Positions 1 to 64,000 of a DNA stretch of 64,000 bases are shown one piece after another. The DNA is taken from the NCBI GenBank assembly GCA_030280995.1, contig JASXTE010000003.1, positions 50,200,974 to 50,264,973 on the forward strand. Direction: 5' to 3'. The DNA is from Hemileia vastatrix. Lineage: Eukaryota > Basidiomycota > Pucciniomycetes > Pucciniales > Zaghouaniaceae. The notes under the pieces were generated by a model. It ran no database searches, was not told the origin of the DNA, and was given only the letters and a program-made list of their open reading frames with translations. Numbering within the stretch: position 1 is the stretch's first letter; every line of letters begins with the position of its first letter. A program made the position numbers and the translations under genes.

Positions 1-789
1 TCTTCCCATACCTTATGTTTGGATATGCTTGAGAGTTCAGCATTAATGGCTTTAAGCCATTCATCGCTTTCAGGTGAGTTTAGCGCTTGATAGTAATTTT
101 GGGGAGTGTCGAATTGAGTGATGGCTAGGCAAGTCATATTGGCTCTTCTTTTGTTTGATAATATGTTGGAGGTGTCAATATCAGAGGAAATTTCTTTAGA
201 CGGTCGAAGATTTTTGTCGATATAAGTGTAATGTTTGGATACCGGTGGTTCAGATGTTGCCATGTCAGGTGGTGATGAATTGAATTCAGGTTCATTTGAC
301 ATAGCTTCGATTACGGGGTCTTCAAAAGTGACTGATTTGGAAGTATTAGAAGGTGTAAAGTTGGGGCAGATGTCTTCTAGATCAGGAAATTGAAGTGTCT
401 CTGCTGATTTTCCATTAGAGATTTTGCGTGATAGGTTAAAGGTATTGAGAAATTTGACATCATGAGTTATAATAATTTTATCTTCAGGAATAGAGTATAT
501 TCGATAGTTAACATGTCCATCACAATAGCCAAGAAATATACCTTCTTCTCCACTCCTCTCAAATTTTCCGTTTCGTTTTGATTTTTGCAAGTGGTAGACG
601 ACATCTGAACCAAAAGGATGAAGATTGGTGGGTTCTTTGGAGTTTTTATGCCAGAGAGCCCATGGAGATTTATTTGATTCGAGTGATGATGAAGGAAGGA
701 TATTAAGAAGGTATGTAGCCGTGTTAACGGCTTCAGCCCACCAGGTGGAATCAAGACCCGATTCAATCAATAGGCATTTGGCTTTCTTT
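1..789 (-). pseudogene. Copia pol fragment (integrase C-terminus to RT linker)
   Basis: Read on the minus strand this stretch stays open and encodes the end of a Ty1/Copia integrase and the linker before reverse transcriptase. It begins at a KCLLIESGLDS motif, passes through WWAEAVNTATYLLN and HPFGSDVVYH, and runs off the window edge at about SISKHKVWE. The same motifs occur in the same order in the more complete Copia at 35395-40794, which is the basis of the call. The fragment lacks the integrase catalytic core because it is fused to a gag piece at about 780-790. Its closest relative in the window is Copia2, but divergence by eye is clear, so it is a separate older copy. Confidence 0.85.
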
Positions 790-1107
790 AAATAAATCAG
801 GAGCTACTTCTCTGAGTAATTTCATAGTACTTCTGAATTCGTTAATGGCTCCTAACAGATTGCTTTCCGTGAATTTAATTTTGAAAAGTTGATTGACGAC
901 ATAGGAACAATTCTGAGTGGATTTAGATGCGTAATGATCCTTAATACGAGACCATAGTTCAGCCGGCTCTACTAGATCATCGTCGAGGACAAATTTGTCT
1001 TGATTAGGTCGATCCAAGAACATTTTAATTATTGTATTTGTTTGTCTTTGTCGCAACTTGAAAATACTTAGGAGCTCAGGATTGGTAGGTATTGATATGT
1101 ATTTAGA
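783..1107 (-). pseudogene. Copia gag fragment, 5' and 3' truncated
   Basis: The minus strand encodes a Copia Gag segment (motifs LDRPNQDKFVL, VEPAELWSRIKDHYASKS and SNLLGAINEFRSTMKLLREV) that aligns without gaps to Gag of the Copia at 39500-39760. Upstream the frame ends at a stop near 1107, and neither LTR nor the Gag N-terminus is present. Downstream it stops abruptly after PDLFKE, where integrase sequence follows in another frame. The rest of Gag, the protease and the integrase core have been removed by an internal deletion. No long uninterrupted product is possible. Confidence 0.85.
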
Positions 1108-1283
1108 CTAGAGTAGAATTATAAACTAACATATAATATAATCGTTAAATATTATTATAGTAAGCGATGATATTTAACAGCTCGAACAATAGCTACGTAT
1201 CTAGTCAAGATGGTGCCTAAAGTTTGGGCAACAGATGACTGAAAAAAATATGTCAATTCCTGGTCGATTTAACACTTTAGAGG

Positions 1284-1842
1284 TTAAATAACATGACTCA
1301 CAACATCAAGAGAAGTAGTGGCATTGGCATTCGCATTCAATGTTGCACCGATTCCCTGGGCAAGTAAGTTGAAAACTCCGAGCAAGACTCGGAGGACAAC
1401 TTGACTAACAATGTTTCCTAAGTTCAAGCTGGTAACGGTGTTTGCGAGGCTTGTAATAGCTGTTGTGATTAGATTCAGAATACCAGCAATGTTCAAAAGA
1501 CCTCCTTGTTGAACGATGGCGGTAGCCTGGGTAGATTCACTGCCACTGACACCTCGTTTGACATAGTGACTGTCAGAAATGATGCAGTAAGTGTCAGACA
1601 TATAATTAGCTATATATTTAGTTGGAAAATGTATAAGTTGATCTATTTTTCACCTGCTGGGAGCAACTTCTCCTTGAGCTACGTTTAACTCGCTCGGTGC
1701 AGCAAAAGAGGGAGAGGCGAAGCCCAAAAATGCTACAAAAAAATAAAGAGAGTTAGACGTTTCAAACTAATTCACCTTTGAAAGAATAAAAACTCCTACC
1801 GAAGGCAGCTATGCTAATAACAACTAGGCTTTTGAAGTACAT
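1284..1842 (-). CDS. Small secreted protein, three exons, candidate effector
   Basis: The coding sequence is complement(1284-1569, 1654-1732, 1800-1842), giving 135 residues. Both introns (1733-1799, 67 bp; 1570-1653, 84 bp) have GT-AG ends and branch-like CTAAC or CTAAT motifs; phases match and the frame stays open. The start at 1842 begins a typical signal peptide (MYFKSLVVISIAAFAFLGFA, likely cut near residue 25). A KR pair at residues 45-46 is a plausible Kex2 site, which would release an 89-residue mature peptide starting GVSGSESTQ. The mature part has no cysteine, is rich in Ala, Leu, Thr and Asn, and forms a hydrophobic amphipathic stretch (LLNIAGILNLITTAITSLAN). No family is recognised; secretion is inferred from sequence only. 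A TATA box lies about 100 bp upstream. It is the only believable host gene in the window and is closely flanked by transposon remains. Confidence 0.75.
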
Positions 1843-1940
1843 GATAAGATTTTAAATATTTGATGGGCAAATAATTATAAGGATGGATAGATGCTAATGA
1901 AAGCTGATGAAGGAAAGAAAAGGTGTTCATAAGCCCGGAA

Positions 1941-1950
1941 TTTTATAGGC
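1941..1950 (-). promoter_or_regulatory. TATA box of the secreted-protein gene
   Basis: The minus strand reads GCCTATAAAA here, about 100 bp before the start codon at 1842. The intervening leader is pyrimidine-rich and contains no other ATG in a better context. Position and sequence fit a core promoter; function is inferred. Confidence 0.5.
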
Positions 1951-2671
1951 CCAAGATCCCAAGGGTAGCATGTCGTTTTCTGTTCAACTGTCTTGGAATT
2001 TCTCTTATCCACAGAAGTAAAAAAATATTGGTACTTCTGGTGAGAAATGGCGCAATTCTAGGCCAAGACTCATAGGCCATAACTTTTGTTGATTGGAATC
2101 ACCAAAAAAGAGTTCATGAATATTGTACTCCAAGCTACAAATTTGAAGAATGCGCTCGAAAGTTTATGAAGCAGTGAAAATGAACGCCTAACAGGCATCA
2201 AGGTTTACTTCCGAGCGCATCCGCTTAGATTTACATTGACCCGACAACAGTGTACATACATACAATTTCTCGTGGCAATGTTACTGCTGAATATATTGCT
2301 CGTGCTGCTTCAATAATCAAACTGTGTTTAATGAGTAGCTCTCTGATAATGAGCTAACAAAGAGTATGATTAAACCCCACACAAATCAAAATACGGACTT
2401 CCCCAATGGGAATGAGATGCGTTTGGAAACTAATCGATCTTTATATATCCTATACACCTTATATTGCTTCAATAATCTCAATTTTTCATCTCGAAACCAA
2501 AATTATTTAAAATTTTCTATATCCATCATTTGCCAGCTAGAGAATGAAAATAGATCACCATGGTTTCACACACCACGGTTTTTTAGTTGCTTTATGAAAG
2601 ATCTTTTGGGCATTATAAAAAAAGTCTTTAAAAATAAAGTAATAAGCTATAATGAATCTAGAGCTAACCTT
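1951..2671. other. Non-coding stretch, no recognised feature
   Basis: No reading frame here resembles a known family on either strand, and I see no inverted or tandem repeat of note. It probably holds the distal promoter of the secreted-protein gene at its left edge and degraded transposon DNA to the right. Confidence 0.4.
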
Positions 2672-2895
2672 TTATGAACAATTTGATGTCTCCCAGCACA
2701 CAATCAAGTGATGATCAGAAATATCTCCCTTGCGGCCTGTATATATATCTATCCACCCAAAGCATGACAAATCCATATCTTTGTATAATAACAAATCTAT
2801 TATATCACCAAGCAAATTTGTTCGGATAATGGAGGGGTTGGAAAAGTGGTGTGGGGTTTTCCAGCATTCACATACATGTCCATCCACTACGGGTT
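2672..2895 (-). pseudogene. LINE-type endonuclease fragment (C-terminal end)
   Basis: On the minus strand about 70 codons resemble the last third of an apurinic-like (EEP) endonuclease of non-LTR retrotransposons: PHHFSNPSIIRTNLLGDIID, a tryptophan strand (CFGWIDIYTGRKG), then SDHHLIV, the usual end motif with the catalytic Asp-His pair. There is no ATG for this frame (it opens at GTG), no N-terminal catalytic Glu or Asn, and no reverse transcriptase follows. It is a short scrap; a chance match cannot be wholly excluded. Confidence 0.55.
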
Positions 2896-2925
2896 GCTGA
2901 GAGAGAAGGAGAACATGAAATTAGA

Positions 2926-2990
2926 AGGTATCAAAGTTAAGGGATCTGCAATTAGGGATCAGGAATTTTTTTCGCCCAGATCTGACATTA
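2926..2990. repeat. Outer inverted repeat, partner of 3606-3669
   Basis: About 64 bp here, from GGTATCAAAGTTAAGGGATC through TCTGACATTA, are the reverse complement of 3606-3669 with few mismatches. The partner is the right terminus of the TIR element at 3226-3675. This is therefore either a leftover terminus of a sibling copy or the left end of an older, longer element into which the 3226 end was joined. It is not adjacent to a matching target duplication. Confidence 0.7.
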
Positions 2991-3385
2991 CTACACAAAA
3001 GCTGGCTGCCTGCCCTAGCCTCCTCCCACCCCCTTTCCCCACTACCAAATGAAGGAGCAGGCAGGTAGCAAAGCTACCTGCTTTCCTGTAGGGCCACCCA
3101 CTCCCCCCTTCCCTACTTACAAACAACCAGCCAGCCAGAAATGCTGGCTGTCTGGCTGGCTAGGTCTGTCATAGGCCAACCTCCCACCCCCCAACTACAG
3201 AACAAACAATCAAGCAGCCAACAATAGGGGGTATGAATGTTCAGGGATCCGCAATTAAATTAATTGCAGATAAAAATCCTTATACCCCAATTATCTTCCG
3301 CAATTATTTTTCCTAATAATTGTGTTATTAGACACTTTACGTGTCAATGTTCACCTCTTATTTGACATTTTTCTACTCAATTTTT

Positions 3386-3469
3386 CATAACCACATCTTG
3401 GACAACTTTCTGTCATAACCACATGTTGCACAACTTTCTACCATAACCACATCTTGGACTACTCTCTGG
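3386..3469. repeat. Three 28-bp tandem repeats
   Basis: The motif CATAACCACATCTTGGACAA recurs at 3386, 3414 and 3442 with exact 28-bp spacing and a few substitutions. It lies in the interior of the 450-bp TIR element. Confidence 0.8.
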
Positions 3470-3560
3470 ATATGCCTCATGGATGTGATGAGTTTGGGAT
3501 CAGAAATTAGGAATGGAAATTGGGGTATAAGAGGTGGGATAATGCATTATCATGGATTCC

Positions 3561-3590
3561 TTATCCACTAGCCCCGGGGCTAGTGGATAA
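3561..3590. repeat. Perfect 30-bp palindrome
   Basis: Arms TTATCCACTAGCCCC and its exact complement meet at CCCCGGGG with no spacer. It sits in the right half of the 450-bp TIR element. A weaker version (CACTAGCCCCAATACTGGTG) lies at the matching subterminal place in the 49381 transposon. Confidence 0.85.
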
Positions 3591-3765
3591 GAATATTCCA
3601 CAATTAATAATGTCTGATCCCAGAAAAAAAAATTCCTGATCCCTAATTGCAGATCTCTGAACATTGATACCCCCTAATACCTGGCTACCTGACTATGGCC
3701 TCTATCCACCCCCCAAAAAAAGGCAAAATAACCAGCTAGCTAGTGATAGATGTCTGGCTGGCATA

Positions 3766-3810
3766 TGCTCTCAGAATAATCACCAAACAATGGAAGCTCC
3801 TCCATATTTT
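3766..3810 (+). pseudogene. C-terminal tip of a Tet/JBP-like oxygenase gene
   Basis: The plus strand encodes SQNNHQTMEAPPYF, matching the last residues (SSKDNHQTTKDPPG) of the Tet-like gene read on the minus strand at 50964-51478. The following 630 bp also match that gene's downstream module. The rest of the gene to the left is not recognisable, having been replaced by CCAGC-rich DNA and the 450-bp TIR element. Confidence 0.45.
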
Positions 3811-4440
3811 CAATCTTGTCAAGATTTCACTCATTTTGGCTGCTCATTTCAAATAAGTCAAAAGTTAATTAAACAAATCAACAAGGAAATAAAATAAGTT
3901 AAAAGTAATAAATTTAAACAAACTTTAAGTAAATCAAAAAACTATGGGGATTTGTAGAGTCACCAAATATTTATTATTCTTTAATAAATTTTTAATAAAT
4001 AAATCTTCTATCTCAATCTACTAGACTAAAGTAATGGGCCATTGACCTTTTGTTTTACAAGTGGTAATAATGACATGAATAATTTGTTTCATGAGTTTCC
4101 TCTAGCCTATACCTGTGGAGAGTCCCAAAATTTTGTTTCTAGATTTGATCCACATTTTGGCTAGAGGAATTGTCAGTACTTTAAAACTAGTGAAATTAAC
4201 ATATATTAGTTGTTTATATATTAATTTATGTAACTATAATAAATTCTTGTGACTCCCACCTCTTGCTTCCATATAATTTGGGGGGGATATTTTCAAATTA
4301 TCAAATCAGACATGCAAAATTTTTGACTTGAATAAATTTTGTTGTTACCCACCCCTTACTTCAAAAAAATGCTGCAGGGGGGGTATTGCAAAATTTGAAA
4401 CCAGATATTGAATTTTGTTGACTTAAATCAATTTAAAAAT
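3811..4440 (-). repeat. Conserved 3' module of the Tet-bearing transposon (relic copy)
   Basis: This is an inverted copy of 50316-50945. Shared landmarks are TCAAGATTTCACTCATTTTG, the TAAAGTAATGGGCC block at about 4027, the CTCTAGCCTATACCTGTGG block near 4107, and two C-rich or G-rich runs next to TGCAAAATTT near 4270 and 4380. It has no coding frame. Together with the Tet-gene tip it marks a third, very old copy of the Tet-bearing element. Confidence 0.65.
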
Positions 4441-4985
4441 TTAAATTTATTGACTGAACTTGTAATTTTTTAAAAAAAATTGATACAAAAACACAAAGAA
4501 GTAACAAATAGTATGTCAAATTTCTCATTGGGACCATTTAAAAATGGGGTTTTTTATTAAAGATAAATTAGAATCTTGATAAGAATATTCAATTAATGAT
4601 GGATAGAGTAATTAAATACAGGGAATTATGAAATAATTTGATGTACAGTGGGAAGAAATGTATTTTCTCATTTTTAACAATTTAATTACTCACAAAATAT
4701 CACTCAAACATCCCAAATTACTCAAAAGTGATATATTCCAAGCCCTAGTTTCATTATAACTTATTAAAATTTTCAATCATGAATTATTTATTTAATAATC
4801 ATTTTTAAAAAAAAGATGTGTAAAATGAACCCCAAGAATATAGTTTATAACATGATGAAACAAGCATCATTAGTTAGAGCAATGGAAATATAGTCATTGA
4901 CAAAAAAAGTAGCTGAAAAAAATTATTTTGAAAGAAAAATGAAAAAAAGATTGAGGGTTCTTCAATGGTTCAATCCACCAGAAGC
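4441..4985. other. AT-rich non-coding DNA
   Basis: Low-complexity A/T runs and no frame or repeat that I can assign. It lies between the module relic and the Tc1/mariner relic and may include decayed flank of either. Confidence 0.4.
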
Positions 4986-5640
4986 TAAAATGACTCTCTG
5001 ATTCTCATGGGAATTGACTTAAAAGGTTTCTCTAGAGAATTCCCTTGTATTGCCTCCTAAGCATGCTTCAAAGTAACTTCAAGCTCTTTTATAGTTGGAG
5101 GCTGGAAGTTCTTTTGAATATTTTCCTTCATCTCTCTCTACACATTCTCAATTGAATTGAGATTAGTTTACTGCAGAGGCCAGTTTTCAATCTTCTTGAG
5201 GTTGATTGAATCTTGGAATTTCTTGGATTTATTTGATTTATGCACAGGGGCACTATCCTCCATTAGAATGAGCCTGTTTTTTGAATCATTTTTTTTAAGA
5301 AATGGGATGATAACAGTGCAATAAAATTATTAAATAATGTGGGTTGAAGTGTGTTTTTTTAATGAAAAAATGATTAGTGGTGATTTATTATTGTTGAAGA
5401 ATGCACCTCACACCATAATATTTGACCTTTCACTCTTAAAGGCTGGCTGGATAAATTCATTCTTTAATTTTTCACATTTTTGATGGCACACTAATGATGT
5501 TGTTACTAGCTTTAAAAGCTTGAATGAGGACTTTTTGGACCACAATGTGCATTTCAAGTCAACTACCAGCTAGTTTTTATGTTCTGGAGAAAATTTCAAA
5601 TATTTTTGAATATTTTTGGCATTGAAAAATTTCTTTTTAA
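4986..5640 (-). pseudogene. Tc1/mariner-type transposase, inactivated
   Basis: On the minus strand, with several stops and frameshifts, the hallmarks of a Tc1-like DDE transposase appear in order: YLKFSPEHKN, a WSKKSSFKL segment where the family has the first catalytic Asp (here lost), SNIMVWGAFF, RLILMEDSAPVHKS containing the second Asp, a degraded WPLQ..NLNSIENV block where the third acidic residue lies, and a final KELEVTLKHA-like helix. The N-terminal helix-turn-helix region is absent or unrecognisable. No terminal inverted repeats could be paired with it. Confidence 0.7.
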
Positions 5641-5869
5641 CTGAAACAAAAGAATTGAAACAAAGCTTTCGTATGTATTATTGAAGTGTTTGAGCTGAGA
5701 ACCACCTTTTCATAAGGTTGGATAAGGTATCTTTCAGGTTTTAGATTAAGTACAGAGACATGAATAGCTTTAAAAGTTGGTTTTCTAGAATATTTTAATG
5801 TTCCTGTTTGAATACTGTAGTGAAAATCCAATAAGTATTAAAATATAAATCAATTTAAAGGTCTCAGTA
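5641..5869. other. Short open frame of unknown origin
   Basis: The minus strand holds a 64-codon frame (5637-5831) ahead of the Tc1-like relic. It has no recognised motif. It may be N-terminal transposase sequence decayed beyond recognition or chance. Confidence 0.25.
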
Positions 5870-5874
5870 ATTTT

Positions 5875-5926
5875 TGTTGTGACTAGTGATGATGATTTCT
5901 TATTCTTTAATACCACAATCACATAT
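5875..5926 (-). repeat. Copia1 3' LTR, distal part
   Basis: TGTTGTGACTAGTGATGATG starts this half. It continues at 10820-10888 after the inserted Gypsy, and together they match the intact 5' LTR at 18516-18636 over its whole 121 bp. Confidence 0.9.
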
Positions 5927-6247
5927 TGTTAAGACCTAAGGAGGAAGACTACTACTAGCGCTGATGCTAGCCTTAAACGGGACTGACTATGTTGAGTTAC
6001 AACAGTGAGACTAACTAGACTGACTATGTTGGGGTTACCAACAGTGAGGGGTAGACGGAACTGACTACTCTAACTAAGCAGTGAGACAAGAGAGTAATTG
6101 GATTGCTAAATAAGTTGTCCGATGAGGAGCGCTCCAAAGCGCTTGCCCCCATATAACCCCCTTATGCAATATCCACTCTTCCGCCTCTTTACGATGCATA
6201 GCGCCCATAGCGCTCCTCCTCTCCACCTCTCAAACCAAATCCTAACA
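5927..6247 (-). repeat. Gypsy1 3' LTR
   Basis: Starts TGTTAAGACCTAAGGAGG and ends AAATCCTAACA on the plus strand. Contains several AGCGCT motifs. Pairs with 10494-10814. Confidence 0.93.
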
Positions 6248-6259
6248 TTACCCCCTCTT

Positions 6260-7540
6260 TTACTCCTCCTGCCCCCTGTGCTCCTTCTCAAACTCCTTCA
6301 AATTTCCCTTAGCGTTCATCAAATTTTCCACCGGCTCCCAAGACATATCTCCAACCCCATAACCCTTCCAATGCACTAAATACTGAACCTTTCCCCTATA
6401 CACCCTCTTTGCAACAACCTTTTCCACCTCAAACTCTTCCTCATTTCCCACCTGGATTGGTGCTGGTTGTTCTTCAGGGCGCCCTGGAATTGTATCTTCT
6501 CTGTGCTCTGTAAGTAATGAAATATTGAAAACTGGGTGTATTTGCCTCATTGAGATTGGTAGCTCCAGTTCGTAAGCCAAGTCAGATAATTTGCGCTTGA
6601 CTTTGAATGGAGCCACTTTCTTGTGATCTAGTTTAGCGCTAAGACATAATGTGGAAAGAAAACGTGAGCTGAGCCAAACCTTGTCACCTACCTGTAGCGT
6701 GCGGTGTTGGGTCTTTCTATGATCATGATGACGCTTCATTGCTTGCTGAGATAACCTAAGCGCTGCCTCTAGTTCTTGACGTATACTCAGTATCTTCTTG
6801 ATCCGCTCTTCAGCTTCCGGGACTTTTAATGCGGATGGGGTACCAATTGAGAATGTTGGGTGGTACCCATAATTGGCATAGAATGGTGACATGCCTGTTG
6901 CAGCATGTGTCCTATTGTTGTACGAGAATTCCGCAAGTGGTAATAGCTGTACCCAATCATCCTGCTGATATTTAATGAAGTGGCGCAGGTATTGTTTGAT
7001 TGCCTTGTTTACTATCTCAGACTGCCCATCAGTTTGTGGGTGCCATGCTGTTGATAAGATGGGCTTAATATTCAGTTGTTCATACATTGCTTTCAACAAC
7101 TTAGAGTTAAAGGTACTTCCCCTATCTGATACTATACTATCAGGCAATCCATGCAATTTCCACACATGGGCCACCATTAAATCTGCAATACCCTCTGATG
7201 TAACCTTGGTTGTGGTGGGGACGAAGTGCGCCATCTTGGTGCAGCGGTCAACTACTGTGAGGATAGCATTCTTTCCTTGTGACTTGGGTAACTCCACTAT
7301 AAGATCGTAGGAGAGCTCTCTCCATGGCTTTTTGGAAATGTTTAGCGGGGTCAGTGGTGTCGTTGTTGGACTAACCTTGTTCCTCTAACAAGAGTCACAC
7401 GCTGCTACATAGCACTGAATATACGCCTTCATGGACTTCCAGTAAAAATTGTGATTTACCAGTTCCACTGTCTTCAGCGGTCCTGGGTGCCCTGCCATTG
7501 GGGAATCATGTCTTGATTTGACTACCTGCCATTTGAGTTA
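6260..7540 (-). pseudogene. Gypsy1 integrase with C-terminal chromodomain
   Basis: The minus frame encodes an HHCC zinc region (HDSPMAGHPGP ... CDSC, interrupted by a TAG at 7385-7387), then the DDE core: TVVDRCTKMAHF with the first Asp, SIVSDRGSTF with the second, and QTDGQSEIVNKA with the catalytic Glu. A GPY-like region (VGDKVWLS, HPVFNISLL) and a chromodomain (EVEKVVAKRVYRGK, YLVHWKGYG, SWEPVENL) end at 6260. Integrase joins the cDNA to the genome; the chromodomain in this clade is thought to bind methylated histone H3 and direct insertion. From 7297 down it is open for 345 codons. The single stop in the zinc finger is the visible lesion. Confidence 0.9.
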
Positions 7541-7912
7541 TTCATCATTTGGCACCACTATCCTTCCATTCCAATATAGCGCTTCGCCTTCTAGGTGATA
7601 CTCCTCCAGTCCTTTCCTTACCAATACCTCTTTTGATTAGAGTGCCTTCACTAACTCCTGTACTCCCTTGTCCTTTTCCTGTACCCTCCTTACCCATTCC
7701 ATCAACTCCTCATCCCCTAATTCCACCTCATCTAGGATTACCCCCTCCTCAAGGTCCCCCTTTAATAGAGTTGCGCCAACCGTATGAAGCTGGTCCAGTG
7801 CTGGGCGCACATCAGAACATCGTCTTAGAACATCAGGTTTGCCACTTTTCTTCCCTGGTCTGAATGTAACAACAAAATTAATGCTACTCAGCAGTTCTTC
7901 CCAGCGCGCTTG
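7541..7912 (-). pseudogene. Gypsy1 RNase H tail and linker
   Basis: After KKLTH at 7913 a stop interrupts RNase H. Reading on gives [20 protein letters not shown] and a short acidic linker ([20 protein letters not shown]) that leads into integrase after another frame break. It is the connector between RNase H and integrase in Ty3/Gypsy polyproteins. Confidence 0.7.
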
Positions 7913-9361
7913 TCAGTGAGTCAACTTTTTTGTGGTCAGGAAGGTTTCCAAATTTTTATGATCTGTGTAGATGATGACTTGGAGCCTGTGAGGCCCTCCT
8001 TCCAAGTAATGGCGCCAGGTGCGTACTGCCTCTACTAGTGCCAATAACTCCTTATTGTAAATCTCATATTTCAATTCGGCCCCTAGTAGTGTACGTGACA
8101 AATATGCTACTGGGTGGAGGACATTTTCATCATCACATTGGGATAGAACTGCACAAATTGCGAAATCTGAACAGTCACATTCAAGAACAAATGGCTTCAA
8201 TAAGTCAGGGATTGCAAGAATAGGGGCTGTTACAAATTTTCTTTTCAGGTAGGTGAACACATCTTGTTGGCTTTCTGTCCAGATGAACTTGGCTTCCTTC
8301 TTTGTTAGGTCATGCAATGGCCGACAGACGTGAGAGTAATTTTCAATAAAGTGGTGGTAAAAATTTGCAAAACCTAAAAATGACTGGAGTTCCTTTACTG
8401 AAGTTGGTTTTGGCCATTCTGTTACTGCCTTTACTTTCTCCTGGTCCATTTGCACATTATTCTTTGAGATAATCATGCCTAGATAGGAGATTTCACTCAC
8501 AGAGAAGACACATTTCTCTGGTTTCAACCACACTTGGGCCTCCTTTAAACGCTGAAAACAGTCCCTCACACGTACCTGGTGTTCCTCCATTGATCTGGAG
8601 TAAATCAAGATGTCATCTAGATACACGGCTACATCTATCCCTATTCTATCTCTAAAGATGCTATTGGTGAAATGTTGGAATGTGGCAGGCGCATTACATG
8701 GACCAAATGGCATTACCAACCATTTAAAATGACCAAATTTAGTGCAGAATGCCAGTTTGTGTTCATTGCCTTCCTTCACCCGTATGTTATGGTAGCCTGC
8801 CCTAAGATCTAAGGATTTGAAGATCTCCCTACCTTGAAGACTATCAATTAGCTCACTAGTCAGAGGAAGGGGGTATCTGTTTTTTACCATCAGCGTGTTT
8901 AACCTCCTGAAATCAATACAAGGTCTTAATGACCCATCCTTTTTTCCTGAAAAGATCACAGGGGCAGCCCAGGGGGATTTTGATTCTCTGATGAAACCAT
9001 TCTTCAGATTTTCATCAATCATCTCTTTTAGCGCTTTCGATTCCAAGGTTGACAATGAGATTATGCATCTAAATTGAGGTGTTGCGCCTGGCATCAGCTC
9101 AATGGCAAATTCATATGGTTGATGAGGTGGCAGGGTCTTGACTCCCCCATCTTCAAACAGTGGTAAGAGTTCCCAATAAGCTTCAGGGACCATTTCTCTG
9201 AGGCTTCTTGTTGGCTTTGAGGTTTGGACCTTGGCTGCAATCTTGGCAGATATGTTCCAAGCTGTTGCATCGCATTCCAGTTCCTCCTCTTCCTCCTCCT
9301 CCTGCGCCCCCTCCCAGTCCTGGAACTTAGCATCAAGAGAAAGTTTCAGTTCTTGCGGCAA
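7913..9361 (-). CDS. Gypsy1 reverse transcriptase and RNase H
   Basis: An open frame of 482 codons (no ATG at the 5' end; it is part of a polyprotein). RT blocks are complete: SPWAAPVIFSGKKDGSLRPC, DFRRLN, LDLRAGYHNIRV, LVMPFGPCNAPATFQ and the catalytic VYLDDILIYS. The connection and RNase H follow with FVLECDCSDFAICAVLSQ, KELLALVEAVRTWRHYLEG and IYTDHKNLETF, after which a stop cuts the last RNase H strand. The N-terminal 100 residues form an acidic linker with a glutamate run (EEEEEEEL). It copies retroelement RNA into DNA. All RT catalytic aspartates are present. Confidence 0.92.
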   Translation of the reverse strand: MPQELKLSLDAKFQDWEGAQEEEEEEELECDATAWNISAKIAAKVQTSKPTRSLREMVPEAYWELLPLFEDGGVKTLPPHQPYEFAIELMPGATPQFRCIISLSTLESKALKEMIDENLKNGFIRESKSPWAAPVIFSGKKDGSLRPCIDFRRLNTLMVKNRYPLPLTSELIDSLQGREIFKSLDLRAGYHNIRVKEGNEHKLAFCTKFGHFKWLVMPFGPCNAPATFQHFTNSIFRDRIGIDVAVYLDDILIYSRSMEEHQVRVRDCFQRLKEAQVWLKPEKCVFSVSEISYLGMIISKNNVQMDQEKVKAVTEWPKPTSVKELQSFLGFANFYHHFIENYSHVCRPLHDLTKKEAKFIWTESQQDVFTYLKRKFVTAPILAIPDLLKPFVLECDCSDFAICAVLSQCDDENVLHPVAYLSRTLLGAELKYEIYNKELLALVEAVRTWRHYLEGGPHRLQVIIYTDHKNLETFLTTKKLTH

Positions 9362-9720
9362 GTCTACTGATGATAAAGAAACACCAGGAGACTCTCCGGG
9401 CAGGGCCCCTGACCCCTAAAGGGGCCAGGGGGAAAATGCTTTCTCTGAACCATCCACCTTTCCCTCATCCGCCTTTTCCCATCCTTGTTGCGCCTTCTCC
9501 CTCTCTTGCTGCGCTTTCTCCCCTCATTGGCCCTCCTTGGCGCTCCCTGTCGGCAACCCATCCCCAGCCTGCTGCTTAGAATCAAGAGGAAGCATCAGTT
9601 CTGGCGGCAAGTCAACTGATGATAAAAGAACATCAGAAGACTCGCCGGGATGGGCCCCTGACCCCTGAAGGGGCCAGGGGGCCAATACTTTAGCACCCAT
9701 GTCTCCTCTCCTTCCCATAT
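9330..9720. repeat. Imperfect tandem duplication in the protease-RT spacer
   Basis: Bases 9330-9470 and 9586-9720 are two copies of one segment. Each encodes a SSVDLPxELxLxLD-type peptide on the minus strand and contains an inverted GC-rich pair (CCCCTGACCCCT / AGGGGCCAGGGG). The copies lie about 256 bp apart and put the downstream RT in a different frame from the Gag-protease frame. Confidence 0.75.
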
Positions 9721-10456
9721 GAACCTTCTTCTCCTTCCAATCAATTTGTGGGTTGTAGCGGTCCAGCCATGTCATCCCCAGTACCATGTCATACTGGTCC
9801 TTCAGGTTTGTTGCATATGCCCTGCACTGCGACTCTTTTGCATCACACCAAAACCTGCAAAAAACCTTTTCTCTTACTTCTCCTCCCCCACCTGGTGACC
9901 CATCAAAAATAATTAGGCACCTAAGTTTGTCTAATTTCTCTTTTTTCATTTTATTCCTCTGTAAAAACTTTTTAGATATAAAACATTCTGTGGCCACATC
10001 TAGGTCCCCAAAGGCTAATTCAAAAGCCGCCATGAATTGACGGAAGGTTGTCGCTGCCTGAGAGTTCTCAAGGAGCTCCTTGGTGTACGACCTTGCCCAG
10101 CCTGCTGCCTTGTCTGTGAGGTATGATATTGCAAACCCAATTTTTGCTTGCTCGTCTGGGAACTGATGTCCATTGAGCAGGACATAGAGGTTTACTTGCA
10201 ACACGTACTGGTCTGCCCAGGGGCCTCGTTTTCCATCAATGATTTCTGGGACCGCAATCTTTGGAACTTTGACGAGTGGCGCCTGTGCTCTGGCTTCAGC
10301 TTCGGCAGCATCCAGCTCTGCTTCGTTGGGGCCACGATATGAGGGCTCCGCATTTGCTAAGCGTTCCATGAGCCTAGTGTTCTGTTCTTGCAGGCGTGCC
10401 ATCTGCTCTTGCATTTCTGCGAGGCGTGATGCATCAGATTGACCTGCAGGGTCCAT
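9524..10456 (-). CDS. Gypsy1 Gag fused to a protease remnant
   Basis: The first ATG at 10456 gives 310 codons; the frame is open seven codons further upstream but only from a TTG. A coiled-coil start (LAEMQEQMARLQEQNTRLME) leads into a retrotransposon Gag core (ADQYVLQVNLYVLLNGHQF, AAGWARSYTKELL, FMAAFELAFGDLD). The chain then passes directly into the distal protease (TECFISKKFLQRN, MVLGMTWLDRYNPQIDW). The Gag zinc knuckle and the protease DSGA active site are missing, so an in-frame deletion seems to have joined Gag to the back half of the protease. The product may still assemble but cannot cleave. Ends with a stop at 9524. Confidence 0.85.
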   Translation of the reverse strand: MDPAGQSDASRLAEMQEQMARLQEQNTRLMERLANAEPSYRGPNEAELDAAEAEARAQAPLVKVPKIAVPEIIDGKRGPWADQYVLQVNLYVLLNGHQFPDEQAKIGFAISYLTDKAAGWARSYTKELLENSQAATTFRQFMAAFELAFGDLDVATECFISKKFLQRNKMKKEKLDKLRCLIIFDGSPGGGGEVREKVFCRFWCDAKESQCRAYATNLKDQYDMVLGMTWLDRYNPQIDWKEKKVHMGRRGDMGAKVLAPWPLQGSGAHPGESSDVLLSSVDLPPELMLPLDSKQQAGDGLPTGSAKEGQ

Positions 10457-10493
10457 TTTTCTTTGGTAGTGTGCCAATTAAGATCAGACAAAA

Positions 10494-10814
10494 TTTCAAG
10501 ACCTAAGAAGGAAGACTACCACTAGCGCTGATGCTAGCCTTAAACGGGACTGACTATGTTGAGTTACAACAGTGAGACTAACTAGATTGACCATGTTGGG
10601 GTTACCAACAGTGAGGGGTAGACAGGACTGACTATGCTAACTAAGCAGTGAGACAAGGGAGTAATTGGATTGCTAAATAAGTTGTCCGATGAGGAGCGCT
10701 CCACAGCGCTTGCCCCCATATAACCCCCTTATGCAATATCCACTCTTCCGCCTCTTTACAATGCATAGCGCCCATAGCACTCCTCCTCTCCACCTCTCAA
10801 ACCAAATCCTAACA
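10494..10814 (-). repeat. Gypsy1 5' LTR
   Basis: Second LTR copy, 321 bp, ending AAATCCTAACA at 10814. Its other end reads TTTCAAGACC, so the terminal TG has mutated. CATAT follows at 10815-10819. Confidence 0.92.
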
Positions 10815-10819
10815 CATAT

Positions 10820-10888
10820 CATGCTATGTGTACTATATATATATATATAACTTAGGGTTAATGCGGCACATTTGAGTGTAACCTAACA
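10820..10888 (-). repeat. Copia1 3' LTR, proximal part
   Basis: Continuation of the LTR split by Gypsy1. It ends CCTAACA at 10888, next to a purine tract on the minus strand (GAGGAGGTGGG, 10889-10899), the expected polypurine primer for plus-strand synthesis. Confidence 0.88.
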
Positions 10889-10899
10889 CCCACCTCCTC

Positions 10900-11091
10900 A
10901 ACAAGCCGCATCAACCCATCGCTTAAAAGAAGGTGAAGAGGAGATAAAAGAAGAAAAGAAAGTAAAGTGAAACCCCCCCGCTTCAACTCTCATGAAGCAA
11001 ATACTTGTACTACATGTTATCTTAAACCTAATTTTAGACATGATCTGTTATGTAATATATTACCCAAACTCTTCGTTGACACATCAGCTAA
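10900..11091. other. Copia1 3' untranslated region
   Basis: Between the RNase H frame and the polypurine tract. No coding potential. Confidence 0.6.
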
Positions 11092-12460
11092 TTAATCAGT
11101 TGTTTCTACCCATAAAAATTCTGCTTTCCTTTTAAACAGTTGTTCATTAATATAGAAGAAATCTCTTTCGACATGTCTTGTTTGTTTGTTGGATGCTTGT
11201 TCTGATTCTATCTTTACAGTTGCCTGATTATTGCATTTAAGTATTAGTGGATCAATGAAGTCTATCAATTCATTCAAAAGGTTTCCTATCCAAATTCTGA
11301 TCCTGGTGGCTGAGCTTAAAGCCATGAGTTCAGCATAACTTTTTGAGGTAGCAACGCATGGCATTTGTTTAGAGCTCCAAAAAATGAATGATCCCTGAAG
11401 CAATATAGCCATGCCGCAGTCAATCTTGAAGTTTCACCTCCCCAATTTGAATCTGAATAAGCTTCTAGCTTTCCAGTAATTGATGATTGATTTCCCAAGA
11501 ACAATTTTTCTTTATTTGTTTGCCAGATATACAAGCAAATGTCTTAGTGCCCTCCAATTAACTTCTTGTGGGCAGTTAGCAAAACGTAATAGTAAGTTGA
11601 CAGCAAATGAAATGTCTGGTCTTGTGCCAGTGGAAATATAACTCAGTGAACCTATAATTGATAGATATTCCTTTGAGGAAGTGGGAAGAGAGGACCCTGC
11701 TGGAAATGATAAATTACAATGCTGCAGAAGAGGAGTGTCTCTGTTGATTATTGGTTGGCCACTTGACTTAATTACACGGTCAATAAGATGCATTTGGTTT
11801 AACATGAAACCGTCATTTGTTCGCATTGTAGTGATCCCTACTATAGAGTCCAACTAATTTTCCCACTTTATTTTAAGGCTCTGTTTGAGACAGTGTTCTA
11901 GCAATTTCAGGCAATCAATTGAGCTTCCTGTTACTAGTTCATCATCAATGTGGATCTATATAAAGGTTTTATTTGTTTGGGTTGATGGGAAATAGACACT
12001 ACTACTGTATTGAGAAACTCAATATCCTGCTTCCTGTAGCGTGCTGTGGAGATGTTTCCACCAGCATCTAGCGGCTTGGCATGTGCCATACAACACCTTA
12101 TTGAGTTTCAATAATAGCCCATCCTTCTTTTTGAAGCCTGGAGGATCCTTTACTTAAAGTTCTTCTTTTAGTGGACTATGAAGGTATGAAGCTGTAACGT
12201 CAAATGAGTGAACAGGCCAACGGTTTATTGCTGCAATCGTGAGAATAAGGCGTTGAGAGACAAAGGTTGCTGTCGGAGAAAATGTTTCAGTGAAATCTAG
12301 GCCTGGTACCTGTTTGAAAACTTTTGCGACATACCTTGCTTTACGTCTCACAATGACATTTTCCACATTTCTTTTCTCAGAAAAAACCCTACGTGTATCT
12401 AGATATGAGCACCTTCAGGCAGTTTAGATTGTTCCCATACATCCATATCAATCAGGTTTT
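11092..12460 (-). pseudogene. Copia1 reverse transcriptase and RNase H, broken
   Basis: Pieces in Copia order on the minus strand. RT fingers: RRKARYVAKVFKQVPGLDF and FDVTASYLHSPL (12154-12366). Palm: LYGTCQAARCWWKHLHST and IHIDDELVTGS, the YVDD-box equivalent, near 11940. Connection: GSLSYISTGTRPDISFAVN (11512-11853). RNase H: YSDSNWGGETS, FFGALNKCHAL and HVERDFFYINEQ, ending with a stop at 11092. At least four frame breaks separate them. The element cannot make an active enzyme. Confidence 0.85.
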
Positions 12461-13557
12461 TTTTTCTTCTTCACAAGCCGCCATTCATTTTTTAGCAAAG
12501 GGTGAATTCATGGCTTCATTATATGTCTTAGGGGCTGGAAGATTGAAGAAGACTGAGTTGTTTTTAATGGCTAAAGTCAGGGCTTCTTGGCTTTCAAACT
12601 TTTGTTCTTGTGAGAAGTTGCCCAAACCTATGTCAGGTGATACTGCATTGAATATGTGGTCAATTGACATTTTATTATCAGTTTTTGATTGGCCAGGTGT
12701 AGAGAAGTCAGCCCATGCGGAAGACAGTAGTTTCTTGTTGGTTCAGTCCCAAAATAGCCAGACCTTTGAACCCTGCGGGTATCCTACAATTATGCATGTT
12801 TTTGCTCTGTCATCTAGTCTTGGGCGTGTTTCTTTGGGAATATGAATGTAGGCCAGTTCACCAAAGTGGTGTAGCAAATCCAGTTGAGGTTTTAAGTCAA
12901 TCATAGCTTTGAAAAGTGTCATTGTTTTTCTGGTAACATTAGGTAGGCGGTTACAAATGTATGCTGCCCATTGGTAAGCAAAACCCCAGAAGAACTTGGG
13001 TAGGCCACTCTCATGTAGGAAAGTTCTTCCCATCTCTTCAATGCTTTGATTAAAGCTTTTGATACAACCATTCTGCGCATGGTAGTATGGCTGCATTAAA
13101 TCATGTTGGATGCCTTTACCTTCAAAGTAGGATACCAACTTTTTGTTCTTGAACTCTCCACCATTTTCCAATCGGAAAACTTTGACATTTTTATTTGTTT
13201 GATTTTCTAGGCAGGTAATTGTTTTGATAATGATATCTGGTGCTTCCAATTTATGAGACAGTATTTGGCATTCACCATATGATGTCAATATGTCTTTAAT
13301 TGTGAGGGTGTAAAGTCCATTAGCAAATGTAGTCTCTTCCAAGGGTCCAATTAGGTCAGCTGTGAGTATTTCCAATTTGTTCGCATCTCTACCTGTTGAG
13401 TCTAATAAGAAACACCATTTGCTTTTACACTCTCTACAAGAATGACATACAATTTTTCCCAGTGGAAGTTTGTCTGGAAGTCCTGTAGCCATTTTTCCTG
13501 CTATCATCCATTTAAGTTGTCTTAAGCTTGCGTTGTGGCATTCCAAATCTGGGTAGG
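12461..13557 (-). pseudogene. Copia1 integrase, catalytic residues lost
   Basis: About 267 open codons (12743-13546) and a shorter continuation. The Cys pair of the zinc region (IVCHSCRECKSK) is followed by the core: TADLIGPLEE with the first Asp, then VFRLENGGEF where the family has SDNGGEF (second Asp now Glu), then NGCIKSFNQS where the family has AERxNR (Glu now Lys). Integrase of Copia inserts the cDNA; this copy would be inactive. The His half of the zinc finger lies beyond the solo LTR at 13562, ending FGHAV at about 14966. Confidence 0.85.
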
Positions 13558-13561
13558 CTAC

Positions 13562-14961
13562 TTAGTTGAAAATTTGATTGGACCTTGGTTGGAAGAAAAT
13601 CATGGTGTTAGCAGGTGTTAATTTGGTTGAATGGAGTTAACTGAATTTTTTTGGGTGGATTTATGGTGATTTTTGGAGGATTTATGGTGATTTTTTGGAG
13701 GATTTATGGTGTTTTAGAATAGATATATGTTGGTATTCCTATTGTTATTTGATGGTTTCATGGATTGGTTATTGGTTTTACTGGATTTTCTAGGGCTCTC
13801 TTGGTATTTTTGGTGGATGCAGTGTGCTCATGGAGTAGCCATTATTTTCCGGTGCGCTCCGGTTTGCTCCGGTGATTTTCCGGTGCAAAAGCGAAGTCAC
13901 TGTGGCAAAGTTGGTCATTGTGGCAAAGTTTGGTCATTGCTGCAAAAAGTCTGGTCACTGTGGCAAAGTTTGGTCACAGCAGAAAAGTCTGGGCACTGTG
14001 GCAAAGTTTGGTCACTGTAGAAAAGTCTGATCACCAGTGCAAAGTTTGGTCACTGCAGAAAAGTCTGGGCACTGTGGCAAAGTTTGATCACTGTAGAAAA
14101 GTCTGATCACCAGTGCAAAGTTTGGTCACTGTGCCAAAAGTTTGGCTATTGTGGCAAAATTTGGTTAGAAAGTTATTATGCTTACTAGATCAATAGTTTA
14201 TTGTAGATCATATGCATGTAGGGTTTTGTTGGAAAGGTCTGGAGCAGGAGAATCATATGGGGAGGAGGGAATCTTAGTCTTCTACATTTTTTTTGTCTTT
14301 TAGTTTTCGATATTGAGAGTCTTTTTGGAATAATTAACAACCACCTTCATATTTTTCATTTCTCAACAAAATTAAATAAAATTAAAATACCCTTATAACA
14401 TTTATATTTTTCATAAAACTTTTTAAATACAACACAACAATTATATTTTCATCAACATATAGGGTACCATTGGATAGCTCTCATCCTTGGTGACTCAAAT
14501 TTATTTCTTTTCTTATAAAATTTATAAAATAAAAATATAATAAAGAACACTCTTTAATTTTGGTGGGAAAATGGGTAAATCTGGGGCAGACCTTTAATAA
14601 GGCACCTTTGAACAGATCATCTCAAGGGTAGTTTCTGGGGTACTTTACTGTACTTTTCAATCTCTGGGGCAAGTGTTGCGGCTTGTTCTAAGTATTTTCT
14701 GTGACTTGTATCAGTGTAATCTGGTATTAGGTATTTGTTTTGGGGGTGTAATCATTTATTGCACTTATTTTATTTTCTATATTATAGGTTTCAAACACTT
14801 TCAAAGTCTTTCTCTCAGATTTTCAACATATCCAACTCTTCAAGCAGATCTTCAAGCTTAGTTAATTGAATCTTATATTTACTTAGAGGGACAGGGATTT
14901 CTTTTTGTTTTTCCAACTCCCTTGGATTCTGCCTGCAGCAAGGTGACTTCAGGAGTCTACT
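13562..14961 (+). mobile_element. Solo LTR related to element X, inside Copia1 integrase
   Basis: A 1,400-bp insertion that splits the Copia integrase zinc finger and is flanked by CTAC on both sides (13558-13561, 14962-14965). Its right end carries the LTR tail motif TTTTTCCAACTCCCTTGG seen at the ends of the X-family LTRs, and it has no internal coding region. The terminal TG and CA have decayed. The centre holds a 13880-14160 minisatellite. Confidence 0.75.
13880..14160. repeat. 18-20 bp minisatellite inside the solo LTR
   Basis: About fourteen imperfect copies of TGTGGCAAAGTTTGGTCACT and variants such as TGCAGAAAAGTCTGGGCAC. The unit alternates between two types, giving a higher-order period of about 37-38 bp. 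All three forward frames look open because of the repeat, but this is not a gene. Confidence 0.85.
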
Positions 14962-16053
14962 CTACAGCGTGACCAAATTTACAATTCCAGTTATAGAGTT
15001 CTTCTTTGTCTTTGGTCCTTGTAACTGTAGGTAGATCGACGCTGGGAGTATCTAGTTTAATGACAGAGTTAGCCTGCAAAGCTTTGCCGGGTATAGTTGG
15101 GGTGGATAGGAGGGAGGGTTTGTCAGTTACAACTATTGTGTGTTGCTGTCCACTTGAATTCAAGGAGCGTAATTTTTGATTAATTGGAGGAGGAAAAAGC
15201 CACATTCTATTAACATGGTCTGCTTTTAATTGTTGTAGTCCATCTTTCCAGAATATAAATGAGTTTCCACATGTAGTCATTAGTAATTTTCCATTTAGCA
15301 GAGCAGCAGGAGAGATGAGTGTACCTATTTCTTTTGAAAAATAATGAACAGGTCCAACATTAATAATCTCCACATGTATCCCAATAAACTGGATTGTGCC
15401 CATTCCTGTAATAAAGTTACGCTCCCCATCAGTTGCCACTGTGAGGGGAATAGGGGACTTAAGTGTTTTAAAGTTAACTAACAGATCAGGGTTTCCAGTC
15501 AAGTGGTGCATGTCTCCAGAGTCAAGTACTACTGTTTTGTTGCTACTTGATGTTGCAGTAGGAAGTTGTTCAACCAGTAAAGAGGCAGCCATTGGTTGTT
15601 TGTCAATTACCTCTACAATATGGGCTTGTTTCATTGTAGTTTGTTCTGGAGCAGGCCGAAGGGGAACTGTGCAATACAGACGTTTTGGGTATGTAGGTCT
15701 ATAGCTGTCCATTTTTTCAACAGGAAGTTTTTGTATATTTGTTCTGTTAACATATGTTGGCATCATTGGAACTGGTGCAAGTACTGGATAAAAGGCTTGA
15801 TAATTTTGGCCAGGGGGTGGTGCTGGTGCAATGTTACATCGAATTTGATTACCAAATGATCGGGGTTGTTGACAATTGGCTTGAAAGTGATCCGGGGAGT
15901 TACAGTTCCAACATAGAGGTGCTTTGGTAACCATTGCAGTTGGTTCTTCTGTCTTGTCACCGCCTGATATCTGGCCCGATGGAATTTCAGCCATTTATGC
16001 TGTCAACGAGTTTGGAGAAGCTTCTGAAGATTTTGATTTCAAGGACTTCCCGG
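14962..16053 (-). pseudogene. Copia1 zinc knuckle, protease and pre-integrase region
   Basis: Open for 345 codons from an internal ATG at 15994. A CX2CX4HX4C knuckle (CWNCNSPDHFQANC) binds RNA in Gag. About 130 residues later comes the aspartic protease motif VVLDSGDMHHLTGN; the usual DSGA is DSGD here, the catalytic Asp is kept. A Gag-pre-integrase end (ELYNWNCKFGHAV) is cut by the solo LTR. A TAA just before the ATG separates it from the upstream Gag part, which otherwise reads in the same frame across the solo LTR at 16054. Confidence 0.85.
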
Positions 16054-17147
16054 TGTAGAAAATCCTATAGTACTAGCTATAGGCCTTTACCAAGGGAGTT
16101 GGAGAAAAACCAGAGAGAAAATCACCTGTCCCTTTAGAAAAATAGAGTGAGATTTACTTGCTAAAGTAAGTTGGTTCCTGTTTGCTAAAGCCCCTTTTTC
16201 AACAAACTTGACTGCTTGATGAGCCAAGAAAGTAGTCACCAGACAGACTACCAGACCAAAGAACTGAAATGTAGACCAATGTCCACACCAGAGAAATCAA
16301 AGATACTTGATGTAGGCTTCAAATCCACACCAGAGACAGCAATAATACTTGATATAGCTTGCAAGACTATACCAGAGAACCTGTTGCTAAAGTTGAGTTA
16401 AATGAAGAACTAACCTTGCAACCAACACAGCCAATTGTGGCCAAAAAAAACAGTGAAAACTGAGTGAGGAACAAGGATATCACCTCCAGATGGTTGTATG
16501 ATAATTAAAGTTGCCCCAAACTGTCTTATTCAGTATGTACACACAGACCACCCATCTAAGATCCATGCACAGCAACAAATTTGGCACCTGTACCAGCCAA
16601 ATTGAATAAAAACCCTCCAGAAGCGCTCCCCAACCTTCTAAAACAGAGGCGGGCGGGCCGCCTGACGTTGGAGGTGCTGCCTGAAGCGGCCCAGCCTCCC
16701 TAAAGCCAGAAAACCAATAAAAACATCTAATCTACTTAGAAAAAATCAATACAACTACTAAAACCCTTAAAACACAAAATTTCGCTATAACAACATTGCG
16801 ACATGAAATATAGAGCTAAATTAGCCCTATGTATTGGTACTAAGCACTAAACCCTAAGACTTAATGTTAGCCCGTAAAATGCAAAAAACAAAATTAAATA
16901 GCTATCTTTTGTAACTGAAAAATGAGGAAATGACCCCTTAAAACTTAGAATATGAAAAATATCATCAACACATGAAGTATAGAGAAAAACCGGAGCTATC
17001 CAATGATAGTACCCACATACATGAAGTCCCAATATTCACAGAATAAATCCAGAAAAACACCCAATTCTTCAACAGATGTCAATTAAGACATGCACAAGCA
17101 GCGCCAAACAGCACAACAAAGGCCCCTGCCAATGTTGGAAGAGCACA
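16054..17147 (-). mobile_element. Solo LTR of element X family, inside Copia1 gag
   Basis: On the minus strand 1,094 bp match the LTR at 43204-44337 from the TGTGCTCTTCCAACATTGG start to the CCTATAG..TCTACA end. It is flanked by CCGG on both sides (16050-16053, 17148-17151). No internal region is present, so it arose by recombination between the two LTRs of a full element. Excising it restores Copia Gag in frame. Confidence 0.88.
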
Positions 17148-18034
17148 CCGGCATTGATTCAGTCCCATAAATTTGACAAAACTTGTTTCAATTCCGTGTA
17201 AGAAGGGTATTCACCAGACACATGAAAGCTCAATTCATTATCTTCCAGTACTTTTTTGTAGAAGATAGGATCACTTTTCATCTACTGCTGGAGGAGGATA
17301 CCAAGAACTATATATTTGTTAATTTGTGGGCCATGGCTTTTAAATTTTTCCACACATTCTTTGAACTTTTTCATTAGTAGCAGTGGGTCCCCAAAGTCTT
17401 TGAGGCTGAGACTTGACATTTCGTCCCACAAGTTAGGTTGAGAGGCTTTACAAGGAACATTGAAGCATGAGTCTATTTCTTGATAGAGCAAACCAACTGG
17501 TTTGATATCGACAATAAACAATTTAATTTCAGGTGCCACGGAGTTGAGCATGATACAGCATGCAATCTTTTCTCTAGAAGTGCTAGTGTTGGTGAGAATT
17601 CTATGGGGGTAGAAGCTGTAGTCAATATATTTGTCCAGCATGAGTTTGACATCCCTGTACCAGGCATTTAAATTTGATCCATTGCTTTTCAGGATACTAG
17701 TCCAGGTTTTAATTTCTTGTTTGATACTGGTGATTGCTTGTGTAATGTGTCGAAATTCCACTCAGTCCCACGGACTCATGTTGATTGGTTGCATGGGAGG
17801 GAGTGGGGTGGTAGTGCCACTTGATGACCCAGTGTTTGGTGGATCTGGATGTAACCGGGTTTCAGTGGTAGCTGGGGCCCGGTAAGAAGATGTGGATGCG
17901 GTCGCTGGGGGTCAAAAAGAGGAAGAGGACATAGCAGCCGTTGAAGATGTTCATGTTGGTTGGAGTGAAGGTAGGTCTCTAGGTGCTGGAGTTGGAGTTT
18001 TCTCATCAACGATTCTTGGGTTGTTTGTTGACAT
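17148..18034 (-). pseudogene. Copia1 Gag, N-terminal part
   Basis: The start codon at 18034 opens MSTNNPRIVDEKTPTPAP, followed by a Ser, Thr and Pro-rich region with stops, then 159 open codons (17282-17761): ITQAITSIKQEIKTWTSILK, NAWYRDVKLMLDKY, REKIACCIMLNSVAPE and FGDPLLLMKKFKECVEKFKS. These match the Copia Gag (UBN2-like) core in order. Gag packages the RNA in a virus-like particle. Several stops make it non-functional. It continues beyond the solo LTR at 16054. Confidence 0.8.
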
Positions 18035-18501
18035 TCTGCAGAATAAAAAAAATTGTTTTTTTATTTTTTATTTTTTTAACTATTTTATCTATGAATTTAT
18101 AGAAAGGAAAATAGAGAGAGGAAAAAGAAGAAAAAGGAAAAAATTGAGAAAAGAGAAAAAAAACTTTTGGAGTAGTTGCACGTCCGCAATTACACTTCAG
18201 TATCTGGCCAAGATTCTGACCTAATCATTGAAATGAAGAAGTGGATAAAATAAATTGACAGGATGAAGAAGAGAAATGGAGAGAGAGAAAAGAAGATAAA
18301 GGAAACTGGAAAAAAAAGAGTGAGAAATAGAAAGGAAAAAAAAAGGTTGATCAAATTAGTCTAAAAAAAAAATTGGAATGGACAGACACAGGCTGACAAG
18401 GCCAAGACTTAGTCTGAAGAGAGGAGAAATAGTGACATAAATGATAAAAGGTAATTTGTTATGATGGTACGATCACTTTTTTAGTTGGGAATAAGTGCTT
18501 T
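18035..18501. other. Copia1 5' untranslated leader
   Basis: Between the gag start and the primer site, purine-rich on the plus strand (GAGAAAAGAAGATAAAGGAA-like runs). No frame of note. Confidence 0.6.
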
Positions 18502-18515
18502 AAAGGCCCTTAACC
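18502..18515 (-). promoter_or_regulatory. Copia1 primer-binding site, degenerate
   Basis: Directly next to the 5' LTR the minus strand reads GGTTAAGGGCC, one mismatch from the GGTTATGGGCC found in the same place in Copia2. That sequence is complementary to the anticodon stem-loop of initiator tRNA-Met, implying priming by a half tRNA. Confidence 0.6.
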
Positions 18516-18636
18516 TGTTGTGACTAGTGATGATGATTTCTTATTCTTTATTACCACACTCACATATCATGTTATGTGTACTACATATATATATACAACT
18601 TAGGTTTACTGCAGCACAGTTGAGTTTAACCTAACA
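18516..18636 (-). repeat. Copia1 5' LTR
   Basis: 121 bp, TGTTGTGACTAG...CCTAACA on the plus strand, intact and matching the split 3' LTR. ATTTT follows. Confidence 0.92.
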
Positions 18637-18641
18637 ATTTT

Positions 18642-21004
18642 TATCTCACTATTTATAAATGAGTTACAATCATATAATTGGTAGAAAAATAGAGAAAAAA
18701 TTTAAACACTATTCAAAGACTTATAAAAGTACTAATTAAATTTATTGTAATTGTAATGATAAAGAATCTAGAAAATAAGACCAAAATCCCCCTTCTTTTA
18801 TATCCAATAATTCTCCAATGTTTCCTCCTGATTTATCAATCCTATACACAGCCAATAATGCCTCATTCTAGCTAATATACCTGCACATCAACCTAAAGAA
18901 TGACCAATAAATATTTAGAATGATATCACCTGCCTAAATCCAGGGGAATAATCCATCAAAATAAATGAATAAGCAAAAAAGAGAGTATATGCATGTAATA
19001 ACTTAAAATAAAAGACTAAAAAAAGAAAGGATAACACTAAATATTACAAGATATTAAGGGAAATTAACAGTATAAATGAAGGGGCTACTAATTCCAAATT
19101 TCTATGTGAAATCCCTTTCCAATTATGAGCAATATTGACTGAGAAAGCCAAAAAAAGGATGTGAGATTTGGGGTAACTGAATGCAGTTTTTGGAAGGCAC
19201 CTTCACAGGTACATCCTTGACTAATTTAGGCAAATTTAAGCCTTGAAGTAAATTAAAGGTGCCAATCTTGAGGTTTTTGAGGAAATTAGTGCATATAATG
19301 AGATCAATGCACTTATAATTAAATTAAGACACTAAATAAAGGCCTGACACCTACTTTAGCATGTTTTTCCATAGTGAGTGTACAATATGGGGTAATTATA
19401 GTAAGAAAATTATACTTTTGCTAAAAATGAAGCTATTCATGTGGGAAAAATGCAGGCAGTATGTGTCCAATACACAGAAGCCATTTCTGGCATAAAAAAC
19501 ACCAAATTTAAAAAGTGTTAATGTTATGCATTTGAATAGCCAAATAGATAGCTCTAATTAAGAAAAATATATCTGTTAAGGATCATTTTTAATATTATTA
19601 AATTTATGGTGCATCTATTCAACTTTTAAGTGATTTTAAAGCACAATTCTTGTTTTTTCCATAAAACAATGAAAGCAATAGCTTTAAGTCTATTTTAAAA
19701 TTATCTAGCCTTATATTTAAGTCTTTTAAGACTACCCTGATATATTCAAGCTTAATATTAAGTACATAAGACTTATAAAAGGTGGATATATATGTGTATA
19801 TAAGGTATTATAATGGCATATCTTGTGTTTAATCATTGATTTCACTTATGTATACAACTTGTATACCTCTATTTATGTTTCCCATGAGTACTACAGGTGC
19901 TTAGCATAATTTATAGACAATTTTCACTCAGTCCTGGGAATATCCAGACTGATAGTATCAATGTTTAATTAATGATTTGAAGAAACAAGTTTCTTCAGTT
20001 CAAGTAGGTCTTGATGTGTGATTTTTCATTGACCACCACTTCTTGGGGCAGTCTCAAGTGTCCCTGTATACTTTAATTATTTTAAAATTAAGTTTATATT
20101 AGTTTGTGAGAGTTTGAGTTGTTGCGATATTTGTGTAAAAATAAGTCCTCCAGAATCCAGCTCAACTACCACAACTTTCATGTGCCATGTGACACTCAAA
20201 GTCAAAGTCAACCCTTTAGTCCATAATTCAGTACATAAATCAATAAGAAAAGCACAGGAGTACTATCTAAATATCAGCTGCATTTCCCTTTGTGTGTCTT
20301 GAATTAACTGTGCTATAGACCACACTATCTATGTTTTAAATTCTAACTTAGTCAATCATGTGCTTATACTTTTCAATCTTAAGCAAATGCTTGGTGTATT
20401 AGTGCTATGGTTCATGGTATATTTTAAATATTGGTTATTGTGTATCTGAGGGTAATTAAGGGTCTATGAGTAAGAGTAGAAGTATGGTTAAGGGATCTTT
20501 TGGGTTATATTGGAGTGTATTTGATAGGGTAATGATGATTTATTAAAGAGGTCAATGAAAAGTGGAGTTGTCTATATAAATGGTTTTGATGGACTTTCAA
20601 TCCCTTAGAATTCAATTATAGTGTTTTTGTGATAGCAGCTAAAATTATATTAAATTTTTTTTTTCTACCTTTCTTAATAATCAATTTTACTCTATCATAA
20701 ATTCCTAAATCTTTCTTGTTTTTGTTAAGTTCTAACCCTTTGTGAGATTAGCCAGAATTATAAGTGTCACTTTAGAACATACATTAATATTCCTCTTGAA
20801 CCTATCTTGAAGAAGTATCAATTTATCCTTGGAATTTCTTTGAATCAGTTCTTTGAAGTAATCCTCTGTGCTTTAAAGTATTTCTTAATTTATATTTTCC
20901 AATCTGACTTACTCAGGAAGACCCTCAAACTTGTGTGTAGGTTTTCTGGTGAAATTATAATTTAATTATCTGTAGTTCTAATTCTAATGTACTACTACAT
21001 ATTC
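18642..21004. other. AT-rich non-coding DNA with an old LTR relic
   Basis: No coding region. Near 19927-19957 the plus strand reads CACTCAGTCCTGGGAATATC and continues to CAGACTGATA; the reverse complement resembles the TGTCAGCCTAGGTATCCCCA start of the chromovirus LTR at 49050. Some of 19690-19957 may be a reversed, very old copy of that LTR. The rest shows nothing I can name. Confidence 0.35.
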
Positions 21005-21635
21005 CTGGCAGCACTTTCAGGTCCTGTCTATTTTTTATTGAAGGCCAAATCTTGAGTTCTTTGAGACTACATTGTAGAGAATGTAGCAAAAGTTTTCATT
21101 CAAGCCATTAAATCTCCAACTGGCTCTCCAGTTCTTTTTTTAAGAAAGATTATGGAAGTCTTAAGTTATTTGTTCATTATAGGAAACTTAACACAGGGAC
21201 TAAGAAGAACTTTTATCCAGCTCCTGCTATTTCATTACATATTACTTTGTTGAATGGTGATAACTTTTTCTCAAAATTTGATCTCATTGGCACTTACAAT
21301 CTTAGACATATCTCAGAAGGCCATGAACCTTTAACTGAAATGAATACCAGGCCTGGTAGTTCTCAATATTTAGTTGTCTTTTGCATTGTGTAATTCACAA
21401 TCAAATTTTCAAAATTTGGTCAAAAATATCTTCCAAGATATTTTTTGACAGTTTGTTTTGTCTATCTAGATGACATTTTAATCTTCTCAAAGGCCCTCAA
21501 GGAACATAATAAACATGTTAAACTAGTTCTCCTTCTCCTTTGAGAACAAGGTCTCTATGCCAAGCACACAAATATTGAATTCCAACTAAAATCTAACTAC
21601 TTCTTGGGTTTTACATTATCCATGGTGTAGACAAT
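21005..21635 (+). pseudogene. Ty3/Gypsy reverse transcriptase relic
   Basis: The plus strand, with at least five stops or shifts, carries the RT core in order: SGPVYFLLKAKS, DYIVENVAKVFIQ, KSPTGSPVLFF, GSLKLFVHYRKLN, FDLIGTYNLRHISEGHE, VYLDDILIFSKALKEHN and LYAKHTNIEF..SNYFLGF. Just after FLGF the homology is cut at 21636, where the reversed X-family remnant begins. It is a different lineage from Gypsy1. The continuation past the insertion was not found. Confidence 0.8.
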
Positions 21636-22009
21636 CCTATAGTTCTAGCTATAGGCCTTGACCAATTTGAAAATATAAAGAAGACTTGAATATGAAAATA
21701 ATAAAATGAATGAATAAAATAAACTTGAGAAGTAATAATATAAAAAAGAAAAATATTATTGCCTGGCAAATTGATAAGCCTTTCCCATCCAATGCTTTTC
21801 CACATCTAGGTGACCCTGATGTGGTTAACCCAACTACTTTTTTACTTTATAAACAAACCTGAAAAACAAAATAAAAGAAAAAAAGAGAAAAAAGAAAGTA
21901 ATCTAAGACAACTTAAATTCTATTTCATCACACCAAATCACAGAAGCAAATCCAGGCCCAAAAAAAATCACTGGGTGGGCTTCCTCCAATAAGTAAAAAT
22001 GATGGAGGC

Positions 22010-22770
22010 CACCAGTGATCCACCACCAAGAAAGGTCCAAGAACCGGGAAGCCAGTCGAATCCGGTTTAAAGTCATAGAGGACTAAAAACCTAAATATAA
22101 GCAGAGAGCTAAAACTCCACTAAGTAAAACCAAGGACTTGAAACATAAATTCTGGGGTAACTGTTGTACAGAGGAGCCAGCTCATCAGCTACCCTCACAC
22201 CTTCCAAAGTAAAAACTAGAAGTCCCCCCTGGGTACCTTCTAAAAAAAACAAACATCCCACACAAAAAACCCACACAATGAAAAGACTTGAAGCCCACTG
22301 AAATCCAGCTTAAATTCATAGAGGACTAAAACCTGAATGCCAAAAAAAGGAACTAGAATTAAACTAGGACAGACAAAAGAATTGGAACAGACTTTCTGGG
22401 GTAACTCTACTACAGAGAAGCCAGCTCATAAGTTACCCCCACACTTTCCAAAATAATATCTAGAAGCCCCTTCCATGGGTACTTTCTAACAAAAACAAAC
22501 ATCCAACACAATAAACCAAAAAAACCAATAATAATGAAGAGTACAGAACTTAAAGACCAAAGATAAATCTAATTTAATGTTATAGAGGACTAAAAACCTT
22601 TTAAAAGAAGACCAATGCTAGGGTTTAACTAAATTAAGAGAAGTGGTTGGAAACAGACAATCTGGGGTAACTGTTATGCAGAGCAGCCAGCCCATCAGTT
22701 ACCCCCACACTTGCCAAGATAAAATATTGAAGCTCCACTGATGGGTGATATCTAAAAAAAACGTTTCCAA
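22010..22770 (-). repeat. Three tandem ~250-bp hairpin repeats (X-family 3' region)
   Basis: TCTGGGGTAACT recurs at 22151, 22395 and 22661. In each unit it is followed by a GCAGCCAGCTCATCAGTTACC-like arm (GAGCCAGC..AGTTACCCCCAC), so GGGGTAACTG and CAGTTACCCC can pair as a hairpin. Each unit also carries a TCATAGAGGACTAAAAACCT motif. The same unit occurs on the plus strand at 33890-34560 and once at 42180-42330. Confidence 0.85.
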
Positions 22771-22819
22771 CACAAAAGATTTGCAGCATCACCAAAAAAA
22801 CAACTTAATAAAAATAGTT

Positions 22820-24245
22820 ATTCATAGTTTATCCTCATTGTGGAGTTATTTTTTTTCCCTTCTTGTGCCTCTGGGGTAAAATCTCTTCACCTGGTCAGCA
22901 GCCAATCTCTTATTCAAGACTACCCCAATCAATTCTTCTAACTGATATGATCAGCTGAGAGTTGAGATCTGACTCTATAAGGACCATTCCACCTTTCAGA
23001 GAACATCTTGCCCCACTGACTCTCCAAACTCCTATTATACACCAATACCAAACACCCAGGCTTTAAAGGATTCATCAGCCTGTGTGCCAACCTCTTATCC
23101 CAATACCTAACTGACTGATTCCTGATCTTCATCATCTTTACATAGGCTTTTTCATGAAATTCATCCTTTCCTTCAAGCTGCTTCATTCTGGCACATAATA
23201 AGTCTTCAGTTGAATAAACTCCATCCCAATCAATTCCCAAATAAAAAATTGCCTCCAAATCTACTGGGGAAACTGCCTTCTGACCAATAAAAAGCTCATA
23301 AGGTGAATATCCAGTAGTTCTCTTGCAGTAAATATGTCAGCAAACAAAACTAAAGGTAAATAATGCCTCCATTTTTCAGCACTCTCCCCACACATCTTGA
23401 CCGTAGCATCCTTCAAAACTTGATTCCCTCTTTCAGCCATGCCTTTAGCTTCAGGATAATAAAGAATAGCCACTCTGAGCTTGGACCTAAAACTAGTAAC
23501 AGCTTCTTTTAATTCTGCTCCAAACTGTGGTCCTCTATCAACAGTGACATATTTCATTAGCCCATACCTATAAATCCACTCCTTTTTCAAAAATTCTGCT
23601 CGCATTCTTGGGAGTCAAATTAACTAGAGGCACTGACTAAACCAAACCAGATAAATTATCCCTGGAAACAATTTAATATTTATACCTGCCCTCTTTAATA
23701 TGGACAGCATCCAGACTGACTCTTCCAGAAACAGATTATTCTCCAGTGGCATGGCCAACCTTTGTTGGTTTCAAGTGACTTCTTCTCTGAAACTCTTCAA
23801 AAGATTGGACCCAAATTAGAACAGCCAACTTCATACCAGGCCACCAAAATCTGTATGCTAATCATATATAAGTCTCCCCAGAGCCTCTATGACCAAGGTC
23901 TTCATGCAAAGACTTCAAAACAAACTCTTGAACCTTCTTCTGAGTCACCACAACTTGAGTATTTGGATGCCTCCTCCTCATTAACCTTCTTCCTGACACA
24001 TAAAATACAGGAATCTTGTTCTTGATTTCCAACCAAGTATCATCATTACAGCTATTTGGCCTCTCCAAGGTAAACAGATATTCCACCATAAAAAAATAAA
24101 ACTCATACTGACCCCAGGTCTCATCTTTAAAATTTAACAAAATCTTATCCAAAGGCACAAAACTGTCATCAAAATAACCAGAATGCACATGAGCCAATTG
24201 AACAGCCCATCCAGGACACCAATCCTTATATTTTGGCACATCCTT
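22820..24245 (-). pseudogene. X-family integrase, broken
   Basis: Pieces in order on the minus strand: zinc region SLHEDLGHRGSGETY (23862-24239); catalytic core KYVTVDRGPQFGAELKEAV with an Asp, and YYPEAKGMAERGNQVLKDA with the Glu (23261-23605); C-terminal part KPGCLVLVYNRSLESQ, FSERWNGPYRVRSQL (22938-23258), ending after one more frameshift as VVLNKRLAADQVKRFYP near 22860. Frame breaks between the pieces rule out function. Confidence 0.85.
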
Positions 24246-24296
24246 CTCCTTCCACTGAATTTTATGAGAATCCAGTGTACCAACAAAAACACCATT

Positions 24297-25160
24297 TTAT
24301 AAATTTGAGCCATCCCAATCAACAACCCAATCTTCATCAACAAAAACATCCTGATCACCAGAATCAAGAACAGATCCAGCCAATTTAAGCTCTTTTTGGA
24401 GGTCCAAGTTGTGCAGTTTAACCTCTTGCTGGAGGTAAGAAACATTGTAAGCACCTCTTGTGCTGGCCCCAACCACAGAAATATCTTCATCACACTCTTC
24501 TGATTCTGAATCTTCCTCTGTTGGTGGTATTCTTGACAATCTATCTTGAATTGTAAAAGTTTTGCCTGGCTTGTGTACCAAATCAAAGAAGAAGAAATGA
24601 ATAAATGTATCCCATATAGTCATAAGAGCATTAGGAAGACTAGGAGTTTTGATCATCTGCACTAAAGATTTAGCATTTACCTGCAGCTCAAGAATATGCC
24701 CCCACAAAACACTCTGAAACTTCTTCAACATTTTCACCACACCACAGAGCTCCAACTTTGGCTGAGAGTGCCTTTATTCCACCTCATTAAGCACCACAGA
24801 TTCATACCTGACTTTCCTGACCTTCCCATCCTTATCCTCCTGAGACAGAATAGCACCAGAAGCAATATAACTTGAACCCACAGCCAAATAAATCTTCCCA
24901 ACCCCAACACCATAATCCATCTTAAAAAACATAGTATCCTCCCCTACCACCTTCTTCAACTTCACAAATGCCTTTTCACAATCATCATCCCACTCCCATT
25001 CAGCATTGTTTCTGGTCAACTTCCTTAAAGGGGCAGCCAACAAAGAGAAGTCCTTAATAAAAATCCTCAAATAAACACAAACACCCAAGAATCCCCTGAC
25101 TTCAGTGGTATTATCTGGCCTTGGCCATGCTTGAATTTTATTAAACTTCTCCATTGCCAT
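24297..25160 (-). pseudogene. X-family RT thumb and RNase H
   Basis: 24774-25160 encodes KIQAWPRPDNTTEVRGFLG, then AAPLRKLTRN and the start of RNase H (IYLAVGSSYIASGAILSQE). 24297-24755 continues with ELCGVVKMLKKFQSVLWGH, NAKSLVQMIKTPSLPNALMT and HKPGKTFTIQDRLSRIP. These are the Gypsy connection and RNase H blocks in order, with one frame break and a stop between. Confidence 0.85.
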
Positions 25161-25208
25161 AAATCTACCCTACTTACACAACACATGACCCAAAATCTCC
25201 AATTCTGG

Positions 25209-25802
25209 TTAAAAACAGCAAAAATTTGACATAGAAAAAGTCAAACAAGCCTCCTCTATCCTAAACAAATTTCTCTTCAGTGTCACAGAATACTCCCACA
25301 CAAACCTCTTAATGCCAGGGTTTTCCTTGAATAACTCATTCTCATAATCAGATTTTGGCCCTTTAATTCCACCATCTTCAATAAAAATACCAGCATAAGC
25401 TGGTATTTCATCCTGCAACATCCATCCATCTGTCCCTGGTAAATAACAAAAGAATTAGTAGCTCCTTGAGGTAACCTGGTCATTTGAAACCTTCCCAAAG
25501 GAGTCTTGAAAGTAGTGAGAAGCCTAGAGTCCACATTGAGTTTCCTCTCATCATAAATACCCATAATATCTCACAAACCATAACACACCCTTCCAGGAAA
25601 GGCTCCACAAAATCCTCTGCACTTGGTGGCATTCCAGCATCCTTGATAGTCACTCTATTCAAGTTCCTGAGATAATGAACCACCCTAAGCATGCCATTTT
25701 GCTTTTTTACACAGAAAGCAGGACTAGAAGAGCTTGAGGTTGAATGTTCATTAGACCGTTTCCTGACCCTTTCCATGAAAATCTTCACAAAATCATTCCT
25801 TA
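25209..25802 (-). pseudogene. X-family reverse transcriptase, N-terminal half
   Basis: Overlapping minus-strand frames carry CVKKQNGMLRVVHYLRNLNR (fingers), DAGMPPSAEDFVEPF, then after a shift LLTTFKTPLGRFQMTRLPQG with a degraded NSFVIYQ, where the TxFQ box lies. The region with the catalytic YxDD (near DEIPAYAGIFIEDGG) keeps only one clear Asp pair in FIEDGG. The start of RT is lost at about 25803. Confidence 0.8.
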
Positions 25803-28800
25803 TATACCATGCAATATTTGGGAGGGACTTGCTAACAAGTCATCAACTTGAACTTAGATGGAACACAGATGGAACTCCGACTGAAATTATAATTAACTGA
25901 TACTGAAATTTACTTTGAACACATATTGAGCTCTTAACCAAGGGTGAATAATACTATTCTGAAATAATATTGACAGTTTAATGAAAAATTAATAGAAATA
26001 CAAAGTTGGGGAGTTTAAGAATCTGTTAAATCCATAGTATTTTTTTATAAAACACAATTTAATGTTAATTTTGAATCACACTTTATCAGTAAAAAGACTG
26101 AAAATCATAGTACTTATTTCAAAATTATAACTTCTAATATTTCTAATGAGTTAATTAATTCTTTGAGAAAAAATATAAAATTATATATGTGGCTCTTTTT
26201 ATTGAAAACTCCTTTTAACCCAGAATTTGATGGTTTGATTTTTAACTTTAACCCATATTACCTGATTCTTTGTTTCATGTATTTTTATACTTTTTTCATT
26301 CAATGTAATTATTTTCAATTCACTTGAGTTATCTAAAAAAATATTGAACCATTGAATATCTTATATTTTTACTTCTAGAATACAGTTAAATCACATACAA
26401 CTAAGCTAAAAAATTAATAATGTGTTTTCTCAATCTCTCGCTAAATGAAGTACTCTAATATATTCCTTATACTCAACACTAATAATTGAGAAATTATTTG
26501 ATTATATGTGTGTTAAAAAGTATATCTCTTATAATAGTAGATTTAATCCAGCTTGTGAAATTTTTAAATTCAAGTCAATGATTAAAATTAAAAGGAAATT
26601 CATTTTTGAACTTTTATTGGTTCTGTTTATTCTTCAAATGATAAGTAGTTTTGTAATCAGAATTTAGTTAACATAATAAATATATGAGATTCCAGAACTT
26701 TTCATGATTTATTTCATTAAAGTTCTATGAAAATATTTTCATTTGGTGAGTTATCTCATGAGTTAAAATAATTAATCACTACTCAATGAATTTTCCATAT
26801 GAAAAACTGAAATTCAAACTAGAAGTAAAATTTTAAAGGTAAAACACAGCAAAAAAGCATAAAATTCTTTAAATTTCATATTAATGTTTAAGCGTGCTTC
26901 CATGCTATATGGTGGGATAATTTCTATGTCCACCTGGGAATAAACACCATATATTTTCAAAAGTGTTCTCATGTCAAAAAATGTGGTTCAGGTAAAATTT
27001 CAGAGTAAATTATTGTGCAAGAACTGAACTTAATAGGTAGAAGTGGTAGTTTTTCATCATTATATTGGTTGCTCATTGAATAACTACCATATGATAATTA
27101 TTTTTTAAAAAAGAAACAATAGGTATTTTGAGTTATACTCATATAAAAAAGCTAGTTTTAAAGGGATTATATTTTAATTAAAATAAATAATGATGCATAT
27201 TTTAAATGAATAGACAGAATATTTCAATTCTATGTTGTTGATGAAGAAATTAAGTAAAAAGTTTCAGGTTTGCTTTTGTAGTCTTTGGAAAAAGGTTTTT
27301 GACAGGATTAATTCACAACTGAACATTTACACATAAACCTTAAATAGAATATATGAGTTAAAAATTTATCAATCATTTATTAGAAAAATTATATTCACAC
27401 TGATAGGTAAAAGTTATATTATTCTGCTATTAAATTTCTAATTTTTTAAAGTGAAATCCCTTTGATATTATATGTAAACAGAAGATTTTATAAATCTTCT
27501 TGTAATTGGCCTTATAAATAAGAAATACTATAATGAATATATTTTTAAAAATATTAATTTGTATAGAGAATATTTCAACTCATCAGTACACATTTGAAAC
27601 AGAAACTTAAGGTTAAACTTTGAGTTTTTACAACAATATATATTTATTTGAAATATATTTATTTAATTTTTCAAAAAGATATTATTTTTATCCAATGAGA
27701 TTTCCCTTGAATTTACACATGAAAATTAAGAAAAATAAATGTGAGGCTTTGATGGATCTATATAATTTGTACTTAAAATGAAAAATTGTTTTTTGAGTTA
27801 GTATGAATCTAAAAAGAAGATCTGATAACTTTTTTATATGTTATAGTTATATTAAAATAATTTTTAGTTATCTTCTTAATCTTTAATGGAGAAAAAATAA
27901 TAATTTCATCATATTAGAAAATCAACATCCAAATATTTTTAATAAAAACTTCTCCAAAATGATTCATCATTTTTATTTGTTTCCAAACTTTAAAGTGTTT
28001 TATATAAATAATTTTGATATAAGAATATACTTATGTTTACATTGAGAAATATTTGATAAAATTTTTTAAAAATTAGAAATTTACTCACAGTTTAACTTAG
28101 CTTGAACCACATTTCTAAACAGGATCTCATTGTGAGTTAAATCTAAGTTCCACCAAAATTAAGATACATTATTTTTGGAAAATTTATATAGTCATTGAAA
28201 TGAAAAAACTTTAGAAAAAAAATGACTCAAAAAGTTTTCTCATTTATTTAAAAGATTATAGAAAAGATATTGAGGAAGCTAAAATACTCATTTTAATAAA
28301 TTTTTGGTAATCATGACTAATTATTATTTCATGTACATTAATCATAGAACATTAAATAAAGCAAAAGATTTACTATATATATCAATGTGTTTCATTTTAA
28401 ATATTTATTTATATTTTATTTTTTAATTTAAAAATATTATACATCTCACTAAAATTTTTCTGAACTAAATTAAAAGCTCTATAAATTCATCTAATAAAAG
28501 AAAAAAGTGCATTAGCTCAAAATTTTATTAAAGGCTTTTTTACATTTTCCAACTTGTTTCAATGGTTTACCCATTTTATAGGTTTTCTATCTTTTATATA
28601 TTCTTAATAAAAATTCTGTAAAAAAATTTGTAAAAAATTAAAATAGTATTTAATGGCTAGTTTTTACACTCCTGTAGATCTTCAGTCTCAATGTTTAATA
28701 CTTGTTACAAACATTGTATAAACCAATATCTTTTATGTATTGAGGGATACAAATAGAAATAAACCACTTTTACATGTTTTTTATTGTGGAAAATGAGTGC

Positions 28801-30274
28801 TGAAATCAGACAGGGTGAACTCTTTTCTTCATCCAAAAGATAGATTCAACCTTAAAATTTTTTTCCACCTTGTTTCTCGTCCTTTTTAGCTCTATATATG
28901 CCTTTCTCTGCCTTTGTATTCTGTCTGACTTCATTCCCATATCTCTTCTTTTGATAAACATCCCTAGGAAGTTACTGTAGGATCAAACTTTCATGAGTAA
29001 GTTTCCATAATCCTCACTTCTCCTCTCCCCTCCCCTCCGCTTTTACTTTTCATCCCATCCCATTACTGTTGCTTCCCTCCTCATCTATACTCAACCCTCT
29101 CTCACTCCACCAAACCCCACCCCAGCTCTTTCACCCCCCACCTCAATCTTTCCTTTCTTCCCTTTAACCCACAAAGCCCTTTTAAGATATCCTAAACCTT
29201 GTGCTTCCAAATCCAACCTTCTTGTTCCCTATCCCAACTATTTAACCTCAAAATCATCTTGATCCTTTTGCTGCTCACCACACATCTTTGGCTTGTAAAT
29301 TCACCCCTTTTTTTCCATATAGAGTAGGATGGGTGAGAAGTAGATCAGTTAAAGTTATTCATAGTGATATGAGATATGTAAGGGTGGATAGGGGATAAAA
29401 AGAGGTGATATGTGTAACAAATTGATTTAGGTGAGGCAAGGTGGGAGGCAGAGGGGTGGAGAAGTGGGATACAAGGGGTGGTAAGGGGAGAGGACTGGTA
29501 GAGTAGCACTAAATTTAAGAGAGTGAGAGAATGTGTGAGGGGAAGAATATATGAAGCACAAAATAGGGGAGGGAAGTATTAGGAAGGATAATTTTTAAAG
29601 AGAATAAATAATAAAAATATATAATAAATTAAAGAGAATTGAAAAAGAAATGGCATGAAACAACAAAAAACCTATGACTTTTTTGCAAACTTTTTTTACC
29701 AGATTTTTTATTCATGTTGAAATTTGACATTTATTTTTTTTTCTCTAATGAAGGTAATGGTAAACTATTTTTTTGATAAATAGTGACAATAAAAAATTTT
29801 AAATCTAAAATTATGATATAAATATTAATTTTTTGAATTGTAAAATTAACTAAATTATTTTAACCATCAATTTTGAGCTTTATGTAGCTTCCACTAATAA
29901 TTTAAAGCCTAAGAAATACTTAAGAATATAAAATCATACAATGAGAGCAAATATATACTTCAGGAAATTCGTACTAATAAAATTTTGATGAAAAGTATCA
30001 TTTTAATAATTTTTTTTCTTGAATGACTTTGTATAGTATTTAGGTATTCTTTTATAAATTGAGCAGTGAAAAATCCTGTAGAAGCTTGCAAAAGGGGTTT
30101 TAGTTAAATTTTTACAATAATTTTTGTATTTTGAAAGAAATAACAAAAAAAATGATTTTTCACAATCTTATGAATGTCCCCACTTTTATTTGGAAGTGTG
30201 GTTGACTTACTTCAATATTCCTACAAAAATTCTAGGAAGTCAAGCATCTAGAATTGTTTTTCTCATGATCAACT
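25803..30274. other. AT-rich non-coding region starting at a CACCAC-type transposon end
   Basis: The left edge (CCATGCAATATTTGGGAGGG, then ACTTGCTAACAAGTC) matches the left terminus of the 261-bp MITE at 33455. The sequence beyond, about 25850-27300, resembles 55700-57200 by eye (for example ATTAATCACTACTCAATGAA and TCCACCTGGGAATAAACACC). No coding frame is credible. From 28860 to 28990 there is a TATA-like CTCTATATATGCC, and at 28990-29590 a strand-skewed block (listed separately). A right terminus could not be located. Confidence 0.45.
28990..29590. repeat. Polypyrimidine block followed by polypurine block
   Basis: The plus strand is very C/T-rich from about 28990 to 29240 (CTTCTCCTCTCCCCTCCCCT) and then G/A-rich from about 29325 to 29590 (GGAGAAGTGGGATACAAGGG). 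The halves are loosely, not exactly, complementary. No gene. Confidence 0.7.
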
Positions 30275-30965
30275 GTCAGTGTGATCTAGTATCTAAGTAT
30301 GATTTAAAAGAAAATATTAATGGTACTACTAATTATTGATAAATGATTTAGTGATTAAACCTTAGGGGAAGACTCATAAAATAGTTATTCTCAATATAAA
30401 CTCACAATTCTTGGATTTTTATGCATGCTAGTGGTGGATAATAGATAAATAAAATATAGTTATAGCTTATATAAAGATAATATCAATTTATAAATGCTTC
30501 ATAATATATTTATATAAAATAATAATTGTATTATAGTGTTTATTTTTTTTAGTAAGTGATATATTGATTGAATGATGTCCAATAACTCCTCAAATCCTCC
30601 CTTACTTATACCAAAATCCACTGGAGTGCACAGACATTCAATCCAGATGATATCACTGCTATCCCTAGCAATTACAGCACTTTGAGGGCCCATCACCTCC
30701 CCATGGTGTCTACTTCAAGCAGTTTCAACACAAAGACCTCCAGTAAAGACCCTACATCACAATTAATGATGCCACAGGCCCATACCATAAATAGAATAAG
30801 CAGATAAAAGGGGATACCATAAATAAATAGGTAAAATAACTCATCCAAAGAGTATATAATGAAACCCAAAGCATATAAAGAAACCAAATTTACTCTCCAA
30901 GCCCCCAATAACATCCCCAAGCATTAATATTAACCCAGTAATCTTATCCCAACTCATAAATCCGT
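30275..30965 (-). repeat. Inverted LTR relic of the chromovirus family
   Basis: TGTCAGTGTGATCTAGTATC at 30275 is the complement of the LTR end at 53844, and the whole 690 bp match 53160-53844 in inverse orientation at about 85 percent by eye. The 5' LTR of element X begins immediately at 30966, so the relic was probably cut by that insertion. Its former internal region would lie to the left but is not recognisable. Confidence 0.75.
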
Positions 30966-31791
30966 TGTGGTAATCCAAACCTGGGTAGGCCTTTAAAGTG
31001 CATATTTGGGGGTATTTGGTATGTAGGGTGTTATTTGGGGTTATGGTGTTATTAGTGGATTTTTTCATCTTTAGGTGATAGGTAGTTATGGTGTTGTTAT
31101 TGGTATTTATTGGAAGTTTATTTCTTAATGGTGCCTATGTAGGCTTAAGCTAGTGTCACTTATTATGTCTCATCTTATTTTCCTTTTTTTTCTTTTCATC
31201 TTGGTATGTCTTATGTGTGTTTATCTTGTTTATTACTGAAGTTATGGGTTTTTAAGGGTTGTATGGGTGTTTTAGGGCCTAGAAGTTGCCCGCCCGCCCC
31301 TAAGCGGCCTGCCTGCATCTAAGCAGAGGCCCCGCTTGAAGCGGGGTTCATGCCTGGGTGTTGGGGAAGCACTAAAATGCACATTTATGCATGAAAAAGG
31401 CTGGGAAAGTTGGATTTTGGGCAGGGAATTTGTCGGGGTGGTCTGTGCGCTGGCTGTATGATGTGTGTGTGGGAAGATTTTTAGGAAATCAACTTATCTC
31501 TTTACTCATCACCTCTCTTTTCATCACTGTCTCATTGGCTTTTGTTTTGTTGGAATATACTATTTTCCATTTCAACTCTTTCTGGTAGTCTGTCTAGGAC
31601 TATTATCTTCACTTTTAAAAAGGTCAAGAGTGTTTAATTAGAGGGTCTAGAAAACAGATCTCCAATTTGCTGCAACATGTAAATCTCACTTGTTTTTCTA
31701 AAGGGACAGGGGTTATTCTTTCTGGCTTTTCTCCAACTCCCTTGGTCAAGGCCTATAGCTAGTACTATAGGATTGTCTACATTTCTGGCGC
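30966..31791 (+). repeat. Element X 5' LTR
   Basis: Starts TGTGGTAATCCAAACCTGGG and ends GGATTGTCTACA, directly followed by a primer-binding-like sequence. Contains a GC-rich block (GCCCGCCCGCCCC, CCCCGCTTGAAGCGGGG hairpin) near 31290-31350. The same tail occurs in the LTRs at 16054 and 43204. Confidence 0.75.
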
Positions 31792-31794
31792 CCA

Positions 31795-31810
31795 ACTTGG
31801 GTTTAGAATC
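31795..31810 (+). promoter_or_regulatory. Element X primer-binding site
   Basis: TGGCGCCCAACTTGGG, three bases after the LTR end. The TGG start would pair with the CCA tail of a tRNA; which tRNA is not known to me. Confidence 0.6.
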
Positions 31811-32020
31811 TGTTTGCTTTTTGGAATCTTTTTTGATCTAGGCTTCTCTCTTTGGTGGATCTCCTTATGTTGATTTTGAATTTGGTGCTATATCTCTTTG
31901 TGGTTGGTCTAGGGATCTTCTTTTCTGTTGGATTCGGTCCCTCCTAGGTCTTTAAGGCTATTGGAGGGGACTTTGGCTACCTTTGGTGGATATTGGAGGC
32001 TGTAACTTGGATTTGCTAGT

Positions 32021-33264
32021 ATGGTTAGTATTCAGTCTTGGGATGGTTCAAGGTTTTTGGGGGAGGATGCAAAGGGGTTTTTGGATAGGTTTGAGGTTGC
32101 TGCTGAGATTTATGGGGCCTCACTGTTGGACATGGTTAGGCAAGTAATCTTTTTCATTTGTAATAGGGAGGTGGAGAAGAAAATTTCTGGTATGGAAGGA
32201 TATAGGAGTCAGGACTGGGGAAAGTTGAAGATTGAAATGGTTAAAAGGTGGCCTACTACTTTCTCAATGGTGGATCTTCATGGGATTGCTAGGAAGTGGG
32301 AATTGAAAGGTGGTGTAACTTCTCTTTCTCAGTATGGGGAATATATGAAGGAGTTTGGGGAGGCTCTGGATTATCTGGTATATAATGATATATTACCACA
32401 TGAAGATGGGGCCAAGTATGTATTTTGGAGTGCCATGGGTAGGGATGTAAAGGTGGTGTTTATGGAGATTCTTTTCAAGGCTGACTTGATGAAGACTCTT
32501 CCAAATGGGGAAAATAGGATTCCTGCTATTGCTGTTTTAAAGGAGGTTATTTTGGTATATTTGGATGGTATGAAGATAGGGATGTGGAATATTGAGAGGA
32601 AATACTATTGGACAGAGAGGTTCAGAACACTGTGGTGGAAATTTCAGCTTCTGGGGAGGTGTTGGCGCAATTAATTTCAGAAGATGGTGATTCTGATGGT
32701 GTTTGTGAAGCTTTCTTTTCTTTTCCAGAGGATACCATGGGAACTCAGGAATATGTTTAACTGGATGTTTTGGAGATGTATGCACTAGAAGGTTCAGATA
32801 ATGGCTTATTGGAGGAGAATGTATCAGTTTAATTTTTGGATGGACAGAAAGATTCTGTCTTGGATCTTTTTCTAATAGAGGAAGATTATTTTCAGGTGGT
32901 TTCCTCAAGATAAGAAGGTCTCTGCTTGGAGGAGGATTTTTATTTTGATGTAATGGATGTTATTCTAGAGGATTTTGCAGATTCTAAGCAAGATTCCTAT
33001 AGGGAAGAGGAAAATTGTGATGTTTTGGATGTCACTAGTATGGAGGTTGATTTTAAAGATGTGGTGGAGGTTCCAGATGTTTCACAGGGTGGAGAATTTA
33101 TTGATTCTGGTGATGTGAACTATGGTAGACTCTGTGTATGGAGGAGGATGGAAGATTTGTTTGGAGGTCTGATTTTGGGATATCAGAATTGGAAGAGGAG
33201 CTTAGGGGGTTCAGGCCCTAGGGGCAAACTTATTGGTTTCAACCTTTGGATTTCAAGAATCTGA
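32021..33264 (+). pseudogene. Element X gag
   Basis: 217 open codons from the ATG at 32021: WDGSRFLGEDAKGFLDRFEV, RQVIFFICNREVEKKISGME, KLKIEMVKRW and LTSLSQYGEYMKEFG-like helices, the pattern of a Ty3/Gypsy Gag capsid. After a stop at 32674 other frames stay partly open; 32926-33264 gives 112 acidic codons (YFDVMDVILEDFADSKQD) that may be the Gag C-terminus or linker. No zinc knuckle and no protease were seen. Gag would form the particle. Confidence 0.65.
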
Positions 33265-33454
33265 TTCCTCTAAAATGAAGATAAACTACTTAATTTTTTT
33301 TGGTTTTGCTTAATTTGGCCTCTATGTATTTGGTCAGGAATTTTTTTTATCCAACTCTTATCAGTCTCTCTGGTTCAAGTCTCTATATAAAAAAGGAAAA
33401 AAAATCTTAGTATAATGAAGATGGAAGAAAAGAAAAATTCAAGTGAAGATGGGT
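33265..33454. other. Element X spacer
   Basis: Short non-coding link between gag and the MITE insertion. Confidence 0.4.
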
Positions 33455-33715
33455 CACTACGCAATATAGGGGGTGGACTTGCTAGCAAGTCCTCAACCTG
33501 AACTCAGATGGAACTCAGATGGAACTCAGACTGAACTCATACTGAACCCATACTGAACTCTACTTGAACACCCACCTAAAACTGTTCTGCTGAGTGGTTT
33601 TCATCCCTGATTGTATGGTTCCTTTATCAATAGCTCAATGTGTGTTCAATCTATGGTGAGTTTGGGTCCAAGGTTGCGGACTTGCTAGCAAGTCCGCCCC
33701 CCATATTGTGTGGTG
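33455..33715. mobile_element. 261-bp MITE with nested palindromic ends
   Basis: Starts CACTACGCAATATAGGGGG and ends with the complement of CACCACACAATATGGGGG. Inside each end lies the 16-bp palindrome GACTTGCTAGCAAGTC. GGT flanks both sides (33452-33454, 33716-33718), a 3-bp target duplication. The middle has direct repeats of AACTCAGATGG and ACTGAACTCATACTGAAC. No coding capacity. Confidence 0.8.
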
Positions 33716-33889
33716 GGTATTTTCTTTAAAAGAAAATGAAGATAAAAGTGATTATCATTGGTTTTATCCAGCCTCCAGCATGAGGTTAAACTGCAAAATT
33801 TTATTTCTAAATTGGATTTTTTTGGTATTCAAGAATTTTAATGGTTTTTTAATGGTTTTGGTTTTTTATAGGAGAAGATTTGTGTTGGA

Positions 33890-34560
33890 AGATCTTTTTT
33901 TGTTAGAAGGTACCCAAGGGTGGCGCTTCTAGATTTTATTTTGGCAAGTGTGGGGGTAACTGATGGGATGGCTGCTCTAACAACAGTTACCCCAGATTGT
34001 CTGTTTCCAACCCCTTCTCTTAATTTTGTTGAATTCTAGTATTGGTTTTTTTCTTTAACAGGTTTTTAGTCCACCATGATTTTAAACTGGAAATTCTTTT
34101 GGTCTTCAAGTTCTGGACCCCTCATGCTAATTGGTTTTGTTTAATTTTGTTGGATGTTGTGTTTTTGTTAGAAGGTACCCAGGGGGGGCTTCTAGATTTT
34201 ATTTTGGAAAGTGTGGGGGTAACTGATGAGCTGGCTGCTCTGTAGAAAAGTTACCCCAGAATGTCTGTTTCAAGACTTTGGTTTTTTTCTAGTTTAATTC
34301 TAGTGTTGTTTTTTTTATGATTCAGGTTTTTAGTCCTCTATGACTTTAAACTGGATTGCCTTGGATGTCTCTTGGTCATTTTGGATTGGTGGTGGATCAC
34401 TGGTGGTCTTCCATCATTTTTACTTATTGGAGGGAGCCCACCCAGTGATCTTTTCTGTATACCTGGAGCTGGCTTTGCTATGTGGTTTTAGGGTGTTGGC
34501 TGTGAAAGTGGTGGATTCAAGATTTTTTTCTTTTTTTCTTTTTTTCTTTTAGTTTTTTTA
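33890..34560 (+). repeat. Tandem hairpin repeats of element X
   Basis: GTGGGGGTAACTGATG starts a hairpin at about 33950 and 34213 (spacing about 262 bp); each is preceded by GAAGGTACCCA..GGCTTCTAGATTTTAT and followed by a TTTTTAGTCC..GATTTTAAACTGG motif. A decayed third copy ends near 34560. The units match 22010-22770 in inverse orientation. Confidence 0.85.
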
Positions 34561-34901
34561 TTGAGGCTATGTTTGTTCAAAGGCTCAAGATAGGGATCTG
34601 GCAATGTTTTTGGTAGAAGAGAAGGAGTCAAAATAAAAATAATATAAATATTTTTTTTTTAGTTGTGACCACATCAAGGTGCACTTGGATGTAGGCAAGG
34701 TATCGGGGGATCAGCTCATAAATTGGCTGGGGGATACCATTTGTATTATTTTTTATTTTTTATTTTATTTCATTTATTTTTTATTTTATTTATCAATTTT
34801 TATTTTTAATATGTTAGTAGCCTTGAAAAAAAAATTAGAATTTAGAGTTATTAATTTTTATTATTTATTTATTATTATGTTTTTAATCTTTTTGCAGGAG
34901 C
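34561..34901. other. Element X spacer with block shared with 21790
   Basis: GTGACCACATCAAGGTGCAC at about 34664 matches the reverse complement of 21790-21840. The rest is T-rich and non-coding. Confidence 0.5.
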
Positions 34902-35330
34902 TCATTTTCTGGATGATGAAGTTTCTGTAGGCTGGTCCAGATTATGATGTTGTTTTTGTTTTTTGTTGGGGTTGTGGGAAGCACTGTGCTCTTTGAAGTG
35001 CATCCTTTTGGAAAGATTATATGGATTATAATGGGCAGGAATGGGTTTGGATGGAAGTTCAGAAGAGGAAGAAGAAAAGGAAGGAATGGATTGTTGGAAG
35101 GTGTGCTTAATGATCCTAGACATCTTCCAGTGGTCCTCTAGTAGTTGTTTCCTCAAGGTTTTCTCAAAGTCATTTAATGGTCCATGGAGGGCAAAGGCTT
35201 TCAGCATGTTTGAACACATGGTGCTGAGATTTTGTTTCATGTCTCCATAATCCAGGGTCAAAGAAGTCTCTAGAGGTTGCCAACTCCAATAGTAGATTCA
35301 GGAGGAGGGGTGCCAACTAGACAAGAAAAA
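34902..35330 (-). pseudogene. 3' part of the antisense zinc-cluster gene Z2
   Basis: About 119 open codons (LTLDYGDMKQNLSTMCSNML, FALHGPLNDFEKTLRKQLL, KRMHFKEHSAS) with a helical start and a polar, Ser, Asn and Lys-rich end. No ATG opens it; a GT-AG intron of about 70 bp (GTAAGTACC donor near 35382, TTTCTTGTCTAG acceptor near 35325) would join it to the part beyond Copia2. An in-frame stop near the acceptor makes the present copy questionable. Function unknown. Confidence 0.45.
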
Positions 35331-35394
35331 TTGGATCAGTAATTATTTTTGTTGAAGAAATCGGATGAATTAATGTGGTACTTACAGATTGGAA

Positions 35395-35981
35395 TGATAG
35401 AATAGAAACTATATTAGTTTTAGGACTCAAGGAAATATATATATGGATGACAGGACAGGACAATAGGACAGAGGGACTCGGACTAGGGACTGATAAAAGA
35501 ATAAGGACTTAAGAATAAATGGAAAAGTATGAAACGTTAATAAATAAATAATAATTAAGATGAGAAAATGGATTCATTGCAGTTGTAGAGCACACGTACA
35601 AGTTACCTGATAGAATAGAAACTATATTAGTTTTAGGACTCAAGGAAATATATATATGGACGACGGGACAGGACAATAGGACAGAGGGACTCGGACTAGG
35701 GACTGATAAAAGAATAAGGACTTAAGAATAAATGGAAAAGTATGAAACGTTAATAAATAAATAATAATTAAGATGAGAAAATGGATGAGGAACCGTATAA
35801 GGGTCCATCATCTATATATAATGCTACTCTATAACTAAGTTAGGTTAGGGCAAAGAAAACAACCGTGCGTAATATCTGGCTAGAGTATGAGAAGGCATAT
35901 ATCTATATGTATATGTATAAGTGCGTAAGTAGATGGGAAACATAATGGTAACTATAAGTAGATTAAGATTAAACATTGACA
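35395..35981 (-). repeat. Copia2 3' LTR
   Basis: 587 bp: a full 375-bp unit (35607-35981) preceded by a 212-bp partial copy of its own start. The copies are joined by GAGCACACGTACAAGTTACC. Confidence 0.92.
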
Positions 35982-35993
35982 CCCCCTCGTGCT
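35982..35993 (-). promoter_or_regulatory. Copia2 polypurine tract
   Basis: Minus strand GAGCACGAGGGGG abuts the LTR start TGTCAATG. Overlaps the pol stop codon at 35993-35995. Confidence 0.8.
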
Positions 35994-38941
35994 CAAGACG
36001 GCAATGGATTCAGGTGTAAACATTTCAAAAATTCCTGATGTTTAGGACGTGCTAAAGATTTAGTAAGGATATCTGCCACCATAGTGCCAGTGGGAGTGTA
36101 ATTTATAGTGAATTCGTTATTATTGACTTGTTCGCGCAACCAGCAAACTCTTGTATTGATATGGCGAGTCCTATGCTGATATAGAGGATTGAGTGCAAGG
36201 TTTATGGCCCCTTGATTATCACCCATGAGTCGCACATTGGTTATTTTGATGTTAAAGTCGTTGAAGAGCTCTTTAGTCCAAAGCAAATCCTGACCACAGT
36301 CAGTCATAGAATAATATTCGGACTCAGAGGTGGATAGAGAAACAGACTGTTGTTTGGATGATCGCCAACTGATGGGACCCAGATGAAAGACGACGGTTCC
36401 CGAGGTAGATTTTGAATCAGTGCTCTTATTGTAGTCAGAATCAGCATACCCTATAAGGGAACCTAATGAACTGTTTCGTACATACCCTAGAGTTAGAGAA
36501 TATTCCTTGGTGAATTGTAAGTACCTTAAAATATGGAAGAAGGCCATAATTTGCTGATCTGAGGGAGCATTGAGATATTGAGCGAGAGAGCTGGCAGCAA
36601 AGGCTAAATCAGGCCGAGTGCACAGTACAAGATAGTTGAGTAAGCCGATGGCTTGCCGATAATTGATTTGATTTGTGAGTTGATGAGAGTCACATTTGGT
36701 GAATTGATAGTTGGGGACTAATGGAGTGGTTACAGCCCGACAGTTGTGATATTGGAATTCATGAAGTAATTTCTTTATATACAACTGTTGTGAGAGCTGA
36801 ATAGTTTTGCTAGTTCGATCACGAGTCACTTTCATACCTAGAACCCACTGGAGTTCTCCTTGGTCATCCATATCAAAGACTTCGGAGATTTTATCTTTAA
36901 ATTGTTGCACTGAGGGTCCACCAATAATCAGATCTTCAACATGGATAAAGACGTAACAAGGTTTTTCGGGATCGTTGTTGAGAAATAAGCACAGATCAGC
37001 TTTACTAGGTGTAAAGCCAATATTGGTGAAAAATGTGGATAATTTACGATACCAGCAGCAAGGGCTTTGCTTAAGGCCATAGAGAGACTTTTTGAGGTGT
37101 AAGCAGTGATTGATATTCTTAGGCTTGTAGCCATTCGGGAATCGGAGGTATAAGTCTTCATCCGGTTCACCATGTAAGAAGGCGGATTTCACATCCATTT
37201 GATGTATTTCCCAGTCCCTGTAGGCAGCGACCCCGAGTAAGAACCGAAGCGTAGCTAGCCGACCAGTGGGGGCATAAGTTTCGTTATATTCTATGCCTTC
37301 TATTTGAGAGAACCCTTGTACACACAATCGGGCCTTATACTTGGTAATCTCACCTTCCAAATTGGTTTTCTTTTTGAATGTCCAAGTAGTACCAAGTAGA
37401 TGTTTGTGGCTTGGCAATGGATATTCTTCCCAAACTTCATGTTTGTTGATGCTAGCAAGTTCAGATTCTATAGCTTTTACCCATTCGTCACTTTCACTAG
37501 AATTTAGGGCTTCATGATAGTTATTTGGATTATCGAGGGGCGAGACAATTAGGTTGATTGGGTTACCTCTGCGATCGGTTCTAAGGATGTTAGAAAGATT
37601 AATCTCAGAAGATATCTCATTAGTTGGTCGAATATTTTCGTCAATATAAGCATAATGTTTAGGAGCTGTGATAGTGGAGGCCGGCACAACTGATTGTTCT
37701 GCCATAGGTGATACAGATGGCGAGTCTTCTCCTGAAGAGTTGGAGTGATTCGATTGATCGGTATCATTGACTGAGGGAAATGTGAAATAATCCATATCAG
37801 GAAATACGAGAGTCTCTATAGGTTCCCCTTTAGAGATGGATTGAGCTAGGTTAAAAGTGTTCAGAAATTTCACGTTGTGAGTAATATGAATTTTGTCAGT
37901 GGAAGGTGAGTAAATTCGATAATTAGTATGTCCCTCACAATAACCTAGAAAAATTCCTTCTTCCCCACTTTTGTCAAATTTCCCATTTTGTTGATGTTTC
38001 TGCTGGTAGTAGATGATGTCAGAACCGAATGGATGAAGTTTTTGAGGAATTTTAATGCGATCACTGTGCCATAATTCCCAGGGTTTCGCATGATTTTTGA
38101 GTGCAGAAGTGGGTAGAATGTTAAGCAGGAAGGTAGCAGTATTGACCGCTTCTGCCCACCAATAAGAGTCGAGTCCAGATTCAATTAGTAAGCATCGGGC
38201 CTTTTCAACAATAGATCTATTTCCCCTTTCAGCTATTGGGTTTTGTTGAGGGGAATATTGAGCCGTTCGGAGATGGATGATACCTTTGTTCTTAAGATAA
38301 TTTTCAAAGGCATGACTAGTGAACTCACCACCGTTATCGGAAACTATGCATTTGATCTTGCGTCCCAGCTGATTTTGGACAAGACTTTGATATTCTTGGA
38401 ACTTCTCAAAGGTTCCAGATTTAAGTTCCAGGAAATAAATGAACCGATATCTAGAATGTCCATCGACGACTTGAAGAAAGTAGGATTTTGCGCCTTTGGA
38501 TTCAGGAGTGATTGGTCCGCACAGGTCCATGTGAATGACATCGAGAGGAAATTCAGGAGTGGGAAAAGTACCAGAATACGGTAAAATGTGTGATTTAGCA
38601 AGAGCACACGTTTTACATACATAATTAGAGAAATTCAAACCTGGAAATAAAAGTTCCATGGTTTGATTACTAGGATGCCCATAATTGTGATGAAGAATGT
38701 CGAGATTGTTAGTGATAGGCTGGTGAGTGATGTTGCAAATAGGGAATTGAAACAGAGAAAAACTAATGATCCGTCCTTTAGTTGAGCATTCAATGAGGGT
38801 TTTGTCCTTATTCATAACTTTGAAGGTCCCATTATTGTTAAAGAGACTCCACCCATTAAGTAGAAGATCAGTCACCGAAATGAGAGTAATCTTGATTGAA
38901 GGTACGTAAAGTGCTTGATCGATCCTAAAATGATGGCCGGA
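35993..38941 (-). CDS. Copia2 integrase, reverse transcriptase and RNase H
   Basis: About 960 open codons, continuous in frame with the protease apart from one TAA (38942-38944). Zinc region: HHNYGHPSNQ with VCKTCALAK. Integrase core: VIHMDLCGPI, IVSDNGGEF and AERGNRSIVEKA supply the three acidic residues. RT: WTFKKKTNLEGEITKYKARL, MDVKSAFLHGE, LYGLKQSPCCWYRKL, and FIHVEDLIIGG at the active site, where the family has YVDD. RNase H: IGYADSDYNKSTDSKST, SLSTSESEYYS and HRTRHINTRVCWLRE. It would integrate, copy and degrade the element RNA. The Asp-to-Glu change in the RT box probably inactivates this copy; the rest looks fresh. Confidence 0.93.
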   Translation of the reverse strand, partial: SGHHFRIDQALYVPSIKITLISVTDLLLNGWSLFNNNGTFKVMNKDKTLIECSTKGRIISFSLFQFPICNITHQPITNNLDILHHNYGHPSNQTMELLFPGLNFSNYVCKTCALAKSHILPYSGTFPTPEFPLDVIHMDLCGPITPESKGAKSYFLQVVDGHSRYRFIYFLELKSGTFEKFQEYQSLVQNQLGRKIKCIVSDNGGEFTSHAFENYLKNKGIIHLRTAQYSPQQNPIAERGNRSIVEKARCLLIESGLDSYWWAEAVNTATFLLNILPTSALKNHAKPWELWHSDRIKIPQKLHPFGSDIIYYQQKHQQNGKFDKSGEEGIFLGYCEGHTNYRIYSPSTDKIHITHNVKFLNTFNLAQSISKGEPIETLVFPDMDYFTFPSVNDTDQSNHSNSSGEDSPSVSPMAEQSVVPASTITAPKHYAYIDENIRPTNEISSEINLSNILRTDRRGNPINLIVSPLDNPNNYHEALNSSESDEWVKAIESELASINKHEVWEEYPLPSHKHLLGTTWTFKKKTNLEGEITKYKARLCVQGFSQIEGIEYNETYAPTGRLATLRFLLGVAAYRDWEIHQMDVKSAFLHGEPDEDLYLRFPNGYKPKNINHCLHLKKSLYGLKQSPCCWYRKLSTFFTNIGFTPSKADLCLFLNNDPEKPCYVFIHVEDLIIGGPSVQQFKDKISEVFDMDDQGELQWVLGMKVTRDRTSKTIQLSQQLYIKKLLHEFQYHNCRAVTTPLVPNYQFTKCDSHQLTNQINYRQAIGLLNYLVLCTRPDLAFAASSLAQYLNAPSDQQIMAFFHILRYLQFTKEYSLTLGYVRNSSLGSLIGYADSDYNKSTDSKSTSGTVVFHLGPISWRSSKQQSVSLSTSESEYYSMTDCGQDLLWTKELFNDFNIKITNVRLMGDNQGAINLALNPLYQHRTRHINTRVCWLREQVNNNEFTINYTPTGTMVADILTKSLARPKHQEFLKCLHLNPLPS

Positions 38942-39757
38942 TTATGAGTTAAAAGAAATATTGCCTTGTCCAAGGGCAAATACTTCTTCCCCATTAGCCA
39001 AAGAGAGGGAGATCTTAGCAGGTTTGAAGTGAGTAAACATTGATCGTTTATTGAAGATAGAAAGTGACGCGCCACTGTCCAGGATGGCATAGTTGTCAGG
39101 TAATTCAGTGAATACAGATATAACTTTGTGCTGATTTTCATTATCTTTGGTTTCCCTGTCCTTTTTCCTTTTCAAAAATTCTTCACGTTTTTCAGGATGA
39201 AGATAGAAACAGTTGGCTTCGGAGTGAGGAGCCAAAGGGTTGTGCTTTCCTTTCAAGCAGAGATGTTTAGTTTTGGAGTCCATAGCAAAGACAGTCCCAG
39301 AAGTTGTCCCAGATGAGTTTAAAACTTTGCGCCGAGTATTTTCAGCTTCGATATCAGCAAATATGCTTTCGATAGTTGGTCGTTGGTTGGTGATATTGTA
39401 TTTGCTTAGAATGATAGTGGCAGCAGTTTGATAAGAGTCCGGTAATAGATTGAGAACATAATTTGCCATTATATATGACAAAATATTTTCTTTAAACAAG
39501 TCAGGAGCCACGTCTCGAAGTAATTTGATGGTGCTTCTTAATTCGTCCATTGAAGAGAGAAGGTTACTTTCGGTAAATTTGATTTTAAATAATTTATTTA
39601 TGACGTAGGAGCAGTTTTGACTCGACTTGGAGGCGTAATGATTTTTAATCCTAGTCCATAGTTCAGCAGGTTCTACAGCGTTGTCATTGAATATGAATTT
39701 ATGTTGATTTGCTCTGTCCATGTACATCTTGACGATAGTATTTTTCTGTTGTTTTTT
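38942..39757 (-). CDS. Copia2 Gag core and protease
   Basis: Open for about 261 codons up to the TAA at 38942. Gag core: DRANQHKFIFNDNAVEPAE, NHYASKSSQNCSYVINKLF, ELRSTIKLLRDVAPDLFKEN and YVLNLLPDSYQTAATIIL. A His and Cys-bearing stretch (KHLCLKGKHNPLAPHSEANC) stands where the zinc knuckle would be. The aspartic protease motif AILDSGASLSIFN is intact. It follows the Gag N-terminus after a one-base frameshift in the run GAAAAAAAC near 39755. Confidence 0.88.
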   Translation of the reverse strand, partial: KKQQKNTIVKMYMDRANQHKFIFNDNAVEPAELWTRIKNHYASKSSQNCSYVINKLFKIKFTESNLLSSMDELRSTIKLLRDVAPDLFKENILSYIMANYVLNLLPDSYQTAATIILSKYNITNQRPTIESIFADIEAENTRRKVLNSSGTTSGTVFAMDSKTKHLCLKGKHNPLAPHSEANCFYLHPEKREEFLKRKKDRETKDNENQHKVISVFTELPDNYAILDSGASLSIFNKRSMFTHFKPAKISLSLANGEEVFALGQGNISFNS

Positions 39758-39977
39758 TCATTTTAAAGATGGGCAGGAGTTCGGGATCGGTGGGTACAGG
39801 ACAGTCCTCTTCTAGAAATTGATCTAAGATTCGTACGGTTAGGGCATATTTGAGATCGGTCTTCCAAGTGCTATAATTTTTGTTGTTGAGCTTCTCGATT
39901 CCTTTGATTTCAGAAAAATTGGAGTTGTATTGAAGGAATGTGAAGTCGGGCACTTGGGGCGATGAGTTTTCAGCCAT
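39740..39977 (-). CDS. Copia2 Gag N-terminus (frameshifted)
   Basis: ATG at 39977 opens MAENSSPQVPDFTFLQ, then IKGIEKLNNKNYSTWKTDLK, a DUF4219-like Copia Gag start, and ILDQFLEEDCPVPTDPELL. After IFKMKK the frame differs from the downstream Gag by one base. The equivalent place in the fragment at 1057 is in frame, showing that the shift is a copy-specific lesion. Confidence 0.88.
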
Positions 39978-40070
39978 AGCAGTACGAATAGATTGAGTAG
40001 AGGATTGTGGTGACGACGCTGAGGTATTAATGGAGTCAGGTGTTGCCAGGATTATTTAGGTAGCTGGGGC

Positions 40071-40086
40071 GCTGGGCCCATAACCC
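40071..40086 (-). promoter_or_regulatory. Copia2 primer-binding site, half tRNA-iMet
   Basis: Directly next to the 5' LTR. The minus strand reads GGGTTATGGGCCCAGC, the exact complement of the initiator tRNA-Met anticodon stem-loop (GCTGGGCCCATAACCC). Drosophila copia is known to use a cleaved iMet half-tRNA in the same way. Confidence 0.85.
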
Positions 40087-40794
40087 TGATAGAATAGAAA
40101 CTATATTAGTTTTAGGACTCAAGGAAATATATATATGGACAACGGGACAGGACAATAGGACAGAGGGACTCGGACTAGGGACTGATAAAAGAATAAGGAA
40201 AGTTACCTGATAGAATAGAAACTATATTAGTTTTAGGACTCAAGGAAATATATATATGGACAACGGGACAGGACAATAGGACAGAGGGACTCGGACTAGG
40301 GACTGATAAAAGAATAAGGACTTAAGAATAAATGGAAAAGTATGAAACGTTAATAAATAAATAATAATTAAGATGAGAAAATGGATTCATTGCAGTTGTA
40401 GAGCACACGTACAAGTTACCTGATAGAATAGAAACTATATTAGTTTTAGGACTCAAGGAAATATATATATGGACGACGGGACAGGACAATAGGACAGAGG
40501 GACTCGGACTAGGGACTGATAAAAGAATAAGGACTTAAGAATAAATGGAAAAGTATGAAACGTTAATAAATAAATAATAATTAAGATGAGAAAATGGATG
40601 AGGAACCGTATAAGGGTCCATCATCTATATATAATGCTACTCTATAACTAAGTTAGGTTAGGGAAAAGAAAACAACCCTGCGTAATATCTGGCTAGAGTA
40701 TGAGAAGGCATATATCTATATGTATATGTATAAGTGCGTAAGTAGATGGGAAACATAATGGTAACTATAAGTAGATTAAGATTAAACATTGACA
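40087..40794 (-). repeat. Copia2 5' LTR
   Basis: 708 bp: a full 375-bp unit at the right (about 40420-40794), a 213-bp partial copy, and a further 121-bp partial copy at the left, each starting TGATAGAATAGAAACTATAT. One partial repeat more than in the 3' LTR. Confidence 0.92.
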
Positions 40795-40812
40795 TGGAAG
40801 CTCATCAATTTA

Positions 40813-41874
40813 TTAAGCGTCTGGAATTTGGACTTCTGAAGATTTTGGAATGGTGATAGTAGGTGGATCAATAAGGGAAAGATATGTATTCTCTTGGTCT
40901 TCTTCTGAAAGGTTTTGAGAAGGTGAACTAGGAGGCTGACGTTCCTGGGGCCTAGTTGGAGTAGCAGGTCTGTTGTTGCTGTTGTTAATATTTCTGCTTG
41001 ATTCAGTTGGATGAGGTGCTGGTGATGGAGTAACAGGGTTGTTATAAGATGGGGCAGGAGAGGGTGATCTGGAAGCGGATTTATCTCTTCTGGATGATGC
41101 CTTTGAAGGAATGGACCTGTCAGAAAGATAGTTGGCTGACAGAGGAGAGATGTAGTTTTGTTTCCTTAACTGGGGGCAAAGTTGTTGCTTTGGTGCAGTG
41201 TTGAGTGCTCTGGTTTCTTCCTGGGGTGCTCTGGCAGGTCTCCTAGAAGGTTTGGAAATTTTGGAGTTTTTGGACCTTGGTGAGGTTGGCTGCATTGCTG
41301 TGGGAGCAGTGGGAGGTGGCTGTGTGAAATTGTTTTTGTTGATTGGAGGAAATTGGCTGTTTTCTGGTTGTTTTTGGAAGTTTTGTGTCTGATTTTCACT
41401 GTCTAGTGAGGCGAGCGGGTTGCCTGACATTGGGTGGGCCTCCTGGACGCGGTCTAGAAGCCTAGGAGCTGATTTTGAAGCTTTTGGAGCTAATTTGGAA
41501 GAGATAAAAGCTGTTTCTTGGGAAGTTAAAGCAGGCCTTTTTGGGAGAGTTCTGGAAACTGAGTTCTATGATCTTCTGGATGGTGCTGAAGATAAAGATG
41601 AAGAGGCTGGACCAAGCTCTAGGAATCTGGTAGGGGATCTGGAGAGGTACTTATGAGAAGGTGAAGGAGGAGGAATATTGTAGTTGGCATCTCTTTCACA
41701 TTTCTTTTTTTTGGAGTAGCAAGAATCACAGGCCCTGTTGTAGAATTTGGCTTCAGGAATTGGAAGAGTGAATTTTCAAGGTCTGCACATGTGGATGCAC
41801 TGTTTGCAGGCATAGTCCTTAGGAGCAGTGAAGCAAGGAAGATTGGAGGGGTCAAAATTAGGGGATCCAGCCAT
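40813..41874 (-). pseudogene. Z2: antisense zinc-cluster protein of element X
   Basis: ATG at 41874 opens MAGSPNFDPSNLPCFT. A single frame then runs 354 codons, broken by TGA at codon 33 (41776-41778) and TAG at codon 103 (41566-41568). Cysteines come as CKQCIHMC (residues 23-30) and, 18 residues on, CDSCYSKKKKC (49-59), the CX2CX6C basic half of a fungal Zn2Cys6 cluster. The rest is disordered: Ser, Pro, Gln and Arg-rich (SRSPSPAPSYNNPVTPSPAP). Zinc binding and DNA or RNA binding are inferred from the cysteines. It lies opposite to element X transcription and is cut at its 3' end by Copia2. Not part of any family I can name. Confidence 0.6.
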
Positions 41875-41999
41875 GATCTGTGGTGAGAAAAGATGATGGA
41901 AATAGATAAGAAGGAGATTTTTGTCAGTGATGGGTAGATGATGAAGTGAAGGTGGAAGTTCAGCAGTTTGACTGTAGGTGTATTCTGTATGAAATTGGC

Positions 42000-42545
42000 T
42001 GCGTCTATTTTATGCAAAACTCTTTCAGTCCTCCAAGACTTTAAACTGGCTGATTTCAAGAATAGTCCATTAAGACTCTAAACTGAAAAATCTATGGTTT
42101 CAAGAATAGTCCCCCAAGACTTTAAACTGAGGATTGTTTGATGGTGTAGTCCCCCAAGACTATAAACTGAGGAATGGGTTTTTGTTGTTGGAATGGGTTT
42201 GAAAGATTGGCAGAGGGTATCCACAGGGGGAGCCTCTGAATTTAGCAAAGGCAAGTTTGGGGGTAATTGATGGGCTGGCAGCTCTATTCACAATTACCCC
42301 AGAATGTCAGTTTTTTCTCTGTGTCTTAATGTGGTTGATCTCTGGTACTGGGTTTATGATTTAGGTTTTTAAGTCCCCCAAGATTTTAGACTGAGTGTTT
42401 TTGAGTCCCCCAAGATTATAAAATGGGGATGGTCCCCCAAGACTTAAAACTGAGGGTTGTTTGTGGTTACATCCTATTGAGGGTGTGGTCAATTTTTCTT
42501 TTCTGAATCAAACTCAAGTACTAGTTGAATTACAGAGGGAATCAA
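42000..42545. repeat. 24-bp motif repeats and hairpin between Z1 and Z2
   Basis: AGTCCCCCAAGACTTTAAAC and close variants recur about seven times (42026, 42064, 42104, 42142, 42370, 42394, 42432). Between them, at about 42260-42305, is one copy of the X-family hairpin (TTGGGGGTAATTGATGGG ... CAATTACCCCAGA). This is the same building material as 22010-22770 and 33890-34560. Confidence 0.8.
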
Positions 42546-42549
42546 GAGA

Positions 42550-43275
42550 TTAAATGAAGTGTTCAGAATTAGCCTTGAACTGGTGAATGAGGTGTCTTCT
42601 GTTCTCAATGTCCTGTGGATCTCTAGAAGAAGTGGATTGGAAGTATTTTAGAAGAAGGTGTTTCTGTTGAGATGTGTGTTGTTGGAACTTGGCCTTAATT
42701 GTGGGCAAGTGGTTCGGTGTTGTTGGTTCAATGGATCCTACATTGTTATCATCACTGTCAGAAGATGAAGGAACTGAGAAGTCGTCAGTTTTATAAAGTG
42801 GAAAGAAGAAATAGAAGTTTTTACCATCAGATGGACCAGGGATAGTGGAACTTGTTGTTTTAGTGGTTTTGGAACTCTTCTGGGAAGGGTGTAGATTTTT
42901 GATTAATCTGGGAATCAAGATGGATGGCCCAGAACTTTTGGTGCTGGTAGAAGATGGACCAAGTTGAGGTGGAGGTGAAGCTGTTGCAGAAGATAATGGA
43001 CCAGATCTGTAGCAGGTCTTCTTTCTGGATTGGCAGACATTGCAGGACGTTCTGTATGGATGGACTGGAGGTGTGATGGTGCAGATTAGATTATTGTCAA
43101 TGCAGTATTGGCAAGGACCCATTTCAGAGGTAGATTTGGGAAGAAGGTTGAACATGGTGTTTTGATGAAGAAAGAATGTGGACATTCTGAATTGGAGGGA
43201 GGATGTGGTCTTCCAACATTGGCAGGGGCCTTTGTTGTGTGTTTTGGCGCTGTTTGTGCATGTCTTAATTGACAT
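42550..43275 (-). CDS. Z1: antisense zinc-cluster protein of element X
   Basis: An intact frame of 241 codons whose first ATG (43275) lies inside the 3' LTR. Six cysteines at residues 55, 58, 65, 78, 81 and 88 follow CX2CX6C-X12-CX2CX6C, the spacing of fungal Zn2Cys6 clusters. The order of halves is reversed against Gal4-type proteins: the acidic half CQYCIDNNLIC comes first and the basic half CNVCQSRKKTC second. Then a Ser, Pro and Thr-rich linker (SSATASPPPQLGPSS), an acidic patch (SSSDSDDNNVG) and a basic helical end (QQKHLLLKYFQSTS). It could be a DNA-binding regulator; that is inference. Transcription would have to start in or near the LTR, against gag. Confidence 0.6.
   Translation of the reverse strand: MSIKTCTNSAKTHNKGPCQCWKTTSSLQFRMSTFFLHQNTMFNLLPKSTSEMGPCQYCIDNNLICTITPPVHPYRTSCNVCQSRKKTCYRSGPLSSATASPPPQLGPSSTSTKSSGPSILIPRLIKNLHPSQKSSKTTKTTSSTIPGPSDGKNFYFFFPLYKTDDFSVPSSSDSDDNNVGSIEPTTPNHLPTIKAKFQQHTSQQKHLLLKYFQSTSSRDPQDIENRRHLIHQFKANSEHFI
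43189..43203 (+). promoter_or_regulatory. Element X polypurine tract
   Basis: GAATTGGAGGGAGGA directly before the LTR start TGTGGTC. It marks the LTR at 43204 as a 3' LTR of a plus-strand element. Confidence 0.65.
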
Positions 43276-44337
43276 CTGTTGAAGAATTGGGTATTTTTCT
43301 GGTTTTTTTCCGTGGATATTGTGACTGAAGGTATGTGGGTACTATTATTGGATAGCCCCTGTTTTTCTATATATTTCATGTCTTGATAATATTTTTCATA
43401 TTCTAAGTTTTAAGGGGTCATTTCCTCAATCTTCAGTTACAAAAGATAGCTGTTTAATTTTGTTCTTCGTGTTTTACGGACTAACCTTAAGTCTTAGGGT
43501 TAAGTACTTAGTACCATTGGATAGGGCTAATTTAGCTCTATATATCATGTCTCAATGTTGTTATAGCTTAATTCTGTGTTTTAAGGGTTTTGGTAGTTGT
43601 ATCTAATTTTTCTAAGTAGATTAGGTGTTTTTATTGGTTTTCTGGCTTCAGGGAGGCCGGGCCACTTCAGGCCGCACCTCCGACGTCGGGCGGCCCACGC
43701 ACCTCTGTTTTAGAAGGTTGGGGAGTGCTTGTGGAGGTTTTTTTATTTAATTTGGCTGATACAGGCGCCAAATTTGTTGGTGTGCATGGGCTCTTAGATA
43801 GTGGTCTGTGTGTACATAGTAAATAAGACAGTTTGGGGCAACTTTAATTATCATACAACCATCCGGAGGTGATATCCTTGTTCCTCACTCAGTTTTCACT
43901 GTTTTTGGCCACAATTGGCTGTGTTTGTTGCAAGGTTAGTTCTTCATTTAACTCAACTTTGGCAACAGGTTCTCTGGTATAGTCTTGCAAGCTATATCAA
44001 GTATTATTGCTGTCTCTGGTGTGGATTTTCAGCCTATATCAAGTATTATTTCTGTCTCTGGTGTGGATTTGCAGCCTACATCAAGTATTTTTGTTTTCTC
44101 TTGTGTGGAAATTAGTCTACATTTCAGTTCTTTGGTCTGGTAGTCTTTCTGGGGACTACTTTCTTGGCTCATCAATAAGTCAAGTGTCTTGAAAAGGGGG
44201 CTTTAGCAAACGGGAACCATCTTACTTTAGCAAGTAAATCTCACTCTATTTTTCTAAAGGGAAAGTGGATTTTCTCTCTGGTTTTTCTCCAACTCCCTTG
44301 GTCAAGGCCTATAGCTAGTACTATAGGATTGTCTACA
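43204..44337 (+). repeat. Element X 3' LTR
   Basis: 1,134 bp from TGTGGTCTTCCAACATTGG to GGATTGTCTACA, matching the solo LTR at 16054-17147 over its full length by eye. Contains a GC-rich block near 43660-43700 and three 42-bp repeats at 43993-44118 (TATATCAAGTATTATTGCTG). Followed at 44338 by GTGGTAGTG and the chromovirus gag. Confidence 0.8.
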
Positions 44338-44348
44338 GTGGTAGTGTC

Positions 44349-45240
44349 ATGTCTGTGAAAACTAATGAAAGTCACAAATCCATGCAAGAGGAGATACAAG
44401 ACCATTTGTCCATAGTAAATGAGTTATTGACTTTACCTAAGATTATTGAAACAAAAACCAATCAGAAAAACTGGCCAAATATTGATCAGTACCCAACTCA
44501 GGATGGGGAAGCCAGCTCTGATTGGCAGAATTTTAATTAAAGAATTGAAAATTTAAAATTCTCATATAAGTTACCAGTTGATGAAATAATATCAAAATTA
44601 ATTTCTCTATTCAAGGATGTTGCTTTGTTATGGTTTGAAGCTGTATAGAGTGAGGGTAAAGATTACTCCTGGGCTGAATGGAAGCAACTAATTGAAAAAC
44701 AATTTGGAGTTTCTAAATTCAGGCTCACTCAGCAAAGATTATATGAGAAAACTAGGTATAATCCGCTGAATGGTGACAAACCTATGGTATTTTTAATGAA
44801 TTTAAATAATATATTAAAAGCCATTGAGCCATACATGGATTTTATCTTACAGAAAGATAAGATAATATATAAATTACCTATATCTGTCATAGACATTGTT
44901 GTAGCTAGAACAATAATGGTTAATGAATATTCTGAATTTATTAATGTTTGTAATGTTATATTTTTAAACCATAAGTATGAAGCAAGGTACACCACTTAGA
45001 AACAAAATAATGAACCTGTGAAAAATCAGAATTCAAAAACACTTCAGGAGAAGCAGAAAAAACCTACTGCACCTGCAGTAACTAAAAATTATCAAACTAA
45101 TACTTTTTATAAGTGTAATGAGCCTTGGGTTAAAGGTCACAAATGTGAAAAGTATATAAATACTGTTGAAAATCAGCATGAATCTGAAAATGACACAGAA
45201 AAAGTACAGATTCAAGTGATTATGACAGTAATATCTCATA
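44349..45240 (+). pseudogene. Chromovirus Gag
   Basis: From the ATG at 44349 (MSVKTNESHKSMQEEIQDH), through stops, to the Gag core: DEIISKLISLFKDVALLWFE, WAEWKQLIEKQFGVSKFRL, QRLYEKTRYNPLNGDKPMV and ILQKDKIIYKLPISVIDIV. A decayed zinc knuckle (FYKCNEPWVKGHKCEKY) lies near 45108. Two stops break the chain before 44660. Confidence 0.75.
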
Positions 45241-45262
45241 TAGTGATGAAAATGAAGTCTGT

Positions 45263-45888
45263 ATGTTGGAAGATGATTTGTCCATCTTTGAAAATCCAAT
45301 ATTAAATATGGACACAAATGAATCTTTAATGAATTTTGAGGATGCTGAAATCATTAAGAGTATACAAGCTGATAACTTGAAAATAAAACCTACTATTGTT
45401 CCAGCTATCATTTCTGGAGAAAATGTAAATATAGTATTTGACAAAGGAGCTTCTGGTTCTGTTTTTCTACAAATAAATTACAGAAAATTGATAGTGAGTA
45501 TAAGTCAAAGCTTGAACCCCTTCAAAGTAAAAATTGGATAGTTTTTGGATCAGTACTACACCCCATTGGTAGATACAAAGCTGCTGTTTTCTTTAAATAT
45601 CAACATGGTTATGTTAGAGTGACTTTTTACTTTGTAGTAATAGATAATACTAATTGTAGTAACTGTTTTATCATTGGAAATGACCTTCTGACTAGGTTTG
45701 GTGTGAAATTAGACCCTTTTAATAATAATTTTACAATTGGCATGAATGTTAAAAGGAAATTTAAAAAAAATTCTTTTAACACGGAACTACACATTGAGTC
45801 AGTGATAAATATTCCTTGCAAAGGAAGAGAATCCAATGAAATGGAACTTCTGGAAACGGAAATTTCAAAAGCATCATTTGGCACTTAG
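45263..45888 (+). pseudogene. Chromovirus protease region
   Basis: PTIVPAIISGENVNIVFDKG begins the aspartic protease; the catalytic motif reads FDKGASGSVF where the family has D[ST]GA. A frameshift follows. 45619-45888 continues with FVVIDNTNCSNCFIIGNDLL, which fits the ILG-type second motif, and then KLDPFNNNFTI. Confidence 0.7.
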
Positions 45889-45989
45889 ATAAGTGAAGCT
45901 GAGAAAAAAATATTTTGGACTTAATTAAAGCATTTACAATGGCTTTTGCACATGGGACCAATGAGCTTGGCCTTGTATAATATCATGAG

Positions 45990-47491
45990 AAGAAAATCAG
46001 TTTAACAAGTGATATGGATAATATTCCTGCTAGTCTTATAAAGAAAACATACCCTCCTTCACCAATGATGAGGAAAGACATAGAGGATAATATTAAGATG
46101 TTATTAAAAATGAAAAATTCTTGAGAAGGTTGAAACTACACCAAAATATTCTGTAATATCACCAAGGTTAATTTCTTATGAAAAAGATAAAGCAAGAATG
46201 TGTGGTGATTATAGAGTATTAAATAGATTTACAGTAGATGATATTTAATCCCTTGCCAAGGATTGCCTCTATACATGCTACCCTTAAAGTTGTTAAGTAT
46301 ATAAGTTGCATAGATGGAAGTAAAGGGTACCATCAGATTCGTGTAGAAAAGAATTCACAGAACTTTTTGTTGATAACAACACATATGGGAATATATAAAT
46401 ATGTCAGGATGCCATTTGGACCAAAAAAATGCCCCTTCAGTATTTCAGAAGTTAATGGATTTAACATTCCATAATGAAATGATTGAGGTATGGTTAATGG
46501 TATACATTGATGACATTATAGTGTTCTCTAAGACATATGATGAAAACTTAATCCATTTAAAGAAGGTATTTCAGAAGATGGATGAAATAATAATGACTCT
46601 TGCATCGAAAAATGTAAATTTGGGTTTGAGTCATTAAAAGTGCTTGGTCATATTGTATCTGGCTTACAAATATGTGTAGAACAAAATAAGGTGGCTATAA
46701 TAAAGAATATTGGAACTTCTCAAAATGTAAAGGATGTACAATTTTTTCTTGGTATGTGTGGCTATTATAGACAATATATAAAGAGCTACCAATTAATTGC
46801 TGCACCATTGGCCACACTGATAAAGAAATCAGAAGCTTTCATTTGGAATAATGAAAGACAAAAGGCTTTTGATAATTTGAAAGAATGTTTGATGACAGCT
46901 CCTATCTTGGGAATACCAGATTTCCAATTTTCTTTTGTATTGTATACAGATGCAATTTTTATTGGTCTGGGTGCTGCTTTGCATCAAAAACAAATTATTG
47001 AAGTGGAAATGTCAGAAGTAGTTATTTGCTATATTTCACATACTCTAACAAGTAGTGAATTGAAATATGGTGCTACTTAACTTGAATGTTTGGCAGTAGT
47101 ATGGGCTCTTGAGAAACTACATTATTACCTTGAAGACCAAAAATTTGAATTAATAACTGACTGTAGTGAAGTTAAGTCACTCTTAAACATGAAAACTCCT
47201 AATAGATATATGTTTAGATGGAAATTATCTTTACAAGAATACAGTAGACGGATGACTATTACACAGAGAGAAGGAACCCTAAACTCTAATGTAGATCTGT
47301 TTTCTAGAGTACCTCTACCCAATAATGATGATAATCCTTCTTATGTTCTTGAAGCAGAGATTATTAACATTTATGGCATTTATATTGTAGATCTTGAGAA
47401 TAAATTTATGCAATCAATTGTTGATAATTATGCTTCAGATCCTGACTTGAGTAAACTTACTACAATATTAAATGATCCATCTAATGCTTAA
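45990..47491 (+). pseudogene. Chromovirus reverse transcriptase and RNase H
   Basis: RT blocks: SPRLISYEKDKARMCGDYRV, PLPRIASIHATL, SCIDGSKGYHQIRV, VRMPFGPK, NAPSVFQKLMDLTF, and the catalytic MVYIDDIIVFS. Connection: LGHIVSGLQICVEQNKVAII, FFLGMCGYYRQYIKSYQLIA. RNase H: FVLYTDAIFIGLGAALHQKQ, LECLAVVWALEKLHYYLED and ELITDCSEVKSLLNMK. Frame breaks lie near 46240, 46440, 46637 and 47080. Catalytic YIDD is intact but the chain is not. Confidence 0.88.
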
Positions 47492-48660
47492 ATGAGTTTT
47501 TTAATAAAAACATTGCCACATAAGTATAAAGAAGCATTAGAAAAAGGAAAATTTTCTATTGAGGATGATTTTATATATTACAGGAAGAAATTAAGCAATG
47601 TAATTGTAATTCCCCCTTCAATGAAGGAGTCAATATTAAATATATTTCATGATGACATATTAGGAGGTCATTTTGAGTTCCATAAACATTAACCAGAGTA
47701 AAAAATACAGCTTGGTGGATCAACATGTCTGATTATGTTCAAAAATATGTTGAGACATGTGATTCTTGTCAAAAATCTAAAATATTAACAGGCAAAAGAG
47801 CTGGTTTATTGCAAAAACTTGAGCAACCAAAAGCTCTATGGGAAATAGTTAAAATGGACTTTGTAACAGTTTTGCCAATAGCAGGGCATAAGAGTTATAG
47901 CTCCTGCTGCGTAATTGTAGATAGATTTACAAAAATGTGTAAATTTATTCCTACCCACAAAATGTTTTCTGAAAAGGACTTAGCTTTTCTATGGTGGAAA
48001 TTAATGATAAATATGGCAGGATTTCCCAAAACAATAGTCTCAGACAGAGATCCTAAATTTACTTCTGAGTTCTGTACATCACTTATTGATGTTTCAGGGT
48101 GTCAATTAAAACTGTCTACAGCACACCATCCACAAACTGATGGGCTAGCAGAAATAATGATACAAACCTTAGAAGATATGATAAGAAGGTATTGTTCTTT
48201 TGGTCTTGAATTTAAAGACAATGTCAAATTCACACATGATTGGGTAACCCTTATCCCAGTTTTAGAATTTGTATAAAATAGTACAGTACATCCTGTCACT
48301 GGAAAAAAGCCATTTGAGTTATGGTTGGTTTATGTATCTAATACCCCTGCTAAAACTCTTAATAAATTACCTAGATTGGATATCCATCCAGGTACACAAT
48401 CTTTACTTCAGATGCAAGGATTATGCAGAAAGCATGCTCAAGAATGTATAAATAAGGCATTTGAGTATGAGAAGTATAGATGGGATAAATTCCATAAAGT
48501 AAAAATGTTCAAAGAGGGTGATGAAGTACTTATTTCTACACTACATTTAAATTTAAATTGTAATTTTAAATTGAAGGATCTATTCATTGAACCATTTGTA
48601 GTAAATAATATGTTTGGTAAAAAATGCTGTTTAAGTTATTCTATATGCAACATATGATAG
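47492..48660 (+). pseudogene. Chromovirus integrase
   Basis: Zinc region: DDILGGHFEFHKH ... CDSCQKSK. Core: VKMDFVTVLP (Asp), TIVSDRDPKF (Asp), HHPQTDGLAEIMIQ (Glu). C-terminal part with HPVTGKKPFELWL and FKEGDEVLISTLHLN. Stops at 47692-47694 and after 48276 interrupt it. Confidence 0.88.
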
Positions 48661-48937
48661 AAAACATCCAGTATTTCTTATTTATCTTATAAAACAATAC
48701 CATTCTAATGATTCTACTCTGTTTCCAAGAATATCAGGAAGGCATAAACAGAAACCTGAAGAAATTTTTGAAAAGGTAGAAATTGAAAAGATACTTAAAA
48801 AGAGACACCTTACATAAGAAAAGGGAGTGGAGTATCTATTAAGGTTTAAAAATAAATCAAGTGAATATGACCAGTGGATTCCAGAAAATGAAATCTCTGA
48901 TCTTAAAAATCTCTTGAAAAAATTTGAATCCAAATAA
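48661..48937 (+). pseudogene. Chromovirus chromodomain tail
   Basis: EKVEIEKILKKRHLT, one stop, then GVEYLLRFKNKSSEYDQWIP and ISDLKNLLKKFESK. Aromatic and WxPE-like positions (YLLRF, DQWIPE) fit a chromodomain. It ends at the stop 48935-48937, about 100 bp before the polypurine tract. Confidence 0.8.
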
Positions 48938-49038
48938 TACTGTTTAATTCAGTAAATGTATCATAGAAATTTTAAAATTATTTTTCTAATCACTCCTTAT
49001 TAATTAAAATATCTTAATATTTTTTTATTGTTTTTTTT

Positions 49039-49049
49039 GGGTGAGGGAG
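49039..49049 (+). promoter_or_regulatory. Chromovirus polypurine tract
   Basis: GGGTGAGGGAG, preceded by a T-run, directly before the LTR start TGTCAGCC at 49050. Confidence 0.75.
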
Positions 49050-49380
49050 TGTCAGCCTAGGTATCCCCAGGACTAAGTAATTCTTATGTTTAAAGTAAGA
49101 TAACGTTATTTACATTAAGCATTTAAATTAAATATAAGGTTAAACTACTTATATATATGGTTAAAATACTTATATATATGGCTATAATACATATATATAT
49201 TATTATTCACTATTATATAACTTATAGTAGTTTAAATAGCTAATTGATATCTTAATAATACTTATTAAGGTGTTAATAGAGTCATAATATATTTATCTTA
49301 AGTGATATTAAGTAATTATAGACATACATAAGCTTATATGTATACATAAACTCATATTCAGTGAAATATGTAGTTATATT
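49050..49380 (+). repeat. Chromovirus 3' LTR, first part
   Basis: TGTCAGCCTAGGTATCCCCA to GTAGTTATATT. A second copy of this part lies at 57325-57594. It continues at 52977 after the inserted DNA transposon. Confidence 0.85.
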
Positions 49381-49688
49381 AGGGGGTGTCAGTTCTGGCA
49401 AATCAGCACTTACAAATCCGCACTTAAATTTGACCAAATCCGCACTTAAATAAGTGCGGATTTCCAAAACACACTAGCCCCAATACTGGTGGATTTCAAA
49501 ATGAAATAAGTCACTTATTTCACTCAAATCCGCACTTTCTCAACCAAAAGTGCTGATTTCACCATCAAGTCCCATTTCACTGATTTGTCAGAATCATCCC
49601 ATTCATACGCAGCACTCCGCAGCATAACACTTCATAACTCAAAACATCGTACATCACTTACATCTTCATATCATATCATATAAGAGTT

Positions 49689-50380
49689 ATGCCTTCCTCA
49701 CTTTCAAATCGTGATAAATTACATAAAGCAATGACTTTCATGGCTCTTGAACTGCTCTTGGACTCTGATTGCGATTCTGATTCTGATCTAGAAGAAGATT
49801 TTGTCTTTTTATCAAAAATGGCCACGAAACGTTACCTTCTTCCCAGAAAGCTCAAGTACTTCATACCCCCAAGTACACCATCCAAACACTTCTTAAACTA
49901 TCTACACCCAGTTTTAGAGAGCTGTTCAGGACTTCTCAGGAATGTTTCCTTAAATTGCTTGAGCTTATTCAGGATCATCCCATATTTCACAATAATTCTC
50001 AAAAAGAACAACAACATCCTTCAATTCAATTGGCCATCACACTATGTCATTTGGGTTCAAATGGTAATGGAGCCGCTTTGAAATGTTTAGAAAATGTCTT
50101 TGATTTAGGGTATGGTTCAGTTAACACTTATACCAAACAATGTATCACTGCCATCAACTCCTTGTAATCTCAACTTCTCACCTGGCCAACAAAAGAAGAG
50201 CGACTTGAATCATTTCAGGTTATGCAAGCAGAGGGCTTCCCAGGATGTATTGGTTTTGTTGATGGTACTGCTATTCCTTTGAGCCAGAAACCTGCTCAAG
50301 GTGGAAACAATTACTTTCACATTCTCGTCAAAAATTTTCACCAAAATATTTACAAGTCAAAAAAAATTCTATATCTGTTT
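49689..50380 (+). pseudogene. PIF/Harbinger-like transposase, C-terminally truncated
   Basis: ATG at 49689 opens MPSSLSNRDKLHKAMTFMAL and an acidic patch (DSDCDSDSDLEED). After a frameshift near 49905 comes FRTSQECFLKLLELIQDHPI, then QLAITLCHLGSNGNGAALKC and VFDLGYGSVNTYTKQCITAI, the helix-turn-helix-like region of DDE_Tnp_4 proteins. A TAA at about 50166 is followed by ESFQVMQAEGFPGCIGFVDG, TAIPLSQKP, which carries the first catalytic Asp. At 50316 homology ends; the second Asp and the Glu are missing. Transposase would cut at the TIRs; this copy cannot. Classification rests on these motifs. Confidence 0.8.
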
Positions 50381-50945
50381 TAAAAAATTTGCAATACTCT
50401 CCCCTGCATTTTATTGAAGCAAGGGGTGGATATCACCAAAATTTTTCTAAGTCATCAATTTCACATGTCAGATTTGAAAATTTGGCAATACCCCCCCCTG
50501 CATTTTATTGAAGTAAGTGGTGGAAGTCATCTAAATTTAATATAATTACGTAAATTATTAAATAAATATCTAATATATATCAATTTACCTAGTTTAAATT
50601 AATGACAATCCCTTAAGCCAAAATGCAAATCAAATCTAGAAACAAAAGTTTGGGACTTTCCACAGGTATAGGCTAGAGGAACCCCATGAAACAAATAAAT
50701 GTTATCATGATTACCATTTATACAACACCAGGTCGTGGGCCCATTACTTTAGTTGAGGAAATTGATGCATAAAAATATTTATTAAAAATTTACAAAAAAA
50801 TATAAAATTTTCGATGACAACTCTAATCCCCATACTTTTTGGATCTAAATAAAGTTTTTTTAAATCGATTAACTTTACCTTCTTTCATTACCTTATTGAT
50901 TCTTTGAATCAACTTATGACTGATTTGAAATGAGCAACAAAAATG
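50316..50945 (+). repeat. Conserved module between transposase and Tet-like gene
   Basis: Non-coding, and matched in inverse orientation at 3811-4440. It has two similar sub-blocks (TTTGCAATACTCTCCCCTGC at 50388, TTTGGCAATACCCCCCCCTG at 50481). In both copies its far end abuts the 3' end of the Tet-like gene, so it belongs to the element rather than being a later insertion; it could hold that gene's terminator. Confidence 0.7.
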
Positions 50946-50963
50946 TGTTAAATCTTGACAGGA

Positions 50964-51478
50964 TTACAAACCAGGAGGATCTTTGGTCGTTTGATGATTA
51001 TCCTTAGAAGAATTCCAAATAGTTTCGATGATACCATTTCCCAAACCAAAATCAATGATGCACCGGTGGTCTGGAAAATATAAACCGTGTCATTTGATTT
51101 TAGCTGGAGATGGTATTGGTTGGCCAGTAATTGGTTTGATATATGAGAATATACCAAAAGTAAGAAAATTGGTGTCCTTGGTATCGGTGTGAATTTTATT
51201 GTGAAATCCAGAATGAGTGATAATAACATTAGAAAATAAAAGATATTCGTGGCTGATATCTTCCCATTTGGAGTCACACCAATTTTGTATTCCAACTTTT
51301 GTTGCAAGTTCATGATTTTTTTCAAATGCTTTATTACAGTGCTTTTTGAGTCGAAGAGCAAGAAAAGAGTTAAAGGAAGGTAGAGTGTCCCATAAGCGAA
51401 AATCTTCATCTTTTTGAGCTTTAGTGATATTCTTGAGCAACGAATATATGCCTATATACTTGAAATTCCTAGATAATA
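50964..51478 (-). pseudogene. Tet/JBP-like 2OG-Fe(II) oxygenase, C-terminal exon
   Basis: The minus strand reads NFKYIGIYSLLKNITKAQKD, ALRLKKHCNKAFEKNHELAT, VGIQNWCDSKWEDISHEYLL, then SNVIITHSGFHNKIHTDTKD, where HTD is the iron-binding HxD, and FGIFSYIKPITGQPIPSP. A TGA (51090-51092) follows PAKIK; past it HGLYFPDHRCIIDFGLGNGI, IETIWNSSKDNHQTT supplies the distal His. This order matches the Tet/JBP-type oxygenases that are expanded in basidiomycetes, which oxidise 5-methylcytosine or thymine in related families. Substrate here is unknown. Upstream exons are likely: splice donors on the minus strand at about 52055 (TCAAG|GTAAGT) and 52262 (TCCAG|GTAAGT) are conserved in the second copy. One stop codon makes this copy doubtful. 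Confidence 0.75.
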
Positions 51479-51499
51479 ATCATATAAGAGTTTCAGAAT

Positions 51500-51910
51500 C
51501 CTTATCCTCTAAATATGCAATATAAAAATGTGAAATAAGACAAGTGAAATTTGGAAAAAAGGCTCAACTTCAAAGGTCAAAATCTCAGCAACCACTGAAC
51601 CTAATTCAAACCTGTTTGTGGGAAATAAAAGATATGCTTTAGTAGAATCTTCAGTTAAAGGACATGTGATTTAAATAAACCTAACCCTAATTTGTTACAT
51701 AAAAAAATGAAATAAAAATTTAAATTGGGAAAAAAAAGGCTCAACTTTAACGGTCAATATCTCAGAAACCACTGAATCAAATTCAAATCTGTTTGTGGGA
51801 AATAAAAGGTAGCCTTCAGGAGAATCTTCAGTAAAAAGAAAATTAGATTTGAATAAACCTAACCCTAATTCCGAGTCTGATTTTCAAAATTTTACAAAAA
51901 CTTGAAAAGT
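51500..51910. repeat. Two tandem ~185-bp repeats upstream of the Tet-like gene
   Basis: AAAAAAGGCTCAACTT at about 51560 and 51727 opens each unit; TTTAAATAAACCTAACCCTAA or TTGAATAAACCTAACCCTAA closes it. CCTAACCCTAA equals nearly two telomere-type repeats. Three to four copies of the same unit lie in the second element at 54250-54910. Confidence 0.75.
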
Positions 51911-52976
51911 GGTAATGAAGATGAGATCAAAAGGAGTTTTATAAGTTCACTGTTATCCAGATAAGAGTCATAAATATATTTAAGTATGAAATTTTCATAA
52001 AAGGAATGAGATATCATATAGGCATGAAAAAAAGGAGATGAAACTTACCTTGATTGAAAAGTAGGAAAAATAGAGTGAGAAAGATTGATGTTGGAATTGT
52101 GGGGAAATTGAATATGGAGTAAAAGGTTAATTATACCATTGAAATCCAAAATAACCACTTACAAAAAAAATTTAGATAAAAAAATAAAATAAACAGAAAA
52201 AAACAAAAAAAATTATAATAGTAATCAAAAAATCAAAAAAAAAAAAGAATAAAGTGACTTACCTGGAGAGATGAGATGACAAAATGAATGAAACCAAATT
52301 GTTTGAGGGATGTTGGAGGAGAATAGGAAAAGGATATGAGGGATGAATGAAAAAAAAAATCACTGACAAAATATGTGATTTCAGAAAATATGCAATTTCA
52401 TGTTGAGCTGGTGAAAGAAAACCAATGAGCCATCCAAAAAAAAAAAATTCACCGTAAATTCCAAAAAAAATGAATATGCAACAAACCAAAATACCAACCC
52501 AAGTGAATGAAGTACACAAAGAGGACATTTGGAGAGTACAAAATGGTATGGGAAAGAAAGGGATGATGTGGCCAACATGTGGTTTTGAAAAAAAAAATCT
52601 CAAAAAAAGTGCTGATTTGAGGTCAGAACTGACACCCATAGAAAAAAGATTAAGAAGTAGAAGAAATAAGTAAAAAAGAATGTAAACATGCCTTGTCAAA
52701 ATATTGAAAATGTCAGGAAGGGGTGTGTGCCGAGGATTGATGGGTAGGTAGCGAGGAAGGTCAGTGTGTCACATGTGACAGGGATGGGGTAAGAAAGGAA
52801 GGGATGTTTTGTGGCCAAAATGTGGTTGTGAAAAAAAATGGGAAAAAAGTGCTGATTTGAGGTCATAACTGACACCCTTTTTTGAAATAAGTGACTTTTT
52901 TGCAAAATTTAAGTGCTGATTTGGTTTGAAGTCCGCACTTAAGTTAAGTGCGGATTTGCCAGAACTGACACCCCCT
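51911..52976. other. Right arm of the Tet-bearing transposon
   Basis: Non-coding apart from the two conserved minus-strand splice donors described under the Tet-like gene, so it likely holds its promoter and first exons. Near the TIR, GTGCTGATTTGAGGTCAGAA is repeated at about 52610 and 52849 as subterminal repeats. A long hydrophobic frame at 52259-52699 is not conserved in the second copy. Confidence 0.6.
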
Positions 52977-53844
52977 ATTATGTATATTTAGGTCTATAAA
53001 TAGGTTTTAATCTTTTAATTTTCTATTAGCTTTATTTTTCTGCATATTTTAGGTCTTATGGATGTATTATGTGACTCACAATGCCTACAAAAGCATATAC
53101 ACCTTTTTCAGGTTCATATATCCAGTTTGGACAACTTAATCTGCTTCCTTTGATGTATTTTTACAGATTTATGGTTCGGGATATGATTACTGGGTTAATA
53201 GGGATGCTTGGGGATATTTTTGGGGGCTTGGACAGTTAATTTGGTTCCTTTATATTCTTTGGGTTTCATTATATACTCTTTAGGTGAGTTATTTTACCTG
53301 TTTCTTTATGGTATCCACTTTTATCTGTTCATTTTATTTATGGTTTGGCTCTGTGGTATCATTAATTGTGATGGAGGGTCCTTACTGAATGTCTGGGTGT
53401 TGAATTTTCTTGAATTGGATGCCATAGGCAGGTGATGGGCCTTCACAGTTATGTAATTGCTGGGGATAGCAAGGACATCATCTGGATTGAAGGTCTGTGC
53501 ACTCCAGCGGATTTTGGTATAAGTAATGGAGGATTTGACGGGTTATTGGACATCACTTACTTACTATACATTAAAAAAACTCTATTAAACAATTATTATC
53601 ATATATATATATATTATAAAGAATTTATAAATTGATATTATTTTTATATAAGCTATAACTATATTTTATTCATCTATTTTCCACCACTAGCACACATAAA
53701 AATCAAAGTATTGTGAGTTTATATTGAGAATAACTATTTTATTAGTCTTCCCCTGAGGTTTAATCACTAAATCATTTATCAATAAGTACTTGAATCATTA
53801 ATTCTTACTATTGAATCATACCTAGATACTATCACACACTGACA
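52977..53844 (+). repeat. Chromovirus 3' LTR, second part
   Basis: Continuation of the LTR to CACACTGACA. The stretch 53160-53844 is repeated inverted at 30275-30965. Confidence 0.78.
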
Positions 53845-53859
53845 ATACATTTATGATCC

Positions 53860-54200
53860 AGAAAGTAAAGTCCTTGGCTTTGATTTTAGTTGGTGAAGGG
53901 TTTTGGTCTTCCAGTAATAGGATTGATATAACAGAAAAGCCAAAAAGTAAGCATATTAGAATTAGTTTTTTCAACATGGCTCTGGCTATGAAATCCTCCA
54001 TATTTGATTATAACATTAGAATATAAGACAATCATTGCTGAGTTAAACCCATTCTATATTTGTCTGATTAGGAAGTCCAGCTTTCTTGGCCAGTTAATGA
54101 TTAAATTGAAATGCAAAAATATATAATTTTTTAAGCAATTTGCCAGAAATAATTGAGTAATCCTAAGATTTTGGACATAAAAGCCTAGATAATCATAAGG
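53860..54200 (-). pseudogene. Tet/JBP-like oxygenase relic
   Basis: Minus strand: FNSAMIVLYSNVIIKYGGFH, SQSHVEKTNSNMLTFWLF, CYINPITGRPKPFTN, then GLYFLDHKC after a stop. It matches the exon at 50964-51478, but the iron-binding HTD has become HVE, and two stops are present. Dead copy. Confidence 0.7.
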
Positions 54201-54229
54201 TAAGTGTTTCAGAAGCCCTATTCTCTAAT

Positions 54230-54920
54230 TATGCAATATAAAAAGATCAAATAAATTAAGTGAAATTTAGAGAAAAGGATCAACTGTAAAGGTCAATATC
54301 TAAGCCAAAACTTGGCCAAATTCAAATCTGTTTATGTGAAATGAAAGATAGGCTTCAGTAAAATCTTCAGCTAAAGAACATAAGATTTGAATAAACCTAG
54401 CTCTAATTCTGGCTCTGCTTTTCAAAATTGTACAAAAACTTGAAAATTGACAATGAAAATTAAAACAAGATGGAGATATAAGCCTAGTTAAACATCAGAA
54501 GTGTTTTAGAAGCCTTATTCTCTAATTATGCAATATAAAAACATAAAATAAATTGGGAGAAATTAGGAAAAAAGGCTCAACTTTTAATGTCAAAATTGTA
54601 GCAACCACTGAACCAAATTCAAACCAATTTTTGTGAAATGAAAGATAGGTTTCAGGAGAGTCTTCAGTTAAAGGAAATGTGATTTAAATAAACCTAACCC
54701 TAATTCAATTCATAAAAATATGAAATAAAAAAATTAAATTGGGAAAAAAGGCTCATATTTAAAGGTTAATATCTCAGCAACCGCTAAACAAAATTTATAT
54801 CTGTTTGTGAGAAATCAAAGGTAGTCTTTAGGAGAATTTTAAGTCAAAAGGACATTAGATTTGAATAAACCTAACCCTAATTTTGAGTCTTATTTTCAAA
54901 ATTTTACAAAAACCTGAAAA
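54230..54920. repeat. Tandem repeats of the second Tet-bearing element
   Basis: Units beginning near AAAAGGATCAACTG, AAAAAGGCTCAACTTTTAAT and AAAAAAGGCTCATATTTAAA (54275, 54570, 54745) and ending in AAACCTAACCCTAAT (54690, 54875). They correspond to the two units at 51500-51910, with more copies here. Confidence 0.7.
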
Positions 54921-55674
54921 GTTGTAATAGAGATGAGAGCAAGAAGAGTTTAATAAGTCCACTGTTATCCAGATAAGAGTCATGCATATACTTATATATT
55001 AAATTTCATAGAAGGAAATAGATATCATATAGGCATGAAAAAAGGATATGAAACTTACCTTGATTAAAAAGTAGGAAAAATTGAGTGTGAAAGATTGATG
55101 TTTGAATTTGGCAGAAATTGAATATGGAGTGAATGAAATGCATAAAGAATGTGAAATGTATGTGTTTTGCTGACATGGAACCCAAAAAAAGTGAAATAGG
55201 GGAAAGGGGGATAATTACCATGCCAAGGAGGGATGAAGAGTAGGGTGATGGAGCTAAAAAAGAAAGAAAAGAGGGAGAGAAAATAAGGTTAATTTTACCA
55301 TTAAAATCAAAAACAAATACTTACAAAAAAAGTTAGATGCAAAAAAAAAATTATAATTAGCAATCAAAAAATCCAAAAAATGAATCAAATGACTTACCTG
55401 GAGAGATGAAATGAGAAAATAAATAAAGCTAAGTTGTTTGAGGGATGTTTGAAAAGAGGAGGAAAGGATATGAGGGAGAATGAAAAAATAAACAGCTAAA
55501 ATTTATGCAATTGCAGAAAATATGAGATTTCATGTTGAGCTGGTGAATGAAAACGAATAATACATGCAAAAAAGAGACATTCAGCGTAAATTCAAAATAA
55601 AAATGATTATGAAAAAAACAAAAACACCAAACCAAGTGAATGAAGCACAAAAGTTGAATATTTGGAGAGTATAA

Positions 55675-57324
55675 CACCACACAATATTTTAAAGACAGAT
55701 GGAATTCAAAATTAACTCAGATCAAACTCAAATGTAACTCAGAATGAAGGCAGAATGATTTATAGATGAATATATACTGAAATAATGGTGAAAATTAAAT
55801 GAAAACTGGATAGAAATATGTAGACTAAAATCTATGAGTCTTCTTAATCCGCATTGTTCCCAAATTAAATATATTTTAGATATTTTTTTGAGTTTTATCT
55901 TTAAAAAAAAGACATAAAATTGATTTTTTTTCATAATCATTATTTTTGATTTTTTGAATAATTTAAGAAAAAAATTTGTAACAATACTAATTATCAACAT
56001 GTTTCATTTTTATAGCATATATGTGTTGTTTAAAAGCTCACAAAAGTAATATTATTAGTAAAAATATATAAGGTGAAGTTTTGTTTTATCTCATATATAA
56101 ATTTTAAGATTATACAATATTATTTCTTTAATTTAAATAAATTACATTATCAATACATTTAACCATCAGAACTCTTAAATTTTTTTATTCTAGAAATTGG
56201 TACAAAATGTACAAACCCAAAAAAAGAGAAAGAAAAAGCAATGTGTTATTTGCTAATTTTTTACTTAAGGAAGCACCCTTCTAGTTTCATTGCACCAATT
56301 GCTAATAAATGAAATATATCTGATTTGATATTCTAAGGTAATTCTAATTCTTGAAATGGTAAATTCTAACAATTTTGTTGGACTTTTGAAATTCAAGAAT
56401 AAAGAAAAAGAGTAAAGTAATTAATTTCAACCTTTTTATATTTATAGTGATTCCTCAACTACAAAATCATTATATATGATATCCATATTAAATAAAATGA
56501 ATATCTGAAGTTCTGAACTTCTTTAATTTTTTCCATTAATATTCTGTATGATCTATTAGATCAGAAAATGAATCTCATGGAATTGAAGAAATAAATCACT
56601 AATCAGTGAATTTCTAATTTTGAAAAAAACATACAACTCAAAAGAACCGTTAATTTTGAATTAAAAATTAAGATAAGGCAATAAATATTTCTTCAAATTC
56701 AAAATTGAATGTTATTATGCTCATGAATACCTTTTTTGTGGATAAAAATAGTGTACACCTGGAATTTTTAACCACAAATTATAGATAGTGTTTATATTTA
56801 AAAAGAGGTGATTCAAGGCTCAATTTCAGGCCCTAGAATTTTTTAGTCACTCTACTGAAAAGGAAAATTGATTTTCTTATAGTTTTGCCAGTTTTTTTAT
56901 GAAAACCTTACTATGAAATTCTGTTTAGAACTATATACAATAGATAATTTGAGTTATTTACATAGAAAATGCAAATATTAAAATAAATTTAAAATTATGA
57001 AAATATTTCAAATATTTATTTTGAATAATTTAATATTTCTATTATAAACTTTAAATAGAGTTAAAAGTCACAGGTGGGAACTCTTGTTTTATGGAATTAA
57101 AAGTTTTCACCAGCATAATCAACAGCTTAAAAAGTACACATAAGTCTCAGGTGAAGTATATAGAATTTCATTAAATTTTTGCTTTTATTAGAAATCAGAT
57201 AATTAAATTATTAAGTAATATATTTAATTTTTACATCATTGAACAATTAAATCCATAAATTACATTTTATTTGATATTTTTTTACAATAAAAGACTATAT
57301 ATATTGTCTTTGGTATATCCCTTA
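55675..57324. mobile_element. AT-rich non-coding element with CACCAC-type left end
   Basis: Left end CACCACACAATATTTTAAAG matches the terminus of the 261-bp MITE at 33455. The interior has no credible gene and resembles 25850-27300 by eye. The right end is uncertain; ATATTGTCTTTGGTA at about 57301 is a weak match to the expected ATATTGTGTGGTG. Confidence 0.5.
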
Positions 57325-57594
57325 TGACAGCCTAGGTATCCACAGGACTGAGAAATTCTTATGTTTAAAATAATATAGCCTTAATTTTATTATAATTATA
57401 AGTTTAAATTAAGGTTATAATACTTATATTTATGGTATTAATACATACATATATAATTACTACACTATTATATGACTTATAGTAGTTTAAATAGCTTATT
57501 GATTGCCTAATAATTCTTATTAAGGTGTTAATGGAGTCATAAGATACTTATCTTAAGTGATATTAAGTAACTATAGACATACATAAGCTTATAT
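57325..57594 (+). repeat. Chromovirus LTR fragment
   Basis: TGACAGCCTAGGTATCCACA to CATAAGCTTATAT, matching 49050-49340. Cut at 57595 by another CACCAC-type end (CACCACGGGAAATATAGG, with the GAATTGCTAGCAATC palindrome). Confidence 0.8.
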
Positions 57595-58187
57595 CACCAC
57601 GGGAAATATAGGTGTGAATTGCTAGCAATCCCCTCTCTTGAAATTTAGAGTGTCCCTTAATTATGCCAGGTTTATGAATACTTTATAAACATAAGTAAAT
57701 TAGAGTTAGATTTACATTTATTCTCAGATTGATTATAGACAGAATATCAACTGATTCCAAATTATGCACAAGTTGATCCTCCAGAACTTGATTTTGGTCC
57801 TCTGATGAGAACAAATTGAGCACAAATTGATCTAACCTAAGCTTATGCATATATAATAATTCAGGATACTTGCTCTATTAAATTTGATAATAAAAAAAAT
57901 ATTGATGAATTTAAATAAAAAAAATTATTATGTAAGATATTAAATTATAAATTTAGGCATCATAGGAGGGCATGTAATAGAACTTAATTTTACTATGTGA
58001 CACCTTAATACTGTATCACGCAGTTTGAAACATTTAAAACAAAATGTGTCATAATGGGCAATGAAATTGCTTGGACAGACTCTTTCAAAATTAATACTGA
58101 CCATAATACACAAGTATGAAACCTTGGCATCTATCCAATAAAAGATTTTCATTCTGATAAATGGATTTTTCTCAGTTACTACCTGCT
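57595..58187. other. Non-coding, begins with a CACCAC-type transposon end
   Basis: The first 50 bp are a third clear left terminus of the MITE family at 33455. A 70-codon minus-strand frame (57940-58152) has scattered cysteines but no motif I recognise. The satellite array begins at about 58188. Confidence 0.4.
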
Positions 58188-59160
58188 AAAAAGTGTCCTT
58201 CTGTGGTTTGTCTGACCTTCAGGGGGGTAATTTGGCCACATCACACTACTTCTATTTCCATGATTGACCAAAACATCATCCTCATTCCCATCTAAAGAGT
58301 TGATCTCATCTGACTGTGGCTGATCAAAGGGGTCCACCACAAGTTTAGCCAAAATTTTGGTGAACACTTTTTTGATGGATAGTGACTAACTGGTGCTTTC
58401 CAAAATTGTCCACCTCAAGTTAGGATAAACTTCAGGAGGATAAATTTATTATGAATACCAAATTAACTGAAGAATACTTCTGCCCTAGCTACTCTGCATC
58501 ACAAAAGTGTCCAACTGAGGTTTAGCCATAATTCAGGTAGACACTTTTGGAAAGGCACAGTCTGATGGGTTTAATATCTATATATGGCAATAAGTATCAG
58601 TTTTTTATCAACATGGAGCTAGAATTAATTTAATATGGCCAAAGTGTCCACCTGAAGTTTGGCCAAAATACAGGTGGAAATTTTTATGAGGATTACTTGA
58701 TGAAATGAAGAAGACTTGCAATTACTTTCCATCATAAAATTTTCAAACTTAATTTTATCGAAAATTGTGGTGACACTTTTGCCAGATCCAGTCATATGGG
58801 ATCAACTCTCTATATGGCAATGAGAATCAATTTTTAGTCAATCATGGCATTAGAAGTAATTTTATATGGAAAAACTTTCCACCTGATGTTTGGCCAAAGA
58901 TAAGTTGGAAATGTTTATGAGGAATACTAGATTAACTAAAGAAGACTTGCACCCTACTACTTTCCATCATAAAAGTGTCCACCAGAAGAATTCTCAAACT
59001 TGTGGTTGACACCTATGGCCTGGTCCAGCCATATGGGATCAATTCTGCATATGGAAATGAGGATTTAATTTGGTCAATCATGGTACTAGAAGTAATTTGA
59101 TATAGATAAAGTTTCCAACTAAATATTGGAAAAAAATCAGTTGAAAACTTCATTTAGTTT
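58188..59160. repeat. Satellite array, short units (~235 bp)
   Basis: AAAAGTGTCC-type palindromic modules recur at 58503, 58736 and 58971 (spacing 233 and 235 bp), with related ones at about 58188 and 58331. A second, weaker palindrome (TTTGGCCAAA core with CCACCTGA arms) follows each by about 135 bp (58410, 58640, 58872, 59113). Between them is a GATGGGATCAATTCT..TATGGAAATGA block. The palindromes here use CCACCTGAGG-type arms instead of the CCAGCACAAG arms of the long units. Confidence 0.8.
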
Positions 59161-62100
59161 TTCAAAAAATCAAATTAAGTAAAATTTTATTCCTGATGAT
59201 GCCCATTTTATCCAACACCTCTTCTGAGCCTTGAAAGTAGGCATTTAGCTTGAATTTTGACTTTCATATAAAATCCCTATTATTCAACCTATTTCTTTTT
59301 ATCCCTTTTTTTTCTTTTAGATATCAATTAATTTTATGTAAAACAAATCATTTTCATAATTTTTTACTTGTATTTAATAGAATTATTAAAGGTTTAACAT
59401 CACCCTGTAAGCATTTGGCACATGTTTTTTTGCTATACTAATAAAAATAATAATATACTGGTAACAAAAAATTGATCAAATGATAAAATATTAATAAAAC
59501 AGAAAGATCAAATACCAGTGGATATGTTTTAAAAAAATACCAGTTGCACTGAAGAAGAGCTGCACCCTAGATACTCACCATCAAAAAAGTGTCCAGCACA
59601 AGTTTGGCCGAACTTGTGCTGGACACTTTTGGTCAGTTGCAGTCATATGAGATCAATTCTTGCTATGGCAATGAAAATAAATTTTTGGATAAAAAACTTC
59701 ACTAGAAGTAGTTTTACATAGCCAAATTTTCTACCTAGATTTCATCCAAACCACAGGTGCACAATTTTTTACTTTGAAAAAAATTCAATTTAGTACAATT
59801 TATCCCTGATGGCTCTCATTTGCTTCAACACCTCTACTGGCCTTTGATAGTAGGAATATTGCTTGGATTTCTTTTTTCATATTTGATCCCTTTAACTTAA
59901 ATTTTTATTCCTAATATTGCTTTTGGATATCAATTAATAATTTTTATAATAAATTATTTTCATCTTTTTATACATTTATTTAATAATATTATAAATGGCA
60001 TAAAATCACCTGGTATGCATTTGGAACATGAGTTTTTTCTATACTTATGAAATTAATAATATAATGGCAACCAAAAATTAATCAAATGATAATAATGAGT
60101 GAGGAACAAATATAAAATACCAGTAGACATGTTTGTAAGAAATACTAGATGAACTGAAGAAAAATTCTACCCTAGCTACTCTACATTAAAAAAGTGTCCA
60201 GCACAAGTTTGGCCGAACTTGTGCTGGACGCTTATGGTCAGGTGCAGTCAGATGGGAGCAATTCTCTCTATGGAAATGAAGATAAATTTTTGATAAAAAA
60301 TTACACTAGAAGTAGTTTTATATGGCAAAATTTTCATGCTGAAGTTTTGGTAAAGCTCAAGTGGATTTTTTTTTATTTTTACAAAAAAGAAAATTTAGTG
60401 CAAGTTTAGCCCTGATTGTTCTAATTTAATTCAACATCTCTTTTTTCTGTTTATGGCAGGAATTCAACTTGGATTTTAATTTTTATCTTTGATTTCTTTT
60501 ATTTTACTTTATTCCTCTCATATTGATTTTGGATAGAAGTTTATTTTTTGTAAAATAAATCATTTTCATAATTTTTTACCTTTATTTAATAATATTATAA
60601 AAGGTGTAACATCACCCAGTATTCATTTGGCACACAATTTTTTGCTATACTGATAATATTAATAATATAATGGTGACAAAATATTAATCAATTGATAAAT
60701 ATGAGTGAGGCACAAAGATTTCATAACAGTGGAAATGTTTATAAGAAATTTCAGATGATTAAAAATGACTTTCACCCTGGATACTCTTCATGATAAAAGT
60801 GACCAGCACAAGTTTGGCCAAACTTGTGATGGACACTTTTGGTTGCATGCCGTCAGACGCAATCAATTCTTTATATCGAAATGAGACTGAATTATCACTC
60901 CATCATTTCACTGAAAGTAGTTTTACATAGACAAATTGTCCCCTGGAAGTTTGTCCAAACCTAAGGTAGACAATTTTTTCCTTTGGTAAAAAGTAAATTT
61001 GATCCATGTTAATCTATGATGGTGCCCATTTTTTTCTGAAGCCTCTACTGGCTCATGATAGCAGAAATTATACTTAATATCTTTATTTCATGTTTGATCT
61101 CTTTAATTTTAATCTTACCCTTTTATTTATCCTTTAGCTTTTAAATATCAATTTTATTTTGGTAAAACTGATAACTTTCACATTTTTTTATATTTATTAT
61201 ATTATATTATTAAAGTTGTAAAATCATCCAGTGTACATTCATTACACATTTTTTTGCTATAATAAAAACATTGATAATATAATGGTGACTAAAAAATAAT
61301 CAAATAATAAATATTGATGACACAGAAAGATCAAATACCCATAGACATTTTTAAAATGAATATAAGATTAACTGAAGAAGACTTGCACCCTAGCTACTCT
61401 CCATCATAAAAGTGTCCAGCACAATTTCAGCTGAGCTTGTGCTGGACACTTTTGGTTGCATGCAGTCAGATGGGATAAATTTACTCAATGGAAGTTAAAA
61501 TGAATTTTTGCTCAATCATTTCACAAGAAGTAGCTTTATACTGCTATACTATCTTCCTGATTTTTTGGAAAACATCAGGTGGACACTTTTATTAATTTTA
61601 AAAAAAAGAAAAAATATTCCAAATCTAGAACTGGTGGTGCAAATTTGGTCTGAAAACTCAAATTATCTTTGATGGCAGAAATTTTATTTGAATGTTTAAT
61701 TTCATATTTAATCACTTTTATTTTACTTTTTTATTCCTGTTTTTTCTTTCAAATATCAATTTATTTATTGTAAAACTAATAATTTTCATATTTTTTTTAC
61801 TTTTATTTAATAAGATTATGAAAGATGTAGCATCTCCCAGTATGCATTTGGCTTAAAAAGTTTTTCAATACTAATAACATTAATATTATAATGGTGAAAA
61901 ACAATGAATCAAATGATAAATATGAATGACACAGAAAGATCATATACAAGTGGATTTGTTTATAAGGAATACCTGATGAACTGAAGAAGACCTGCACCCT
62001 AGATACTCAACATCATAAAAGTGTCCAGCATAAGTTTTGCCAAACTTGTGCTGGACACTTTTGGTTGCATGCAGTCAGATGGGATAAATTACTCTATGGA

Positions 62101-64000
62101 AATGAAAATGACATTTTGCTCAATCATTGCACAATAAGTAGTTTGATATTGCCAAAATGTCCTCCTGATGAATTTTCAAAACTCATCAGGACACTTTCTT
62201 TGGTTTAACAAAAAAGAAAATATAGTGCAAGTTTAGCCCTGGTGGTGCACATTTGATCTAACACTTCTACTTGTTATTGATAGTGGGAATTTTCCTTAGA
62301 TTTTTATTTCTTATTTTATCCCTTTTATTTTACTTTTTTATTGCTCATATTGCTTTGGATATCAATTTTTAATTTTTAAAATAAATAATTTTCATACTCT
62401 TATACCTTTATTTAATAATATATGATTAAAGGTGGAACACCACCTGATATGCATTTTTCACACAAGTTATTACTATAGTAATAATGTTAACAATATAATG
62501 ATGACAAAAAATTAATCAAATGGTAAATTTAAATGACACAGAAATATCAAATTCCAGTGGAAATGTTTATAAGAAATCCCTTTTGAGTTTAAGAAGATTT
62601 GCTGTATGCCTACTCTCAATTAAAAAAGTGTCCAGCACAAGTTCGGCCAAACTTGTGCTGGACACTTTTGGTTGCATGAAGTCATATGAGATAAATTCTC
62701 TCTATGGCAATAAAAAATGATATTTCACTCAATTATTGAAGTAAAGAATGTTTAATATTGTAAAATTGTCCCCTGGATGTCTGTCCAAACCTCAGTTCAA
62801 AATTTGTTAGCTATACATAAAAGTAAGTTTAGACCAAGTCTTGACCTAGGGGTCCCCAACTGTCCCAACACCACTTCTGGCTCTTGATAGTAAAAATTTT
62901 ACTTGTATTTTTTATTTTGTATTAGATCCCATTTATTTTCATTTTACTTTTCTATTACTCTTTTTAATTTTAAATATCAATTTATTTTTTTAAAAACTAA
63001 ACATATTCATATTTTTTTAACTTTATATAATAATATTATTAAAGTTGTAACATCACCAATTTTGCATTTGGCATGCAGGTTTTTGCTATACTAGAAACAT
63101 TAATAATATATATGGTGACAAAAAATTAATTATAAGAAAAATATGAATGATAAAAAAAAGTTAAAAACCCAATAGAAATGTGAAAAAAAAAAACTGATGT
63201 ACTGAGAAACACTTCCACCCTAGCTACTCTCCATCATAAAAGTGTCCAGCACAAGTTTGGCCGAACTTGTGCTGGACACTTTTGTTCAGGTGCAGTCAGA
63301 TGGGATCAATTCTCTCTGTGGAAATTAAATTAAAAAAAATGCTAAATAATTACATTAGAAGTAGTTTGGTATGGCTGAATTATCCACCTTTAGTTTTTCC
63401 AAACCTCAGGTGAAAAATGTTTTATCTTTAAAAAAAATTAAATTTTATCAAACTTAGCCCTGATGGAACCCATTTGTTTCAACACCTCTACTGGCTCTTG
63501 AAGGCAGGAATTTTTCTTGAATTTTTCTTTTTCATATTTGATCTCTTTTACTTTACTTTTTTATTACTCATGTTACATTTGGATATTAATTTATAATTTT
63601 GGAAAAGAAATCATTTTCATATTTTTTTAACATTTTTTAATAATCTTATAAAAGGTGTAATATAACATGGCATGCATTTGGGGCACAAGTTTTTTCTGTA
63701 CTAATAAAATTAATAAAATTCTAATGACAAAAATTAATCAGATAATAAAATATGAATAACACAGAAAGATCAAATACCATTTGACATGCTTTAAAAAAAT
63801 AACAGTTGCACTGAAGAAGACCTGCACCCTAGCTACTCTCCATCATAAAATTGTCCAGCACAAGTTCGGCCGAACTTGTGCTGGACACTTTTGGTCAGGT
63901 GCAGTCAGATGGGATCAATTCTCTCTATGGAAATGAAAAAAATTATTTGATAAGAAACTTCACTAGATGTAGTTTGATATAGCTGATGTCAGCCAGGCTA
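59161..64000. repeat. Satellite array, long units (~609 bp)
   Basis: Eight units to the window edge. The main palindrome starts at 59585, 60190, 60795, 61408, 62017, 62624, 63238 and 63847, spacings 605, 605, 613, 609, 607, 614 and 609 bp. Each is 46 bp with arms AAAAGTGTCCAGCACAAGTT and a GGCC centre; most copies have at most one or two unpaired positions. Each unit equals a short unit plus about 375 bp of AT-rich sequence placed after the second palindrome. The array continues beyond the window. No gene is encoded. Confidence 0.92.
63847..63892. repeat. Best-preserved satellite palindrome
   Basis: The centre reads AAGTTCGGCCGAACTT, fully self-complementary; the only unpaired position is T instead of G near the left end (AAAATTGTCC against GGACACTTTT). 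Confidence 0.9.

What the first reader, a model, noticed from the sequence alone, without database searches (positions are those of the whole stretch)
49381..52976. A PIF/Harbinger-like TIR transposon that carries a Tet/JBP-type oxygenase gene
Clean inverted repeats and a 3-bp duplication bound one unit that holds a DDE_Tnp_4-like transposase on one strand and a 2OG-Fe(II) oxygenase with HTD and NHQTT motifs on the other. In basidiomycetes Tet/JBP genes have been linked to another transposon class (Kyakuja-Dileera-Zisupton). A Harbinger-like carrier would be a different pairing. An element that brings its own base-oxidising enzyme could counter host cytosine methylation; that role is inference.
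Basis: partly seen in the sequence, partly recalled or inferred. Interest (0 to 1): 0.87.

Follow-up and report, generated by a model that had tools for sequence, protein, structure and literature searches.

The report
Mosaic transposon with broken oxygenase
This is one copy of a common, non-self-moving transposon in what looks like a rust fungus, stitched together from pieces of several related transposons and carrying a broken fragment of a Tet-like oxygenase gene, while relatives elsewhere in the genome carry longer versions of that gene.

Summary
The unit is real: ends 49381 and 52976, inverted ends (24 bp perfect), 3-bp duplication ATT supported by unoccupied sites. It is not an element with two working genes but one copy of a non-autonomous mosaic family, C (a junction 37-mer occurs at 1,363 places). 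Its ends and transposase exon-1 piece match a 2.6-kb TET-minus Harbinger, A; its Tet-like piece matches a different, 7.4-kb TET-plus Harbinger, B; a middle block matches DNA beside a third Tet-like relic. 19 of 19 copies examined share a transposase stop and 18 of 19 an oxygenase stop, so the lesions predate the spread, presumably driven in trans. The Harbinger-TET pairing is published (Kojima 2025, PMC12730594: PHISTA, TA duplications). Apparently new: 3-bp AWT duplications supported by empty sites, and a frozen TET-swap mosaic.

The parts
49378..49380 (.). Left copy of the 3-bp target duplication (ATT)
49381..49404 (+). Left TIR, 24 nt perfect inverted match to the right end, followed by subterminal repeats to about 49463
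49381..50320 (+). Block 1, from the A/D Harbinger lineage (96.9% to A): left end plus transposase exon 1
49638..50320 (+). Transposase exon-1 piece. In the window copy it lies in two frames (49638-50081 and 49787 onward) with an in-frame stop at 50165-50167 shared by 19 of 19 copies. The exon with the later catalytic residues is absent
50338..51466 (-). Block 2, from the B lineage (92.6%): Tet-like oxygenase exon and its 3' flank
50826..51467 (-). Tet/JBP-like oxygenase piece (PF20515). N-terminal part absent; in-frame stop at 51087-51089 in 18 of 19 copies
51468..52123 (.). Block 3, 84.6% to window 54483-55133, DNA next to another Tet-like relic
52162..52533 (.). Block 4, 84.7% to the B element between its TET and transposase genes
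52552..52976 (.). Block 5, A/D lineage right end (52640-52976 94% to A; 52552-52637 84%)
52953..52976 (-). Right TIR
52977..52979 (.). Right copy of the 3-bp target duplication (ATT)

Best explanation
The window element is one copy of a non-autonomous, mosaic PIF/Harbinger-type family (C). Its ends come from the A/D Harbinger lineage and its interior from a B-type TET-plus Harbinger and a third TET-bearing sequence. The mosaic most likely formed when a broken or excised A/D copy was repaired by template switching into TET-plus relatives (inferred). Both gene pieces were already inactive in the common ancestor of the copies sampled (shown by shared stops and the missing exon). It then spread to about 1,400 copies because transposase from A or D copies recognises its ends (inferred from the same termini and the same AWT target duplication). 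Its oxygenase piece is a passenger. Where TET is fuller (D, probably B) its divergence looks constrained, and it most likely oxidises 5-methylcytosine to relieve silencing (inferred from family knowledge).
For: Mosaic map: ends 94-97% to A; TET block 92.6% to B (93.5% in copy L020), but only 82% to D. Copy number 1,363 by junction 37-mer, control 0. Shared stops 19 of 19 and 18 of 19. No second transposase exon in the C copies mapped against A, L020 and the window's. A is a 2,556-bp element with the same TIR, equal ATT duplications in 2 of 2 copies and two long transposase frames, 99.9% between the two copies fetched. Empty sites. B-D TET dN/dS 0.12-0.13, like the B-A and B-D transposase at 0.13-0.14.
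Against: Mobilisation by A or D is inferred; no transposition was observed. The 19 copies were chosen by identity to the window's left 60-mer, so the stop counts describe that sample; the genome-wide count of the stop could not be run (search machine busy). L027 lacks the oxygenase stop and has a 218-aa frame, but still no N-terminal part. Nested insertion plus deletion is not excluded as the route to the mosaic. The one D copy read has a broken transposase frame, so a fully intact autonomous partner with these ends and TET was not shown; A has long transposase frames.
Confidence: 0.85

Rival explanations
1. The unit is a working transposon that brings its own base-oxidising enzyme.
For: Tet-like piece with the HTD motif; both pieces lie inside the TIRs in all 19 copies compared.
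Against: Stops shared by 19 of 19 (transposase) and 18 of 19 (oxygenase); second transposase exon and oxygenase N-terminal part absent.
Confidence: 0.04
2. C is a plain internal-deletion and decay product of one autonomous element that had A/D ends and a B-like TET, so there was no exchange between families.
For: D has the same end type and the same gene set as B, so such an ancestor is plausible; A looks like a deletion derivative of D.
Against: C's TET block is 93% to B but 82% to D, while its ends are 97% to A and 96% to D, and its transposase piece is only 71% to B. The B block is inverted relative to the A ends. A third source supplies the middle.
Confidence: 0.12
3. A B-type element jumped into an A copy, and later deletions left fragments.
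For: Nested or tandem arrangements of the family occur (L012, L018).
Against: No B-type terminus remains inside the window copy: a scan for the B-type end (up to 4 mismatches) found none within 49381-52976.
Confidence: 0.15

Closest known systems
PHISTA, TET-plus Harbinger families of Puccinia and Austropuccinia (Kojima 2025, PMC12730594)
   Same: Harbinger-type transposase, Tet/JBP oxygenase of a rust-fungus kind and a third protein in one TIR element (true of D and B here).
   Different: PHISTA is defined by TA duplications; here empty sites support 3-bp AWT with ends A...T. Kojima reports no Myb/SANT domain in PHISTA's third proteins; here the third protein gives a sub-threshold Myb/SANT-like hit. 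The window element itself is a dead mosaic, not a TET-plus autonomous family.
PIF/Harbinger elements of the Nuwa kind (as described in PMC12730594, section 14)
   Same: DDE_Tnp_4 transposase, 3-bp duplication, and in D and B a possible Myb/SANT-like second protein.
   Different: D and B also carry TET; placement by transposase tree was not tested.
Non-autonomous DNA transposons carrying captured gene pieces (the Pack-TIR kind; recalled)
   Same: Intact TIRs, no working transposase in the copies sampled, high copy number, interior from other DNA.
   Different: The interior comes from other TET-bearing sequences, not visibly from host genes.
Kyakuja-Dileera-Zisupton TET-plus transposons (Iyer et al., as cited in PMC12730594)
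   Same: TET gene with a transposase in basidiomycetes.
   Different: Different transposase class (recalled); 8-bp duplications are given for the Dileera example in PMC12730594.

Membership tests
PIF/Harbinger superfamily | DDE_Tnp_4 transposase | tested here: met
   Met for relatives A (2.2e-26), D (8.4e-27) and B (3.3e-24). The window piece has no Pfam DDE hit of its own but is 97% DNA-identical to A exon 1.
PIF/Harbinger superfamily | 3-bp target duplication | tested here: met
   17 of 19 copies equal; six empty sites, five without mismatch at the junction. The trinucleotide is AWT; canonical TWA is recalled, not tested.
PIF/Harbinger superfamily | Second gene with Myb/SANT-like domain | tested here: inconclusive
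   Not among the window element's mapped blocks. In B and D PF13837 at E 0.011 and 0.0067, both below the curated cut-off.
PHISTA (Kojima 2025) | TA target duplication | tested here: not met
   Empty sites fit a 3-bp AWT duplication with ends A...T; a TA reading would leave three extra bases in the empty site.
PHISTA (Kojima 2025) | Carries TET with transposase and a third protein | tested here: met
   For D (22 of 23 scored regions cover all three genes; open frames not checked beyond one copy) and B. Not for the window family, which holds pieces only.
PHISTA (Kojima 2025) | Transposase falls in the PHISTA clade | not tested
Tet/JBP 2OG-Fe(II) oxygenases | Tet-like domain profile | tested here: met
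   PF20515: window piece 2.8e-17, B 2.4e-31, D 2.7e-31.
Tet/JBP 2OG-Fe(II) oxygenases | HxD...H iron triad | tested here: inconclusive
   HxD aligned in all four sequences of A1 and all eight of A3; the later His lies beyond the window piece's stop and was not assigned by structure.
Tet/JBP 2OG-Fe(II) oxygenases | Fold like known TET enzymes | tested here: inconclusive
   Low-confidence models of two homologs (pLDDT 46.5 and 59.4). CMD1 ranks first for one, E 1.5e-3; for the other CcTET ranks second, E 6.1e-3, after PHD1 at 8.7e-4. Several other 2OG oxygenases score alike.
Tet/JBP 2OG-Fe(II) oxygenases | Oxidises 5-methylcytosine | not testable with these tools
   Needs an assay or base-resolution modification data.
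Non-autonomous TIR transposon | Intact ends and duplications but no functional transposase | tested here: met
   Stop in 19 of 19 copies sampled; second exon not found in the copy mapped against A (L020) or in the window copy; high copy number.

The most novel reading that the evidence does not exclude
In this genome TET acts as a swappable anti-silencing cassette and a public good. TET-plus Harbingers (D, B) pay for it and exchange it by recombination. TET-minus (A) and TET-dead (C) derivatives with the same end type ride on both the transposase and the demethylation made by TET-plus copies and may outnumber them; C is a caught intermediate of cassette exchange.
Probability: 0.2. Interest if true: 0.7.

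Novelty: new variant of a known kind. Interest (0 to 1): 0.48.

Why it matters
Kojima 2025 shows that Tet/JBP genes move between rust transposon families but leaves the route open ('passively transferred'). Family C is a mosaic in which the boundaries of such a transfer can be read, in over a thousand copies. The D/A/C set gives a natural comparison within one genome (TET-plus, TET-less and TET-dead elements with the same end type) that makes the 'TET protects its transposon from methylation' hypothesis directly testable with methylation and expression data. The empty sites also indicate that TET-plus Harbingers of fungi are not all TA-duplicating.

Tried and rejected
Rejected: the idea, held mid-session, that the TET piece is dead everywhere. 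The genome profile search showed open 218-219-aa exons; the five fetched turned out to be another, larger element (B), not C. Rejected: a TA duplication (empty sites). Rejected: an intron as the cause of the oxygenase stop; copy L027 and elements B and D run through that place in the same frame. Led nowhere: protein search with the 129-aa piece (none); PDB sequence searches (only weak, unrelated hits); structure models of low confidence.

Full report
What was checked. The window lies on contig C631 of a 747.6-Mb assembly of 791 contigs. Of nine Tet-like relatives found by a profile of four sequences, five carry source names: Austropuccinia psidii (1), Puccinia striiformis (2, one of them without a Pfam domain) and P. 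sorghi (2), at 26-38% identity to D's frame; the other four are unnamed. The host is therefore probably a rust fungus; its species is unknown to me.

The element. The ends are 49381 and 52976, with a 24-nt perfect inverted match. The left 60 nt recur at 40 scored places (154 first-look candidates), the window's own included: 39 at 100% and one at 98%. I fetched 20 of the other 39. 18 of 20 hold a full copy of 3.71-3.77 kb; L012 is a nested or tandem arrangement and L024 has no right end in the stretch; both were dropped from later counts. The window copy is shorter (3,596 bp) mainly because it lacks about 150 bp near 52122 that the 18 others have. Mean pairwise identity of the 19 copies (18 plus the window) is 98.8%.

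Target duplication. All 19 copies have AAT or ATT on both sides; the two sides agree in 17 of 19, with L009 and L014 the exceptions. Because the element could be read as GGGGG...CCCCC flanked by TA, I aligned the joined flanks of six copies to unoccupied paralogous sites. Five fit a single 3-bp target without mismatch at the junction and one (L019) fits with one mismatch. The element therefore begins with A and ends with T and makes a 3-bp AWT duplication. The same duplication flanks A (2 of 2) and D (1 of 1), and B (3 of the 5 fetched, the 3 in which both ends could be found).

State of the genes. The 129-aa frame at 51090-51479(-) hits PF20515, Tet-like 2OG-Fe(II) oxygenase, E 2.8e-17. The transposase pieces give no DDE hit of their own. 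Across 19 copies the transposase piece meets the same stop in 19 and the oxygenase piece the same stop in 18; L027 has a longer, 218-aa frame. Insertions or deletions inside the pieces add further breaks in some copies. The shared lesions predate the spread of these copies. One caution: they were picked by identity to the window's left end.

Where the pieces come from. A profile search of the genome with PF20515 gave 10,849 first-look candidates, 150 scored. By my count 26 of the 150 rows show the same C-terminal exon as an open 218-219-aa frame without stops. I fetched 5 of these 26. They are not C but element B: 7.37-7.39 kb in the 3 with both ends found, with TIR AGGGGGTATCAATGTTGAC. Among those 3, the DDE transposase is open over 454 aa in one and interrupted in two. 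The Tet-like exon is open in all 5; an upstream Tet frame, in another reading frame, was listed in 3 of 5 (an intron or a frameshift, left unresolved). A third protein gives a sub-threshold Myb/SANT-like match. A search with PF13359 (7,945 candidates, 150 scored) is dominated by one class, a 193-aa frame matching profile 17-158: about 107 of 150 rows by my count, 71 of them with one identical score. The two of these I fetched are element A: 2,556 bp, the window's TIR, two transposase frames (230 and 193 aa), no TET, 99.9% identical to each other. A third fetch, chosen because a transposase row and a TET row lay 2.3 kb apart, is element D. That comparison used 75 of 150 TET rows and 36 of 150 DDE rows and found 2 such pairs. 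D is 6.44 kb with window-type ends, an A-like transposase (its exon-1 frame broken in this copy), a 347-aa Tet-like frame (PF20515, 2.7e-31) and the third gene. With D as a query (13,837 candidates), 23 regions were scored. 16, the query's own place included, align over nearly the whole element in one piece at 93-94% (self 100%). Six more do so in two pieces; one of these (C34) lacks query 2076-2458, which lies between the transposase and TET genes. One (C19:6042834) is partial. So 22 of 23 cover transposase, TET and the third gene together. Five of the 23 also appear among the 150 rows; four of those five show no stop in the Tet match. Whether any D copy has every frame open was not tested.

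The mosaic. In window coordinates: 49381-50320 is A/D (96.9% to A), 50338-51466 is B (92.6%; TET exon and 3' flank), 51468-52123 matches window 54483-55133 (84.6%), next to another Tet-like relic at 53838-54135, 52162-52533 is B (84.7%; also 77% to window 55285-55674), and 52640-52976 is A (94%). In another C copy (L020) the TET block is 93.5% to B and 81.7% to D, while the left end is 97.2% to A and 96.1% to D. The B block runs inverted relative to the A ends. A 37-mer across the first junction occurs 702 + 661 = 1,363 times with up to two mismatches, and 0 times in the reversed-pattern control. So C is a high-copy non-autonomous family built from at least three related sequences. Movement in trans by A or D transposase is inferred from shared ends and the shared target rule.

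Selection and decay (NG86 counts, no significance test). For the TET exon, B (three copies, each against D) gives dN/dS 0.12-0.13 with dS 1.04-1.09. The transposase second part gives 0.127 (A-B3) and 0.135 (D-B3), with dS near 2. The third gene gives 0.21 (B3-D, dS 2.25). One C copy (L027) against B3 gives 0.42 and against D 0.15. Close pairs are looser or noisy: four B-B pairs 0.23-0.68, A-D transposase 0.37 (part 2) and 1.06 (exon 1, 18 differences). So TET in the TET-plus lineages has diverged under constraint about as strict as on the transposase, and the single C comparison suggests relaxation. In C, C-to-T and G-to-A changes at CpG run at 0.107 and 0.082 per site and copy, against 0.002-0.003 at other C and G sites. 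That is what methylated, deaminating CpGs would give; methylation itself was not measured.

Known or new. Kojima 2025 (PMC12730594; abstract, sections 6, 14, 23, 25, 34 and passages read) already reports TET-plus Harbinger families, named PHISTA, in five Puccinia species and Austropuccinia psidii, and infers transfer of TET between transposons. What I did not find in the listings of the four paper searches run or in the parts of that paper read is a TET mosaic family of this kind, or TET-plus Harbingers with 3-bp duplications supported by empty sites. These searches cover open-licence PMC papers only, and the paper's supplements and figures were not seen.

Limits. Fold comparisons rest on low-confidence models and add little beyond Pfam.

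Noticed in passing
window 53838-54135 (-) and 54483-55674: A second, more diverged Tet-like relic (44-49% aa to D's TET) with adjacent DNA 77-85% identical to the middle of the window element; no ORF over 104 aa there.
   Followed up: partly
window 3226-3675 and 3706-3951 (+): A 450-bp MITE-like unit with B-type ends, beside a third Tet-like relic (50% aa to D's TET).
   Followed up: no
whole genome (G000): Very large Tet-like expansion: 10,849 first-look candidates for PF20515, all 150 scored rows over the curated cut-off, in several frame classes. Only seven of these 150 places were read.
   Followed up: partly
L039:2340-4895 and L040:2273-4828: A TET-minus 2.56-kb Harbinger, 99.9% identical between two contigs, apparently a recent burst and probably a deletion derivative of D.
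   Followed up: partly
L020:2089-2938 (window 51468 to about 52162): Two direct repeats of about 170 bp (84% alike) inside the middle block of C; origin and role unknown.
   Followed up: no
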